Shown here in pieces: positions 1-64,000 of a DNA stretch of 64,000 bases. The first letter of the stretch is position 1. Every line of letters begins with the position of its first letter. The DNA comes from Pseudonocardia sediminis. Lineage in GTDB: Bacteria; Actinomycetota; Actinomycetes; Mycobacteriales; Pseudonocardiaceae. Under the pieces are notes generated by a model. That model was given only the letters and a program-made list of their open reading frames with translations. It was not told the DNA's origin and made no database searches. The stretch lies in the NCBI RefSeq assembly GCF_004217185.1, contig NZ_SHKL01000001.1, positions 557,001 to 621,000 of the forward strand, written 5' to 3'. The translations under genes and the position numbers were made by a program.

Positions 1-661
1 ACTTGAGCAGCAGCTCGGTGTGCGCCTGGTCCATCTCACCGTTGCCGGGCGCGGCCTCGCTGATCCCGCTGTCGTTCAGCGTGGCCCGCGCCCGCTGCAG
101 CGCGCTGTTCACCGACGCCACCGACGTCCCCAGCAGGTCGGCGACCTCGCTCGCCTTCCAGCACAGCACCTCGCGCAGGATCAGCACCGCGCGCTGACGG
201 GCCGGCAGGTGCTGCAGCGCGGCGACGAACGCGAGCCGGATCGTCTCCTTGGCCACGGCCTTGTCCGCCGGGTCCCCGGCCGGGGACGACACGCGCGCGT
301 CGGGCATCGGCTCCAGCCAGTCCGAGTCCGGCAGCGGCTCGCGGATCGACTCGGCGACCGGCGCCGACGGGCCACCGAAGTCCATCGGCACCGCACGGCG
401 CTTGCGGCCGTTGAGCGCGTCGATGCAGACGTTGGTGGCGATCCGGTAGAGCCAGGACCGCAGCGACGACCGCCCGTCGAACTTCGCCAGGCCCTTCCAG
501 GCCCGGATCATCGTCTCCTGGACCGCGTCCTCGGCCTCGAACGCCGAGCCGACCATCCGGTAGCAGTACCCGGTCAGCTCGCGCCGGTGGTCCTCGATCC
601 GCGCCTCCATCGGACGCTCGTCGACCTCACCGGTGGCCGGGTTCACGGTCGGAGCGCTCAT
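1..661 (-). CDS. ECF sigma factor, SigG/TIGR02960-like (partial)
   Basis: The frame opens at an ATG (661-659) preceded by a GAGGGGGAA ribosome site and runs off the left edge, so about 220 codons are visible and the C-terminus is missing. Region 2 is clear ([15 protein letters not shown], then [16 protein letters not shown], the core-binding and -10 recognition helices), followed by an acidic linker and a region 4 HTH ([15 protein letters not shown], then [20 protein letters not shown]). The RNA continues past region 4, which fits the SigG-type ECF group that carries a C-terminal SnoaL-like domain; that domain itself lies outside the window. No anti-sigma factor gene is adjacent on the visible side. 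Family assignment is by motif recognition; the target promoter and inducing signal cannot be inferred. Confidence 0.85.
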
Positions 662-812
662 GGCGGTTCCCCCTCGGAACGTCGCGCGCCACCGGACGTC
701 GGGGGCGCAGAGGAGAGTGTGCCGTGCACCACCGACAGAACGGGAGGCCTTTGTCGACGAATCGACCGGAATCGAAGGGTCACCGGTCGTCGCGGTCTCT
801 CGCCCGGACGGG

Positions 813-1646
813 CTACCGGATGGTGAAACCGGCGTCCACCGGCAGCATGACGCCGGTGACGTAGCGCGCCTCGTCCGAGGACAGCCACAGGATCGCGTTC
901 GAGATGTCGACCGGGTCCACCCACGGGACCGGCAGCGCGTTGCTGGAGGCGAACGCCGGCTCGGCGGCCTCGCGCGTCGCGCCCTCCTCGCCGCCCAGGA
1001 ACAGTCCCCACGTCTTCTTGTTCTGGATCATCACGGTGTCCACGCCGGTCGGGTGCACGGTGTTGACGCGGATCGAGTGCTGGGCGAACTCGTTGGCCAG
1101 GGTCCGCATGATGCCGACGACGCCGTGCTTGGCCGCCGTGTAGTGCACCGTGTTCGGGACGCCCTTGATGCCGGCGGTCGAGCTGGTGATCACGATCGAG
1201 CCGCCGCGGCCACCGTCGATCAGGTGCGGCAGCGCGGCCCGGCACGTGTTCCAGACGCCGGTGAGGTTGGTGTCGATCATCTCGTGCCAGTCGTCGTCGC
1301 TGATCTCCAGCGCGGGGTGGATCTCGAAGATCCCGGCGTTCGCGCTGACGATGTCGAGCCGTCCCAGCTCGGCGACGCCGTCGTCGACGGCCGCGCGCAG
1401 GGCCGTGGAGTCCCGGACGTCGGCCACCCGGGAGACCACGCGGCGGTCCAGCTCCTCGACGAGCCGGACCGTCTCGGCGAGGTCCTCCTCGGTGGCCGGC
1501 GGGTACATGCCGACGCTGCGCATCGGGGCGCAGAGATCGATCGCGATGATGTCCGCGCCCTCGGCCGCCAGACGCAGCGCGTGGCTGCGTCCCTGGCTCC
1601 GTGCGGCCCCGGTGATCACGGCGACCTTGCCCTCGACCCTGCCCAT
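813..1646 (-). CDS. Mycofactocin-coupled SDR family oxidoreductase
   Basis: A 277-residue NAD-dependent short-chain dehydrogenase. The Rossmann motif reads [15 protein letters not shown] and is followed by [11 protein letters not shown], the signature of the mycofactocin-associated SDR group (TIGR03971), whose bound nicotinamide is re-oxidised by the peptide-derived cofactor mycofactocin rather than exchanged. The catalytic set is visible: SANAG, the serine strand VITSST and YTAAK. The frame is open 15 codons further upstream, but ATG 1646 has a GAGGAG ribosome site eight bases before it and starts right at the Rossmann strand, so it is preferred. The gene diverges from an MftR-type regulator 160 bp away, which probably controls it. 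The alcohol substrate is unknown; secondary alcohols are typical for the group. Confidence 0.88.
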
Positions 1647-1807
1647 CGCAGTCTCCTCACGTCCACGGGTCCCGCCGTTGGAACCCGCCACCGACCGTAC
1701 GTTTGGCAGGCCGGATTTGTCTCCGGTCCGTGACCACCCGGTTCGCCGACGTGGGATGCTCGTCGCAGCCGCCGCGCGGGCGGACGGGAGCGGTGGGGAC
1801 GGCGGGG

Positions 1808-2431
1808 ATGTCGGCGACGACCGAGGACGAGGCCACCGGGGTGCGGCGTGCCGGACGCCGACCCGTCACGTCCCGGTTCGAGATCGAGCACATCGCGCTG
1901 GAGATGTTCAGCGAGCAGGGGTTCGACCACACCACCGTCGACGACATCGCGCACGCGGCGGGCATCGGCCGTCGTACGTTCTTCCGCTACTACGCCTCGA
2001 AGAACGACGTCGCGTGGGGCGCCTTCGACGAGCAGCTGCTCGGGATGCGGGCCACGTTCGCGGCGCTGCCGCCGGACATCCCGGTGCTGCGGGGCATCCG
2101 CTCCGCGGTGCTGGACTTCAACCACGTCGACCCGCCGGAGCAGCCCTGGCACCGGCGACGCCTGCGGCTGATCCTGCAGACGCCTGCGCTGCAGGCGCAC
2201 TCCACGCTGCGCTACGCGACGTGGCGCGAGGTCGTCGCGGACTACGTCGCGATGCGGCTGGGGCAGCCGCCCGGCGCCCTGATCCCGCAGAGCGTCGGCC
2301 ACGCGTGCCTCGGGGTCTGCATCGCCGCGTACGAGCGCTGGCTGGCCGACGACGGAACCCGCCTCGACGACCTGCTGGGCGAGGTCTTCGACTCGCTGGA
2401 ACGGGGCTGGGGCGCCGCCGACCTGGGGTGA
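1808..2431 (+). CDS. mftR: MftR-like TetR-family regulator
   Basis: A 207-residue TetR-type repressor. The N-terminal HTH (RRPVTSRFEIEHIALEMF, then TVDDIAHAAGIGRRTFFRYY followed by SKND) matches the mycofactocin-system regulator MftR closely, including the GRRTFFRYY recognition helix. MftR of mycobacteria is known to bind long-chain acyl-CoAs. The open frame extends upstream to 1703, but ATG 1808 follows GGCGGGG and gives the usual family N-terminus. The normal partners mftA-F do not follow; a secreted-protein gene converges instead, so this is an orphan copy paired only with the divergent mycofactocin-type SDR. Its operator should lie in 1647-1807, where I see no obvious palindrome. Confidence 0.82.
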   Translation: MSATTEDEATGVRRAGRRPVTSRFEIEHIALEMFSEQGFDHTTVDDIAHAAGIGRRTFFRYYASKNDVAWGAFDEQLLGMRATFAALPPDIPVLRGIRSAVLDFNHVDPPEQPWHRRRLRLILQTPALQAHSTLRYATWREVVADYVAMRLGQPPGALIPQSVGHACLGVCIAAYERWLADDGTRLDDLLGEVFDSLERGWGAADLG

Positions 2432-2456
2432 CCCCCCTTCCGTGGCCCACGACGAC

Positions 2457-2496
2457 GAACGGCGCCCCGGCACGACGTGCGTGCGGAGCGCCGTTC
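2457..2496. terminator. Bidirectional hairpin terminator
   Basis: Perfect 9-bp stem GAACGGCGC / GCGCCGTTC (2457-2465 and 2488-2496) between the convergent mftR-like gene and the Ala-Pro-rich gene. No U-tract, as is usual in actinobacteria. Confidence 0.7.
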
Positions 2497-2531
2497 GGGC
2501 GGGGCAGTGCGTCGCCGCCCGGTGTCGTGGA

Positions 2532-3449
2532 TCAGCGGGCGGACGCGACCTGGGCCGGAGCCGCGGGGGTGGCGGGCTGGACGAGCCCCGCCGGTGCGGT
2601 CGGCGCGGCGACCTGACCGGGGACGGCGGGTGCCGCGACCTGGCCGGGGGCGGCGGGCACGGCCGGCTGACCGGGCACCGCCGGCGCGGCGACCTGACCC
2701 GGGACCGCGGGCTGTCCGGGGACGGCGGGTGCCGCCGGAACACCGGGCTGGGCCGGAGCGGCGGGTGCGGCCGGCTGTCCCGGGACGGCCGGGGTGCCGG
2801 GAGTGGGCACGGCCGGTGCCGGGACCGTCGGCTGGGCGACGGCGCCCGCCTGGCCTGCGACGGCGGCACCCGGCGCCGGGGCCGCCGCGGGGGCCTGCGC
2901 GGCCGGAGCCTGGGCCGCTGCCGGTGCCTGCGCGCCCGGAGCGGTGGGCGCCGGGACGGCGGGCGCCTGCGCCGCCGGGGCCGTCGCCGCGGGCACCTGA
3001 GCCGCCGCCGGGGCCTGCGGCGCCACCGGAGCCTGGGGCGCGACCGGAGCTTGGGGCGCGACCGGAGCCTGCGGGGTGAGCGGGGTCTGGGCCGCACCCG
3101 GGGCCTGCGGTGCGGCCGGGCTCGCGGGAACAGCCGGGTTGCCGGGAACTGTCGGGCTGCCGGGAACGGCCGGGTTCTGCGCGACCTGGCCCTGCACGCC
3201 GGCCTGCGGGGTGAGCGCGCCCGCCGGGGCGGCCGGGGTGGTGTCGTCGAGGTCGTCGGGGTCCGGGACGGACGTCTCGTCGTCGTCGCCGAACAGCATG
3301 TCGAACAGGTTGTCGAGCGGCCCGCCGGACGGGCTCGCGACGCTCGCGGGGGTGTGGGTCGGCTCGGCGCTCGCCACGCCGGCTCCGCACACACCCAGCG
3401 TGCCGATCATGAGGGTCAGAGCGAGTGACGTGGTGACTCGGGATCGCAC
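2532..3449 (-). CDS. Secreted Ala-Pro-rich repeat protein
   Basis: A 305-residue exported protein of unknown function. GTG 3449 follows AGGAGA and opens a classical signal peptide (basic VRSRVTTS, hydrophobic [12 protein letters not shown], cleavage near GVASAEP). A short acidic segment ([19 protein letters not shown]) follows, then about 200 residues made almost only of Ala, Pro, Val, Gln and Gly, built from degenerate APVAPQ, AAAQAP and PAVPGQ units; APVAPQ occurs three times in tandem. Such extended Pro-Ala stretches usually span the cell wall or act as a stalk. No enzymatic domain, sortase motif or membrane anchor is visible at the C-terminus, which ends AQVASAR. The length of the repeat tract may vary between strains. 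Confidence 0.75.
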
Positions 3450-4022
3450 GATTTCTCCTGGTGGCGACGGGGTGGGACGGCGCAGAGCATGCTGATGACC
3501 TGCGGCGGAGCACCAGAGCCCCTTTCGGGGAGCCCCTCGTCGGCGGTCGCGCACGGTCGACGCACCGCGACATCACCCCGTTGTCGAGCCCGGATCGGGC
3601 GACCCCGTCCGGGTGGACGACCGCCTGCGCGGGGGAGTGCGGCCCGGTCCGGCACCCGACCGGGGTGGCCCGCGCAGCCGTCGTCACTCGTCGGCGTGGA
3701 CCCGCTGTCGTCATCACCCGTTCGGGGACGTCGTGACCGGAGGTGAGCGATCGACCGTCCGGACGTGACGGTCGGTCACCACGCTGGGAGAGACGGGACC
3801 CGTGTGACACCGGTGCCCCACCCGTCACACGCAGCGACCGCCGCCGCCCCACCGCGTGGCCCCGCCCCGACGCCTCGTCGGACGCCTCATTCCGCCGCCG
3901 GACTGCCGCCCTTCCCCGTCGCGCGTTCGACCGCCGTCCCGCCCTCGGGGCCGCCCTCGCCGCGCCCGCCGGGCCGCCCTCGTCGGACGAGAACTCCGCT
4001 CGTACGCCCGGAGTGGACGGGC

Positions 4023-4057
4023 GGGGCTTTCGTGCGGCGGCGCTGGGCGAAAGCCCC
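4023..4057. repeat. 10-bp inverted repeat (hairpin)
   Basis: GGGGCTTTCG (4023-4032) pairs with CGAAAGCCCC (4048-4057) around a 15-nt loop, joining the two 55-bp repeats. Confidence 0.7.
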
Positions 4058-4073
4058 ACCCCGTCGTCGTCGG

Positions 4074-4120
4074 ACGAGGGCTCCGCTCGTCCGACGGGAG
4101 TGGACGAGCGGAGCTCTCGT
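4074..4120. repeat. 19-bp inverted repeat (strong hairpin)
   Basis: 4074-4092 pairs with 4102-4120 with a single G.T pair; the core is GCTCCGCTCGTCC / GGACGAGCGGAGC around a 9-nt loop. It could be a terminator or structured RNA, but no gene ends immediately before it on either strand. Confidence 0.75.
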
Positions 4121-4368
4121 GCACCGGGCCGGGGAGCCCGCCTCGCGCGTACGCGCCCGCGCGCGGAGGAACACTGGACGAGAACGATCTCTCTGGTAGC
4201 GTTCGCGCTGGTTGCAGTCGTGTCTTCCCTCGATCGCCGTGAAGCGTCCGTGGAAAGTGTGACGCCGGATTCCGGTGGTCGGCACGCGTTGCCGGCAACC
4301 TGATTCCGCGCAGCCTCCGGCCGTTCTGACGTCGGTCGGATCCGTTCCATGTGTGGGAGAGACAAGTT

Positions 4369-4572
4369 ATGCCGCAGGGCACCGTCAAGTGGTTCAACGC
4401 CGAGAAGGGCTTCGGCTTCATCGCCACCGACGACAACGGACCGGACGTGTTCGTGCACTACTCGGCCATCGAGGCCACCGGGTTCCGGACGCTCGAGGAG
4501 AACCAGCGCGTCGACTTCCAGTCCAGCCAGGGCCAGAAGGGACCGCAGGCCGACTCGGTCCGCGTCATCTGA
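4369..4572 (+). CDS. cspA: Cold-shock protein, CspA family
   Basis: A 67-residue single-domain OB-fold RNA/DNA chaperone, the usual CspA length. The RNP1 and RNP2 motifs are intact (KGFGFIA and VFVHYSAI), with the N-terminal [11 protein letters not shown] typical of the family. ATG 4369 is preceded by GGGAGAG. In the cell it melts mRNA secondary structure and is often abundant after cold shock or in growth. It stands alone, with a long intergenic region upstream that may carry a regulatory leader; the next gene converges. Confidence 0.95.
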
Positions 4573-4677
4573 GAAATCCGTGACAACCGAGTGACACGTC
4601 CGGGCGCTGCCCGTTCTGAACTCCACCGGTGCCGGCGTTCCCCTCGGGGGCGCCGGCACCGGCATGTCACGGGGCGC

Positions 4678-5469
4678 TCAGCCGAACGCGGCGACGGTCC
4701 GTCGCTCCGAGGCCCCGGCGAACGCCCGGTACCCGACGACCGCGATCACCGCGACACCCGCGAGAAGCGCCACCACGACCACCGGCGTCGCGGCCTCCGC
4801 GACGATCCAGAACAACGCCCACAGCACCGACGCTGCGAACGGCACCGCCACCGCGGTCCGTGACGCCGCGAACGCGATCGCCGCCCCGGCCAGCAGCAGG
4901 ACGACCGCCCCGGCGACGACGGTGACGTCCAGGCCCAGGAACGTGCCGGTGGTGGCCCCGCCGACGACCGTCGCGACGGCCACCCAGCCCGCGTACAGGC
5001 CGATCGGGCCGTGCAGCAGGACCCGGTCCGCGATCCCCTCGGCCGGGTGCGTGCCGAGCCGGTGCAGCATCACCGCCAGGCACACCAGCAGCGCCACGAT
5101 CACCACCTGCGACAGCGGGACGAGCTCCTGCGAGAAGGCCACGATCCAGCCCGCGTTGAACAGGGCCGAGGCGACGAACCACCAGCCGGTCGCGCGGTGC
5201 ACCGGGCGCCCCTGCTGCGACGGCAGCGCCTGGCGCACGGCCAGGGCCAGCAGCGCCAGGTAGATCAGCGACCAGATCGAGAACGCGGCCGTCGCCGGCA
5301 TCAGCGGCGACGGGTAGCGGTCGGCCAGCACGCGCTGGGACTCGCCGAAGAAGCCGCTGCCGCCGAGTCCTCCCGCCACGGTCTGGACGAGCGCGGCCAG
5401 CACGACCGCGCCCGCCCGCACCCGGTCCGCCGTCGTGGCCCGTGTCCCGGCCCTGCTGATGACGTTCAT
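4678..5469 (-). CDS. TspO/MBR-related integral membrane protein
   Basis: A 263-residue polytopic membrane protein with about seven hydrophobic segments. Tryptophan- and aromatic-rich motifs (FSIWSLIYL, ATGWWFVASALFNAGWIVAF, FWIVAEA) place it with the TspO/MBR-like tryptophan-rich group in its longer actinobacterial form; TspO proteins bind tetrapyrroles or related ligands, but the function of this long group is not established. ATG 5469 has AGGAGCGGG upstream. It converges on cspA. The TspO assignment rests on the pattern of the W/N motifs and is less certain than the membrane topology. Confidence 0.7.
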   Translation of the reverse strand: MNVISRAGTRATTADRVRAGAVVLAALVQTVAGGLGGSGFFGESQRVLADRYPSPLMPATAAFSIWSLIYLALLALAVRQALPSQQGRPVHRATGWWFVASALFNAGWIVAFSQELVPLSQVVIVALLVCLAVMLHRLGTHPAEGIADRVLLHGPIGLYAGWVAVATVVGGATTGTFLGLDVTVVAGAVVLLLAGAAIAFAASRTAVAVPFAASVLWALFWIVAEAATPVVVVALLAGVAVIAVVGYRAFAGASERRTVAAFG

Positions 5470-5809
5470 GCCCGCTCCTGTCCCGTGGTCCGTCGTACTA
5501 TCTCGATGATAAAGCTACTTGTGGAACGAGGCATCTCGGAGCAGCCGCTCGCCCTCGACGACCGGCACGTCCGCACGGACCCCGGACGGGTGGCCCGCTG
5601 ACCCACGGTGTGCAACCGGTCGACCGCCGGTGAACGGCGCTCCGAGCGGTGTCCGGTATCGAGTTCCCGCTCGTCTCGCGATGTCGGTCGATCACCGCTG
5701 ACTGCTCGCATCGGCGTGATCGCAGGGGCATCCTCGGTGTTGAACTTCACAGGGTGCGACGCCGGAAAGCATGCGACGCGCCACGGTTGTCGAGAGGGAG
5801 AGTGGACAG
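5470..5809. other. Divergent intergenic region, 340 bp
   Basis: Lies between two divergent genes. The only structure noticed is TATCTCGATGATA (5499-5511), an AT-rich near-palindrome just upstream of the TspO-like gene that may be part of its promoter or an operator. Short frames here have no supportable product. Confidence 0.4.
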
Positions 5810-6331
5810 ATGTCCTGGTGGGACAGCTACCGAGCCGTCTACGGCGCGGAGCTGCGGGCGGCAGCGCGCGAGTACGCCGATCACGGGTGGTCACTGGTAC
5901 CCGGGCCGGGCGCCGATGTCCTGCTCGCCACCGGGGACGTGCTCGACGTGATCGAGGTCCCGGCGGAGGTCGGCAAGCAGGTCTGCCGCACGCTGCGGGA
6001 GAGCGGTGAGGTCGTACCGGTCGCGGCCACGCCGCAGGGGACCTGGTGGTTCCCGATGAGCCCGCGGCACGCGCTGCCCGCGGAGCTGAGCCTGCACACC
6101 GACGTCGTGCTGCACACCGACGGCATCGGCGTGCTCGCCCCGCCGACCGAGCGCCCGGACGGCTGGGTGCAGTGGCGGGTCTCGCCCGCACGCACCGGCT
6201 ACCACGTCCCGGACGCCGCGATGCTGATCGAGGCCGTGAGCGAGGCCGTACGGCAGCGCTCGGCCACCACGAGCGACCCGATCCCGGATGCCCAGCGGTC
6301 CGGCGGGGAGGTCGCAGGCGTGCGGCGCTGA
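5810..6331 (+). CDS. Short prim-pol N-terminal-domain-like protein
   Basis: A 173-residue soluble protein. The opening (WDSYRAVYGAEL, then AAREYADHGWSLVPG) resembles the first strand-helix of the bifunctional primase/polymerase domain (often written YaxhGWpvxP), and the spaced histidines in RHALPAELSLHTDVVLHTDG fit the same fold, but the acidic polymerase residues are not recognisable. Short stand-alone versions are common in actinobacteria and are of unknown role. ATG 5810 follows GAGAGGGAGAG; an upstream in-frame ATG lacks such a site. It is followed by a strong terminator, so it is a single-gene unit. Confidence 0.6.
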   Translation: MSWWDSYRAVYGAELRAAAREYADHGWSLVPGPGADVLLATGDVLDVIEVPAEVGKQVCRTLRESGEVVPVAATPQGTWWFPMSPRHALPAELSLHTDVVLHTDGIGVLAPPTERPDGWVQWRVSPARTGYHVPDAAMLIEAVSEAVRQRSATTSDPIPDAQRSGGEVAGVRR

Positions 6332-6464
6332 CACGTCGTCCGCTCGGCGTGCGGGCCCGTTCGTTGACGTCCGGCCGTCGGCCGGCTCCGAGCGGATCGA
6401 GCACGCACCGGTTGCGGCGCCCGAGGGGGCACTTCTCCTTCGCTGCGCAGCCGCACCACCGGCT

Positions 6465-6500
6465 TGGCCGGGCCCGGCGGAACACCGCCGGGCCCGGCCA
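6465..6500 (+). terminator. 16-bp hairpin terminator
   Basis: Perfect stem 6465-6480 / 6485-6500 with an AACA loop, 130 bp after the prim-pol-like gene. Confidence 0.75.
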
Positions 6501-6584
6501 GTTCCATGTCGGCGACCGTGCAGGGCGGGGGCGCGGGACGGGAGCCGTCGGCGAACTGTCGGACCGGCGCGGCACTATGGGTGG

Positions 6585-7931
6585 GTGCACATCTCCCGCG
6601 CGCCGGAGCGCCCGGCCCCGTCCGGTCCGTCGGCCTCTCCCACCCCGAGCCCGGCCCGCTCGACGGTCCCGCTCGGCGACTTCGGGCCCGGCGACGAGGC
6701 CAAGCGCCGGGACCTGCGCAAGATGAAGATGCTGGCGACGGGGTTCTTCGTCGTCGCCACGATCGTCTTCCTCGTCGCGAAGTACCTCGAGGACGTCCAG
6801 GGTCTGGGCTGGGCCGGCTACGTGCGGGCCTCCGCCGAGGCAGGCATGGTCGGTGCGCTGGCCGACTGGTTCGCCGTCACGGCCCTGTTCCGCCACCCGC
6901 TGCGGATCCCGATCCCGCACACGGCGATCATCCCGCGCAAGAAGGACATGATCGGCGACAGCCTCGGCGACTTCGTCGGCGAGAACTTCCTGTCCGAGGC
7001 CGTGGTCCGGGACAAGCTGGACCGGGTGGGCATCAGCTCCCGGGTCGGCACCTGGATCGCCCAGACCGAGAACGCCGACCGGGTCACCGCCGAGCTCACC
7101 GCCGCCGCCCGCGGGATCGTCACCGTGCTGCGCGACGAGGACGTCCAGAACGTCCTGGAGACGGTCGTCGTCCGCAAGCTGCTCGAGGTGCCCGTGGGTC
7201 CGCCGCTGGGCAAGGCGCTGGAGGGTGTGCTGGCCGACGGTGCGCACAAGCGGCTGGTCGACCTGGTCTGCGACCGCGCCTACGACTGGGTCGCCGACAA
7301 CGAGGAGATGGTGATGCGCGTCGTGCACGAACGCGCGCCGTCGTGGACGCCGCGCTTCGTCGACGAGATGGTCGCCGACAAGCTGTTCGCCGAGGTGCGC
7401 GGCTTCGCCTGGAACGTCAAGAACGACCCCGAGCACCCGCTGCGCCACGCCGTGGACCGCTACCTGTCCGAGTTCGCGACCGACCTGCAGTCCGACCCGG
7501 CGACGATCGAGCGGGCCGAGCAGGTCAAGCGCCAGGTCGTCGAGCACCCCGAGGTGCAGCACTTCATCGGCCGCGCCTGGACCGTCGTCAAGTCGATGGT
7601 GCTCGACGCCGCCGAGGACCCGACCAACGAGCTGCGCCTGCGCGTGCGCGACGCGCTCGTCGGGCTGGGCCGGCGCATCGAGGGCGACGACGAGCTGCGC
7701 GGCAAGATCGACGGCTGGGTCGCCGACGCCGCCGGGTACGTGGTGCGCCACTACCGCCACGAGATCACCACGCTGATCACCGAGACGGTCGCCCGATGGG
7801 ACGCCGAGGAGACCTCGAAGAAGATCGAGCTCCAGGTCGGCCGGGACCTGCAGTGGATCCGGATCAACGGCACGGTCGTCGGCGCGCTGGCCGGCCTGGT
7901 CATCTACACGGTGTCCGAACTGATCATCTGA
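6585..7931 (+). CDS. DUF445 (YjiN-type) membrane-associated protein
   Basis: A 448-residue protein of the DUF445 family. One N-terminal membrane helix (MLATGFFVVATIVFLVA), the conserved ADWFAVTALFRHPL and PHTAIIPRKKDMIG blocks, a long charged central region with coiled-coil character, and a second hydrophobic helix at the extreme C-terminus (VVGALAGLVIYTVSELII). Function is unknown; members are linked to envelope biology. GTG 6585 is chosen because the upstream frame is low-complexity; CACTAT seven bases before it could be the -10 of a leaderless mRNA. It stands between a terminator and an HTH gene. Confidence 0.85.
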   Translation: MHISRAPERPAPSGPSASPTPSPARSTVPLGDFGPGDEAKRRDLRKMKMLATGFFVVATIVFLVAKYLEDVQGLGWAGYVRASAEAGMVGALADWFAVTALFRHPLRIPIPHTAIIPRKKDMIGDSLGDFVGENFLSEAVVRDKLDRVGISSRVGTWIAQTENADRVTAELTAAARGIVTVLRDEDVQNVLETVVVRKLLEVPVGPPLGKALEGVLADGAHKRLVDLVCDRAYDWVADNEEMVMRVVHERAPSWTPRFVDEMVADKLFAEVRGFAWNVKNDPEHPLRHAVDRYLSEFATDLQSDPATIERAEQVKRQVVEHPEVQHFIGRAWTVVKSMVLDAAEDPTNELRLRVRDALVGLGRRIEGDDELRGKIDGWVADAAGYVVRHYRHEITTLITETVARWDAEETSKKIELQVGRDLQWIRINGTVVGALAGLVIYTVSELII

Positions 7932-7992
7932 CCCGGGCGTCATCCGTCCGCCACCTCGCGGTCATGAACGTGGCACAGGCCACGTGACCAGC

Positions 7993-8019
7993 GCTAGCGG
8001 AGCGCTTGCAAGAGCTAGC
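7993..8019. promoter_or_regulatory. Repeated GCTAGC/AGCGCT motifs before HTH gene
   Basis: Inverted GCTAGC hexamers at 7993-7998 and 8014-8019, with AGCGCT repeated every 11 bp between, lie 50-75 bp upstream of the XRE gene. This spacing fits a dimeric HTH operator and suggests autoregulation (inference). Confidence 0.45.
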
Positions 8020-8066
8020 ACCTCCGCGTACGGTCGTTGATGTCAGCGATCGGAGGTGAGAAACGG

Positions 8067-8549
8067 ATGAACACGAATCCCCACAGCAGGCGAGCGACCG
8101 GTACCGAGGACGGTGCCCCTGAGCGCGTCGGCCAAGCGGTCGAGCAGGTCGGGCACGTCGTGGAGCAGGCCGGTCAGGCCGTCGGTCAGACGATCGACGA
8201 CATCGGCAGCTACATCCGGGCGCAGCGTGAGTCCGCACAGGTCTCGATGCGCCAGCTCGCCCGCACCGCCGGCGTCTCCAACCCCTATCTCAGCCAGGTC
8301 GAACGCGGGCTGCGCAAGCCGTCCGCCGAGATCCTGCAGCAGATCGCGAAGGGGCTGCGGATCTCCGCCGAGGCTCTCTACGTCAAGGCCGGGATCCTGG
8401 ACGAGCGACCGGCGAGCGTCGTCACCGACGCCGTGCTCGCCGACCCCACTCTGAACGAGCGGCAGAAACGCGTGCTTCTCGACGTCTACGAGTCCTTCCG
8501 GCGGGAGAACGGTGCCGACGTCGTCGCCCTTCCCGTCACCACAGCTTGA
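8067..8549 (+). CDS. XRE-family HTH regulator (Rv0474-like)
   Basis: A 160-residue DNA-binding protein. After a Gln/Val-rich N-terminal helix (about 1-45), a Cro/CI-type HTH is complete: IRAQRESAQVSMRQLARTAG, then VSNPYLSQVERGLRKPS. The C-terminal part ends NERQKRVLLDVYESFRREN, as in the mycobacterial regulator upstream of hbhA. ATG 8067 has an ideal GGAGGTGAG ribosome site. It lies 43 bp before an HbhA-like gene, matching the Rv0474-Rv0475 order, so the two are probably co-transcribed. Repeated motifs upstream suggest self-control. Confidence 0.85.
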   Translation: MNTNPHSRRATGTEDGAPERVGQAVEQVGHVVEQAGQAVGQTIDDIGSYIRAQRESAQVSMRQLARTAGVSNPYLSQVERGLRKPSAEILQQIAKGLRISAEALYVKAGILDERPASVVTDAVLADPTLNERQKRVLLDVYESFRRENGADVVALPVTTA

Positions 8550-8592
8550 TCGACCCCGCACAACGGGTTCCACCAGAAAGAGAGTGATCATC

Positions 8593-9339
8593 ATGGCCGT
8601 GTCCCTGCCGACCAGCACCGACGTCCGCAAGGTCCGCGAGCAGCAGGCCGAGGTCGTCCGCACCCCGCTCCTGGCGGTCCTGGGTGTCACCGACTACGCC
8701 TACTCCACCGTGAACAAGGCGGTCACCGACGCCCGGACCCGTGCCACCCAGCGCGCCGAGGAGGTCCAGACCCGCGTCTCGGAGCTCCCGAACGAGATCA
8801 GCGAGCTGCGCAACCGCCTGAGCTCGGAGCACCTGCGCAAGCAGGTCGAGGAGTTCCGCGACCAGGCCGAGGACGTCTACACCGGCTTCGCCGACCGCGG
8901 TGAGAAGGCCTGGGGCCGTCTGCGCAAGCAGCCGCAGGTCAAGCAGGTCATCAGCACGGTCGAGACGCTGACCGAGAAGGTCGACGAGGTCGTGGACGAC
9001 ACCCACGACGCCGCCGAGAAGGCGCTGGGCACCGTCACCCGCGAGACCCGTTCGCTCGGCGAGCGTGCCGCCCGCGGCGCGCAGCAGGTCGCCGGCCAGG
9101 CCGCCGAGGTCGTCACCGAGGTCACCGCCGAGGCGTCGAAGTCCGTCGCCGAGGCGGGCAAGGACGCCGCCGCCGCGATCGACGAGGCCGGTGACGAGGT
9201 CGCCGGCACCACCCGGAGCGCCGCCCGCAAGTCGGCGGTCCGCACCGACCCCAAGGCCACCTCGAAGGGTGTCACCACCCGCAAGCCGGCCACCCGCCGC
9301 GCCGCGACCAACGGCCGCAGCACCAGCACCACCAAGTGA
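8593..9339 (+). CDS. HbhA-like coiled-coil protein with basic C-terminus
   Basis: A 248-residue protein. After a short lead comes TPLLAVLGVTDYAYSTVNK, the helical entry segment shared with mycobacterial heparin-binding haemagglutinin, then long amphipathic helices (about 40-190) with heptad-like E/R/Q/L spacing and the conserved GERA block. The C-terminus (about 205-248) is rich in Arg, Lys, Thr and Ser and lacks the Lys-Ala repeats that bind heparan sulphate in M. tuberculosis, so adhesion is not implied; a lipid-inclusion or envelope role, described for HbhA homologues in non-pathogens, is more plausible. Position after the HTH gene and before DUF2516 supports orthology. Confidence 0.8.
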   Translation: MAVSLPTSTDVRKVREQQAEVVRTPLLAVLGVTDYAYSTVNKAVTDARTRATQRAEEVQTRVSELPNEISELRNRLSSEHLRKQVEEFRDQAEDVYTGFADRGEKAWGRLRKQPQVKQVISTVETLTEKVDEVVDDTHDAAEKALGTVTRETRSLGERAARGAQQVAGQAAEVVTEVTAEASKSVAEAGKDAAAAIDEAGDEVAGTTRSAARKSAVRTDPKATSKGVTTRKPATRRAATNGRSTSTTK

Positions 9340-9381
9340 TCTCCCCGGCGCACCCGTGAGGTGACGCCGTCGATCACGGAC

Positions 9382-9415
9382 ACGCCCCCGGAACCCGTCG
9401 CGGTTCCGGGGGCGT
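9382..9415 (+). terminator. 14-bp hairpin terminator
   Basis: ACGCCCCCGGAACC (9382-9395) pairs perfectly with 9402-9415 after the HbhA-like gene. Confidence 0.8.
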
Positions 9416-9483
9416 CGTCGTGCGCGGGGACCCGGGCCTGTCCGGATTGCCCGGCCGAGGATGACCGCAGGTCCGCGTGCACG

Positions 9484-9489
9484 TAGGCT
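9484..9489 (+). promoter_or_regulatory. -10 element TAGGCT, leaderless DUF2516 mRNA
   Basis: TAGGCT ends six bases before GTG 9496 and no ribosome site is present, the arrangement expected when transcription starts at the start codon. Confidence 0.5.
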
Positions 9490-9495
9490 GGCCCG

Positions 9496-9807
9496 GTGGA
9501 GTTCCTGTACAACCTCGACAGCTACATCGTGATCGGGTTGTGGATCCTGCTCATCCCGGTGGGCGGGTACGCGTTCCTGCACGCGCTGCGCCAGCGCGCG
9601 GACGCCTTCACCGCGGTGGGCAAGCTGACCAAGAACGCCTGGCTGGGCATCACCGGCGTGGCGTTCCTGCTGCTGATCTTCATCACGAACGGGCCCCTGG
9701 GGTCCGGCGCCATCTTCTGGCTGGCCGCGATCGTTGCCGTGCTGGTCTACCTCGTCGACGTGAAGCCCGCCGTCGTCGGGGTGCAGCGCGGCGACCAGCG
9801 CTGGTGA
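9496..9807 (+). CDS. DUF2516 membrane protein (Rv0476-like)
   Basis: A 103-residue protein with three hydrophobic segments (YIVIGLWILLIPVGGYAFLH, then LGITGVAFLLLIFI and IFWLAAIVAVLVYLV) and an acidic-basic tail VDVKPAVVGVQRGDQRW, matching the DUF2516 family. It keeps the position of Rv0476 directly after the hbhA homologue, though a terminator and a new promoter separate them here. GTG 9496 is supported by the leaderless -10. Function unknown. Confidence 0.8.
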   Translation: MEFLYNLDSYIVIGLWILLIPVGGYAFLHALRQRADAFTAVGKLTKNAWLGITGVAFLLLIFITNGPLGSGAIFWLAAIVAVLVYLVDVKPAVVGVQRGDQRW

Positions 9808-9820
9808 GCCGGTCGGTCCC

Positions 9821-10369
9821 GTGAGCCGGTCGGTCCTGGGGACCCTCGACGTCATCGCCGCCCCCGAACGCCCGGATCTGCTGGCCGCCCCGACGGCTGC
9901 GGCCCTGGCCGCACTGGGCGCGGAGCGGGCCGGCCGGATCGGGGTCGCGGAGATCGACCCGGACCTGGCCGACACCGCCGCGTTCTGCCAGGCCTACGGA
10001 TCGCCGCCCGAGTTCTCCGCGAACTGCGTCGTCGTCTCCGGCAAGCGTGCCGGGGAGACCCGCTACGCCGCCTGCCTGGTCCTCGCGACCACGCGGGCGG
10101 ACGTCAACGGCGTGGTGCGCAAGCGTCTCGACGTCCGCAAGGCGTCGTTCGCGCCGATGGACGACGCCGTCGACCTGACCGGCATGGCCTACGGCGGCAT
10201 CACGCCGCTCGGCCTGCCGGAGGGCTGGCCGCTCTGGATCGCGCCGGAGGTCGCGGCGGCCGAGGCCGTCGTTCTCGGCAGCGGGATCCGCGGCTCGAAG
10301 CTCGCCGTCCCCGGGGACATCCTCGTCGCGCTCCCGAACGCCGAGGTCGTCGAGGCGCTCGCCCGCTGA
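9821..10369 (+). CDS. YbaK/EbsC-family aminoacyl-tRNA deacylase
   Basis: A 182-residue protein with a complete YbaK fold: the FCQAYGSPPEFSANCVVV strand region, the lysine-bearing RKRLDVRKASFAP motif and the glycine-rich VDLTGMAYGGITPLGLP loop. Members hydrolyse mischarged tRNAs (Cys-tRNA-Pro and similar) as trans-editing factors; the exact substrate cannot be read here. GTG 9821 lies 13 bp after the DUF2516 stop codon, so translation may be coupled. An early frame carries the sequence VIAAPERPDLL, which is a short extension before the domain. Confidence 0.8.
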   Translation: MSRSVLGTLDVIAAPERPDLLAAPTAAALAALGAERAGRIGVAEIDPDLADTAAFCQAYGSPPEFSANCVVVSGKRAGETRYAACLVLATTRADVNGVVRKRLDVRKASFAPMDDAVDLTGMAYGGITPLGLPEGWPLWIAPEVAAAEAVVLGSGIRGSKLAVPGDILVALPNAEVVEALAR

Positions 10370-10411
10370 CCTGCGCCCCGTCCGGCGGGCGTTCGCTCTG
10401 GGCGGATTTAC

Positions 10412-10433
10412 TTGAACGCTGGAATGAGTTCAA
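10412..10433. promoter_or_regulatory. Inverted repeat TTGAAC-N10-GTTCAA before lon
   Basis: Perfect 6-bp arms 23-45 bp upstream of the lon start. In Streptomyces, lon is controlled by HspR through the HAIR element (CTTGAGT-N7-ACTCAAG); this site resembles it but has different spacing, so another heat-shock or ClgR-type regulator is possible. Confidence 0.4.
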
Positions 10434-10455
10434 CGGTGTAAGCGTTGAGCCGGAC

Positions 10456-12825
<2,370 letters not shown>

Positions 12826-12837
12826 TCCGCACACGAC

Positions 12838-12872
12838 ACGGCCCGTCCACCGGAACACGGTGGGCGGGCCGT
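12838..12872 (+). terminator. Hairpin terminator after lon
   Basis: ACGGCCCGTCCACCG (12838-12852) pairs with 12858-12872 (one G.T) around GAACA. Confidence 0.8.
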
Positions 12873-12898
12873 TCGCGTGCGCGGGCCGGTGCCGGACT

Positions 12899-12965
12899 GC
12901 ACGGTGAGATGACGCTGGTTGCTCTCCGCCGTCGGCGCAGAGCCATGAACGTCATCTCACCGTGC
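12899..12965. repeat. 57-bp palindromic repeat element, copy 1
   Basis: Outer arms 12899-12914 and 12950-12965 pair perfectly over 16 bp (core GTGAGATGACG / CGTCATCTCAC); inside, GCTCT-c-CGCCG pairs with CGGCG-c-AGAGC, giving a two-stage hairpin. The core 12904-12960 matches copy 2 in reverse complement at 53 of 57 positions. The stop codon of the neighbouring minus-strand gene lies inside it. Confidence 0.85.
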
Positions 12966-13857
12966 GGTGGTTCCCGAGAGTCAGGCCCAGCGCGCCGGCG
13001 ACGTCGGCGACGATCCGGTCCGGCTCGTCGCGGATCTCGAACCGGGTGTAGCGGTAGATCCGCCATCCGGCCGAGACCAGCCGGGTGTAGCGACCGGCAT
13101 CGCGCAGCACCCGCTCCGGACGGGTGTGGTCGGCGCCCTCGTACTCGATGCCGACCCGGTGCGCGGGGTAGGCGAGGTCGATCCAGACGGCGCGGAGCCG
13201 GTCGTCGTCGAGCACCGGGTGCTGAACCCGGGGAGCCGGAAGGCCCGAGCGGGTCAGCAGCAGCCGCAAGCGGGTCTCCGGCGGGGAGCCGGACTTCGGA
13301 TCGGCGAGGGCCAGGACGTCGGGCAGCCTCCGGACGCCGCGGGCCCGCCGGTACCGGACGGCGAAGTTCAGCAGAAGGTCCGGCGAGAATCCGTGCACCC
13401 GGGCCAGCGCGTCCACCGCCACGACCGCCTCGACCAGGCTGAGCCGGCACCCGAGATCGAACGCCGTGCGCAGTGGCGTCGTGACCGGAAGGCCGCCCAC
13501 CTCGGTGACCTCACCCGGGTGCAGCCGGTCCCGCCGGACGACGACGCCCGCGCGGGAACGCAGTCCGCCTGCCGGGACCGCGATCTCGGCAGGGGCGCCG
13601 AACGGTGCGCAGGACGCCCCGAGCAGCTCCGCGGCGGAGAACCCGCACAGCACGCCGTCGCCACGGGTCCACCGGTACGCGGCATGGGAGAGCAGCGTCA
13701 GGTCCGGGTCGGACCTTCCGCGGAGGCCGTACACGTCGGGAAGTAACCGCCGGAACGCGGCCCCGTGCAGGACACGCCAGTCGACCAGTCCGGCTGCGAC
13801 CGCGTCCGAGCCACGGAACGCGATGGGGAAGCCGGGAACGGTCACGGCGGGGAGCAT
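12952..13857 (-). CDS. DUF559-type endonuclease-fold protein
   Basis: A 301-residue protein. The C-terminal third matches the DUF559 / Vsr-like PD-(D/E)XK fold: VWIDLAYPAHRVGIEYEG supplies the D and E-x-E acidic residues, followed by HTRPERVLRDAGRYTRLVSAGW and IYRYTRFEI. The N-terminal two thirds (GFSAAELLGASCAPFG, then GLPVTTPLRTAFDLGCRLS) is the usual AbiEi-like companion region of these actinobacterial proteins. DNA cleavage is inferred, not known. ATG 13857 is chosen because it precedes the conserved PGFPIAFRG start; the ribosome site is weak. The last codons and the stop are contributed by a palindromic repeat, and a second inverted copy lies upstream, so the gene sits alone inside a repeat-bounded unit. 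Confidence 0.75.
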   Translation of the reverse strand: MLPAVTVPGFPIAFRGSDAVAAGLVDWRVLHGAAFRRLLPDVYGLRGRSDPDLTLLSHAAYRWTRGDGVLCGFSAAELLGASCAPFGAPAEIAVPAGGLRSRAGVVVRRDRLHPGEVTEVGGLPVTTPLRTAFDLGCRLSLVEAVVAVDALARVHGFSPDLLLNFAVRYRRARGVRRLPDVLALADPKSGSPPETRLRLLLTRSGLPAPRVQHPVLDDDRLRAVWIDLAYPAHRVGIEYEGADHTRPERVLRDAGRYTRLVSAGWRIYRYTRFEIRDEPDRIVADVAGALGLTLGNHRTVR

Positions 13858-13918
13858 GACCGGGGCGCGGACCGGACGTGGTCGTTCCGCGGATTCGCGA
13901 TCCGCGCGTGAACGACAC

Positions 13919-13977
13919 CGTGAGATGACGTCCATGGCTCTGCGCCCACGGCGGAGCGCAATCAGCGTCATCTCACG
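13919..13977. repeat. 57-bp palindromic repeat element, copy 2 (inverted)
   Basis: Arms CGTGAGATGACG (13919-13930) and CGTCATCTCACG (13966-13977). Core 13920-13976 is copy 1 in opposite orientation with four substitutions. It lies 60 bp upstream of the DUF559-type gene. Confidence 0.85.
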
Positions 13978-14017
13978 CGCAGGCGCGGAGACGGGGTGGG
14001 GCCCGCCCCCGCGCCGG

Positions 14018-14908
14018 CTAGCGGAAGACGATCGTGCGGTTGCCCTGGACGAGGATGCGGTCCTCCAGGTGCCAGCGGAGGCCGCGGGCCAGGACAAGAC
14101 GTTCGATGTCACGGCCGCGGCGGACCATGTCGGCGGCGGTGTCGCCGTGGTCGACGCGGATGACGTCCTGCTCGATGATCGGGCCGGCGTCGAGGTCGGC
14201 GGTGGCGTAGTGGCACGTCGCGCCGATCAGCTTCACGCCGCGGGTGTGCGCCTGGTGGTAGGGCCGCGCACCGGCGAACGAGGGCAGGAAGCTGTGGTGG
14301 ATGTTGATCGCGCGGCCGGCCCACTCCTCGCACAGGTGCGCGGGCAGGATCTGCATGAAGCGGGCCATCACGACCGCGTCCGGGTCGTCGGCGGCGACCA
14401 TCTCGCGGATCTTCTCGAACGCGGTGACCTTGCCCGCCTCGCGGTGCGGGTCGCCCGGGCGCGGGAACGGCACGTGGTGGAACGGCACGCCGTGTGCGGT
14501 GACCAGCGGTTCCAGGCTCTCGTGATTGCCGATCACCCGCGTGATCTGGGCCGGGAGCTCGCCGGTCCAGGCCCGTCCGAGGAGGTCGTGCAGGCAGTGC
14601 TCGTCGCGGGTGGCGAGCAGGACGACGCGCTTGCGCTCGCCGGTGTCGCTGATCCGGTAGGTGCCGCCGAGCTCGGTGGCGACGGCGTCGAACCGCGCCC
14701 GCAGCTCGTCGACCCCGAACGGCACCGACGCCGCGTCGACGACCTGGCGGGTGCAGAACACCTTCGCGTCGACGTCGGCGTGGTAGCCGGCCTCGGTGAT
14801 CCAGGCACCCAGGTCGGCCAGGAACCCGGAGATCCGGGCGACGATGCCGGTCCGGTCCGGGCAGCTCAGCGTGATGACGTAACGACGGTCCTCGGGCGGT
14901 GGCGGCAC
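14018..14908 (-). CDS. purU: Formyltetrahydrofolate deformylase
   Basis: A 296-residue PurU of normal length: N-terminal ACT domain (VITLSCPDRTGIVARISGFL) and a C-terminal formyltransferase-like hydrolase domain with the catalytic set NIHHSFLPSFAGARPYHQAHTRG (Asn-His) and LDAGPIIEQD (Asp). It converts 10-formyl-THF to THF plus formate, balancing one-carbon pools and feeding formate to purine synthesis. GTG 14908 lies three bases after the stop of the upstream DUF2505 gene, so the two are a translationally coupled pair. Confidence 0.95.
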   Translation of the reverse strand: MPPPPEDRRYVITLSCPDRTGIVARISGFLADLGAWITEAGYHADVDAKVFCTRQVVDAASVPFGVDELRARFDAVATELGGTYRISDTGERKRVVLLATRDEHCLHDLLGRAWTGELPAQITRVIGNHESLEPLVTAHGVPFHHVPFPRPGDPHREAGKVTAFEKIREMVAADDPDAVVMARFMQILPAHLCEEWAGRAINIHHSFLPSFAGARPYHQAHTRGVKLIGATCHYATADLDAGPIIEQDVIRVDHGDTAADMVRRGRDIERLVLARGLRWHLEDRILVQGNRTIVFR

Positions 14909-14911
14909 GCG

Positions 14912-15412
14912 TCAGGCCTGGATCTGCTCGAGCGTGAAACCGGTCTCGGCCGCGAGCAGCTGCTTGATCTGCTCGCCGACGGCCTCCTCGATCTTCGCGC
15001 CGACGATCGGGACCTTCACCGTCACCACGATGTTCACGGCGAACTCGCTGCCGCCGTCGGCGTCGGCGATCCGCATGGTGGCCTTCGCGGTGGCCGGGGT
15101 GCCGGCGATCGCGACGCGCGCGACGCCGTCGTAACCGCCCTGCGCGGACGGCGCCCACGTCTCGGTCCGCTTGATGACGACGTCGCCACCGGGGATCAGC
15201 TTGGTCACCATGGCGGGGAGGTCCTGCTGGTCGATGCCGTGGCGCAGGGTGTACTTGACGCCCTCGCCGTCGGGCTCGTACTCCAGCAGCGCCGCGCCCG
15301 GGCCGCCCATCTGGACCAGCCGCTTCTCCAGGACCTCTTTGTCCACCATCGTCGCGTAGACGCGCTGCGCCGGATGCGCGGTGGTGGAGCGGTAGTCGAT
15401 CGAGCTAGGCAT
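14912..15412 (-). CDS. DUF2505 (SRPBCC-like) protein, Rv0481c-like
   Basis: A 166-residue soluble protein of the DUF2505 family, predicted to adopt a lipid- or ligand-binding START/SRPBCC fold (opening IDYRSTTAHPAQRVYATMVD, a conserved GGDVVIKRTETW strand and a C-terminal amphipathic helix ending in EEAVGEQIKQLLAAE). It diverges from murB by 23 bp, exactly as Rv0481c and murB are arranged in M. tuberculosis. Function unknown. Confidence 0.85.
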   Translation of the reverse strand: MPSSIDYRSTTAHPAQRVYATMVDKEVLEKRLVQMGGPGAALLEYEPDGEGVKYTLRHGIDQQDLPAMVTKLIPGGDVVIKRTETWAPSAQGGYDGVARVAIAGTPATAKATMRIADADGGSEFAVNIVVTVKVPIVGAKIEEAVGEQIKQLLAAETGFTLEQIQA

Positions 15413-15435
15413 GGGCGGAGGCTACCGTTGTGTCC

Positions 15436-16482
15436 GTGAGCGCACCCACCTCGATCGACGCCCGGCTCTCCGCGCACACGACGTTGCGTCTAGGGGGACC
15501 GGCCTCGCGTCTGGTCACCGCGGCCGACGCCGACGCCGTGGTGGCCGCCGTCGCCGCGGCGGACGCGGCCGGGGAGCGGGTGCTGCTGCTCGGGGGCGGA
15601 TCGAACCTGGTCGTCGCCGACGCCGGGTTCGACGGCACCGCCGTGCTGCTCGCGAGCACGGGCGTGCACACCGAGCCGCGGCCGGACGGCTCCGTCGTCG
15701 TCACGGTCGAGGCGGGCGAGGACTGGGACGCCGTCGTCGCGGCGACGGTCGCGCAGGGCCTGGGCGGGTTCGAGTGCCTGTCCGGCATCCCGGGCCGCAC
15801 CGGTGCGACGCCGGTGCAGAACGTCGGCGCGTACGGCGTCGAGATCTCCGACCTGCTCGTCGACGTCGACCTCTACGACCGCCGCTCGGGCACCGTCCGC
15901 GAGCACGTCCCGGCCGCCGAGCTGGGGCTGGGCTACCGGACGTCGGTGCTCAAGGGCCGCGACGACGCCATCGTGCTGCGGGTCCGGTTCGCGCTGAGCG
16001 CCGACGGCCTGTCCGCACCGATCCGCTACGCCGAGCTGGCGCGCACCCTCGGCGTCACCGCGGGGGAGCGGGTGTCCCCGGCCGCGGCCCGCGAGGCGGT
16101 GCTGGACCTGCGCCGGGGCAAGGGCATGGTGCTCGACGCCGCCGACCACGACACGTGGAGCGCCGGGTCGTTCTTCACCAATCCGATCCTGCCGGTGGCC
16201 GACGCCCCGCAGGTCGAGGGCCTGACCGCGTGGCCGGCGGGGGAGGGGTTCGTCAAGCTGTCCGCGGCCGGGTTGATCCAGCAGGCCGGTTTCACGCGCG
16301 GGCACGCCGGGCCGGGTGGGCGGGTCGCGCTGTCGAGCCGGCACGTGCTGGCCCTGACCCACCGCGGCGGCGGGCACACCGAGGACCTCCTGGCACTCGC
16401 CCGCGAGGTCCGCGACGGCGTCGCCGAGCGGTTCGGCGTGACGCTGCACCCGGAACCCGTGCTGGTCGGCTGCTCCCTCTGA
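15436..16482 (+). CDS. murB: UDP-N-acetylenolpyruvoylglucosamine reductase
   Basis: A 348-residue MurB. FAD-binding motifs LLGGGSNLVVAD and GIPGRTGATPVQNVGAYG, the catalytic serine in AGSFFTNP and the terminal glutamate in HPEPVLVG are present. It reduces the enolpyruvyl ether to UDP-MurNAc, the second committed step of peptidoglycan precursor synthesis, with NADPH. Two in-frame GTG codons compete: 15436 is preferred because TACCGT (15423-15428) seven bases before it looks like a leaderless -10; 15430 is the alternative. The following L,D-transpeptidase keeps the pair in one wall-building locus. Confidence 0.95.
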   Translation: MSAPTSIDARLSAHTTLRLGGPASRLVTAADADAVVAAVAAADAAGERVLLLGGGSNLVVADAGFDGTAVLLASTGVHTEPRPDGSVVVTVEAGEDWDAVVAATVAQGLGGFECLSGIPGRTGATPVQNVGAYGVEISDLLVDVDLYDRRSGTVREHVPAAELGLGYRTSVLKGRDDAIVLRVRFALSADGLSAPIRYAELARTLGVTAGERVSPAAAREAVLDLRRGKGMVLDAADHDTWSAGSFFTNPILPVADAPQVEGLTAWPAGEGFVKLSAAGLIQQAGFTRGHAGPGGRVALSSRHVLALTHRGGGHTEDLLALAREVRDGVAERFGVTLHPEPVLVGCSL

Positions 16483-16653
16483 GCGCTGCCGGCTTGGGAG
16501 TCGTCGGCCCCGAGGTCCGCCGCCTCCGGGATCCGCCGCGCGGACGAACCGGTGCCCGCGTACGGTCGGCCGGCGCGTTCCCCCGTCCGCGTGGGCAACC
16601 TGCGTCGGCCCCGGCCGTCAGAGCAGGGGGGAGCGACGATCTCGGGGGGACAC

Positions 16654-17814
16654 ATGCGACGGCTGCTGATCGTGGCGGTGGCGATCATCGGCGTCCTGGG
16701 CGTGGTCACGGCGGTCGCGACGGCGGGCGGACGACCCGGGCTCGGCACCGCTCCGACCGGCCCGGACACAGCGGTGAGCTATGAACCCGCCGCGGGCGCG
16801 ACCGGGCTGAACCCGACGGCGCCGGTGGCGGTCCGCGCCGCCGAGGGCACCCTGGACCGGGTCGCCCTGAGCGATCCGGACGGCGATCCCGTCGAGGGCG
16901 GGCTGAACGCCGAGCGCACCGCGTGGACGGCGTCCGAGCCGCTCGACTACGCCACTACCTACACCTGGTCCGGCCGCGCGACCGGCGGCGACGGCGAGGT
17001 GGTCCCGCTGCAGGGCACCGTCGCGACCCTGACGCCGGCCGAGGAGGTCCGCGGCACGCTGAACATCGGCGACGACCGCACCGTCGGCGTCGCCGCACCG
17101 ATCGAGATCCAGTTCGACACCCACGTCGACGACCGGGCCGCCGTCGAGCGACGCCTGACGGTCACCACCTCCCGCGAGGTCGAGGGCGCATGGGGCTGGC
17201 TGCCGGACGAGAACGGGGGCTCGCGGGTGCACTGGCGGCCGCGGGAGTACTGGCCGGCGAACACCGACGTCACCGTCGACGCACCGCTCTACGGCGTCGA
17301 CTACGGCGGCGGGAAGTTCGGTCAGTCCGACCTGACCAGCGCGTTCACCATCGGGCGCAAGCAGGTCGTGAAGGCCGACACCGGGTCGTTCCGGATGGTG
17401 GTCGAGCGCGACGGGAAGCAGGTCGGGAGCTACCCGGCGAGCTACGGGCTGGGCTCGGACCCGAACCGCAACACCCGCTCCGGCATCCACGTCGTCACCG
17501 AGAAGTTCACCGACAAGCGGATGGTGAGCGCGCAGTACGGCTACGACGTGATGGAGAAGTGGGCCGTGCGGATGAGCAACAACGGCGAGTTCATCCACGC
17601 CAACCCGGCGTCGTCGGGAGCGCAGGGCTCGTCGAACGTGACGCACGGCTGCGTCAACCTCTCCCTCGCCGACGCGAAGGCCTACTACGACACCGCGCTC
17701 TACGGCGACCCGGTCGAGGTCACCGGCACGCCCGTTCAGCTCTCGCCGAAGGACGGCGACGTCTGGGACTGGACGCTGAGCTGGGAGAAGTGGCAGCAGC
17801 TCTCGGCCCTGTGA
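16654..17814 (+). CDS. L,D-transpeptidase (LprQ/LdtMt5-like)
   Basis: A 386-residue extracellular enzyme. An uncleaved-looking N-terminal hydrophobic helix (LLIVAVAIIGVLGVV) anchors it, two Ig-like domains follow (about 45-245), and the YkuD catalytic domain carries IHANP...NVTHGCVNLS with the nucleophile Cys at about 333. It makes 3-3 cross-links between peptidoglycan stems. M. tuberculosis LprQ in the same position is a lipoprotein; here no lipobox cysteine is visible. ATG 16654 follows a GGGGGGA site. Confidence 0.92.
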   Translation: MRRLLIVAVAIIGVLGVVTAVATAGGRPGLGTAPTGPDTAVSYEPAAGATGLNPTAPVAVRAAEGTLDRVALSDPDGDPVEGGLNAERTAWTASEPLDYATTYTWSGRATGGDGEVVPLQGTVATLTPAEEVRGTLNIGDDRTVGVAAPIEIQFDTHVDDRAAVERRLTVTTSREVEGAWGWLPDENGGSRVHWRPREYWPANTDVTVDAPLYGVDYGGGKFGQSDLTSAFTIGRKQVVKADTGSFRMVVERDGKQVGSYPASYGLGSDPNRNTRSGIHVVTEKFTDKRMVSAQYGYDVMEKWAVRMSNNGEFIHANPASSGAQGSSNVTHGCVNLSLADAKAYYDTALYGDPVEVTGTPVQLSPKDGDVWDWTLSWEKWQQLSAL

Positions 17815-17937
17815 GTCGAGACCTGTGAGTCGTGCGCGGGGAGTCCGGAGCCGCAAGCTCGGCGCGGGGATCGAGCCGCTCGTCCCGGCGTGACCGGGAC
17901 CGCGGTTCGCCCGTCGGTGTGACGGGTACGCGTCCGC

Positions 17938-18168
17938 ATGAGCGATCGAACCGTCAGCCCCGAGGACCGGCAGTCCGCCGACGAGCACGCGGCCAGCCGC
18001 GCGACGCCGCTGCCCGAGGAGGCCGCCGGCGCGCCGACCACCGGTGACCCGCGGGACAGCGCCGCGGAGATCCTGCGCGAGTCCGAGGAACGGATGGCCG
18101 GCGCCGTCTCCGGGGACGAGCCCGGTGACGACGCCGATCAGAACCGTCGCTCGGAGGAGACGCTCTAG
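17938..18168 (+). CDS. Small acidic conserved hypothetical protein
   Basis: A 76-residue hydrophilic, acidic protein (TPLPEEAAGAPTTGDPRDSA, then AEILRESEERM and the end RRSEETL). Small proteins of this pattern, with an LPEE-x-AG-DPxxxAxxIL core and an RRSEETx tail, are common in actinobacteria and have no known function; they are predicted largely disordered. ATG 17938. Its TAG stop overlaps the stop of the convergent SDR gene in the single tetramer CTAG (18165-18168), so no terminator separates them. Confidence 0.65.
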   Translation: MSDRTVSPEDRQSADEHAASRATPLPEEAAGAPTTGDPRDSAAEILRESEERMAGAVSGDEPGDDADQNRRSEETL

Positions 18169-18911
18169 TTCGTCCGGTGCGCTCGCGACCCGGAGGCCTG
18201 GGCTCGCGGCTTGAGCACGATCTGGTCCAGGTTGACGTGCGAGGGACGGGTCGCGGCGAACGCGATCGTCTCCGCGACGTCGTCCGGGGTCAGCGGGGTG
18301 ATGCCCTGATAGACCTTCGCCGCGCGCTCCTCGTCGCCCTTGAACCGGACCAGTGAGAAGTCGGTCTCGACCATCCCGGGCAGGATCTCGGTGACCCGGA
18401 TCGGGCGGCCCAGCAGCTCCCCGCGCAGCGTGCGGTGCAGCATCGCCTGCGCGTGCTTGGCCCCGGTGTAGCCGGCGCCGTTGTCGTAGGGCTCGAGCGC
18501 GGCGATCGAGGTGACGGTGATGATGTGCCCGTCGCCGGACGCGTCCAGCTTCGGCAGCAGCGCCTTGGTCAGGCGCAGCGTGCCCATCACGTTCGTCTCC
18601 CACATCCAGCGCCAGTCGTCCTCGTCGGCCTCGGCGACCGGGGCCAGGCCCTTCGCGCCGCCGGCGTTGTTGACCAGGAGCTTGACCTCGGGTACGGCGC
18701 CGGTGAACGCGGCGACCGAGTCGGCGTCGGTGACGTCGAGAGCGATCGCGGTGCCGTCGATCTCCTTCGCGATCTCCTCGCACTTCTCGACGCGGCGGGC
18801 GCCGAGCACCACGTGGAACCCGGCCGCGCCCAGTGCGCGCGCGGTCGAGGCGCCGATCCCGGAGCTCGCGCCGGTGACGACGGCGGTCGGACGGTCGTTC
18901 GCAGAAGCCAT
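18165..18911 (-). CDS. SDR family oxidoreductase (Rv0484c-like)
   Basis: A 248-residue classical short-chain dehydrogenase: TGASSGIGAST cofactor motif, NNAGG, the serine in VTSIAAL, and YTGAKHA with catalytic Tyr and Lys. ARRVEKC after strand 2 suggests NADP preference. The order murB, L,D-transpeptidase, SDR equals Rv0482-Rv0484c, so it is the likely orthologue of Rv0484c; substrate unknown. ATG 18911; the upstream gene is divergent. Confidence 0.85.
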   Translation of the reverse strand: MASANDRPTAVVTGASSGIGASTARALGAAGFHVVLGARRVEKCEEIAKEIDGTAIALDVTDADSVAAFTGAVPEVKLLVNNAGGAKGLAPVAEADEDDWRWMWETNVMGTLRLTKALLPKLDASGDGHIITVTSIAALEPYDNGAGYTGAKHAQAMLHRTLRGELLGRPIRVTEILPGMVETDFSLVRFKGDEERAAKVYQGITPLTPDDVAETIAFAATRPSHVNLDQIVLKPRAQASGSRAHRTN

Positions 18912-19012
18912 GCGATCACCCTAGGAGAGCCGCCGTCCCGACGCCGCGCGTGCGCGGCTCGTGCGCGGACATCGCTGCCGGAGCGACGATTTCCGCGCAC
19001 GGGCAGGTGGTG

Positions 19013-19026
19013 GACATCGCGATGTC
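19013..19026. promoter_or_regulatory. 14-bp perfect palindrome before phoD
   Basis: GACATCGCGATGTC, 36 bp upstream of the phoD start, with further GGACAT copies at about 18967 and 19034. It could be an operator; no regulator is identified. Confidence 0.35.
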
Positions 19027-19062
19027 GACGATCGGACATGTCGGCGACAGAGCGTCACCTCC

Positions 19063-20664
19063 ATGGCGCACACGATCGGGCGACGGGGCTTTCTGGGGTG
19101 GACGGGTGCGGGCGCGGCGGCCGTGCTGCTGGGCACCGGAGCGTGGAACGCGGACTCCGCGAGCGCCGCGCCGAGGTCGGTGCGCGCCGGGGACTTGTTC
19201 ACGCTCGGGGTGGCCTCCGGCGACCCGGCCGCGGACTCGGTGGTCCTCTGGACCCGGCTCGCGCCGGACCCGTTGGCCGCCGACGGGCGGGGCGGTATGC
19301 CGAACCGTCCGGTGCCGGTGGCCTGGGAGGTCGCCGCCGACGAGTCGATGCGACGGGTCGTGCGCCGCGGGCAGGTGCTCGCCACCCCCGCGCTCGGGCA
19401 CGCCGTGCACCCCGAGGTGAACGGCCTGGCGCCGGACCGCGAGTACTTCTACCGGTTCAAGGTGCTCGGACCCGGCGGGTCGCTCTCGCCGGTCGGGCGG
19501 ACCCGCACCACCCCGCGGCCGGGGGACACGCCGTCGTCGCTGGCCTTCGCGTTCGCGTCGTGCCAGAACTGGGCCGACGGCTACTACACCGCCTACGACC
19601 ACATGGCGCGTGAGGACCTGGACCTGGTCGTGTTCCTCGGCGACTACCTCTACGAGGGCGACATCAAGACCACCAAGCGCGGCCAGGCCGCCCCGGCGAG
19701 CGCGGCGAAGGAGCCGACGGACCTCGCCGGCTACCGGTGCCGCTACGGGCTCTACAAGTCCGAGTCGCCGCTGCGGGCCGCGCACGCCCGCTTCCCCTGG
19801 ATCACCGTGTTCGACGACCACGAGGTCGAGAACAACTGGGCCTCCGACGTCTCGCAGATCGACACCGAGCCCGACCAGGACCGCGCCGTGTTCCGGGCCC
19901 GGCGCGCCGCGGCGTTCCAGGCCTACTACGAGCACCTGCCGCTGCGTGCCGCACAGACCCCGAAGGGCCCGGACATGCGGCTCTACCGGCGCCTGTCCTA
20001 CGGCACGCTGGCCGACTTCACCATGCTCGACACCCGCCAGTACCGCGACGACCAGGCCTGCGGGGACACCGAGACCGCCGACTGCACCGACCGGTTCGAC
20101 TCCGAGCGCACCATCCTCGGTGCGCCGCAGCGGAAGTGGCTGCTCGACGGGTTCTCCCGCTCGACGGCCCGCTGGCAGGTGCTGGGCAACCAGGCCCCGA
20201 TGGGGCTCACCGACTCCGACCCCGGACCGGCGACGAAGGTCAACACCGACCCGTGGGACGGCTACGTCGCCGACCGCAACCGCGTCCTCGGCGCGGCCGC
20301 CGACCGCGACGTGCGGAACCTCGTCGTGATCACCGGGGACCGGCACCAGAACTACGCCGGTGATCTGCTGCGCTCGTTCGAGCAGCCGGGCTCGCCGGTC
20401 GTCGGCTCCGAGTTCGTCGGGACGTCGATCTCCAGCAAGGGCGACGGCGCCGACCTCACCGACCAGATCCGCGGCTACAAGGAGGCGACGCCGACGCTGA
20501 AGTTCGTCAACGACCAGCGCGGCTACGTGCGCGTCGACCTCACCCCGGCCGAGTGGCGCAGCTCGTTCCGCGTGATGGACCAGGTCCAGAAGCCGGGCGG
20601 GACGATCTCCACCCGGGCGGTCTGGGCGGTCGAGGACGGACGCCCCGGCGTCGTCCCGGGGTGA
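19063..20664 (+). CDS. phoD: PhoD-like alkaline phosphatase/phosphodiesterase
   Basis: A 533-residue Tat-exported metallophosphoesterase. The twin-arginine signal (GRRGFLGWTGAG, cleavage near SASAAP) precedes a PhoD N-terminal beta-domain and the catalytic domain with FLGDYLYEGD, VFDDHEVENNW and VITGDRHQN, which supply Asp, Asn and His ligands for the Fe-Ca centre known in this family. It releases phosphate from phosphodiesters and monoesters outside the cell. ATG 19063 opens the Tat signal directly although the ribosome site is weak. Low-phosphate control is typical, but no clear PHO box is visible; a 14-bp palindrome lies upstream. Confidence 0.92.
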   Translation: MAHTIGRRGFLGWTGAGAAAVLLGTGAWNADSASAAPRSVRAGDLFTLGVASGDPAADSVVLWTRLAPDPLAADGRGGMPNRPVPVAWEVAADESMRRVVRRGQVLATPALGHAVHPEVNGLAPDREYFYRFKVLGPGGSLSPVGRTRTTPRPGDTPSSLAFAFASCQNWADGYYTAYDHMAREDLDLVVFLGDYLYEGDIKTTKRGQAAPASAAKEPTDLAGYRCRYGLYKSESPLRAAHARFPWITVFDDHEVENNWASDVSQIDTEPDQDRAVFRARRAAAFQAYYEHLPLRAAQTPKGPDMRLYRRLSYGTLADFTMLDTRQYRDDQACGDTETADCTDRFDSERTILGAPQRKWLLDGFSRSTARWQVLGNQAPMGLTDSDPGPATKVNTDPWDGYVADRNRVLGAAADRDVRNLVVITGDRHQNYAGDLLRSFEQPGSPVVGSEFVGTSISSKGDGADLTDQIRGYKEATPTLKFVNDQRGYVRVDLTPAEWRSSFRVMDQVQKPGGTISTRAVWAVEDGRPGVVPG

Positions 20665-20665
20665 C

Positions 20666-20932
20666 CTAGTCGGCCCGGCCGCCCTCGACGCCGGTCTGGG
20701 CGGTGCGCGAGCCGCGTCGGGCGGCGGCGCGCTGCCAGGTGAACACCGAGACGCCGAACAGGCCGACCCCGACGCCGGCCACACACGTCCAGAAGACCTC
20801 GCCCAGCGGTGCGCCGGCGGTCAGCGAGACCACCAGCGCGACAACGGCACCCAGGGCCCACAGGGCCGTCCCCGTGCCGATCACCGGGGGCGAGGAGGTC
20901 CATCGGGGTGGCAGGGACGGCGGATCGGTCAC
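20666..20932 (-). CDS. DUF2530 small membrane protein
   Basis: An 88-residue protein with two membrane helices (LWALGAVVALVVSLTAG and VFWTCVAGVGVGLFGVSVF) and the family end WQRAAARRGSRTAQTG. DUF2530 genes commonly sit next to a purine permease in actinobacteria, as here. GTG 20932; function unknown. Confidence 0.75.
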   Translation of the reverse strand: MTDPPSLPPRWTSSPPVIGTGTALWALGAVVALVVSLTAGAPLGEVFWTCVAGVGVGLFGVSVFTWQRAAARRGSRTAQTGVEGGRAD

Positions 20933-20961
20933 GAACGCAGACTAGGGCAGTGATCGGTGTC

Positions 20962-20967
20962 TAGGGT
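20962..20967 (+). promoter_or_regulatory. -10 element TAGGGT, leaderless permease mRNA
   Basis: TAGGGT ends six bases before GTG 20974 and no ribosome site is visible, favouring 20974 over the in-frame GTG at 20968. Confidence 0.5.
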
Positions 20968-20973
20968 GTGCGC

Positions 20974-22407
20974 GTGATCGAGCGCCTCTTCGGTGTCACC
21001 GCCCGCGGATCGACCGTTCCCCGAGAGCTGCGCGGGGGACTGGTCACGTTCATGGCGATGGCCTACATCATCGTCCTCAACCCGCTGATCCTCGGATCGA
21101 TCAGCCCCACCGACCCCTCGGCCAAGGTCGACGCCGTCGGCGGGATCCTGCCGATCGCGCAGGTCGCGGCCGTCACCGCGCTCGTCGCCGGCGTGATGAC
21201 GATCCTGTTCGGCGTGTTCGCGAACTACCCGTTCGCGATCGCCACCGGACTCGGCATCAACACGCTGCTCGCGGTCACCATCGCACCGCTGATGAGCTGG
21301 CCCGAGGCGATGGGCCTGGTCGTCATCGACGGCGTGATCATCGTGCTGCTGGCGGTGACCGGCTTCCGGACGGCGGTGTTCAACGCCGTCCCGACCGAGC
21401 TCAAGACGGCGATCGCGGTCGGCATCGGCGCGTTCATCGCGATGATCGGGCTGGTCGACGCCGGGTTCGTGCGCCGGCTGCCGGACGCGGCGAACACGAC
21501 GGTGCCGGTGTCGCTGGGCATCGACGGGTCGATCGCGTCCTGGCCGACGGCCGTGTTCGTGCTGGGTCTGCTCATCATGGGCGTGCTGGTGGCGCGCAAC
21601 GTGCGGGCGGCGATCCTGATCGGCGTCGTGATCAACACCGTGATCGCGATCGTGGTCGAGGCGATCTTCCAGGTCGGTCCCTCGGCCGGGACGAACCCGA
21701 AGGGCTGGTCGCTCTCGGTCCCGGCGATCCCGGACACCGTCGTCGGCGTCCCGGACCTGTCGCTGGTCGGCAACGTCTCGTTCGGGGCGTTCTCCCGGCT
21801 CGACCTGATCACCGTCGTCCTGCTGATCTTCACGCTGGTGCTGGCGAACTTCTTCGACGCGATGGGCACGCTGACCGGTCTCGGCCAGCAGGCCGGACTG
21901 ACCGACAAGGACGGCAAGCTGCCGAACGTCGGGAAGGCGCTGGTCGTCGAGGGTGCGGGTGCGGTGGCCGGTGGTGTCGGGTCGGCGTCGTCGAACACGC
22001 TGTTCGTGGAGTCCGCCGCGGGCGTCGCCGAGGGCGCCCGGACGGGTCTGGCGAACCTGCTCACCGGAGTGCTATTCCTGGCCGCGATGTTCTTCACGCC
22101 GCTCTACGCGATCGTGCCGGTCGAGGCCGCGGCGCCGGCGTTGGTCGTGATCGGCGCGATGATGTTCCGCCAGATCACCGCGATCGACCTGTCCGATCTG
22201 CGGATCGCGATCCCGGCGTTCCTGACCGTGGTGGTCATGCCGTTCACGTACTCGATCGCGAACGGGATCGGAGCCGGGTTCATCAGCTACGTCGTGCTGG
22301 CCGCGGCGACCGGGCGGGCGAGGTCCGTGCACCCGCTGATGTGGGTCGTGGCGGTCGCGTTCGTCGGCTACTTCGCGGTGGGCCCGCTGCGCTCGCTGTT
22401 CGTGTGA
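20974..22407 (+). CDS. NCS2-family purine permease (AzgA-like)
   Basis: A 477-residue transporter with about 14 membrane segments and the AzgA-like NCS2 motifs: TFMAMAYIIVLNPLIL near the start, ATGLGINTLLA, NFFDAMGTLTGLG and EGAGAVAGGVGSASSNT, which line the substrate site. Members import adenine, guanine or hypoxanthine with protons. No xanthine-binding variation can be assigned. It stands alone on its strand, with a possible small-RNA gene downstream before the next gene end. Confidence 0.9.
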   Translation: MIERLFGVTARGSTVPRELRGGLVTFMAMAYIIVLNPLILGSISPTDPSAKVDAVGGILPIAQVAAVTALVAGVMTILFGVFANYPFAIATGLGINTLLAVTIAPLMSWPEAMGLVVIDGVIIVLLAVTGFRTAVFNAVPTELKTAIAVGIGAFIAMIGLVDAGFVRRLPDAANTTVPVSLGIDGSIASWPTAVFVLGLLIMGVLVARNVRAAILIGVVINTVIAIVVEAIFQVGPSAGTNPKGWSLSVPAIPDTVVGVPDLSLVGNVSFGAFSRLDLITVVLLIFTLVLANFFDAMGTLTGLGQQAGLTDKDGKLPNVGKALVVEGAGAVAGGVGSASSNTLFVESAAGVAEGARTGLANLLTGVLFLAAMFFTPLYAIVPVEAAAPALVVIGAMMFRQITAIDLSDLRIAIPAFLTVVVMPFTYSIANGIGAGFISYVVLAAATGRARSVHPLMWVVAVAFVGYFAVGPLRSLFV

Positions 22408-22430
22408 CCGGGGTCGTCGCGAGAACGGTC

Positions 22431-22460
22431 TTGACCGGACAGCGTAGGTTAGGCTAACTT
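22431..22460 (+). promoter_or_regulatory. Promoter overlapped by an iron box
   Basis: TTGACC (22431-22436) and TAACTT (22455-22460) are 18 bp apart. The -10 lies inside the iron box at 22444-22462, so an iron-loaded repressor would block it. Confidence 0.5.
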
Positions 22461-22462
22461 CA
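22444..22462. promoter_or_regulatory. DtxR/IdeR-type iron box
   Basis: Matches the mycobacterial 19-bp IdeR consensus TTAGGTTAGGCTAACCTAA at 16 of 19 positions, including the whole central AGGTTAGGCTAAC. It lies between the 3' ends of two convergent genes, where no protein gene starts. Confidence 0.7.
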
Positions 22463-22466
22463 ACGA

Positions 22467-22545
22467 GTCGCTTCGTGGTGGGAGCGGCGCGTCAGTTCGG
22501 GACAGAGAAGGCCCCGGCCCCACCGGGCCGGGGCCTTCTCCCTGT
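22467..22545 (+). ncRNA. Candidate iron-regulated small RNA
   Basis: Predicted transcript of about 75-80 nt from the iron-box promoter to the 16-bp hairpin. No good reading frame begins in it. Mycobacteria have an IdeR-controlled small RNA (MrsI) of similar size, so an analogous iron-sparing RNA is plausible; sequence similarity to MrsI was not tested. Alternative: the hairpin is only the shared terminator of the two flanking genes and the iron box is fortuitous. Confidence 0.4.
22505..22540. terminator. 16-bp hairpin terminator
   Basis: 22505-22520 pairs perfectly with 22525-22540 around CACC; can serve the permease, the candidate small RNA and the convergent GH16 gene. Confidence 0.85.
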
Positions 22546-22585
22546 GACCCGCATCCGGCCGCCGAGACGGGCGCGGGTACGTCTC

Positions 22586-23512
22586 CTACAGGCCGTAGAT
22601 CCGGACCCAGTCGACCTGGAAGTCCAGCTTCTCCGGGGAGCGCTCGTCGAGCGCCGGGATCCAGTCGTCGCCGTAGGGACCGATGTCCTGCTGCATGGCC
22701 AGGTGCATCGGGCGCGGCGGGATCGTCTTCCGGTCGGTGGTCCGGAAGACCTCCTTGCCGTCGATGAAGCCCACGATGTGGTCCGGGGTCCACTCGACGG
22801 CGTAGTTGTGCCACTGCGTGAAGTCGCCGGTGATCGTCTTACCGACCTGGCTGTTGTCCTCGCCGTAGTGCACGATCACGTGCGACTCCGTGCGGTCCCC
22901 CTTCGGGACCTCCATGAAGTTGATCTCGCCGCCCTCGGGCCAGTCCTCGGCGTCCGGCCAGAGCAGGATGACGTCGCCGTAGCCGCTGCCCTTGTTCGTC
23001 TTGGCGCGGACCTCCCAGCGCCCGTACTGCTGGCCCTCGCGCCAGGCCATGCCCGCCGAGGTCTTGCCGCGGCTGGTCAGCGTCAGCTTGCCGTCGCCGA
23101 CGGAGATGTTCTCCGCCTTGTGCCGCCCGACGCCACCGGTGGTCTCCCCGGTGTAGGGGCTCCACAGGTTCCGGTTCAGCGAGGTGCCGTCGAACTCGTC
23201 GTTGGCGATCAACGGCCAGTTGTTCTTGACCGCCGCCTCGGCGTCCGACCGGTTCGACGGGTCGAGCGGGGAGCTGGCGGTCGGGCGCAGCTGGTCGTTC
23301 ATGCCCCCGGGGGCGGGAGGCGCGGGCGGTGCCGCCGCGGGCGTCTCCTGCGAGGAGCCGGCCGGGTCGTGGGTGACCGCGATGCCCAGCACGGCGCCGA
23401 GCGCCAGCACCGCGAGCAGCGTGAGTGCGGTCATCAGCGGACGACGACGCCGTCCCGGTTCCTCGTCGGGATCCGGTGGGGACGGACGTGTCGTCTCGGG
23501 CGCCTGGGACAC
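22586..23512 (-). CDS. GH16-family secreted glycosidase-like protein
   Basis: A 308-residue protein: a cytoplasmic Pro-rich head, one membrane anchor (LMTALTLLAVLALGAVLGIAV), a short Pro-Ala linker and a GH16 beta-jelly-roll domain (about 105-308) with YGRWEVRAKT, LWPDAEDWPEGGEINFMEV and HNYAVEWTPDHIVGFIDG. GH16 enzymes cleave beta-glucans and galactans with an E-x-D-x-x-E triad. Here the middle residue is Asn (E-I-N-F-M-E), which may weaken activity. GTG 23512 follows GAGGGGAG; an upstream in-frame start lacks a site. Its downstream-encoded twin (next gene) keeps the Asp, so the two arose by duplication. Confidence 0.85.
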   Translation of the reverse strand: MSQAPETTRPSPPDPDEEPGRRRRPLMTALTLLAVLALGAVLGIAVTHDPAGSSQETPAAAPPAPPAPGGMNDQLRPTASSPLDPSNRSDAEAAVKNNWPLIANDEFDGTSLNRNLWSPYTGETTGGVGRHKAENISVGDGKLTLTSRGKTSAGMAWREGQQYGRWEVRAKTNKGSGYGDVILLWPDAEDWPEGGEINFMEVPKGDRTESHVIVHYGEDNSQVGKTITGDFTQWHNYAVEWTPDHIVGFIDGKEVFRTTDRKTIPPRPMHLAMQQDIGPYGDDWIPALDERSPEKLDFQVDWVRIYGL

Positions 23513-23588
23513 GCGGTCTCCCCTCGGGTGCGTTTCGTGCGGACCCGGCACAAACTAGACAGATCCGCCTGTGTCCACGCTGAGAGGA

Positions 23589-25013
23589 TCAGCCGCCGGC
23601 CTGCTCCCCGCTCCCGGCCGGTTCCCCGACGCCGCCCGAGGACGCGCCGTCGAGGGCGTACTGCTTGACCCAGTCGACCTGCATCGTCGACTCCTTCGCG
23701 CTGTCCCCCTTGGGAAACCAGTCCAGCTGGATGCACAGGTGCATCGGGCCCGGCGGCAGGATCGAGGTGTCGGTGGTCTTCCACCACTCCTTGCCGTCGA
23801 CGAACGCGGCGATGTGGTCCGGGGTCCACTCGACGGCCCAGTTGTGCCACTGCGTGCCGTCGATCTCGACGTCACCGTCGACCTGGGAGTTGTCCGCGCC
23901 GTAGTGCAGGAAGATGTTCGTCTTCTGACGGGTCGGGTCCATCATCTCCATGAAGTCGACCTCACCGCCCTCGGGGAAGTTCTCCGCGTCCGGCCAGAGC
24001 AACAGCAGGGCGTTGTACGACGGGTCCGACGCCGGCGCCTTCACCCGCCCCTCCCAGCGGCCGTACTTCTGGCCGGGGTTCCAGGCCATGCCTGCGGTGT
24101 TGCCCTCCGAGTCCCCGGTGATCGTCAGGACCCCGTCGGCGATGCTGACGGCGTCCGGGGTCCGGCGGCCGTTGCCGCCGTGCCCGGGGCCGTCGTAGAT
24201 GCTCCAGCCCTCGGTCCCGCCGGTGAAGTCGTCGGAGCGGACGGGGTTGCCCCAGCCCAGCGACTCCGCCGCGGTCGTGCCCTGCCCGGTGCTCACGCCG
24301 GCACCACCGCCGGTGCCAATCGCGGGGGAGTCTGTTCCGTTCGTGGTGCCATCCCCCGATCCTGCATCCGGCGCGGCCCCGGCGCCGGGCGCGTCGCCGG
24401 ATCTCTTCTTCCCGGCGTCGTCTCCGGCCGGGCCCGCGTCCTCGCCGTCGCCGTCGCCGGTGGAGCCGCCGGCGTCGGTTCCCCCGGAACCACCGCCGGA
24501 CCCGCTCCCGGAACGCGTGTCGCCGACGTCGCCCTCGCCGGAGCCCGTCCCGCCGGGCGCGGTCCCCGTCCCGGTCCCTCCCGTCCCTGTCCCGCCCGTC
24601 CCGCTGCCGGCGCCGTTCTGTCCCGTCCCGGGGGCCGTGCCCTGCTTCGCCTCGCTCCACGAGCCGGACGGGGGAACCGTTGCGACGCCGCCCGCACCCG
24701 GCGCGGTCCCGTTCGTGGCCGGGGTGCCGGTCCCGGTGGACGGACTCTGCTGCCCGGTCCCGGTGGACGGGGTGGTGCCGGTGGACGGTGTCGTCCCGGT
24801 ACCCGTCGAGGGGGCGGGGTTCTTCCCGGTGTCGGGGGTGGTCGGCGTCGTCCCCGGCCCGGTCGACGGCTGCCCGCCGACGGCGGGCGGGGTCGCGGTG
24901 TCGCCGGGTTCCACCCCCATCAGCTGCCCGGCCGGGCCGACCACCAGGACCAGGACGGTGACGCCCTTGGCCAGCAGCTTCTTGATCAGTTCCTGGAGTT
25001 CGTCGGCGTTCAT
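23589..25013 (-). CDS. GH16-domain protein with TG-rich linker
   Basis: A 474-residue protein. ATG 25013 has AGGAGCG upstream. The first 45 residues (MNADELQELIKKLLAKG, then VTVLVLVVGPAGQLMG) form an amphipathic helix plus a short hydrophobic stretch rather than a standard signal peptide. About 200 residues of Gly/Thr/Ser/Pro repeats (PSTGTG-type) follow, then a GH16 domain (about 250-455) with an intact GGEVDFMEMMD triad and a short Gly-rich tail. The linker suggests a surface or wall-spanning protein. It lies 18 bp behind the preceding operon gene, implying it is co-expressed with the TcpC-like cluster. Confidence 0.82.
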   Translation of the reverse strand: MNADELQELIKKLLAKGVTVLVLVVGPAGQLMGVEPGDTATPPAVGGQPSTGPGTTPTTPDTGKNPAPSTGTGTTPSTGTTPSTGTGQQSPSTGTGTPATNGTAPGAGGVATVPPSGSWSEAKQGTAPGTGQNGAGSGTGGTGTGGTGTGTAPGGTGSGEGDVGDTRSGSGSGGGSGGTDAGGSTGDGDGEDAGPAGDDAGKKRSGDAPGAGAAPDAGSGDGTTNGTDSPAIGTGGGAGVSTGQGTTAAESLGWGNPVRSDDFTGGTEGWSIYDGPGHGGNGRRTPDAVSIADGVLTITGDSEGNTAGMAWNPGQKYGRWEGRVKAPASDPSYNALLLLWPDAENFPEGGEVDFMEMMDPTRQKTNIFLHYGADNSQVDGDVEIDGTQWHNWAVEWTPDHIAAFVDGKEWWKTTDTSILPPGPMHLCIQLDWFPKGDSAKESTMQVDWVKQYALDGASSGGVGEPAGSGEQAGG

Positions 25014-25031
25014 CTCTCGCGCTCCTGGTTC

Positions 25032-25625
25032 TCAGCCGTCGCCCGCGGGGAGCGCGGGGGTGTCGGCGGTGTCGGGGGTCTCCGCCACGACCAGCCAGCG
25101 GCCGTCGGGCTGGCGGTGGACGACGATCTGGGTGCGCAGGCGTGCGGTGCGGACGGACTCGCCCGGTGCGCCGGTCGACGTCGCGACGCTCGCCAGGTAG
25201 GCCCTGCGGGTCCCGTCCGGTGCGGCCGCCGACGGCGTCAGGCCCTCGACGACGGCGACCCGGCGGGCTCCCGGAGCCGGCGCGTCGAGCACCGGCACGC
25301 CCACGACGGCGGGCGGGCTGCCCGGCTCGGCGTAGCGGACGGCGTCGCGCCGGGTCCGGCCCGCGTCGCCGGGCGCCGCCCCGTACGCGGCGACGAGGTA
25401 GGCGCGGGCGACGGCGTCCGGCTCGGACGGCACCGCGTACCCGACGGCCGCGGGCTCGTCGCCGCGGTCGACGTCCGGGCCGCCGAGGGCGGCGCGGTCC
25501 TCGGAGCTCAGCACCGTGTCCGGCGGGTCCGCCCCGCCGAGCAGCCACATCGTCCCGCCGACGGCGGCGAGCACCAGCACGAGCGAGACCAGGACCGAGA
25601 GGTGGCGGTGCACGGGGCGGGTCAT
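25032..25625 (-). CDS. Single-pass membrane protein, NTF2-like outer domain
   Basis: A 197-residue protein with a basic start, one membrane helix (LSVLVSLVLVLAAVGGTMWLL) and an external domain: AVARAYLVAAYG, a helix with RRDAVRYAEPG, then four strands ending TQIVVHRQPDGRWLVV. This helix-plus-sheet order resembles TcpC/VirB8-like NTF2 domains of conjugation systems, although similarity is structural and weak. ATG 25625 lies four bases after the stop of the lytic-enzyme gene, with a GGAG site inside that gene's end, so translation is coupled. Confidence 0.6.
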   Translation of the reverse strand: MTRPVHRHLSVLVSLVLVLAAVGGTMWLLGGADPPDTVLSSEDRAALGGPDVDRGDEPAAVGYAVPSEPDAVARAYLVAAYGAAPGDAGRTRRDAVRYAEPGSPPAVVGVPVLDAPAPGARRVAVVEGLTPSAAAPDGTRRAYLASVATSTGAPGESVRTARLRTQIVVHRQPDGRWLVVAETPDTADTPALPAGDG

Positions 25626-25629
25626 CCGT

Positions 25630-26913
25630 TCACTCCGCGAAGCTCACGTGCACGTGGTCGTAGTGGCCGCCCGTCGGGTCCTTCGTGTCGTAGACCCCGC
25701 CCCCGGTGTAGCGACGGCCCCAGCCGCTGCCGTCGCCCTTCACCGAGGGGTCCCAGTAGCGGCCCTGCCAGATCAGGTACTTGACCTTCAACGGCGCGGC
25801 GTTGGCCTCGAACCAGCGCGCGATCTGCCAGCCGTGGTCGAGATCGGCACCCTTCGGGAAGGTGCCCGCGGTGCCCGGGAACAGGTCGCATGCGCGGCCC
25901 TTCGGATGGTCGCTGGTCGGGTTCCAGGCGTGCTCGTCCCAGCAGCCCGCCTTCTTCACCACGGGCCCGCCGTCCAGCCCGCCGAACACGGCCTCGGCCG
26001 CCTCCAGGCCGTGCCGGGTCGCGCCGGTCAGGCAGCCCTCCCCGCGCGTCGGGTCGGGTGGTGCGCAGGCCGTCTTCCCGCCGGTCCACGCCGCGGCCGG
26101 GGCGGAGAGCGACGGCTTCTGCGCCGTGCTCCCCTTCGCTGCGCCGCTCTGTTTCTGCGCGGACTTGGGCTTCTGTGCCGACTCGGGCTTCTGGGCGGAC
26201 TCGGGCCGCTGGGCGCCGCGCCGCGCCGTGTCGGCCGAGGTCCCCCGGTCGTCGGCCGGGGTGACGCCGGTCGGTGCGCCGCCGGTGGCGTACTCGGCCA
26301 GGTTCGCGTGCACCGCGTCCAGGTAGCGCCGGACCGCCGTGCTGCAGGCCTGCGAGCACCCGGCCTCGCCGGCCGCGGGCACCCCCGTGTCGCTCCCGGT
26401 CACCCGACGGCACCCGGCGATGTGGCAGACCAGCATCGCGTCGAGCACCGACACCTGTTTCGCGTGCGTGGCCAGGTGCCCGGCGACGGCCCGCAACGTC
26501 GAGCACATCCACGGCACCGCGATCCGCAGGTGCGCCGACGGGTCGGTGACGTCCGGATCCGGCCACGGCTTGCCTCCGGCGGCCGTCCACGTCCGCTCCC
26601 CGAGCTGGAACAGCCCGAGCGCGTCGCCGGTACGCAGGTCCGGGTCCCAGCCCGACTCCGCCTGCACCTGCGCGACGACCCACACCGGCGGCAGCTCCGG
26701 GCAGTACCCCGCGGTCAGCTCCTCGATCTCGGGCAGCGACTCCCGCGCCTGCGCCGGGACCTTCGTGGTGTCGACGCCGGAGGTGGAGCTCTCCGGCTCG
26801 TCGCCCTGGGCCGGCGCCGCGCCGAACAGCAGGACGGCCAGGATCGCCAGCAGCGCGCCCGCGAGCGCGACGGCGGTGGGCCGGGTCGTGGACGGCCCCG
26901 AGGTCGGCGACAT
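25630..26913 (-). CDS. Secreted SLT-fold / M15-like peptidoglycan hydrolase
   Basis: A 427-residue exported protein: signal peptide (AVALAGALLAILAVLLFGAA, cleavage after APAQG), an SLT lytic-transglycosylase domain (about 60-210) with catalytic Glu in AQVQAESGWDP (about 86) and LGLFQLGERTW, a low-complexity linker with repeated AQKPES units, and a C-terminal M15/VanY-like domain with SDHPKGRACDLF and HYDHVHVSF zinc-site motifs. Two-domain wall hydrolases of this kind open the wall for secretion or conjugation machines. Overlap-level spacing to both neighbours shows it is part of one operon. Confidence 0.82.
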   Translation of the reverse strand: MSPTSGPSTTRPTAVALAGALLAILAVLLFGAAPAQGDEPESSTSGVDTTKVPAQARESLPEIEELTAGYCPELPPVWVVAQVQAESGWDPDLRTGDALGLFQLGERTWTAAGGKPWPDPDVTDPSAHLRIAVPWMCSTLRAVAGHLATHAKQVSVLDAMLVCHIAGCRRVTGSDTGVPAAGEAGCSQACSTAVRRYLDAVHANLAEYATGGAPTGVTPADDRGTSADTARRGAQRPESAQKPESAQKPKSAQKQSGAAKGSTAQKPSLSAPAAAWTGGKTACAPPDPTRGEGCLTGATRHGLEAAEAVFGGLDGGPVVKKAGCWDEHAWNPTSDHPKGRACDLFPGTAGTFPKGADLDHGWQIARWFEANAAPLKVKYLIWQGRYWDPSVKGDGSGWGRRYTGGGVYDTKDPTGGHYDHVHVSFAE

Positions 26914-26916
26914 CGT

Positions 26917-27513
26917 TCACCACGCGAGCCCGGTCGCCACCGGGACGGACCATCCCGGGCGTCGCCCGCCGGTCTCCGGTTCGGGCGGCCCGATCCGGAC
27001 GCCACGGACCGGCCGCAACGGACCGGTGACCCCGTCGGTCCCGGCGTCGGCGCGTTCGAGGCGCCCGCCCGCGGTCAGGGCCTCGACGATCCGGGTCAGC
27101 GCCCGCGCGTAGTCCCGCACCGGTTCGGGCAGGTCGTCGGCCGGGAGCGTGAGCAGCGACGTCGCCTCGGCGAGCGGGTCGCCGACCAGCGGCCAATGCA
27201 GGACGCGGGGGAGCAGTACGAGCGCGGCCCACCCGGCGGCGCCGTCGCGCAGCCGGTCGGCCAGCGGGCCCTCGGATGTGTCCGCGCCGTCCGTGGTGAC
27301 CGCGAGGACGGGGTGGCCGGCACCCGGCGTCGCGGGGGCGATCCGCGCCGCCCGCTCCAGCCCGGACACGCTCGCCCGGCACACGACGACGTCCGGCAGC
27401 CGCGCCGCCCCGCCGACCGGGCCGAGGTCGCGTCCGCGCAGGGCGTGCGCGACGGTGCTGGTGCCGACGCCGCCCGCCAGACCGCCGACGGTCGGGGCCC
27501 GCAGCGCGCTCAC
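26917..27513 (-). CDS. Degenerate MinD/CpaE-like P-loop protein
   Basis: A 198-residue protein. It opens with VGGLAGGVGTSTVAHAL, which has the shape of the MinD/ParA deviant Walker A (KGGxGKT) but lacks both lysines; the rest (LPDVVVCRASVSGLERAARI, then HPVLAVTTDGADTSEGPLADR) follows a shortened Rossmann-like pattern. ATP binding is therefore doubtful. GTG 27513 overlaps the upstream TGA in GTGA. Proteins of this type occur beside TcpC-like genes in actinobacterial conjugation loci, so a scaffolding role in an envelope complex is a reasonable guess. Confidence 0.55.
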   Translation of the reverse strand: MSALRAPTVGGLAGGVGTSTVAHALRGRDLGPVGGAARLPDVVVCRASVSGLERAARIAPATPGAGHPVLAVTTDGADTSEGPLADRLRDGAAGWAALVLLPRVLHWPLVGDPLAEATSLLTLPADDLPEPVRDYARALTRIVEALTAGGRLERADAGTDGVTGPLRPVRGVRIGPPEPETGGRRPGWSVPVATGLAW

Positions 27514-28736
27514 CGCGCGCCTCCGCGCAGGGCGGCGATCGACAGTGGCGACGGTGCCCCGTCGTCCTGCTGCCGGTCGGCGTCCGCGGGGTGCGCCTCA
27601 CCCGCGTCGACGACGAGCTCGTCACCGTCGAGGACGACCGCGACGCCGAGACGGACCCAGCGCGACGCCAGGCCACGCCAGCCCCGCGCGGTCGCCGGTG
27701 GGGCCGCGGCGGGCTCGCCGAGGAGCTCGTCGGGGTCGGTCTCCGGCCGGCCGGGTCCGCGCTGGTCGACGCGCCGGTACGGCGTGACGCGCACCCGGAC
27801 GTCGACGACCACGCGCCCGTCGCCGTCGGGGGTGACGCGGCCGGGTAGCACCATCTCCGTGCGCTGGCGGCCCTGCCCGGACCAGCCCAGCAGCGCCCGG
27901 TCGGCCCGCGGGCCGGGGAGGTGAGTGGCCAGGGCCCGGCCGCGGCGCTCCGGGTCGTCCTCGTCCCAGGACAGGTAGTCGGCGGCGAACGCGGCGGCCA
28001 GTGCCGCGGCCTCGGCGGGGTCGGGTGCGGGAGTCGCGGCGGCGGTCGTGGGCACCGCTGCGGGAACCGGGTCGGACGTGGGTGTGGCGGTCTCGGCGCA
28101 GGGGCTCGTGGTGACCGGGACCGGGGGAGCGGCGGCAGCGGGGCCGTGCCCGTCGGCCCCCGGCGTCGTGGCGGGGCGGGACGCGGGAGCCTCGGTGACC
28201 GGGGCGGACCAGGCGGCCCACCCGGTCGCCTGGATCGACGCACCCCAGCCCGCGGCGACGTCACCCCGGAGGTCGGGCGACGGTGCCGCCGACGTGTCCG
28301 GGCTCGACGGCGGGCCCCACCCGGCCCAGGACGACGGCGGAGAGGGCTCGCTCACCGGCCCCACCACCGGCGGCACCGGTGGGAAGCCGAACGGGTCCGT
28401 CACCGGGTCGGCGTCGGCCGTCTCGTCGGCGACGGGGTCGGGACGGCGCGGCGTCCACACGGCCGGGAGCGCGGCTCGGGTGGCCGGATCGGGAACCGGG
28501 TCGGCCGGTGCCGTCCGGGACCCGCCGGACGGGGGTCCCGCCACCCGGGTGATCGAGGATGCGCCGGACGGGGACCCGCCGTCCGGCGCTGGCCCGGCGG
28601 ACGGACGGGCCGGGCGCGACGCGTCCCCGGGTGCACCCGGCCGCGCCGCCGGAGCCGGGGGCGGGTCGTCGAGCCAGGGGTCGGGGCCGTCGGAACGCGT
28701 GGTCCGCGAGCGGCGGAAGCGCGACATCGTGGTCAC
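27510..28736 (-). CDS. Pro-rich protein with TcpC-like C-terminal domain
   Basis: A 408-residue protein. The first 230 residues are disordered and Pro/Ser/Asp-rich. The C-terminal domain (about 240-400) reads AAAFAADYLSWDEDDPERRG, GWSGQGRQRTEMVLPG, then RVVVDVRVRVTPYRRV and WVRLGVAVVLDGDELVV, the pattern of TcpC-type conjugative-transposon proteins (VirB8-like NTF2 fold). No clear membrane helix is present, unlike classical TcpC. GTG 28736 or ATG 28727 may be used. It is the first gene of the six-gene minus-strand group; no relaxase, coupling ATPase or VirB4 gene is nearby. Confidence 0.6.
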   Translation of the reverse strand: MTTMSRFRRSRTTRSDGPDPWLDDPPPAPAARPGAPGDASRPARPSAGPAPDGGSPSGASSITRVAGPPSGGSRTAPADPVPDPATRAALPAVWTPRRPDPVADETADADPVTDPFGFPPVPPVVGPVSEPSPPSSWAGWGPPSSPDTSAAPSPDLRGDVAAGWGASIQATGWAAWSAPVTEAPASRPATTPGADGHGPAAAAPPVPVTTSPCAETATPTSDPVPAAVPTTAAATPAPDPAEAAALAAAFAADYLSWDEDDPERRGRALATHLPGPRADRALLGWSGQGRQRTEMVLPGRVTPDGDGRVVVDVRVRVTPYRRVDQRGPGRPETDPDELLGEPAAAPPATARGWRGLASRWVRLGVAVVLDGDELVVDAGEAHPADADRQQDDGAPSPLSIAALRGGAR

Positions 28737-28969
28737 CGGGCCCGGCCGCGTGCAGTGGCGGCCCTCGGGTACGGCGCGACGGCCGTCGACGGCGTCGCGC
28801 CCGGGTGCTGGTCCATGATCCTCCGTCCGGGGCCGCCGGGGGAGTCACGGGCGGCGCGGAGGAGGACGTTAAGGAGCCGGACGCGCCCCGGTGGGCGCTC
28901 CGGACAAGGGCTTCGCGATGGCGAACGCGGCGATGGCGAACACAGCGGTGGGGACGGACCCCGCAGGGA

Positions 28970-30457
28970 TCAGTCCGGGATCTCCCACGTGTGCACCGGA
29001 ACGTTGGCCGCGGACGCGGCGACGTAGCGCTCGACCATCCCGTAGAGCGCCTTCGGCCGGTCCAGGCCGCGCTCCTCGAGCGCGGCGACCGTGTCGACCT
29101 GCCACGACGAGCCCGTCTGCCGCGTGACGCAGCGGCGCTCGAGCACCGTCAGATAGCGGTCGCAGACGGCACCGCTCACGCCCCAGCGAGCCAGGCCCTC
29201 GTGCGCGAGCGGCAGCAGCTTGCGCAGCGCGAGCTCGTCCGGACGGATCCACCCGGTGCCCGGCCAGTACAGCGGCGCGTTCATGCCGTGCTTGGCGGCG
29301 GTCGTGAAGTTCTCCGCGGCGGCCTCGAACGACACCGTCTTCCACAGCGGCTGTTCGGCCTCGACCAGGGTGCGCAGCAGACCGTAGAAGAACAGGGCGT
29401 TCGCGACCATGTCGACGGTCGTCGGCCCGGCCGGGAGCACCCGGTTCTCCAGGCGGACGTGCGGCTCGGAGCCCGAGACGTCGTAGATCGGCCGGTTCCA
29501 GCGCCAGATCGTGCCGTTGTGCAGCGTCAGCTCGGGCAGCGCCGGGGCGCCGTGCTCGCGCAGCTGCGTCATCGGGTCGATCTCGCTGGTCACCGGCATG
29601 AGCGCCGGGAAGTAGCGGGCGTTCTCGGCGAACAGGTCGAGCACCGAGTCGATCCACCGCTCGCCGAACCACACCCGCGGTCGGACGCCCTGGTTGCGCA
29701 GTTCCGGTGTGCGGACGTCGCAGGACTGCTCGAACAGCGGGATCCGGGTCTCGGCCCACAGGTTCGACCCCATCAGGAACGGCGAGTTCGCCCCCAGCCC
29801 GAGCTGCACCCCGGCGAGGCACTGCGCCGCGTTCCAGTACTTGCCGAAGTCGGCCGGGGCGACCTGCAGGTGCAGCTGCAGCGACGTGCAGGCGGCCTCC
29901 GGGATGATCGTCTCGAAGTCCTCGGCGACGCGTTCGGAGCCGCCGTTGCCGGTGATGTCGATCCGGATCGGCTCGCCGCGGGCGTTGAGCATCTGGTCGT
30001 TCAGTGCCCGGTAGCGGTCGTCCGGGGTGATCGACTCGGCGACCATGTGGTCGGTCCGCAGCGTCGGCAGAATCCCGATCATGACCAGCTGGGTGCGCAG
30101 GTCGCCGGCCTTCGCCCCGGCGCCGGCGAGCAGGTCCAGGAGCTCGTGCTCGAGGAGACGCCACTCGTCGCCGGGCAGCGGCCGCGGCGGCAGGTTCAGC
30201 TCCAGGTTCCAGCGGCCGAGCTCGGTCTGGAACTCCTCGGCGTTGATCGTCTCCAGGACGTCGCGGCCGTTCAGCGACGGGGCGAGATCGCCGTCGACGA
30301 GGTTGAACTCGATCTCCACGCCCGTCATCGGCTCGGAGTCGGCGAAGGGGTACTCCCGCAGCATCTCCTCGAGCGTGTCCAGGCAGCGCTGGACCTTGAT
30401 GCGGTATCGCTGTCGGTCGCGACGCGTGAACGTTGTCCGGTCGACGACCTGACCCAT
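28970..30457 (-). CDS. GCS2-family glutamate-cysteine ligase-like enzyme
   Basis: A 495-residue ATP-dependent carboxylate-amine ligase of the GCS2 family (GVEIEFNLVDGD near the start, QTELGRWNLELNLPPRPL, CTSLQLHLQVAP, and GPTTVDMVANALFFYGLL). GCS2 enzymes join glutamate to cysteine; actinobacteria use mycothiol and ergothioneine, so a role in gamma-glutamylcysteine for ergothioneine or another thiol or amine is possible and cannot be decided by sequence alone. ATG 30457 has GGAGGT upstream, preferred over the longer frame. It diverges from a SpoU methylase gene. Confidence 0.85.
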   Translation of the reverse strand: MGQVVDRTTFTRRDRQRYRIKVQRCLDTLEEMLREYPFADSEPMTGVEIEFNLVDGDLAPSLNGRDVLETINAEEFQTELGRWNLELNLPPRPLPGDEWRLLEHELLDLLAGAGAKAGDLRTQLVMIGILPTLRTDHMVAESITPDDRYRALNDQMLNARGEPIRIDITGNGGSERVAEDFETIIPEAACTSLQLHLQVAPADFGKYWNAAQCLAGVQLGLGANSPFLMGSNLWAETRIPLFEQSCDVRTPELRNQGVRPRVWFGERWIDSVLDLFAENARYFPALMPVTSEIDPMTQLREHGAPALPELTLHNGTIWRWNRPIYDVSGSEPHVRLENRVLPAGPTTVDMVANALFFYGLLRTLVEAEQPLWKTVSFEAAAENFTTAAKHGMNAPLYWPGTGWIRPDELALRKLLPLAHEGLARWGVSGAVCDRYLTVLERRCVTRQTGSSWQVDTVAALEERGLDRPKALYGMVERYVAASAANVPVHTWEIPD

Positions 30458-30610
30458 GCGAGAACCGACCTCCAAGAGGGGGGGAGCGCCCGGCCAGGAC
30501 CGGCTCCGGCAGGCGGCACTACACCGTGTCACATCGCTGGATCGAGCGATACCGGCTGACCGGGCGACTGGACGCGGCGGACGGTCGACGTAGTGGGATC
30601 ATCGGTCCCC

Positions 30611-31420
30611 GTGGCCATTCTCACCCCCGTGGCGCGGGCCGACGACCCGCGCCTGGACGACTACCGCGACCTCACGACCGCCGACCGGCGTCCCGACCGG
30701 CCGGGCGGCCGCGGTCTCGTGATCGCGGAGGGTGTCGTCGTGGTGCGGCGGCTGCTCGACTCGCCGTACCCGATCCGGTCGCTGCTCGGGGTCCCGCGAC
30801 GCCTGGACGAGCTCTCCGGCGACCTCGAGCGGGTCGACGTCCCGGCCTACGCCACCGACGCCGACGTGATGGCCGAGGCCGTCGGGTTCCACCTCAACCG
30901 CGGGGTACTGGCCGTCGCCGACCGCGCCGACGTCCCGGACCCGGCACAGCTGGCCGCCCGGGCCCGCGTGCTGGCCGTCTGCGAGGGGGTCGGTGACCAC
31001 GAGAACCTGGGATCGCTGTTCCGGAACGCGGCAGCGCTCGGCGTCGACGGGATCCTGCTCGGGCCCTACTGCTCGGACCCGCTCTACCGGCGCAGCGTCC
31101 GGGTCTCGATGGGGCACGTACTGCGGGTGCCGTTCGCGCCCCTGCCCGGGCCGTGGCCCGCATCGCTGTCCCTGCTGCGCGACGCCGGCCTGACGGTCGC
31201 CGCCCTCACTCCCGACCCGGGCGCCGTCCCGCTGGCCCGAGCGGGCCTCTCCGGGCGTCGTACGGCCCTCCTGCTGGGCGCCGAGGGACCCGGGTTGACC
31301 GACGAGGCCCTCGCCGCCGCGGACGTCCGCGTCCGGATCCCGATGTCCACCGGTGTCGACTCGCTCAACGTCGCCACCGCCGCCGCGGTCGCCTTCCACG
31401 CGATCACCGGCGACGACTGA
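30611..31420 (+). CDS. SpoU/TrmH-family RNA 2'-O-methyltransferase
   Basis: A 269-residue SPOUT methylase. N-terminal substrate-binding part with DDPRLDDYRDLT and FIAEG-like VIAEGVVVVRRLL; trefoil-knot domain with motif 1 HENLGSLFRNAAALGVDG, motif 2 LLLGAEGPGL and motif 3 VDSLNVATAAAVAFHA, which form the AdoMet site. It methylates a ribose in tRNA or 23S rRNA; the target is not evident. GTG 30611 begins the conserved lead; 30593 is an alternative. Confidence 0.92.
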   Translation: MAILTPVARADDPRLDDYRDLTTADRRPDRPGGRGLVIAEGVVVVRRLLDSPYPIRSLLGVPRRLDELSGDLERVDVPAYATDADVMAEAVGFHLNRGVLAVADRADVPDPAQLAARARVLAVCEGVGDHENLGSLFRNAAALGVDGILLGPYCSDPLYRRSVRVSMGHVLRVPFAPLPGPWPASLSLLRDAGLTVAALTPDPGAVPLARAGLSGRRTALLLGAEGPGLTDEALAAADVRVRIPMSTGVDSLNVATAAAVAFHAITGDD

Positions 31421-31426
31421 ACCGTC

Positions 31427-31528
31427 CGCGCCCGGCCCGCCGCCGCCCCGCGCCCGGCTCGCCGCCGCCCCGCGCCCGGCCCTGCCGCCGCCTCGCGCCC
31501 GACTCGCCGCCGCCCCGCGCCCGGCCCC
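31427..31528. repeat. 22-bp tandem repeat, about 4.5 copies
   Basis: Units of CGCGCCCGGCTCGCCGCCGC-CC begin at 31427, 31449, 31471 (23 bp), 31494 and a partial one at 31516. Confidence 0.75.
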
Positions 31529-31780
31529 CGCTCCCGCGCCGAGTGCGTTCCCGCGCGCCTGCCACGTTCCCGCCCGCCACGTTCTCGCGCGCCGAGCCTG
31601 TCGACGCGCGCCGAAGAGGTTGTCGCGCGCCGAGCACGTCGACGCGCACCTCACCGCGTGCGCGTTGCCGTGGGGAGCGCGCGTCGGGGTGGGGAGCGCG
31701 CGTCCGGCGGGGGCGGCACCGGATACGGATCCGGTGCCGGCGCGCAGCGGGGCCGCTCGGGCGGTTCGCTCCCGGGAACT

Positions 31781-31844
31781 CCGCCGAGATGCGGCTCATC
31801 GCGACTTGTCGATCACCGGACGACCGTGGGACGCATCTCGGCGG
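31781..31844. repeat. 64-bp palindrome-ended element
   Basis: CCGCCGAGATGCG (31781-31793) pairs perfectly with CGCATCTCGGCGG (31832-31844) around a 38-bp middle. The GAGATG...CATCTC ends recall the elements at 12.9 and 13.9 kb, but the middle is different. Confidence 0.65.
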
Positions 31845-31986
31845 CGGTCCGGGATGGTTCACGGCCTCAACCCGGTCGCGTACGGACCGGCCTCCCGCGT
31901 GCCGCGACGGGCGCGGGACCACCGAACCGTGCGCGGTCCGGCCGTACGGCGGACCGACCCGGGGTCGTCCCGGGGCGGAGGAGTTC

Positions 31987-33432
31987 TCAGCGCTGTCCGC
32001 GGACCCCGAGCAGGACCTCGTCCCAGGACGGCATGACCGGCTTGCCCTTCTTGGTCCGCGGCCGGGCGGCCGGGCGCGCGCCCGGCGCAGGCTTGGCGGC
32101 CTCGGCCTCGGCGGTCTCGCCCGGCGTGTCGGCGGCGGCCTCCTCGTCGGCGGGAGCGACGGACGCGGCGGGCTCGGACACGGCGGTGGACCCGGTCGTG
32201 CCGGGCTCGGTCGTGCCGGACCTGATCGCGGCGGGCTCCTTCTCCCACGGCGGCGTCGCGGGGGCAGCCGGCTCGGCGGGAGCGGATGAGGACGCCGTCT
32301 CGGCCGGTGACTCGCCAGGAGCGGGCGCCGCGGACGCGGCCGGGATCTCCGCCCGGTCGGCCACCGGTATGCCGTCGGCCCGGGGTGGACGTTCCTGCGC
32401 CGCGGGACGCGACGACTCGGCGGGACGCGACGACTCAGCCGGACGCGACGACTCGGCGGACTGCGATTCGGCGGGGCGGGACGACTCGGCAGGCCGCGAG
32501 GGCTCGGTCGGGCGCGGCGGCTCGGCAGGCCGCGAGGTCTCGACCGAACGCGACGGCTCGGCCGGGCGGGATGTCTCGGCCGGACGCGACGGGATCGGCG
32601 ACCCGGCGTAGGCGCTCGCACCGCGGGCGGTCTGCTCGGTCTGCTCCTCGGTCTCGCGCTGACGCGAGCCGTGGGTCGGGGCCGGCGGGCTGGACCGGCG
32701 CTGCTCCGGGGCGATCCCGCCACGAGCGGGGCGCGGGTCACCCGACGCGCGGGCCTCCCCGGCGGCGGCCCGGACGTGCTCGGGCGTCGGGGCGGGCTCC
32801 GGCTCCTCGTCCCGGGCGATGTCGATCACCGGGCCGAGCGGGCGGAGCGGGCGGGCCGGCAGACCCTCGACCAGGTCGCTGGCGTGCTCGTCGAGCGCGA
32901 CGACGGTCCCGCCGTTCGCGCCGGGCTGGAAGGCCCAGTGCGCGGCGTTGTCCGAGTGCCCGGCGTGCCAGGACAGCGCGACGACCCACTTGCCGTCGTC
33001 GCCCTTCCAGGAGTCCCAGGCGGCCTCGACGTAGTCCTGCCCGCGCAGGCCGAACGTGTAGGCGACGGTCTCTCCGAGCGTCCGGACGTCGGGGCCGTCG
33101 GTGCGCTGCGGGTGGGCGCCCTGGGCGAGCTCCGCGGTGCGGGAGCGTTCCAGCAGCACCGGGTAGGCGAACCGCTCGATCTTCTGGACCGGCACCCCGG
33201 CGGCTGCGGCGACCTGCTCGACCGAGGCACCGCCCCGGATGCGTGCCTGGATCTCCCGTGGGCGCAACTGACTCTCCAACTCGATCGCGATCTGGCCGAG
33301 CCGGGTCACGTCACCCCGGGCGGCAGCGCGCAGCTGCTCGTCGGCCTGCACGGTGTAGCGCTCGCGACGGCCCGGGTCCTCGAGGACGACGGCACCGTCC
33401 CCGGTCACCCCGACGACCCGCAACGCGCGCAT
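31987..33432 (-). CDS. sepH: Septation protein SepH
   Basis: A 481-residue cell-division protein. The N-terminal DUF3071 domain (about 1-170) contains RALRVVGVTGDGAVVLEDP, an HTH-like segment SVEQVAAAAGVPVQKIERFAYPV and a W-rich block; a long disordered linker follows, with at least ten SSRPAE/PSRPAE units; the conserved end VMPSWDEVLLGVRGQR closes it. In Streptomyces SepH binds FtsZ and stimulates its assembly at septa. ATG 33432 has GGGAGGG upstream. It is transcribed alone, towards the repeat-rich region. Confidence 0.92.
   Translation of the reverse strand: MRALRVVGVTGDGAVVLEDPGRRERYTVQADEQLRAAARGDVTRLGQIAIELESQLRPREIQARIRGGASVEQVAAAAGVPVQKIERFAYPVLLERSRTAELAQGAHPQRTDGPDVRTLGETVAYTFGLRGQDYVEAAWDSWKGDDGKWVVALSWHAGHSDNAAHWAFQPGANGGTVVALDEHASDLVEGLPARPLRPLGPVIDIARDEEPEPAPTPEHVRAAAGEARASGDPRPARGGIAPEQRRSSPPAPTHGSRQRETEEQTEQTARGASAYAGSPIPSRPAETSRPAEPSRSVETSRPAEPPRPTEPSRPAESSRPAESQSAESSRPAESSRPAESSRPAAQERPPRADGIPVADRAEIPAASAAPAPGESPAETASSSAPAEPAAPATPPWEKEPAAIRSGTTEPGTTGSTAVSEPAASVAPADEEAAADTPGETAEAEAAKPAPGARPAARPRTKKGKPVMPSWDEVLLGVRGQR
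32403..32590. repeat. In-frame tandem repeat in the sepH linker
   Basis: Repeats of about 18 bp (GGACGCGACGACTCGGCG and variants) encode successive SSRPAE units. Such tracts can expand or contract. Confidence 0.7.
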
Positions 33433-33667
33433 CGATCTGCCCTCCCGCTTTCGTCCCCGTCCGGGTGACGGTAGATGGCCGGACCCCGGCATCGGGTGAG
33501 GCGCGCCGACGCGGGATTTGCCTGGTCGACGACGGTCACCGGATCCGGGGTGTCACTGTTCTCACGGAACGTACGCAGAATTGCACGTCGCGTCAGATCT
33601 GGGGCAGTTGGGGTTCATGTGGCTGATGTGACTACAGCGGGTTGACCAGGGGTTCCCTGGACACACG

Positions 33668-33700
33668 ACGGCCGGGCCTCCCGAAGGATGACCCGGCCGT
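33668..33700 (-). terminator. Hairpin terminator after serC
   Basis: ACGGCCGGG (33668-33676) pairs with CCCGGCCGT (33692-33700). Confidence 0.7.
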
Positions 33701-33715
33701 GTGTCGGTGAAGGGC

Positions 33716-35901
<2,186 letters not shown>

Positions 35902-35963
35902 GGCTGAATCTTGACATATATCGGCCGTCCGGCCACTTCCCTGCGGTGACGCGGGGGAGAACA

Positions 35964-37271
35964 GTGAGCCGGGTGAGCGACCTCCGTGACCCCGCGCCCG
36001 CCGACGTGCCCGCCCGCCGCCGGCGGATCCACCCGGCGTGGTGGGCGGCGGGCGCGACGTTCCTCGCGCTGCTCGGCGCGGCCGGGTTCCGGTCGACGCC
36101 GGGGGTGATGGTCGAGCCGTTGAACGCGGAGTTCGGCTGGTCGATCGGGGCGATCTCGTTCGCGCTGTCGGTCAACCTGGCCCTGTTCGGGCTGACCGCG
36201 CCGTTCGCGGCCGCGCTGATGGAGCGCTTCGGTGTGCGACGGGTGGTGAGCGGCGCGCTCGTGATGGTCGCGGTCGGCAGCGGGCTCACCGTGTTCATGA
36301 CGTCGGTCTGGCAGCTCGTCCTGCTGTGGGGCGTCGTCGTCGGCCTCGGCACCGGGTCGATGGCGATGGCGCTGGTGGCGACCGTCGTCGGGCGCTGGTT
36401 CGTCGCCCGGCGCGGTCTGGTCTCCGGGATCCTCACCGCGGCGACCGCGACCGGGCAGCTGATCTTCCTCCCGGTGATCGCCGCGATCGTCACGACCGAC
36501 GGCTGGCGCCCGGCCGCGCTCACGATCTCCGCCGCGGCGCTCCTCGTCGTCCCGGTGGTGCTGCTGATGCTGCGCGACCGCCCGTCCGACGTCGGGGTGC
36601 TGCCCTACGGGGGCACCGCCGAGGACGTCGTCGCCGCCCCGCCCCGCAGCGGGGTCGCGGTGATGGCGGTCCGGGCGCTGGGCTCCGCGCTCCGGGTGCG
36701 CACGTTCTGGCTGCTCGTCGGCGGGTTCTTCGTCTGCGGCGCGACGACGGCCGGGCTGATCCAGTCGCACTTCGTCCCGGCCGCGCACGACCACGGCATG
36801 CCGGCGACGACGGCCGCGAGCCTGCTCGCCGTCGTCGGGATCTTCGACCTGGTCGGGACGGTCGCGTCCGGGTGGCTGACCGACCGCTACGACCCGCGGA
36901 TCCTGCTGGCCGTCTACTACGGACTGCGCGCGGTCTCGCTGGCGCTGCTCCCGCCGCTGTTCGGCTCGGACCTCAACGCCAGCATGTTCGCCTTCGTCAT
37001 CTTCTACGGCCTGGACTGGGTGGCGACCGTCCCGCCGACCCTGGCGCTGTGCCGGGAGGTCTTCGGGCCGTCCGCGCCGATGGTGTTCGGCTGGATCTTC
37101 GCCTCGCACCAGCTCGGTGCGGCGTTCGCGGCCCTGGTCGCCGGGCTGGTGCGCGACGCGCTGGGCAGCTACGACGCCGCCTGGTTCGGCGGGGCGGTGC
37201 TGTGCGTGGTGGCCGCGGGCCTCTCGATCGCGATCCGGAAGACCCCGCGCCCGGCGCCCGTCATCGGGTGA
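35964..37271 (+). CDS. MFS transporter, oxalate/formate-antiporter-like
   Basis: A 435-residue major-facilitator protein with 12 predicted helices. Motif A appears as ERFGVRRVVSG after helix 2, and the second half contains SGWLTDRYDPRILLAVYY; GFRSTPGVMVEPLNAEFGW near the start is typical of the OFA/monocarboxylate-like MFS group. Substrate is unknown. GTG 35964 has a GGGGGAGA site. The divergent GlxA-type gene is the likely regulator. Confidence 0.85.
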   Translation: MSRVSDLRDPAPADVPARRRRIHPAWWAAGATFLALLGAAGFRSTPGVMVEPLNAEFGWSIGAISFALSVNLALFGLTAPFAAALMERFGVRRVVSGALVMVAVGSGLTVFMTSVWQLVLLWGVVVGLGTGSMAMALVATVVGRWFVARRGLVSGILTAATATGQLIFLPVIAAIVTTDGWRPAALTISAAALLVVPVVLLMLRDRPSDVGVLPYGGTAEDVVAAPPRSGVAVMAVRALGSALRVRTFWLLVGGFFVCGATTAGLIQSHFVPAAHDHGMPATTAASLLAVVGIFDLVGTVASGWLTDRYDPRILLAVYYGLRAVSLALLPPLFGSDLNASMFAFVIFYGLDWVATVPPTLALCREVFGPSAPMVFGWIFASHQLGAAFAALVAGLVRDALGSYDAAWFGGAVLCVVAAGLSIAIRKTPRPAPVIG

Positions 37272-37294
37272 GTGTCCCGGTCGATCCGGGACAC
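37272..37294 (+). terminator. Hairpin directly after MFS stop
   Basis: GTGTCCCGG (37272-37280) pairs with CCGGGACAC (37286-37294), starting on the base after the stop codon. It argues that the next gene starts at ATG 37370, not at the overlapping GTG 37268. Confidence 0.6.
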
Positions 37295-37369
37295 CGGTCC
37301 GATGCGCCCGGGACGGTCCCCGGGGTCGACTCGGTCCCGCACGCCCACCGCGACGGGACGGGGCCGACG

Positions 37370-37930
37370 ATGCTCGCCGACAGCTGGACCAGTCCGATCA
37401 CCACCACCTCCGGGACCTGGCGTGGGCTGCTGATGTTCTGCGCCGGCGCGATGCTCGTCGCGACCGCCGCCCTGCAGGCGGTGGGTCGCTTCGTCGGGTT
37501 CCCGTCGCTGGTCGTCGTCGGTCTCGCGATGCTGGTCGGGCTCGCCCTGCTCGCGATCCGGCAGGCGTTCCTGATCGTCACGGTGCTCGCGGTCCTGGTG
37601 GGCAGCACGCTCTACCTGACTCCGGCCGTCGACCAGACCCGGCCCGGTGACCTGCGGGTGGCCCGGGAACGGACGGGGTGGGGACTGTTCACCGACCGGG
37701 CCGGACGGGTGATGACCCCCGCCGTCCTCACCGCGGAGCCCGGCCCGGTCGCGATCGCGGTCACCAACACCGACCCGCTCGTCGGGGCGACGTTCGACAT
37801 CGACGAGCTGGACGTGCACGTCCGCATCGCGCCGGGGAGCTCGGTCCGCGTCGTGGTCGACGCCCCGCCCGGGCGGTACCGCTTCTCCGACGACACGTTC
37901 CTCGCCGAGGGGGTGCTGGAGGTGCGCTGA
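37370..37930 (+). CDS. Membrane protein with cupredoxin-like outer domain
   Basis: A 186-residue protein with about three membrane helices (LLMFCAGAMLVATAALQAV, then LVVVGLAMLVGLALLA and LIVTVLAVLVGSTLYL) and a C-terminal beta-domain (about 100-186): AVLTAEPGPVAIAVTNTDPL, IDELDVHVRIAPGSSVRV, APPGRYRFSDDTF. The strand order and PGxYxF element look like a cupredoxin fold, but the copper-binding Cys and Met are not evident, so redox function is doubtful. ATG 37370 follows GGGACGGGG. Unknown role. Confidence 0.65.
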   Translation: MLADSWTSPITTTSGTWRGLLMFCAGAMLVATAALQAVGRFVGFPSLVVVGLAMLVGLALLAIRQAFLIVTVLAVLVGSTLYLTPAVDQTRPGDLRVARERTGWGLFTDRAGRVMTPAVLTAEPGPVAIAVTNTDPLVGATFDIDELDVHVRIAPGSSVRVVVDAPPGRYRFSDDTFLAEGVLEVR

Positions 37931-38028
37931 GGCCGCGAGGCCTCCCGACTCGTTGGCGAATCGTGTCCCACCGTCCCCCGCGGGACTGCCAGGATGCCGA
38001 TCACCAGCAGAGCAGCCGGGGGGCTGAC

Positions 38029-39276
38029 ATGACCGACACACCCGACCGACCGGGGGACCAGCAGGGATCGGGCGAGGAGCCGGGTCCGGAGGACCGGCCC
38101 GGCCGGTACCCGCCCTACCCGCAGCAGGGGCACCCGCCGTACCCGCAACCGGGATATGGGACCCCGTACCCGTACCCGGGCCCGCCCCAGCCCGGACACC
38201 CCCAGCCCGGCGGCTACCCACAGGCAGGCGGCCATCCACAACCGGGCGGATATCCACAGGGGGCCTGGGGACAACAGCCAGGTTGGGGACAACCGCCCGG
38301 CTCCGTGCCCCCGTGGCAGGCCCCGCGGCCCGGCATCGTGCCGCTGGCCCCGTTGAGCGGACCGGACATGCTGACCGGCGCGCTGCGCTACATCCGCTCG
38401 CACTGGGTGGTCACGCTCGTCCCGTCGGCGGTGGTGATGCTGGTGCTGGTGGCGGCCCAGCTGCTGCTGCAGTTCCGGATCGTCGGGTTGGTCAACGCGG
38501 CGGAGAACGGTGCCTCGGCCGACGCCCTGGGCGCGGCTTTCCTGGCCGAGTTCCTCTGGACCATCGGCCTCGTCGTGGTGCTCTCGCTCGTGCTGTACCC
38601 GCTCGTGCTGTCGATGCTCTACGGCGTGCTGGTCCCGGCCGTGCTCGGCCGGACGGTGCCGTTCGGGCAGGCGCTGAGGGAGGGGCTCCGCAGGGTCCCG
38701 TCGATGCTGGGGCTCTACCTCGTGATCACCGTGCTCGGACTCGTGGTGGTCGGCGTCGGGATCTCACTGGCGGTGCTGATCGGCGTCGCCGGCGACGGCT
38801 CCGGGCTCGCGATCCTCGCCGCCGTCCTGGTCGGGATCGCCGCCTACGCCGCGTGGTTCTGGATCGCGGTGACGCTCATGCTCGCGCCGCCGGCCCTGGT
38901 CGTGGAGGGGGGCGGGGTCGGCACGGCGCTGGCGCGGTCGCGGGCCCTGGTGCGCGGCGCATGGTGGCGCACGTTCGGGATCCTGCTGCTGGGCGTCCTC
39001 GTCGTGGTGGCGTTCAGCGTCCTGGTCAGCATCCCGACCAGCCTGCTCGGCGCCGGGACGATGACGTCGGCGATCTCCGCCTCTCCGGGGGAGGTGCCGT
39101 CCCTGGCGGCGTTCGGGACCTACTTCGTCATCCTCGGGATCGGGTCGTGGATCGTCGGCACCGTCTCGATGCCGATCGTCGCCGGGGTGACCGGTCTGAT
39201 CTACCTGGACCGCCGGATGCGGACCGAGGGCTTCGCACAGGAGCTCGCCGCACAGGCCGGGACACCGGGGGCGTAG
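38029..39276 (+). CDS. Pro/Gln/Tyr-rich membrane protein, six TM
   Basis: A 415-residue protein. The first 110 residues are a disordered Pro-Gly-Gln-Tyr-rich head built from YPQPG and GGYPQ repeats; then about six membrane helices (VTLVPSAVVMLVLVAAQLLL, LVVVLSLVLYPLVLSMLYGV and others) with the conserved block PALVVEGGGVGTALARSRALV and WWRTFGILLLG. This matches the actinobacterial family annotated as glycerophosphoryl-diester-phosphodiesterase membrane-domain protein, whose function is unknown. ATG 38029 follows GGGGGG. Confidence 0.78.
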   Translation: MTDTPDRPGDQQGSGEEPGPEDRPGRYPPYPQQGHPPYPQPGYGTPYPYPGPPQPGHPQPGGYPQAGGHPQPGGYPQGAWGQQPGWGQPPGSVPPWQAPRPGIVPLAPLSGPDMLTGALRYIRSHWVVTLVPSAVVMLVLVAAQLLLQFRIVGLVNAAENGASADALGAAFLAEFLWTIGLVVVLSLVLYPLVLSMLYGVLVPAVLGRTVPFGQALREGLRRVPSMLGLYLVITVLGLVVVGVGISLAVLIGVAGDGSGLAILAAVLVGIAAYAAWFWIAVTLMLAPPALVVEGGGVGTALARSRALVRGAWWRTFGILLLGVLVVVAFSVLVSIPTSLLGAGTMTSAISASPGEVPSLAAFGTYFVILGIGSWIVGTVSMPIVAGVTGLIYLDRRMRTEGFAQELAAQAGTPGA

Positions 39277-39334
39277 ACGCGGGCCGCCGGAGCGGGTACC
39301 TCTAGTGATCGCCGACGACCGACGAGGAGTGACC

Positions 39335-40315
39335 GTGACGGTGACCGCCGACGACCTGAAGCGCATCGGGAGCGATCTCAATCGGCCCGAGTCCGTCTTG
39401 GCCACGGCGGCCGGGGACCTCTACACCAGCAACGCCGACGGCGGCGTCAGCCACATCCGCCCCGACGGCGGCCAGACCCGCTACCTCGGTACGACGGCCG
39501 ACCTGCCCGACGGGCTGCACCCGAACGGGATCGCGCTGGAGGCCGACGGCTCGTTCCTGATCGCCCACCTCGGGCAGGGTGAGCGGGAGGGCGGGGTGTT
39601 CCGGCTGCAGCGCGACGGGCAGCTGACGCCGGAGCTGCGCGAGGTCGACGGCGTCGCACTGCCCCCGACCAACCACGTCACCCGGGACCACCGGGGGCGC
39701 CTGTGGATCACCGTGTCCACCACGGTGCACCCGCGCGACACCGACTTCACCGCGGACGCGAAGAGCGGCTTCGTGGTGTTCGACGACGGCCGCGGCCCGC
39801 GGATCGTCGCCGACGGGCTGGGCTACACCAACGAGTGCCTCCCGTCCCCGGACGGACGCTGGCTCTACGTGAACGAGACGTTCACCAAGCGGCTCTCCCG
39901 CTTCCCGCTCTCGGAGTCCGGCGAGCCCGGGCCCAAGGAGGTCCTCGCCGAGTTCGGGCCCGGCGAGTTCCCGGACGGCCTCGCGCTCGACGTCGACGGC
40001 GGGGTCTGGGAGGCGTGCGTCGTCTCCAACCGGGTGATCCGGGTCCTCCCCGACGGCACGAAGGAGACCTGGCTGAACACCGCCGACCGCGGGCACGTCG
40101 AGGGCGTGGAGGAGGCCTGGCTGTCCGGGCGGATGCGCGCCGCGCACATCGGCGGGCGCGGCGGGTTCTCCCCGCTCGGCCAGGTGTCGTCGCTGGCCTT
40201 CGCCGGTCCGAAGCGCCGGACGCTCGTGCTCGGCTCCCTGCGCAACCCGTACCTGGTCTCCGCCCCGGCCCCGGTCGCCGGCGTGGAGCCGCCGCACTGG
40301 AACGTCACGGCCTGA
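39335..40315 (+). CDS. SMP-30/gluconolactonase-like hydrolase
   Basis: A 326-residue six-bladed beta-propeller protein. Repeated blade motifs (RPESVLATAAGDLYTSNADG, HPNGIALEADGSFLIA, HVTRDHRGRLWITVST, ECLPSPDGRWLYVNETF, PDGLALDVDGGVWEA) carry the Glu, Asn and Asp metal ligands of SMP-30 lactonases. It probably opens a sugar or other lactone. GTG 39335 is chosen for GAGGAG just upstream; GTG 39305 is an alternative. A strong terminator follows. Confidence 0.85.
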   Translation: MTVTADDLKRIGSDLNRPESVLATAAGDLYTSNADGGVSHIRPDGGQTRYLGTTADLPDGLHPNGIALEADGSFLIAHLGQGEREGGVFRLQRDGQLTPELREVDGVALPPTNHVTRDHRGRLWITVSTTVHPRDTDFTADAKSGFVVFDDGRGPRIVADGLGYTNECLPSPDGRWLYVNETFTKRLSRFPLSESGEPGPKEVLAEFGPGEFPDGLALDVDGGVWEACVVSNRVIRVLPDGTKETWLNTADRGHVEGVEEAWLSGRMRAAHIGGRGGFSPLGQVSSLAFAGPKRRTLVLGSLRNPYLVSAPAPVAGVEPPHWNVTA

Positions 40316-40320
40316 GACGA

Positions 40321-40359
40321 CGGGAGGCCCCTCCGGACCGTGTCCGGAGGGGCCTCCCG
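40321..40359. terminator. 17-bp hairpin terminator
   Basis: Perfect stem 40321-40337 / 40343-40359 with a CCGTG loop between the convergent SMP-30 and citA genes. Confidence 0.9.
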
Positions 40360-40373
40360 CGTACGGCGTCGGG

Positions 40374-41522
40374 TCAGGGGGTGCCGACCAGGTCCCAGCC
40401 CTCGACGTCCTGCGGCGAACGCGGGCCCGGTCCGATGTACTGCGCGGACGGGCGGACCAGCTTGTTCTCCCGCTTCTGCTCCATGATGTGCGCCGACCAG
40501 CCCGCGGTCCGGGCGCTGGTGAACATCGCCGGCATCATGTGCGGCGGGACCTTCGCGAAGTCCAGGATGACCGCGGCCCAGAACTCGACGTTGGTCTCGA
40601 TCGGGTGGTCCGGACGGCGCTCCCGCAGGATCGTCAGCGCGGCCTTCTCCAGCGCGGCGGCCACCTCGAAGCGCGGCGCGTCGAGCTCCTGGCAGGTACG
40701 GCGCAGCACGCGGGCGCGCGGGTCCTCGGCCCGGTAGACCCGGTGCCCGAAACCCATCAGCTTCTCCTTGCGGTCCAGGATGCCGCGGACCAGCGAGTCC
40801 GCGTCCCCGGTGCGCTCGGTCTCGTCGATCATCGGCAGCACCCGGGCCGGCGCGCCGCCGTGCAGGGGGCCGGACATCGCGCCGATCGCGCCGGACAGCG
40901 AGGCCGCGACGTCGGCGCCGGTGGAGGCGATCACGCGTGCGGTGAAGGTGGAGGCGTTCATGCCGTGCTCGGCGGCCGAGACCCAGTAGGCGTCGACGGC
41001 CTTGACGTGCGCCGGGTCGGGCTCGCCGCGCCAGCGCGTCATGAAGCGCTCGGTGATCGTCGAGCACTCGTCGATCCGGGACTGCGGCACGGCCGGGACG
41101 CCGATCCCGCGCGCGGACTGCGCGACGTAGGACAGCGCCATCACCGAGGCGCGGGCGAGGTTCTCGCGGGCCTCGGCCTGATCGATGTCGAGCAGCGGGC
41201 GGTAGCCCCAGTACGGGGCGAGCATGGCCAGCGCGGCCTGCACGTCGACCCGGACGTCACCGGTGTGCACCGGCAGCGGGAACGGCTCGGCGGGCGGCAG
41301 GCCGTGGCCGAAACGGCCGTCGACGAGCAGGGCCCACACGTTGCCGAACGTGACCTTGCCGGCCAGGTCCTCGATGTCGACGCCGCGGTAGCGCAGCGCG
41401 CCGCCGTCCTTGTCCGGTTCGGCGATCTCGGTGCGGAACGCGACGTGGCCCTCGAGGCCCGACTTGAAGCCGGGCGGCGGCGGGGGTACCTCGGTCTGTG
41501 TGGTCGAGGTTTCTGCGGACAC
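40374..41522 (-). CDS. citA: Citrate synthase 2 (CitA type)
   Basis: A 382-residue short citrate synthase. Catalytic histidines appear in AAEHGMNASTF and SGPLHGGAPARV, with MGFGHRVYRAEDPRA binding substrate. The position of the catalytic Asp (NVDFY in GltA) reads NVEFW, a Glu; by eye this is a feature of the CitA group rather than an error. Citrate or 2-methylcitrate formation are both possible. GTG 41522 has AAGGAGAC upstream. It diverges from pdxH; a second, GltA-type synthase lies at 46 kb. Confidence 0.88.
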   Translation of the reverse strand: MSAETSTTQTEVPPPPPGFKSGLEGHVAFRTEIAEPDKDGGALRYRGVDIEDLAGKVTFGNVWALLVDGRFGHGLPPAEPFPLPVHTGDVRVDVQAALAMLAPYWGYRPLLDIDQAEARENLARASVMALSYVAQSARGIGVPAVPQSRIDECSTITERFMTRWRGEPDPAHVKAVDAYWVSAAEHGMNASTFTARVIASTGADVAASLSGAIGAMSGPLHGGAPARVLPMIDETERTGDADSLVRGILDRKEKLMGFGHRVYRAEDPRARVLRRTCQELDAPRFEVAAALEKAALTILRERRPDHPIETNVEFWAAVILDFAKVPPHMMPAMFTSARTAGWSAHIMEQKRENKLVRPSAQYIGPGPRSPQDVEGWDLVGTP

Positions 41523-41798
41523 CGGGTCTCCTTCGGCTCGGTCCGGTCTGACTGGCGACCGGTGGACGCGGGTGCCGCGGCCGACGACGGTGCCGGGGTC
41601 CGGACGTCCGCTGTGCACGGGCGCCGAACCAGCGCCACCTTCCTCCGGGCGGCACCGCGCGAGCAACGCGGCAGGCCGTGTCCTCCGTCACGAGCTGCTC
41701 CGATGTCACCCGATGCGGTGATGCGGCCCCCGATCGGCGGGGTGCGTGCGCCGCCGCGGGCACCTACCGTCGCGGCGGTACCCCGTGAGGAGACGCCG

Positions 41799-42461
41799 AT
41801 GTCGGACAGCACGCTGGAACGGTCCCTGCCCCGGATGCGGATCGACTACGAGAGCCGCCCCTTCGACGTCGAGGACCTGGCGCCGACCTGGCACGAGCAG
41901 CTCGCCGCCTGGATGGACGCCGCCCGGGAGTACGGGGTCGCCGAGCCGAACGCGATGGTGCTGGCCACCGCGGACGAGCACGGCGTCCCGTCCTCGCGCA
42001 CGGTGCTCTGCAAGGGCCTCGACGAGCGCGGTGTCGTCCTCTACACGAACTACACCTCGCACAAGAGCCGCGACCTGAACCTGACCCGGGTCGCGTCGGT
42101 GACGTTCCCGTGGTTCGCCATGCAGCGCCAGGTCCAGGTCATGGGCCGGGTGGAGCGTTGCAGCGACGCCGAGTCCGACGCCTACTGGGCCGAGCGCCCG
42201 CGCGGGTCGCAGCTGGGTGCCTGGGCCTCGGCGCAGTCGACCGTGGTCGCCCGGCGCACCGTGCTCGACGACGCGCTGAGCACCGTCACGCAGCGCTTCG
42301 CCGACGTCGAGGAGATTCCGCGGCCCCCGCACTGGGGCGGCTGGCGGATCGTGCCGTGGCAGGTCGAGTTCTGGCAGGGCCGCCACGACCGGATGCACGA
42401 CCGGCTCCGTTTCGAGCTGGGCCGCGACGACGCCTGGCAGGTGCGGCGACTGGCCCCCTGA
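41799..42461 (+). CDS. pdxH: Pyridoxamine 5'-phosphate oxidase
   Basis: A 220-residue FMN enzyme of normal length. RIDYESRPFDVEDLAPTW opens the family, SRTVLCKGLDERGVVLYTNY binds FMN and PLP, and the C-terminal WRIVPWQVEFWQGRHDRMHDR block is intact. It oxidises PMP or PNP to PLP. ATG 41799 has GAGGAG upstream. The next gene is a separate MFS unit. Confidence 0.95.
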   Translation: MSDSTLERSLPRMRIDYESRPFDVEDLAPTWHEQLAAWMDAAREYGVAEPNAMVLATADEHGVPSSRTVLCKGLDERGVVLYTNYTSHKSRDLNLTRVASVTFPWFAMQRQVQVMGRVERCSDAESDAYWAERPRGSQLGAWASAQSTVVARRTVLDDALSTVTQRFADVEEIPRPPHWGGWRIVPWQVEFWQGRHDRMHDRLRFELGRDDAWQVRRLAP

Positions 42462-42519
42462 GGGGCAGTGGTGCAGAACTCCGTGGGCGTCGGGCTTGCG
42501 TCGTGTAACTGTGGTCGGC

Positions 42520-43884
42520 GTGAGCAGCTCTGACCCGAACGGTCCCACCCAGCCGGTCCCCGGCCCGGGCGGCGACGAACCGGTGACCCGCCCGACCGCC
42601 GGCGGAGGGGTGACGTCGCGCCTGACCGGCGCGATCCGTGGCGCGTTCGCCGACACCACACCGCTGCGGACGCCGGCCTACCGGCGTCTGTGGACGGCCG
42701 GCGTGATCACCGTGATCGGCGCGCAGCTCTCGGTCGTCGCGGTGCCGACGCAGATCTACGCGATGACCGGCTCGTCGGCCTACGTCGGGCTGACGGGCCT
42801 GTTCGGCCTGGTCCCGCTCGTGGTGTTCGGGCTCTGGGGCGGCGCGATCGCGGACGCGGTCGACCGGCGGGTGATGCTGCTGTTCACCGGCTCGGGCATC
42901 GCGGTCACGTCGCTGGCGCTGTGGGTGGTCTCGGCGTCCGGGGTCGGCAACGTCTGGCTGGTCCTGGTCCTGTTCGCGTTCCAGACGGCGATGCTGGCGA
43001 TGAACCAGCCGACCCGCAGCGCGGTGATCCCGCGGCTGCTCCCGGCCGACCAGCTGCCCGCCGCGAACGCGCTGAACATGACGGTCGTGCAGCTCGGCGC
43101 CGTGATCGGCCCGTTGCTGGCCGGGGTCCTGATCCCGGTCGTCGGGCTGTCGACGCTGTACCTGGTCGACGCCGTGTTCCTGCTGGCGACGCTGTGGGCG
43201 ACGTGGCGGCTGCCGCCGATGCCCGCGACCCGCGACGCGTCCGGGGCGCGGTCGACGGTCGGGCTCCGGGCGGTGTTCGACGGCTTCCGCTACGTCGGGC
43301 TGCACAAGATCCTGCTGGTGTCGTTCCTGATCGACGTCGTCGCGATGGGCTTCGGGATGCCGCGGGTGGTGTTCCCGGAGATCTCGCAGACCGTGTTCGG
43401 CGACCCGCCCGGCGGCGGCTTCGCGCTCGGCCTGCTGTTCGCGGCGATCCCGCTCGGGATGGTCGCCGGCGGGGTGCTGTCGGGCTGGCTGCAGCGCGTG
43501 GAACGTCAGGGCGTCGCCGTCGTCGCCGCGGTCTGCGTGTGGGGCGTCGGGGTGGCGATCTTCGGGCTCGTCGGCTCGCTGTGGCTGGCCGTGTTCGCGC
43601 TGGCCCTGGCCGGTGCCGGGGACCTGGTGAGCTCGGTCTACCGGTCGTCGATGCTGCAGACCGTCGCCACCGACGAGATGCGCGGGCGGATGCAGGGCGT
43701 GTTCATCGTCGTCGTGGCCGGGGGCCCGCGGCTGGCCGACCTGTGGCACGGACCGTCCGCGGCCGCGATCGGGCCCGGCCTGACCGCGACGATCGGTGGT
43801 GTCGCCGTCGTCGTCGTGACGCTGCTGGTGGTCGCCCGCTTCCCGGAGTTCCTGCGCTACCGCGCCCCGGGGCCGGGCGCATGA
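42520..43884 (+). CDS. MFS exporter (EntS/MFS_3-like)
   Basis: A 454-residue transporter with a 50-residue Pro-rich cytoplasmic head and 12 predicted helices. FGLWGGAIADAVDRRVMLL is the MFS motif A; QPTRSAVIPRLLPADQLPAANAL and GDLVSSVYRSSMLQ are typical of the enterobactin-exporter-like MFS_3 group. Substrate unknown. GTG 42520 is likely (TAACTG twelve bases upstream); 42511 and 42496 are in frame. Its stop overlaps the next start in ATGA (43881-43884), so it is co-translated with the GH42 gene and may import or export a galactoside. Confidence 0.82.
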   Translation: MSSSDPNGPTQPVPGPGGDEPVTRPTAGGGVTSRLTGAIRGAFADTTPLRTPAYRRLWTAGVITVIGAQLSVVAVPTQIYAMTGSSAYVGLTGLFGLVPLVVFGLWGGAIADAVDRRVMLLFTGSGIAVTSLALWVVSASGVGNVWLVLVLFAFQTAMLAMNQPTRSAVIPRLLPADQLPAANALNMTVVQLGAVIGPLLAGVLIPVVGLSTLYLVDAVFLLATLWATWRLPPMPATRDASGARSTVGLRAVFDGFRYVGLHKILLVSFLIDVVAMGFGMPRVVFPEISQTVFGDPPGGGFALGLLFAAIPLGMVAGGVLSGWLQRVERQGVAVVAAVCVWGVGVAIFGLVGSLWLAVFALALAGAGDLVSSVYRSSMLQTVATDEMRGRMQGVFIVVVAGGPRLADLWHGPSAAAIGPGLTATIGGVAVVVVTLLVVARFPEFLRYRAPGPGA

Positions 43885-45908
43885 GCCCGCGATGGCTGCG
43901 CGGGATCCCGCCCGGCACCCGGATCGAGTACGGCGCCGACTACAACCCCGAGCAGTGGCCGCGGGAGGTCTGGCGCGACGACGTCGAGCTGATGCGACGG
44001 GCCGGCGTCACGATCGCGACGGTCGGCGTCTTCTCCTGGACCCGCCTGCAACCCGGCCCGGAGGAGTGGGACCTCGCCTGGCTCGACGAGGTGATGGACC
44101 TGCTGCACGACGGCGGGATCGCCGTCGACCTGGCCACCGCGACCGCGTCCCCGCCGGCCTGGCTGACCACCGCGCACCCGGAGATCCTCCCGGTCGACGC
44201 CGACGGCCGGACGATCTCCCCGGGCGGGCGCCAGCACTGGCGTCCCACCTCGCCGGTGTTCCGCCGGCACGCGCTCGCACTGGTCGAGCGCCTCGCCCGG
44301 CGCTACGGCGACCATCCCGCGCTCGTCGCATGGCACGTGAACAACGAGCTGGGCTGCCACAACGTGCACGACTACTCCGACGACGCCGCCGCGGCCTTCC
44401 GCGTCTGGCTGCGCGAGCGCCACGGCGACCTCGCGACCCTGAACGAGGCCTGGGGCACCGCGTTCTGGTCGCAGGGCTACCGCGACTGGGACGAGATCCT
44501 GCCGCCCCGGCGGACCGCACCGGGCACCGCGCCGAACCCGGGCCAGTCCCTGGACTTCGCCCGGTTCTCCTCCGACGCCCTGCGCGACCACCTGCGAGCC
44601 GAGCGGGACCTGCTGCGCTCGATCACCCCGGACGTCCCGGTGACCACGAACTTCATGGTCATGGACAACACCCGTGCGATGGACTACGCGTCCTGGGCCG
44701 GTGAGGTCGACATCGTCTCCAACGACCACTATGTGCACCCCGAACCGCTCGGGCGCGACGAGCTGTCGTTCTCCGCCAACCTCACCGGCGGTCTGGCCGG
44801 CGGACGGCCGTGGTGGCTGATGGAGCACTCCACGAGCGCGGTGAACTGGCAGCCGGTCAACCACGCCAAGCGCGACGGCGAGCTGGAGCGGGACTCGCTG
44901 ACCCACCTCGCGCACGGTGCTGACGCGATCTGCTTCTTCCAGTGGCGCCAGTCCGCGGCCGGGGCCGAGCGGTTCCACTCGGCGATGCTGCCGCACGCCG
45001 GGGCGGAGTCGACGGTCTTCCGCACGGTCACCGAGCTGGGCGCGACGCTGCGCCGTCTGGCCCCGGTCGCCGGGACGCCGCGGACGCCGGCCCCGGTCGC
45101 CCTGCTGTTCGACTGGCCGTCCTGGTGGGCGACCCGCCAGGACTTCCTGCCCAGCTCGCGGCTGGAGTACCGGCGTGAGGCGCTGGCCTGGTACCGGGCG
45201 TTCCTCGACGCCGGCGTGCGCGTCGACGTCCTGCCCGCCGGCGCCGACCTGGCCGGCCACCGCCTGGCCGTCGCCCCGATGCTGCACGTCCTCGACCTCC
45301 CCGACGCCCGCCGGCTCGCCGGATGGGTGGAGGGCGGCGGGCACCTGGTCGCGACGTACTTCTCGGGGGTCGCCGACTCCCGCGCCCACGTGTACCTCGG
45401 CGGCTACCCGGGTGCGCTGCGCGACCTGCTCGGGATCCGGATCGACGAGTTCGCGCCGCTGGCCGAGGGCGAGACCGTCGAGCTGGACGCCTTCGGGCCC
45501 GGGGCGGTCTGGACCGACCGGATCGACGCCGTCGGGCCCGGCGTCGAGGTCCTGGCGTCCTACGCGAGCGGCGAGCAGCAGGGACGACCGGCGGTCACCC
45601 GTCGCCGCGTGGGGGCCGGTGCGGCCACCTGGGTGTCGACGCAGCTCGGCCGCGACGGGCTGTCGTCGCTGGTCACCGCCCTGCTCCCACCCGGTGTCGG
45701 GCCGGAGCTGCCCGCCGCCGTCGCCGGGTCGGTGGAGCTGGTGGTGCGGGGGCCGTACCGGTTCCTCGTCAACCGCACCGACGCCCCGGTCGAGGTCACG
45801 CTCGACGGCGACGTCCTGCACGGCCGTGCGACCGCGGACGGCGTCGCCCTGCCGGCGCGCGGCGTGGCCGTGCTGCGACGACCTCCGGACGAGGGGCGGC
45901 GCCGGTGA
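43881..45908 (+). CDS. GH42 beta-galactosidase
   Basis: A 675-residue GH42 enzyme: TIM-barrel domain (about 1-390) with EYGADYNPEQWP, acid/base Glu in WHVNNELG (about 156) and nucleophile in MEHSTSAVNWQP (about 315); trimerisation domain and a small C-terminal beta-domain follow. It hydrolyses beta-galactosides in the cytoplasm, since no signal peptide is present. The CxC-type zinc cysteines seen in some GH42 enzymes are not obvious. It is coupled by a 4-bp overlap to the MFS gene, suggesting uptake plus hydrolysis of one substrate. Confidence 0.93.
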   Translation: MSPRWLRGIPPGTRIEYGADYNPEQWPREVWRDDVELMRRAGVTIATVGVFSWTRLQPGPEEWDLAWLDEVMDLLHDGGIAVDLATATASPPAWLTTAHPEILPVDADGRTISPGGRQHWRPTSPVFRRHALALVERLARRYGDHPALVAWHVNNELGCHNVHDYSDDAAAAFRVWLRERHGDLATLNEAWGTAFWSQGYRDWDEILPPRRTAPGTAPNPGQSLDFARFSSDALRDHLRAERDLLRSITPDVPVTTNFMVMDNTRAMDYASWAGEVDIVSNDHYVHPEPLGRDELSFSANLTGGLAGGRPWWLMEHSTSAVNWQPVNHAKRDGELERDSLTHLAHGADAICFFQWRQSAAGAERFHSAMLPHAGAESTVFRTVTELGATLRRLAPVAGTPRTPAPVALLFDWPSWWATRQDFLPSSRLEYRREALAWYRAFLDAGVRVDVLPAGADLAGHRLAVAPMLHVLDLPDARRLAGWVEGGGHLVATYFSGVADSRAHVYLGGYPGALRDLLGIRIDEFAPLAEGETVELDAFGPGAVWTDRIDAVGPGVEVLASYASGEQQGRPAVTRRRVGAGAATWVSTQLGRDGLSSLVTALLPPGVGPELPAAVAGSVELVVRGPYRFLVNRTDAPVEVTLDGDVLHGRATADGVALPARGVAVLRRPPDEGRRR

Positions 45909-45997
45909 CACTGATCGCTGCGTTCTGCGGATTCCGTCGAGCGGACTAGCGTGTCCTGCGAAGCAGACGATCCCCAGCTGTGAGAGGGAACCTCCAC

Positions 45998-47302
<1,305 letters not shown>

Positions 47303-47321
47303 GCTCCGTCTCGACATAGCC

Positions 47322-47362
47322 AACGGCACCCTCGTCGGAACCTTTCCGACGAGGGTGCCGTT
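47322..47362 (+). terminator. 19-bp hairpin terminator after gltA
   Basis: Perfect stem 47322-47340 / 47344-47362 with a CCT loop. Confidence 0.92.
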
Positions 47363-47440
47363 CGTTCGCCCCGGTTCCGGCCGGGGGTGCCGTTCGCTGA
47401 ACCGGGTCGAGGCCGGCGGGCGGGGTGGGTGGGGCGCCGA

Positions 47441-47446
47441 TAGCGT
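47441..47446 (+). promoter_or_regulatory. -10 element TAGCGT, leaderless phr mRNA
   Basis: TAGCGT ends six bases before ATG 47453 with no ribosome site between. Confidence 0.5.
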
Positions 47447-47452
47447 CGGCGG

Positions 47453-48844
47453 ATGGCCACCTCCACCGCCGTCGTCTGGTTCCGGCGTGATCTCCGGGTC
47501 CACGATCAGCCCACGTTCCTGTCCGCGGCCGACGCCGCCGACCGGTCCCTGGCCCTGTTCGTGCTGGACCCGGCCTTGCTGACTCCCTCCGGCGCGGCGC
47601 GGAAGAACTTCCTCTACGGCGCCCTGCGCGAGCTCGACTCCGCGCTCGGCGGGAAGCTGCTGGTCGTCCACGGCGACCCGGCCGACGTCGTCCCGCGCAT
47701 CGCGAAGGCGGTGGGTGCCGCCACCGTGCACATCGCCGCCGACTACGGCCCCTACGGCCGCGAGCGGGACGAGAACGTCGAGAAGGCCCTCGCCGACGTC
47801 GACGCCGAGCTGGTGCGGACCGGCTCGCCCTACGCCGTCGCGCCGGACCGCGTGAAGAACGGCAGCGGCGACCCGTTCAAGGTGTTCACCCCGTTCAGCC
47901 GCGCCTGGGCCGACCACGGCTGGCGCGCCCCGGCCGACACCGACGCCTCCACGGTCACGTGGATGGACCCGTCGGACAAGGACGGCGGTCCGCGGGCGGT
48001 GAAGATCCCCGACGACGAGACGTGCGAGTCGCAGCTGCCCGAGCCGGGGGAGTCCGCGGCGCTCGCCCTGTGGAAGGAGTTCCTCGACGGCGGCGTGGAC
48101 GGCTACCGCGACCGGCGCGACCTCCCCGCGGCCCAGGGCACGTCCGGGATGTCGCCGTACCTGAAGTACGGCTGCATCCACCCGCGGACGATCCTGGCCG
48201 ACACCGCGTCGATGAAGTCCGACGGCGCCGGCACCTACCGCACCGAGATCGCCTGGCGGGAGTTCTACGCCGACGTGCTCTACCAGCGTCCGGACTCCGC
48301 GCGGGAGAACTACGACAAGAAGTTCGACGCCCTGCCCAACGAGACCGGGCCGGAGGCGGACGAGGCGTTCGCGGCCTGGCAGGAAGGGCGCACCGGCTTC
48401 CCGATCGTCGACGCCGGCATGCGCCAGCTCCGCGCCGAGGCGTGGATGCACAACCGGCTGCGGATGATCGTCGCGTCGTTCCTGACCAAGGACCTGCACC
48501 TGCCGTGGTGGTGGGGCGCACGGCACTTCATGCAGCTTCTCGTCGACGGCGACCTGGCGTCGAACCAGCACGGATGGCAGTGGACGGCCGGGAGCGGCAC
48601 CGACGCCTCGCCCTACTTCCGGATCTTCAACCCGATCACCCAGGGGGAGCGCTTCGACCCCGACGGCGACTACGTGCGCCGCTGGGTGCCCGAGCTCGCC
48701 GGGGTGAAGGGCAAGGCCGTGCACCAGCCCTGGAAGCTCCCCGACGGGATCCCGGACGGCTACCCGGAGCCGATGGTCGACCACAAGGCCGAGCGTCAGG
48801 AGTCCCTCGCACGCTACGAGAAGGTCAAGAACGCCCGGCGGTGA
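47453..48844 (+). CDS. phr: Deoxyribodipyrimidine photolyase
   Basis: A 463-residue DNA photolyase: N-terminal antenna Rossmann domain (VVWFRRDLRVHDQPTF) and C-terminal FAD domain with GTSGMSPYLKYGCIHPR, WREFYADVLYQRP, DAGMRQLRAEAWMHNRLRM and DGDLASNQHGWQWTAGSG, which bind FAD and the dimer. It repairs UV-induced cyclobutane dimers with blue light. The ordered W residues for electron transfer are present. The gene is likely leaderless. Confidence 0.95.
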   Translation: MATSTAVVWFRRDLRVHDQPTFLSAADAADRSLALFVLDPALLTPSGAARKNFLYGALRELDSALGGKLLVVHGDPADVVPRIAKAVGAATVHIAADYGPYGRERDENVEKALADVDAELVRTGSPYAVAPDRVKNGSGDPFKVFTPFSRAWADHGWRAPADTDASTVTWMDPSDKDGGPRAVKIPDDETCESQLPEPGESAALALWKEFLDGGVDGYRDRRDLPAAQGTSGMSPYLKYGCIHPRTILADTASMKSDGAGTYRTEIAWREFYADVLYQRPDSARENYDKKFDALPNETGPEADEAFAAWQEGRTGFPIVDAGMRQLRAEAWMHNRLRMIVASFLTKDLHLPWWWGARHFMQLLVDGDLASNQHGWQWTAGSGTDASPYFRIFNPITQGERFDPDGDYVRRWVPELAGVKGKAVHQPWKLPDGIPDGYPEPMVDHKAERQESLARYEKVKNARR

Positions 48845-48847
48845 GGC

Positions 48848-50038
48848 TCACGAGCGGGCGCCGGTGAGCCCCTCGCGCCAGCTCACCTTCGCCCCCGTAC
48901 GCAGCACCGAGTTCTGGTAGATCCGCGCGCTGAGCCACACCATCCCCACGATCGCTGCCAGCGTGAGCAGGGCGGCGACGAGGACCTGCCACCACGGCGC
49001 GACCCCCAGCGCGACCCGTGCCGGCATGGTGGTCGGGGCGAAGAACGGGATGAACGACAGCACGGTGACCAACGGGTTGCGCGGGTCGTTGGGCAGCACG
49101 CTGACCGTCACCACGAACGGGATCATCACCAGGAACGCGAGCGGCGTGATCGCCGACTGCAGCTCCTCCTGGCGTGACACCAGCGCGCCCGCCGAGGCGT
49201 AGAGCGTGGCGAACAGGAAGAAGCCCAGCAGGTACCAGAGCACCGCCTGCCCCAGCGCGGCGATCACCGTGGTGGGCACCGAGATCACTCCGAACGCCAG
49301 CGCGCCGGTGGTGGCGATGGCTCCGAGGATCAGCAGCTGCAACAGGCCGACCAGGCCCAGCCCGATGACCTTGCCGGCCAGCAGGTGCAGCGGCTTGATC
49401 GTGGACAGGAGCAGCTCGACGACCCGGCTGGACTTCTCCTCGACCACGCCTTGGGCGACCGCGCCGCCGTAGTTGCTCAGCGAGAAGAACAGCAGCACCG
49501 CGACCGCGATCGCGATCCCGAGCCGTTGCCCCTGCAGCGGATCCTCCGGCTCCAGGGTCTGGCTGCGCACGGTGGAGGCCTGCGCGAGAGCGGCCGGGTC
49601 GGTTCCCGCCGCCCGCAGTGCCTGGTCGAGGGCCTGCGCCCGGACGGTCTGGGTGACCAGCCGTGACACGTCGGAGTCGATGCTGTCCCGCCCGACGAGC
49701 TCGTAGGATCCCGGGCCGCCGGTGAGCAGGGCGTCCAGGTCGCCGGAGCGCACCTGCTCGGTTCCGGCGGCCGGTGTCACGTCGACGGTCGTCAGGTCGA
49801 AGCCGTCGGACCGGGCGGCTTCCTGCACCGCCGCGACGGCCGGGCGGGCCTGGGGCGTCACCCCGAGCGTGGCGCTGGAGCCCTGGCTGCCGATGAACGC
49901 GAAGATCAGCCCGTACATGGCGAAGATCGCGATGATGATCAGTAGACCGTAGACGAACGAGCGCGAGCGCAGCTGCGTCCGGATCTCGCGCCGGGCGACC
50001 AGGGTGATCGTCTCGCGTGCGCCGAGGGATGTGGTCAT
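48848..50038 (-). CDS. ABC-2 type exporter permease (NatB-like)
   Basis: A 396-residue membrane protein: one N-terminal helix (VYGLLIIIAIFAMYGLIFAF), a large extracytoplasmic domain (about 50-180), then five helices with the conserved VVEEKSSRVVELLLSTIKP block of the ABC-2 / NatB family. ATG 50038 overlaps the stop of the ATPase gene in ATGA (50035-50038), so the two form one exporter. Substrate is unknown; Na+ or small molecules are exported by relatives. Confidence 0.9.
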   Translation of the reverse strand: MTTSLGARETITLVARREIRTQLRSRSFVYGLLIIIAIFAMYGLIFAFIGSQGSSATLGVTPQARPAVAAVQEAARSDGFDLTTVDVTPAAGTEQVRSGDLDALLTGGPGSYELVGRDSIDSDVSRLVTQTVRAQALDQALRAAGTDPAALAQASTVRSQTLEPEDPLQGQRLGIAIAVAVLLFFSLSNYGGAVAQGVVEEKSSRVVELLLSTIKPLHLLAGKVIGLGLVGLLQLLILGAIATTGALAFGVISVPTTVIAALGQAVLWYLLGFFLFATLYASAGALVSRQEELQSAITPLAFLVMIPFVVTVSVLPNDPRNPLVTVLSFIPFFAPTTMPARVALGVAPWWQVLVAALLTLAAIVGMVWLSARIYQNSVLRTGAKVSWREGLTGARS

Positions 50039-50982
50039 CGTGCGTTCCCTCCGGTGATGCCGACGGTCTCGGAACTCTGCGGTGTCGCCTCGTCGGCGAC
50101 GACGTCGCGGTAGAGCTCGGTCAGCGGCGGCCGGTACGGGGAGAACTCCCGCACCGGACCGGCGGCCGTCGCCGCGTGCAGCAACGCCTGGTCGTCGGTG
50201 GCCCCGCCGAGCTCGACGCGGGTGCGCAGACCGGCGCGATCCTGCCGGGAATCGAGCACGGTCACCCCCGGCAGCGCGTCCGTCCAACCGGCCGGTGGCC
50301 CCACGACGTCGTAGCGCGTGACGTCGCCGGTGCGCAGCTCGTCGACGGTGCCGACGGCGACCATCCGCCCGCCGGAGATGATCCCGACCCGGTCGCAGAG
50401 CCGCTCGACGAGCTCCAGCTGGTGGCTGGAGAAGATCACCGGCGTGCCGGCGTCGGCCTTCTCCCGCAGCACGCCGCTCATCGTCTCCACCGCGGTCGGG
50501 TCGAGGCCGGAGAACGGCTCGTCGAGCACCAGGACGTCCGGGTCGTGTACCAGCGCCGCGCACAGCTGGACGCGCTGCTGGTTACCGAGCGAGAGCTTCT
50601 GCACCTCGTCCTCGCGCCGGGCCTCGACGCCGACGCGGGCGGTCCAGCGCTCCACCGCGTTCCGCGCGGTGGCGGCGTCCATGCCGTGCAGGCGGGCGAG
50701 GTAGTCGAGCTGCTCGCCGACCTTCATCTTCGGATAGAGCCCGCGCTCCTCGGGCATGTACCCGATCCGCCGGCGCACGTCGGCGTCGATCGGACGCCCC
50801 TGCCAGCTCACCGTCCCGGAGTCGGACGCGAGCACGCCGAGCACGATCCGCATCGTGGTCGTCTTGCCCGCCCCGTTGCCCCCGACGAATCCGAACAGCT
50901 CGCCCGGCCGGACGTCGAACGTGACACCGTCCAACGCCTGCACCGCACCGAACCGCTTGGCCAACCCCCCGATCGCCAACAT
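50035..50982 (-). CDS. ABC exporter ATPase (NatA-like)
   Basis: A 315-residue ATPase: Walker A GGNGAGKTT (about 34-42), Q-loop region YMPEERGLYPKM, a signature variant LSLGNQQRV in place of LSGGQ, Walker B VLVLDEPFSGLD and switch His in FSSHQLE. The C-terminal extension (about 220-315) ending ELYRDVV is typical of this subfamily. TAGCCT on the minus strand (50995-50990) ends seven bases before ATG 50982, pointing to a leaderless operon mRNA. Confidence 0.93.
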   Translation of the reverse strand: MLAIGGLAKRFGAVQALDGVTFDVRPGELFGFVGGNGAGKTTTMRIVLGVLASDSGTVSWQGRPIDADVRRRIGYMPEERGLYPKMKVGEQLDYLARLHGMDAATARNAVERWTARVGVEARREDEVQKLSLGNQQRVQLCAALVHDPDVLVLDEPFSGLDPTAVETMSGVLREKADAGTPVIFSSHQLELVERLCDRVGIISGGRMVAVGTVDELRTGDVTRYDVVGPPAGWTDALPGVTVLDSRQDRAGLRTRVELGGATDDQALLHAATAAGPVREFSPYRPPLTELYRDVVADEATPQSSETVGITGGNAR

Positions 50983-51081
50983 GTGGCGCAGGCTACACCG
51001 CTGTCACTCCGGAAGATCTGCGTCGCAGCCGGTCAGGAGGGGTGGCGGGGGTCAATTTCGGCTTGTAGGCTCTCTCCACCG

Positions 51082-51097
51082 CATATCCGGGGATATG
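51082..51097. promoter_or_regulatory. Palindrome CATATCC-GG-GGATATG
   Basis: Perfect 7-bp arms 66-81 bp upstream of the MHS transporter start; an operator candidate in an AT-richer patch. Confidence 0.4.
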
Positions 51098-51162
51098 TCG
51101 ATCGCGTTACGGATTGCGATCGTTGTCGCGTCATTGCAATTCTGAAACAGGGGGTTTGGCGA

Positions 51163-52539
51163 ATGACATCGGTCCCGGCAGGCGAGGGAACGACCGGCTC
51201 CGAGGGGGATGCACCGCCGTCGGTACTGCGTAGAGCAGTGGCGGCGTCCGCCATCGGTAACGCCACCGAATGGTTCGACTACGGCGTCTACGCCTATCTG
51301 ACGACCGAGATCACGGCCAACTTCTTCCCGGGTGAATTCGGCACGCTGGGAACGCTTCTAGGTCTCGCGGTCTCGTTCGTGCTGCGCCCGCTGGGCGGCA
51401 TCGTCTGGGGCCCGCTGGGTGACCGGATCGGCCGGCAGAAGGTCCTGTCGCTGACGATCATCCTGATGGGTGTCGCCACGTTCCTGCTGGGCGTGCTGCC
51501 GTCCTTCGCGACGATCGGCATCTGGGCGCCGATCCTGCTCATCCTCCTGCGCGTCGTGCAGGGCTTCTCCACCGGCGGTGAGTACGGCGGCGCCGCGACG
51601 TTCATGGCCGAGTACGCCCCCGACAGGAAGCGCGGTTTCTGGGGCAGCTTCCTGGAGTTCGGCACGCTCGCCGGGCTGACCCTGGCCGTGCTGGTCGTGT
51701 TCGGTCTGCAGACCGCGCTCGGAGACCAGGCCATGGAGGACTACGGCTGGCGGATCCCGTTCATGCTGGCGCTGCCGCTGGCTCTGATCGGTCTCTACAT
51801 CCGGACGAAGCTCGAGGACACCCCGGTGTTCCGCGAGCTCGAGGCCACCGGCGAGAAGGAGGAGGCGGCCACCGGCGCTCTGAAGAACCTCCTGGTCGTG
51901 TTCTGGAAGCCGATCCTCGCGCTGTTCGGCCTGGTCATCGCATTGAACGTCACGAACTACACGTTGCTGACGTACATGCCGACGTACCTGCAGAACACGA
52001 TCGGACTGTCCTCGGCCGAGACCGACACACTCGCCACGGTCGGACAGGTCGTGATGATGGTCTTCATACCGCTGGCCGGTTCACTGTCCGACCGGATCGG
52101 GCGGAAACCGTGCTGGTGGATCTCGCTGATCGGCATCTTCGTCCTGGCCATCCCGATGTATCTGCTGATGGCGCAGGGTGTGGGCTGGGCGATCGTCGGG
52201 TTCACCGTGCTCGGGCTCGTCTACGTCCTGCAGCTGGGAACGATCTCGGCGACGTTCCCCGCGATGTTCCCGGCGCACGTGCGGTTCGCCGGCATGGCGA
52301 TCTCCTACAACGTGGCGACGGCCGCGTTCGGCGGTACGGCCCCGTTGATCAACGATGCGCTCATCGGGGCGACCGGGGACAACCTCTGGCCCGCCTACTC
52401 GATGATGATCGCGTCGGCGGTCGGCATGGTCGCGCTGATCTTCGTGATCGAGACCAAGGGCATGTCGCTCAAGGGACGGGACATCCCGGGTCTTGCCGAG
52501 TTCGAGTCCGCGAAGGCGGCCAAGGCGGCGGCCTCCTGA
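51163..52539 (+). CDS. MHS-family MFS transporter (ProP-like)
   Basis: A 458-residue symporter of the metabolite:H+ symporter group. ASAIGNATEWFDYGVYAYL opens helix 1, LRPLGGIVWGPLGDRIGRQ is motif A, and RVVQGFSTGGEYGGAATFMAEYAP is the MHS signature. Relatives take up proline, betaine, citrate or dicarboxylates. ATG 51163 follows AGGGGG. A palindrome lies upstream and a terminator shared with the convergent gene follows. Confidence 0.92.
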   Translation: MTSVPAGEGTTGSEGDAPPSVLRRAVAASAIGNATEWFDYGVYAYLTTEITANFFPGEFGTLGTLLGLAVSFVLRPLGGIVWGPLGDRIGRQKVLSLTIILMGVATFLLGVLPSFATIGIWAPILLILLRVVQGFSTGGEYGGAATFMAEYAPDRKRGFWGSFLEFGTLAGLTLAVLVVFGLQTALGDQAMEDYGWRIPFMLALPLALIGLYIRTKLEDTPVFRELEATGEKEEAATGALKNLLVVFWKPILALFGLVIALNVTNYTLLTYMPTYLQNTIGLSSAETDTLATVGQVVMMVFIPLAGSLSDRIGRKPCWWISLIGIFVLAIPMYLLMAQGVGWAIVGFTVLGLVYVLQLGTISATFPAMFPAHVRFAGMAISYNVATAAFGGTAPLINDALIGATGDNLWPAYSMMIASAVGMVALIFVIETKGMSLKGRDIPGLAEFESAKAAKAAAS

Positions 52540-52558
52540 CCCGACCGACCCGTTCACG

Positions 52559-52589
52559 CCGGGCCCGTTCCCTCGAGGGACGGGCCCGG
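52559..52589. terminator. Bidirectional hairpin terminator
   Basis: CCGGGCCCG-T-TCCCT pairs with AGGGA-CGGGCCCGG around CG, between convergent genes. Confidence 0.8.
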
Positions 52590-52607
52590 TGACGTTCCGG
52601 GGGCGTC

Positions 52608-53681
52608 TCAGCGCGGCGGCCAGCCCCGGGGCAGCCCGATGTGACCGTGCCGGTCGGCCGTCCACAGGTAGGTCCAGCAGACCGTGCCGTCCGGGAGCGC
52701 GACCCGGATCCGGGTGTACTCCGGGCCCTCGTAGGCGTCGAGCCCGGGGAACGCGGCGACCGGGTCGCTCAGCTCGACGACGTGTCCCGGTACGCCCGGG
52801 CCGTCGCCGAGCGACAGGGCCGGGTAGCCGGAACCGGTGTCGGACACCGTGCCCGGCAGTGTCGCGGGCCGCGGGGTGCCGGTCGCGTGCGGCGCGAGGT
52901 GGTGCCACGACGGCTGGCCCGGCATGAGCAGGCCGTAGACGAAGACCCGCGCCGGCCAGGCGTCCGGGTGCGGTGTCCCGGCGACGGTGTCGGCGTCCAG
53001 CCCGTCGTCGGGCGCCGGCTGTCCACGCAGGTGTCGCGCCTCGTCCTGCGCGACGTCGTCGCAGAACACCGGTGCCCCGTCGACGAGCAGCGGCCGGCGG
53101 ATCGCGTCCCGGCCCAGGTAGGCGTACGGCAGGTCGACGACGGCACCGTCCTCGGTCGCGACGGTGCCGGTACGCAGGCGGGCGAGCCGGTAGCGCGGGG
53201 GATCGGCGGCCCGTCCCTCCACCCGGTCCAGGGCGGCGAACTGCTCCGGGGCGGCCATCCAGACGGCGTGGCGCTCGTCGCGCCCGGGTGCGGCCGCGAG
53301 CACGGCGGGACGCTGGTCGTCGACGACCCGCAGGCCCGCCGCCCACGTCGCGGCCAGACCGGACGTCGCACACCGCAGCACGACGACGGGGCCGGTCAGC
53401 CCCCGCTCGGCGCGCATCCAGCTGATCTTCGACGGGTTCCGGTTGGACCCGTAGGTCAGCACGGGGACCCGCCCGGCCATCGGCGCCGCACCGTGCGCGA
53501 CCAGCCATCCGTCCAGGTCACCGGCCCCGTCCACCCGCCATCCCGACGGCTGTCCCCGGTCCGGCAGCAGCGCGTGGCTCAGCCCGTCGAGGTGGACGAA
53601 CGACGCCGGCGGCCGGGTCCCCGGATACGGGTCGGCGGGGAACTCCCGGTCCGCCCAGGGAGAGGGTCCCGGCGCGCTCAG
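52608..53681 (-). CDS. Tandem gamma-glutamylcyclotransferase-like protein
   Basis: A protein of about 350 residues with two GGCT-fold halves: VPVLTYGSNRNPSKISWM in the first and RVFVYGLLMPGQPSWHHLAP, LPGTVSDTGSGYPAL and LDAYEGPEYTRIRV in the second. The second half keeps the YG-loop and a Glu fitting the catalytic site; a role in gamma-glutamyl-peptide turnover is possible. The start is unclear: homology begins near 53660, but no ATG, GTG or TTG is in frame between GTG 53822 (inside the upstream gene) and GTG 53537. CTG 53681 overlaps the regulator's stop as CTGA and is given here as the best guess. Confidence 0.65.
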   Translation of the reverse strand: MSAPGPSPWADREFPADPYPGTRPPASFVHLDGLSHALLPDRGQPSGWRVDGAGDLDGWLVAHGAAPMAGRVPVLTYGSNRNPSKISWMRAERGLTGPVVVLRCATSGLAATWAAGLRVVDDQRPAVLAAAPGRDERHAVWMAAPEQFAALDRVEGRAADPPRYRLARLRTGTVATEDGAVVDLPYAYLGRDAIRRPLLVDGAPVFCDDVAQDEARHLRGQPAPDDGLDADTVAGTPHPDAWPARVFVYGLLMPGQPSWHHLAPHATGTPRPATLPGTVSDTGSGYPALSLGDGPGVPGHVVELSDPVAAFPGLDAYEGPEYTRIRVALPDGTVCWTYLWTADRHGHIGLPRGWPPR

Positions 53682-55621
53682 CCCGAGTCCTGCGCCGACG
53701 GCATCGAGATCCCGTAGCCCCGGATCTTGCGGTAGATCGTCGCCCGGGACATGCCAAGACGGCGCGCCGCCTCGGCCTTGTTGCCGTCCGCGTCGAGGAG
53801 CGCGTCCACGATCGCGTCGCACTCGATCGCCTCCAGCGGCGTGAGCACCCGGCGCGTGATCGCGCGCGTCTCAGGAGGGAGGTCGTCCGGGCGGATCGTC
53901 CCGGTCCGCCGGCGGGCCACCACCTTGCGCAGCACCTGGTAGAGCTGGTCGACGTTGCCCGGCCACCGGTTGCGCATCAGCACCCGCATGGCCTCCGGCG
54001 AACATCGCAGGTCCGCGCCCCGGGTGAGCCGCTGCAGCAGGTACGGGACCAGCTCCGCGACGTCCTCGATGTGGTGACGCAGCGGCGGCACCTCGATCGT
54101 GCGCGGGAAGGACCCGAGCAGCTCGGTCAGCTCCGGCGGGTCCGGCCGCGAGTCCGGGGCCGGACCGCGGGTCGCCACGACCCACGGCCGTTCCGGGTCG
54201 GTGGACTCGCGCACGTCCTCCAGCGCGTCGGTCAGAGACTGGGCCGCGCCCGCGGACAGCAGGTCCACCCGCTGCAGCACGAGCGTCCCGCCGCCGGTGG
54301 AGAGCTCCTCGACGACGTCGGCGAGCCAGCGCGGGCCGTAGTCGGCGGCGTCGAGCACCCGGACGTGACCGGCGGGGGAGTGCATCTGGTGGGTGGCGCG
54401 GGCCAGCGTCGTCCGTCCGGAGCCGGCCTCGCCCTCCAGCACCAGCCACTCGTTGGTGCGGAACAGCCGGTCGACGGCCTGGCAGCACTTCGCCCAGAGC
54501 GCCCCCGACCCGACGGCGGCCGGCAGCGCGGTGGTGATGGTCGGCAGCGACGAGCGCGTCGGCGCCGGCTCCCGCGAGGTCAGCTTGACCTGCAGGACGC
54601 CACCGGAGCAGCCGCCCTCGGTCCAGCTCGGACGGCAGTGCACCCGTGCCGTCGCGCCGCTGGGCAGGTCGACGAGGAGCTGCCGGCTGCGTCCGGAGCG
54701 CAACGCCTCGGTGGCGTCGGCCAGCAGCGGGACCTGGTCGGCGGGGTCGATCAGCTCGCGGGCCCGGTCGTTCATCATCACCAGGTCGTCGCTGACGGCG
54801 AACACGGCACCGCTGCTGCGCTGGGCCGCGGACAGGTAGTCGTGCAGCAGGGTCAGCTCGCGACGGCCGGACTGCTCGAGCAGCGTCTCCTCGATGCGGC
54901 GGGCCATCGTCGACGCCGTCGCGACCATCATCGCGTTCGCCTCCCGTCGCCAGCAGGTCAGGTCGATGACGCCGAGGACCTTCCCGGTCACCGGGTGCCG
55001 GATCGGCGCGCCGGCGCAGGCCAGGTCCTCCAGGTGCTCCACGTAGTGCTCGTGGCCGAACACCTCGGTGGCGCGCCGGCCCTCGAGTGCGGTGCCGATG
55101 CCGTTGGTGCCCACGTAGCGCTCCGCGTAGGAGAAGCCCGGGGCCAGCCACACGCGGTTGAGGTGCTGGTGCAGCGCCGAGTCACCCGTCCGGCGTTCCA
55201 GGACGACGCCGTCGGCGTCGCAGAGGATGACGCTGACGGGTTCGGTCGTGAACTGGTCGGCCAGCTCGGAGACGATCGGCCGGGCCGCCCGCAGCAACGG
55301 GGTGTCCGGTTCGGCGTCGTGCTCGTGCGGGAGCTCGAGGTGGTCGGGCGCCACGGCGAGCTGTCGCGAGCGGATCCAGGAGGCGAGAATCGGGCCGCGG
55401 ACGGTGCCGGGGCTGACCGCCTCGTCGTCCAGAAAAGCGTCCCTGGCCAGGGCGATCCTCTCCGCGGCGGCGGACGAGGGCGCGACGAGGCTCGCGTCGT
55501 GCTCGGCGTCCGAGCTCGACTGCGGGTGGTGGTGGAACGCGTCCTCGGGTGGTGGGACCAACCGGTTGCCCTCCTCGGAGCAGCTGTGGTCCGCAATTGC
55601 GCGGCAGCCGGGTGTCCTCAT
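53678..55621 (-). CDS. AcoR/MimR-like Fis-family activator of the prm operon
   Basis: A 647-residue regulator. Order: N-terminal GAF sensor domain (about 85-330; GFSYAERYVGTNGIGTALEG, IRHPVTGKVLGVIDLT), a PAS-like segment, an AAA+ region (about 400-560) and a Fis HTH at the end (NKAEAARRLGMSRATIYRKI). The AAA+ part has GEAGSGRTT where Walker A needs Lys, and no GAFTGA loop, so it cannot work as a sigma-54 activator; actinobacteria lack sigma-54. MimR, the same type of protein, activates the mim/prm monooxygenase operon in mycobacteria. It diverges from prmA by 363 bp. ATG 55621 lacks a ribosome site; a TTG near 55570 after GGAGGGC is an alternative start. Confidence 0.88.
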   Translation of the reverse strand: MRTPGCRAIADHSCSEEGNRLVPPPEDAFHHHPQSSSDAEHDASLVAPSSAAAERIALARDAFLDDEAVSPGTVRGPILASWIRSRQLAVAPDHLELPHEHDAEPDTPLLRAARPIVSELADQFTTEPVSVILCDADGVVLERRTGDSALHQHLNRVWLAPGFSYAERYVGTNGIGTALEGRRATEVFGHEHYVEHLEDLACAGAPIRHPVTGKVLGVIDLTCWRREANAMMVATASTMARRIEETLLEQSGRRELTLLHDYLSAAQRSSGAVFAVSDDLVMMNDRARELIDPADQVPLLADATEALRSGRSRQLLVDLPSGATARVHCRPSWTEGGCSGGVLQVKLTSREPAPTRSSLPTITTALPAAVGSGALWAKCCQAVDRLFRTNEWLVLEGEAGSGRTTLARATHQMHSPAGHVRVLDAADYGPRWLADVVEELSTGGGTLVLQRVDLLSAGAAQSLTDALEDVRESTDPERPWVVATRGPAPDSRPDPPELTELLGSFPRTIEVPPLRHHIEDVAELVPYLLQRLTRGADLRCSPEAMRVLMRNRWPGNVDQLYQVLRKVVARRRTGTIRPDDLPPETRAITRRVLTPLEAIECDAIVDALLDADGNKAEAARRLGMSRATIYRKIRGYGISMPSAQDSG

Positions 55622-55984
55622 CGACGGTACTGGCACGCGACAGAGATCACCAGCAGCGAAGATCGGGCAGCGTCTCATAATGAGACCGCAGCCGCCCGGC
55701 CAGCGATGTGTGATTCGCAGCACGGGAGAGACCGGCACCGAAGCCGCGGGGAACGCACTCGCAGCCGAAGTGCCGGAGGACCCGCGTTCGATCAACAACC
55801 CGGGGCGCCCGCGCTCGCTCCAGGGTCCGGCGGTCGGGCGATGTGACGGAGGGCCACCGAGGCTCCCGCCGGCAACAGGACGCCGGCGGCCCGCGGGGTC
55901 GAGGACGGACCTCCGTTCACGCACCACGTTCGACCGGGGCGGACCGCAAAGATCCGACCACACCCACCACCGTGAGGAGACGAC
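55622..55984. other. Divergent regulatory region, regulator/prmA
   Basis: No gene. It should hold both promoters and the activator sites. The one clear symmetric site is the palindrome at 55672-55686; the prmA ribosome site lies at about 55972-55979. Confidence 0.65.
55672..55686. promoter_or_regulatory. Palindrome GTCTCAT-A-ATGAGAC
   Basis: Perfect 7-bp arms about 50 bp upstream of the regulator start and 300 bp upstream of prmA, a position suiting an activator or autoregulatory site. Confidence 0.5.
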
Positions 55985-57640
55985 GTGAGTCGGCAGAGCT
56001 TGGCAAAGGCTCATCAGAAGATCCAGGAGCTTTCCTGGGAGCCGCAGTACCACGAGCCGTACATGAAGTACGGAACCGACTACACCTTCCGCAAGGCTGC
56101 GAAGAAGGACCCGCTCAAGCAGGTTCTCCGGTCCTACTTCCCCATGCAGGAGGAGAAGGACCACCGCGTCTTCGGTGCCACCGACGGCGCGATCCGCGGG
56201 AACATGTTCCGCCAGGTGCAGGAGCGCTGGCTGGAGTGGCAGAAGCTGTTCCTGAGCATCATCCCGTTGCCGGAGGTCTCGGCCGCGCGCTCGATGCCGA
56301 TGCTGTTCTCGGTCGTTCCGAACCCGGAGCTGCACAACGGCCAGGCGATTCAGATGATCGACGAGGTTCGCCACTCGACGATCCAGCAGAACCTGAAGCG
56401 CGTGTACATGAACAACTACATCGACCCGGCGGGCTTCAACAACAGCCTCCGGAACTTCCACAGCGACTACTGCGGCACCATCGGCCGTCAGTTCGCCGAG
56501 GGGTTCATCACCGGTGACGCGATCACCGCTGCGTCGATCTACCTGACGATCGTCGCCGAGACGGCGTTCACGAACACCCTGTTCGTGGCCATGCCGGCCG
56601 AGGCGGCGGCCAACGGTGACTACCTGCTGCCGACGGTGTTCCACTCGGTCCAGTCCGACGAGTCGCGGCACATCTCGAACGGCTACGCCACGCTGCTGAT
56701 GGCGCTGTCGGACGAGGACAACCGTCAGCTGCTCGAGCGCGACCTCCGCTACGCGTGGTGGAACAACCACCGCGTCGTGGACGCCGCGATCGGTACCTTC
56801 ATCGAGTACGGCACGAAGGACCGTCGTAAGGACCGCGAGTCCTACGCCGAGATGTGGCGTCGCTGGATCTACGACGACTACTACCGTGCCTACCTCGTCC
56901 CGCTCGAGAAGTACGGCCTTGTGATCCCCCACGACCTCATCGAGGAGTCGTGGAACCAGATCTGGAACAAGGGCTACGTCCACGAGGTCGCGCAGTTCTT
57001 CGCCACCGGTTGGCTCGCCAACTACTGGCGCATCGACGGCATGACCGACGAGGACTTCGAGTGGTTCGAGTACAAGTACCCGGGCTGGTACGACAAGTAC
57101 GGCAAGTGGTGGGAGAACTACAACCGGCTGGCCACGCCGAACGGGCACAACCCGATCGTCTTCGAGGACGTCGACTACGTGTACCCCTCGCGCTGCTGGA
57201 CCTGCATGGTTCCCTGCCTGGTGCGTGAGGACATGGTCACGCACACGTTCGAGGACAACTCGATCCGCACCTACTGCCACGAGGTCTGCCGCTGGACCGA
57301 CGTGGAGGCCTTCCAGCCGACCTACCAGGGTCGCGAGACCCCGAACATGGGTCGTCTGGTCGGCAAGCGCGAGTGGGAGACGCTCTACCACGGCTGGAAC
57401 TGGGCCGACGTCGTCTCCGACATGGGCTTCGTGCGCGACGACGGGAAGACGATGACGGCGCAGCCGCACCTGAACCTCGACCCGAAGAAGATGTGGACGC
57501 TCGACCACATGCGTCGTTGTCCTCCGCTCGGCAGCCCGAACGTCGTCCTCAACGAGCTCGACGAGGCCGGCCGCGCTGCGTTCATCGCGGACTACAACAA
57601 GCAGGGTCCGGCCGGACGTCCGGCACCGACGAACGCCTGA
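55985..57640 (+). CDS. prmA: Group-5 soluble diiron monooxygenase, large subunit
   Basis: The 551-residue hydroxylase alpha subunit that holds the di-iron site. Ligands are visible in order: Glu97 (LPEVSAARS), Glu127 and His130 (IDEVRHSTIQ), Glu192 (AETAFTN), Glu226 and His229 (SDESRHIS). The C-terminal SRCWTCMVPCLVRED cysteines are typical of this group. Sequence and gene order (alpha, reductase, beta, coupling) place it with propane and tetrahydrofuran monooxygenases; PrmA/MimA and ThmA are similar, so the natural substrate (propane, acetone, phenol, cyclic ether) is undecided. GTG 55985 has GTGAGGAG upstream. Confidence 0.95.
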   Translation: MSRQSLAKAHQKIQELSWEPQYHEPYMKYGTDYTFRKAAKKDPLKQVLRSYFPMQEEKDHRVFGATDGAIRGNMFRQVQERWLEWQKLFLSIIPLPEVSAARSMPMLFSVVPNPELHNGQAIQMIDEVRHSTIQQNLKRVYMNNYIDPAGFNNSLRNFHSDYCGTIGRQFAEGFITGDAITAASIYLTIVAETAFTNTLFVAMPAEAAANGDYLLPTVFHSVQSDESRHISNGYATLLMALSDEDNRQLLERDLRYAWWNNHRVVDAAIGTFIEYGTKDRRKDRESYAEMWRRWIYDDYYRAYLVPLEKYGLVIPHDLIEESWNQIWNKGYVHEVAQFFATGWLANYWRIDGMTDEDFEWFEYKYPGWYDKYGKWWENYNRLATPNGHNPIVFEDVDYVYPSRCWTCMVPCLVREDMVTHTFEDNSIRTYCHEVCRWTDVEAFQPTYQGRETPNMGRLVGKREWETLYHGWNWADVVSDMGFVRDDGKTMTAQPHLNLDPKKMWTLDHMRRCPPLGSPNVVLNELDEAGRAAFIADYNKQGPAGRPAPTNA

Positions 57641-57741
57641 GCGCGGGTCAGGCGAGGGGAGGGGGTCTCCTGACGGGACCCACCCGATGACGGAGCCCAG
57701 CTCCGCCACGGACGGTTCCTGACGGAGCCCCTCTCCCTGCA

Positions 57742-57774
57742 GACCCGACCGGGGGGTCATCCCCCGGTCGGGTC
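57742..57774 (+). terminator. Intra-operon 14-bp hairpin after prmA
   Basis: GACCCGACCGGGGG (57742-57755) pairs perfectly with 57761-57774 around GTCAT, in the 208-bp gap between prmA and prmB. It could attenuate or stabilise the prmA message so that the alpha subunit outnumbers the reductase. Confidence 0.7.
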
Positions 57775-57848
57775 ACCCCCGCCTGCCCAAATTCCGCTCA
57801 GATAGCCCGATTTGTCCGGTTTCTCAAAATCCGAGAGGTGCCTCCCCG

Positions 57849-58907
57849 TTGGGTGAAAAACACGTCGTTCGATTCGAGCCCGTTGGCATCGAGATCGAGG
57901 TCGACGAGGACCAGAACATCCTTCGGGCCGCGGCCGAGCAAGGCGTGCAGCTCATGCACGGCTGCAAGGAAGGTCAGTGCGCGGCCTGCAAGTCCTTCGT
58001 GCTCGAGGGCGAGGACATCGAGTACGACTCCTACTCGACGTTCGCCCTGCCCGACTACGAGAAGGAGGAGGGGTCGACCCTCCTCTGCCGGGCGCACGCC
58101 TACGAGGACCTGACGATCGAGCTGCTCAACTACGACGAGGAGATCATCCGGTCCGGGTTGCCACTGACCACGGGCACGGTCGAGGTCGTCTCCAACGAGT
58201 CCGTCACGCACGACATGCGACACCTGGTGGTGAAGCTCGTCGAGCCGAGCGAGATCAAGTTCTTCCCCGGCCAGTACATGGACTTCAAGATTCCTGGCAC
58301 CGAGGAGACCCGCTCGTTCTCGATGGCCAACACGCCGAACCGTGACGGGCTCTTCGAGTTCGTCATCAAGATCTACCCCGACGGCCTGTTCTCCGAGTTC
58401 CTCAACGAGAAGGTCGCCATCGGCGACCGCCTCGAGGTCGAAGCGCCGTTCGGGACGTTCACGCTGCGCGAGAACCGCACATCGAGGCTCGTGTTCGTGG
58501 GTGGTGGCGCCGGCATGGCTCCGGTGCTCGGGCTCCTGCGATCCATGGCCGAACGCGGTGTCGAGCGCAAGGCGACGTTCTACTACGGCGGCCGCGCGTC
58601 GAGGGATCTCTGTTTCGAGAAGGAGATCGCCGAGCTCGGTGGACAGCTCAAGGACTTCCGGTACATCCCGGCCATCTCCGATCCCGGCGACGCGGACGGC
58701 GAATGGCAGGGGGAGACCGGATTGATTACGGAGGTGCTGCGCGCACAGGAGGGCGACCTGAAGGGAGCAGATGCGTACGTCTGCGGTCCGCCGCCGATGG
58801 TCGACGCGGCGATCGCGACCCTGACCCAGCTCGGGGTCTCCGAGCACAACATCTTCTACGACAAGTTCACCACGACCGGTGAACCAGAGGGCGAGGACGG
58901 TACATGA
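57849..58907 (+). CDS. prmB: Monooxygenase reductase component
   Basis: A 352-residue NADH oxidoreductase: N-terminal plant-type [2Fe-2S] domain with Cys39, Cys44, Cys47 and Cys80 (HGCKEGQCAACKSF; STLLCRAHA), then FAD domain with ETRSFSMAN and NAD domain with VFVGGGAGMAPVLG and VCGPPPMVDA. It passes electrons from NADH to the hydroxylase. A TTG start at 57849 is favoured by GAGAGGTG upstream and by the conserved start of the ferredoxin domain. Its stop overlaps prmC in ATGA. Confidence 0.95.
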   Translation: MGEKHVVRFEPVGIEIEVDEDQNILRAAAEQGVQLMHGCKEGQCAACKSFVLEGEDIEYDSYSTFALPDYEKEEGSTLLCRAHAYEDLTIELLNYDEEIIRSGLPLTTGTVEVVSNESVTHDMRHLVVKLVEPSEIKFFPGQYMDFKIPGTEETRSFSMANTPNRDGLFEFVIKIYPDGLFSEFLNEKVAIGDRLEVEAPFGTFTLRENRTSRLVFVGGGAGMAPVLGLLRSMAERGVERKATFYYGGRASRDLCFEKEIAELGGQLKDFRYIPAISDPGDADGEWQGETGLITEVLRAQEGDLKGADAYVCGPPPMVDAAIATLTQLGVSEHNIFYDKFTTTGEPEGEDGT

Positions 58908-60088
58908 CCACCACGGAACGGCCCGAGAGAAATGTCCCGAGGCCCGTCTTCACCGACGCGGAAGCCGGCGCTCAGACATTCCCCGACTCCGGAGCCAGCG
59001 CCCGTCGGTACAACTACTACAAGCCGGCGAAGCGGAAGCAGACCCACTACGAGGACGTGACGGTCGACGTCCAGCCGGACCCCCGGCACTACCTCTCGCA
59101 GGGCTGGATCTACGGCTTCGCCAACGGTGACGCCGGCTATCCGCTGCACTGGACCAAGCTCAAGGCCTGGGGCGTGGACCTGCCCGAGCCCGAGCGCTAC
59201 CCCGGCTCCGGCGGCAAGGGCTACGAGTGGCCCGCCCACGGCTGGCACGAGTTCCGCGACCCCAACGAGGAGTGGGAGCTCACCTTCTACCGGTACAACG
59301 CCAACGTTGTCCGGCAGGTCAACCAGAACATCGAGAACGCCCGTAGCGCGAAGGCGTTCGAGAACTGGACCCCGAACTGGCAGCAGTTCGTCGAGCGCAA
59401 CGTCGGCGCGTGGATGCACATCGAGCACATCCTCGGCCTCTACGTCTTCGCCGCCGTGCAGCGCTCCGGACCGACCAACATGCACAACACCGCCTTCGCG
59501 GTGAACAGCATGCACAAGATCCGGTTCGCCCAGGACCTGGCGCTCTACAACCTCACGCTGACCGAGGAGATCGAGGGCTTCGACGGCACCGCGCACCTCA
59601 CGGCGTGGAACGAGGACCCGGAGTGGCAGGGCGTCCGCAAGGTCACCGAGGCACTGACGGCCATCGACGACGACTGGGGCGAGTCCATCTTCGCCGCCAA
59701 CGTCATCTTCGAGCCGCTGATCGGTGAGCTGTTCCGCTCGAACCTGGTCATGCAGGCCGCCGCCGGCAACGGCGACTTCGTCACCCCGACCGTGATGGGT
59801 GCCGCGGAGTACGACTTCGCCCAGCGCGACCTGCGCTGGACGCAGGTCTGCTTCGGACCGCTGGTCCAGGACCGCGAGTTCGCCGACCACAACAAGGAGC
59901 TCTTCCAGGGCTGGCTGTCCAAGTGGGTGCCCCAGGTCCTCGAGGCCGCCCGCACCCTGCAGCCCATCTGGTCCCTTCCGGACGCCAAGCCGCCGCGTTT
60001 CGAGGACAGCCTCGACCGGGCGAAGAACCGTTTCGTCGGAATTCTGAACGACCTCGGCCTCGAGACCCCGAAGGAGCTCAACCAGTGA
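58904..60088 (+). CDS. prmC: Monooxygenase hydroxylase small subunit (beta)
   Basis: A 394-residue beta subunit that has the four-helix fold of the alpha chain but no di-iron ligands. Family blocks RRYNYYKPAKRKQTHYEDVTVD, FYRYNANVVRQVNQNIENAR and AEYDFAQRDLRWTQVCFGPLV are evident. It builds the (alpha-beta)2 hydroxylase. ATG 58904 overlaps the prmB stop, so equal translation is expected. Confidence 0.95.
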   Translation: MTTTERPERNVPRPVFTDAEAGAQTFPDSGASARRYNYYKPAKRKQTHYEDVTVDVQPDPRHYLSQGWIYGFANGDAGYPLHWTKLKAWGVDLPEPERYPGSGGKGYEWPAHGWHEFRDPNEEWELTFYRYNANVVRQVNQNIENARSAKAFENWTPNWQQFVERNVGAWMHIEHILGLYVFAAVQRSGPTNMHNTAFAVNSMHKIRFAQDLALYNLTLTEEIEGFDGTAHLTAWNEDPEWQGVRKVTEALTAIDDDWGESIFAANVIFEPLIGELFRSNLVMQAAAGNGDFVTPTVMGAAEYDFAQRDLRWTQVCFGPLVQDREFADHNKELFQGWLSKWVPQVLEAARTLQPIWSLPDAKPPRFEDSLDRAKNRFVGILNDLGLETPKELNQ

Positions 60089-60459
60089 CCAGTTTCAAGA
60101 CTTCCGAGAGCCCGTTCAAGGCCGACAGCACCGCATCCGGTAAGTGCGGCGTCACCTTGATGAACAACCAGATCGGTTCCGTCGTCGCCGAGGTCATGAA
60201 CCGCCAGGAGAACGTCGAGATCACCGAGCTCCCCTCGATGATCCGCGTCGACTGCGTCGGCCGGATGGACTTCGTCTACGCCGACATCTCCGAGGCTCTC
60301 GGCGAGGAGGAGGACTTCTACGACGCCGCCGAGTTCGAGGAGAACATGTCCACGCACTACGGCAAGATGGTGCACATGGACGACCGGACCGTGATGTTCG
60401 GCAACATGGAGGAAGCGGCCGAGTACATCGGCGACATGCTTCCCCCGACGGTCAGCTGA
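60085..60459 (+). CDS. prmD: Monooxygenase coupling (regulatory) protein
   Basis: A 124-residue effector of the MmoB/TmoD family: SGKCGVTLMNNQIGSVVAEV, then MIRVDCVGRMDFVYADI and EEDFYDAAEFEENMSTHYGKM. It binds the hydroxylase and controls substrate entry and electron coupling. GTG 60085 overlaps the prmC stop in GTGA. A hairpin follows before the chaperonin gene. Confidence 0.93.
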   Translation: MTSFKTSESPFKADSTASGKCGVTLMNNQIGSVVAEVMNRQENVEITELPSMIRVDCVGRMDFVYADISEALGEEEDFYDAAEFEENMSTHYGKMVHMDDRTVMFGNMEEAAEYIGDMLPPTVS

Positions 60460-62325
<1,866 letters not shown>

Positions 62326-62413
62326 ATGTCCTGGTAGGACTGATCGGTCAGACCGTGCACCCCGCCCGCCACCGGCGTGGCGGGGTGCACGTCCGAGGAG
62401 GTACGGAGGAGAC

Positions 62414-63571
62414 GTGGTGTACGTCGGGGACGGAGAGCAGTACCTCGTCGTCGACGCGCAGGTGCACGCCTGGGACGGCCGCCCCCACAACCAGGCCGGG
62501 CCGGCCGGGGAGCAGTTCCTGGCCGACCTGCACCACCGGCACCGGACCCTGGACCACTCGCCGCGCCCGCTGTCGGTGGACGCGTTCGACCAGGTGACCG
62601 ACCGGTCCCTGCACGCCGACGTCCTCGACGCCGGGGTCGACCGGGCCGTGCTGCAGCCGGCCGGGTTCTCGGACCTGTTCGTGCTCGGTCTCGCCCCGCT
62701 CGCCTGGCACGCGGAGCTGGCTCAGGAGTGGCCCGGACGGTTCGTGCTCAGTGGTGAGCTGGACCCGGGCGGGGACCGTTCGAAGGTGCGCGGGGTGGCC
62801 GCCCAGGTGCGGCGGGACGGGCTGCGCGGGCTGACCATCGTCCCGGCCCGGCGGCCGGAGGCCCGCACCCCGCTGGGGGCGGCGTGGCTGCGGCGCGTCC
62901 TGTCCCGGGCCGAGCAGGCCGGGGCCGGCGTGGTGCACGTCGGCGTCGGGCCGCTGGCCCACCCGGTTCCGGGCGCTCCGGACTGGGCGTTCGCCGGCGT
63001 CGTCGAGCAGGGGACGTCGTTGCCGCGGCCGCGCTGGCCGAGCTGGGCGGAACCGGTGCGTGCCGGGTCCGCACTCCCGGTCCGGGCGCGCAACAGCGGT
63101 CCGCTGCCGGCCGGGGGCTACGACGCGACCGAGCTCAGCGAGCTCGCCGCCGCGCTGCCGCGGGTGCGGTTCGTGCTCGGCGCGGGGTCGTTGCCGACCG
63201 CGGTGCTCTGCCGGATGGCGCGCCTGCCCAACGTCCACGTGCTGCTCACCGAGCTGCTGGTCGCGATGCGCCGGGCCCCGCTGGCGGCCGGCGCGGCCCT
63301 GGGCGACCTGCTCGCCGCGTTCGGCCCGGACCGCCTGATGTTCGGCAGCGGGTACCCGCTCGTGCGCCCGGGCCGTCTCGTGCGCGAGCTCGCGACCTTC
63401 CGCTATCCCGACCAGCTCCGCGGGCGGTACCCCGAGCTCGACACCGACGTCCGTCGTGCGGTGCTCGGCGGCACCGCCGCGCGCGTCTACGGGCTGCCCA
63501 CCGCCGGCGTCGCGGCGTCCGGTGCGGCGGTGGGTCGAACCGTGACCAGCCAGTCCTCGCCAACGAGGTGA
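62414..63571 (+). CDS. Amidohydrolase-fold protein of the prm cluster, degenerate metal site
   Basis: A 385-residue protein resembling the amidohydrolase encoded in mycobacterial mim/prm clusters. The metal-site motifs are altered: VVDAQVHAWDG has Gln where the first His of HxH is expected, and the terminal FGSDYP motif reads FGSGYP, losing the conserved Asp. VVHVGVG keeps a mid-domain His. It may be a catalytically dead relative or use another mechanism. GTG 62414 has GGAGGAGAC upstream; the spacing after groEL suggests co-transcription. Confidence 0.82.
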   Translation: MVYVGDGEQYLVVDAQVHAWDGRPHNQAGPAGEQFLADLHHRHRTLDHSPRPLSVDAFDQVTDRSLHADVLDAGVDRAVLQPAGFSDLFVLGLAPLAWHAELAQEWPGRFVLSGELDPGGDRSKVRGVAAQVRRDGLRGLTIVPARRPEARTPLGAAWLRRVLSRAEQAGAGVVHVGVGPLAHPVPGAPDWAFAGVVEQGTSLPRPRWPSWAEPVRAGSALPVRARNSGPLPAGGYDATELSELAAALPRVRFVLGAGSLPTAVLCRMARLPNVHVLLTELLVAMRRAPLAAGAALGDLLAAFGPDRLMFGSGYPLVRPGRLVRELATFRYPDQLRGRYPELDTDVRRAVLGGTAARVYGLPTAGVAASGAAVGRTVTSQSSPTR

Positions 63572-63582
63572 GCCTTCCCTAA
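63564..63582. promoter_or_regulatory. DtxR/IdeR-type iron box before fepB-like gene
   Basis: Matches the 19-bp IdeR consensus at 15 positions (GAGGTGAGCCTTCCCTAA core), overlapping the end of the amidohydrolase-like gene 39 bp before GTG 63621. Confidence 0.65.
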
Positions 63583-63620
63583 CATCATCCCGAACAAGAT
63601 CGGGAAAGGGATGATCACTG

Positions 63621-64000
63621 GTGGAACGGTTCACACGACGTCAGGTGCTGCTCGGGTCGCTCGCGGCAGGCGGTGTGCTGCTGACCGGATGCGGGGGTGG
63701 TGACGAGACGTCCGGCGGGGCCGCCGCCGGCGCCGGCTTCCCCGCGACGATCGAGCACAAGTTCGGGACGACGACGATCGAGCGCGCGCCCACGCGGGTC
63801 GTGACGGTCGGCTACCAGGAGCACGACTTCGTCCTCGCCCTCGGCGTCGCACCGGTCGGTGTCCGCTACTGGTACGGCCCGGAGAACGAGGTCGTCTACC
63901 CCTGGGCGAAGCAGGCGGCGCAGGCGGTGAACGCGAACCCGGCGATCCTGAACATGGACACGATCGATCCGGAGAAGGTCGCCGCGCTGCGTCCCGACCT
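63621..64000 (+). CDS. Iron-siderophore ABC transporter binding lipoprotein (partial)
   Basis: The first 126 codons of a FepB/CbrA-type periplasmic-binding lipoprotein; the gene runs off the right edge. A twin-arginine-like start (TRRQVLLGSLAAGG) and lipobox LLTGC with Cys at about 24 are followed by a Gly-rich spacer, FGTTTIERAPTRVVTVGYQEHDFVLALG and the start of the ligand lobe. It captures ferric siderophores for an ABC importer presumably encoded further right. The iron box upstream predicts expression when iron is low. Confidence 0.9.
   Translation, partial: MERFTRRQVLLGSLAAGGVLLTGCGGGDETSGGAAAGAGFPATIEHKFGTTTIERAPTRVVTVGYQEHDFVLALGVAPVGVRYWYGPENEVVYPWAKQAAQAVNANPAILNMDTIDPEKVAALRPD

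Follow-up and report, generated by a model that had tools for sequence, protein, structure and literature searches.

The closest described system is MrsI (ncRv11846) of mycobacteria, which acts on bfrA, hypF and fprA and adjoins blaI/Rv1847, as given in the available parts of two reports (PMC8628891; PMC11188477). The available portion of PMC9410917 treats the iron-sparing RNAs of different bacteria as unrelated, yet sharing targets, and places aconitase among the predicted targets of IsrR and RyhB-type RNAs. No IdeR-linked iron-sparing RNA besides MrsI was met in the portions of the literature that our search covered. In Corynebacterium, the DtxR-RipA system lowers aconitase one step beneath a DtxR/IdeR-type iron regulator, the middle step there being a protein repressor, whereas in Pseudonocardiaceae it would be an RNA.

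Here, a locus of Pseudonocardia sediminis (GCF_004217185.1, NZ_SHKL01000001.1, forward strand 557,001-621,000) was analysed, and this whole stretch of 64,000 nt is called the window. The comparisons set out below argue with high confidence that the locus encodes an IdeR-controlled small RNA. The full reading, in which this RNA of Pseudonocardiaceae spares iron by pairing with the acn leader and lowering aconitase, an iron-containing enzyme, is probable. The finding is larger than the sequence-only reading of this DNA had stated, namely a family-wide small RNA that is very probably iron-regulated, and its likely target, aconitase (acn), is new here.

Like MrsI, the predicted RNA has an IdeR box at its promoter, hairpins with a terminator, an exposed hairpin loop, a length of about 80-100 nt and a proposed iron-sparing role, as far as the available parts of the MrsI reports go (PMC8628891; PMC11188477). 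It differs in lying between PF00860 and GH16 genes rather than between blaI and the Rv1847 gene, in its own sequence and loop, and in its proposed target, acn, as against the bfrA, hypF and fprA reported in those parts. The sequence-only reading had called the unit like MrsI, which holds for promoter type and proposed role, but not for detectable sequence similarity or genome position. RyhB, PrrF, FsrA and IsrR are iron-repressed RNAs aimed at iron-enzyme mRNAs, as the Pseudonocardiaceae RNA would be, but are Fur-controlled, whereas the latter has an IdeR box (PMC9410917, available portion). As described in the sources available, IsrR and FsrA pair by C-rich segments; in the Pseudonocardiaceae RNA the loop is G-rich and the linker contains GUUCGGG. 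Sequence comparison with these RNAs was by Rfam scans.

Promoter, iron box and predicted RNA

The unit lies in the gap between convergent genes where it had been placed earlier, with a permease on the plus strand on one side and a GH16 protein on the minus strand on the other. Its features are listed below; the 189 distinct units referred to share an exact 14-base loop block, and many of them were chosen by a GTDB pattern scan, part being selected for the -10 element.

20968-22407, plus strand: permease, PF00860, upstream neighbour
22431-22436, plus strand: -35 element TTGACC, from the sequence
22444-22462, plus strand: IdeR iron box overlapping the -10, 16/19 to the consensus by consensus match (14 to 18/19 in 30/30 loci fetched with the RNA model)
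22455-22460, plus strand: -10 element TAACTT, from the sequence (TAACCT or TAACTT in 175 of the 189 units, part of which were selected for it)
22467-22545, plus strand: predicted small RNA of about 80 nt, its start inferred from the -10 and its end from the terminator hairpin
22467-22488, plus strand: 5′ hairpin of the predicted fold, stem 22467-22474/22481-22488, loop GUGGUG at 22475-22480
22489-22504, plus strand: conserved single-stranded linker with GUCAGUUCGGG, from the alignment; complementary to acn leaders and the predicted pairing segment
22505-22540, plus strand: GC hairpin of 16 bp, a terminator lacking a T run, from sequence and fold; equivalents in the 189 units
22586-23551, minus strand: glycosyl hydrolase family 16 (GH16) protein, downstream convergent neighbour

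Both elements of the TTGACC-18-TAACTT promoter read earlier were present, at 22431-22436 and 22455-22460, with a spacing of 18 nt. Among the 189 units the -35 usually takes the form TTGACN or TTGCNN, with 17-18 nt to the -10, and TTCCCA was seen too. A strict sigma-70 scan listed no promoter in 21500-23500. The iron box, which reads GTAGGTTAGGCTAACTTCA, is the sole site with at most three mismatches both in the window and across the 6.6-Mb genome, and no such site appeared in 100 shuffles of the window; the 16/19 match over the -10 that had been claimed was thus recovered. The genome holds three genes with Fe_dep_repr_C, the C-terminal domain of IdeR/DtxR. From Saccharopolyspora erythraea, IdeR has been obtained in pure form and applied in gel-shift assays (PMC8464063).

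The GC hairpin of 16 bp downstream of the box had also been read correctly, 22505-22520 pairing with 22525-22540. No T run follows it (CTTCTCCCTG stands there instead), and a consensus terminator scan did not list it. The predicted folding energy of the RNA at 22464-22545 was -56.8 kcal/mol (z -5.65). The 5′ hairpin at 22467-22488 was absent from the earlier reading, as were two further genome copies and the relatives. In the terminator region, an unbroken helix of at least 8 bp was found in 99% of the 189 units versus 20% of 322 random windows, and the sequence itself was varied, with 150 different 20-mers among the units. Three pairs of the 5′ stem outside the 14-base block were paired in 100%, 97% and 95% of the units, with some two-sided changes, and a fourth in just 52% of the 189. 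In the genus g3, the stem was rewritten and the loop unchanged. Against Rfam 15, no family reached its gathering score in the window, and the loci holding the three copies were without a match at E <= 1.

Conservation in the Pseudonocardiaceae

Searching the own genome with 22380-22600 revealed two extra copies, C1:1954506-1954581(-) and C1:731028-731117(+). An identical 35-nt core, GTCGCTTCGTGGTGGGAGCGGCGCGTCAGTTCGGG, was present in all three copies, and their terminators and surroundings differed. The wider family, the Pseudonocardiaceae, is a large group of soil bacteria and has among its members producers of erythromycin, vancomycin-type antibiotics and rifamycin. When its genomes were searched with 22425-22505 (box included), as the sequence-only reading had suggested for related genomes, the unit was matched in 187 of 200, covering 44 of 46 genera. 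A covariance model of the RNA, R1, was also made from 55 copies and overlaps the box by just two bases; it was built on the RNA part because circularity with the box was to be avoided. The 13 genomes that did not match the query include one (G071) with a good R1 match, E 1.3e-9, and one of genus g3 (G121) with a diverged copy and a box of 14/19. Nine g42 genomes, G017 and G087 remained without a copy among the 200.

The GTDB pattern scan returned at least 118 stretches, and the 80 titles listed were all Pseudonocardiaceae/Pseudonocardiales except one, 'Nocardia sp. NRRL S-836'. Since the pattern demands half the box plus the loop, it cannot show the reach of diverged forms. In 298 genomes of the order, searched with stricter filters than were used for small sets, R1 identified 53 family genomes at E <= 3.8e-12 and gave weak matches in 11 genomes outside the family (E 6.9e-4 to 7.1e-3). 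All 11 of these loci were inspected and none had a nearby box above 10/19, and they were rejected as homologues outside Pseudonocardiaceae; one of them, G408, kept a linker-like stretch without a box. At the loci fetched with R1, on the other hand, the box was found just upstream in 30 of 30, with at least 16/19 in 29 and 14 in one. The pattern that had been named as speaking against the unit, a hairpin conserved without its box, was therefore not seen.

Conservation extends jointly over box, RNA core and terminator hairpin, as one unit, while the neighbour genes differ. This joint conservation and the three genome copies support the candidate IdeR-controlled small RNA. No published account of it was found in our literature search, the candidate table of PMC3827479 lying outside the reach of that search. 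The available part of the latter, a study of small RNAs in S. erythraea, gives 265 intergenic candidates, and the S. erythraea copy may be an unnamed entry among them.

Aconitase leaders and other candidate targets

The acn genes were taken from 14 genomes and from 30 more picked to cover g3, g42 and outgroups. A start codon could be assigned at 37 of the 44 acn loci, four family members and three of the four outgroups being lost. The acn, leuC and sdhC genes were told apart by size and N-terminal peptides, and L354 and L360 were excluded from the comparison. Several acn leaders (e.g. L356, L361, L367) have common elements, GTGCGCGAGACTCG within the leader and, near the promoter, CAGGACAAGCGTACTG, which we take to be an AcnR-like operator.

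In 26 acn leaders from genera other than g1 (the genus of the window), g3 and g42, the mean length of the longest exact match complementary to the RNA core was 9.27 nt, compared with 6.18 nt for dinucleotide shuffles. Individually, 17 of them reached p < 0.05 and nine had no significant site. Sites such as CCGAACTGAC, CCCGAACTGACT and GTTCCCGAACT are typical and lie 13-70 nt ahead of the start. Adding two g1 leaders gave a mean of 9.25 over 28 leaders, which none of 300 shuffled cores reached (best decoy 8.00). Complements of at least 9 nt, mostly to the linker, occurred in 19 of the 28 leaders versus a decoy mean of 0.82, and no leader of the 28 reached 9 nt in the sense-orientation control. 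Since the decoys met the same related leaders, shared ancestry alone does not explain the excess. For g3, which has a changed linker, 0/4 acn leaders were significant at p < 0.05, and the single outgroup leader left had no significant site. Duplex energies were at p < 0.05 in 11/26 leaders (mean z -1.89) and gave p 0.22 in the own genome, backing the acn site in part only and more weakly than the exact matches.

In the own genome, the loop CGUGGUGGG has its complement, CCCACCACG, in the acn leader at 14 nt ahead of the start (p 0.020). A further 9 nt upstream stands CCCGAAC, which is complementary to GUUCGGG, and this order fits a single two-part duplex. The loop pairing in g1 has two genomes as its basis, and in the other one, G139, the longest match fell at another segment with just p 0.055. 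Taken over the leaders compared, these complementarities indicate that aconitase is likely the target, and it is the best supported one.

The other targets examined were the leuC, sdhC and AurF families and a neighbour gene, superoxide dismutase. The leuC leaders had a mean of 7.64, above all 300 decoys, with at least 9 nt in 4/14; leuC was rejected, the excess lying mostly in a motif common to leuC upstream regions. Several of these regions (L341-L353) carried a motif like CCCACGAAGCGATACTA, possibly an operator. The sdhC family was rejected as well, its value being reached by 15/300 decoys. The loop 12-mer with at most one mismatch occurred at 106 sites versus 74 for a reversed control, the first 30 of these sites being taken as loci. 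A one-mismatch loop complement was found right after the start codon of an AurF-type diiron oxygenase in the own genome; it was probably a chance site, because it was not retained in 30 AurF loci, and 255/300 decoys reached the AurF value. For efeB, a one-mismatch site 67 nt inside the gene was set aside. Of 22 superoxide dismutase leaders, two carry 10 nt of complement ahead of the ribosome site. The complements in leaders L170 and L215 of this gene, which often adjoins the RNA, are CCCACCACGA and GAACTGACTG, shortly before the start.

It is conceivable, though unlikely, that the IdeR-controlled RNA acts mainly on other or several mRNAs and that the acn complementarity is minor or accidental. 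The comparison covered just four families of targets plus one neighbour gene, the loop ranks with the best-conserved parts whereas most acn sites match the linker, and the two superoxide dismutase complements point the same way. However, 300 decoy cores placed on identical leaders fell short of the acn sites, and no such site arose in the sense orientation.

In the preferred reading, with acn as the target, IdeR would occupy the box over the -10 when iron is present, and transcription would be blocked. When iron is absent, a trans-acting RNA of about 80 nt would be made, with a 5′ hairpin bearing the G-rich loop GUGGUG, the GUCAGUUCGGG linker and a GC hairpin end. This RNA would pair with the acn mRNA leader close to the ribosome site, using the linker, at GUCAGUUCGG, in most of the genera examined and, in the genome of the window, the loop together with a portion of the linker; aconitase synthesis would then be lowered and iron kept for other use. 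If true, it would add to MrsI an unrelated IdeR-linked iron-sparing RNA, family-wide and with a directly testable named target. It would also back the view, in the available portion of PMC9410917, of iron-sparing RNAs arising independently and converging on the same enzymes, and the two candidate pairing segments with the varying acn sites would provide a natural series on small RNA seed change.

The genus g42 counts against this reading. Perfect loop complements of 9-13 nt (p 0.005-0.045) were found in three of its four acn leaders (L417, L418, L420), 24-27 nt before the acn start, and the site was in a predicted hairpin loop in two of the four. No RNA copy was found by BLAST in the nine g42 genomes, and R1 gave at most 21.3 bits; in 1.2 Mb (19%) of G042, a g42 genome inspected in stretches, no box was seen linked to the loop. 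The complements point either to a diverged g42 RNA keeping the GUGGUG loop or to coincidence. We tentatively consider, as a possibility that is more doubtful than the target itself, that one RNA family controls aconitase family-wide with exchangeable pairing parts, the linker serving in most genera and the apical loop in g1 and g42; in g42 the mRNA site would be C-rich and the remaining RNA too altered to be recognised. The RNA and the acn leader would have co-evolved through seed switching. Elsewhere in G042, an iron box of 15/19 was seen at about 7846-7864 (+) of L434, a little ahead of a gene for a presumably MbtH-like protein that starts MTNPFDDENG...

Improbable MrsI orthology and coding potential, and gene neighbours

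That the Pseudonocardiaceae RNA is an orthologue of mycobacterial MrsI is very improbable. The promoter type is alike, with the iron box over the -10, and two f8 genomes, probably of mycobacteria, carry box-plus-hairpin MrsI candidates on the upstream side of blaI that show the same hairpin-linker-terminator layout, but with other sequence and loop. When R1 was run over five f8 blaI loci standing for MrsI, two of them with such a candidate, it scored at most 10.7 bits, and there was no strong R1 match outside the family in the 298 genomes of the order. The neighbours also differ. One f8 locus around blaI (L142, 361-428, minus strand) contained a Guanidine-III riboswitch at 52 bits.

We give little credence to the conserved core coding for a small peptide (GTGGTGGGAGCG...). 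An open frame does run from 22475, with the same start in both other copies, but this start falls in the hairpin loop with no ribosome site before it. From genus to genus the frame is shifted by a one-base gap in the core although the bases themselves stay conserved, which makes a peptide unlikely.

The neighbours were surveyed at the 118 loci listed by the GTDB pattern scan, with genes from a simple gene finder. Among these loci, the upstream same-strand genes comprised 58 of one MFS cluster, 13 UPF0014 and 7 NCS2, and the downstream convergent genes 33 Fe/Mn superoxide dismutases and 14 GH16; 25 neighbour genes form a cluster that is presumably arylamine N-acetyltransferase-like. Since the neighbours vary among the loci listed, the unit occurs in several contexts. 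The 58 pairs with a same-strand MFS gene would suit a unit that ends the upstream gene, as its terminator or 3′ end, and has no RNA of its own. The upstream genes vary, however (MFS, UPF0014, NCS2), and some are on the opposite strand, against an unchanging box, -10 and core, which leaves this hardly plausible. In the window, the GH16 gene (22586-23551) and the gene at 23589-25013, both on the minus strand, have C-terminal halves that look similar by eye, suggesting a duplication.
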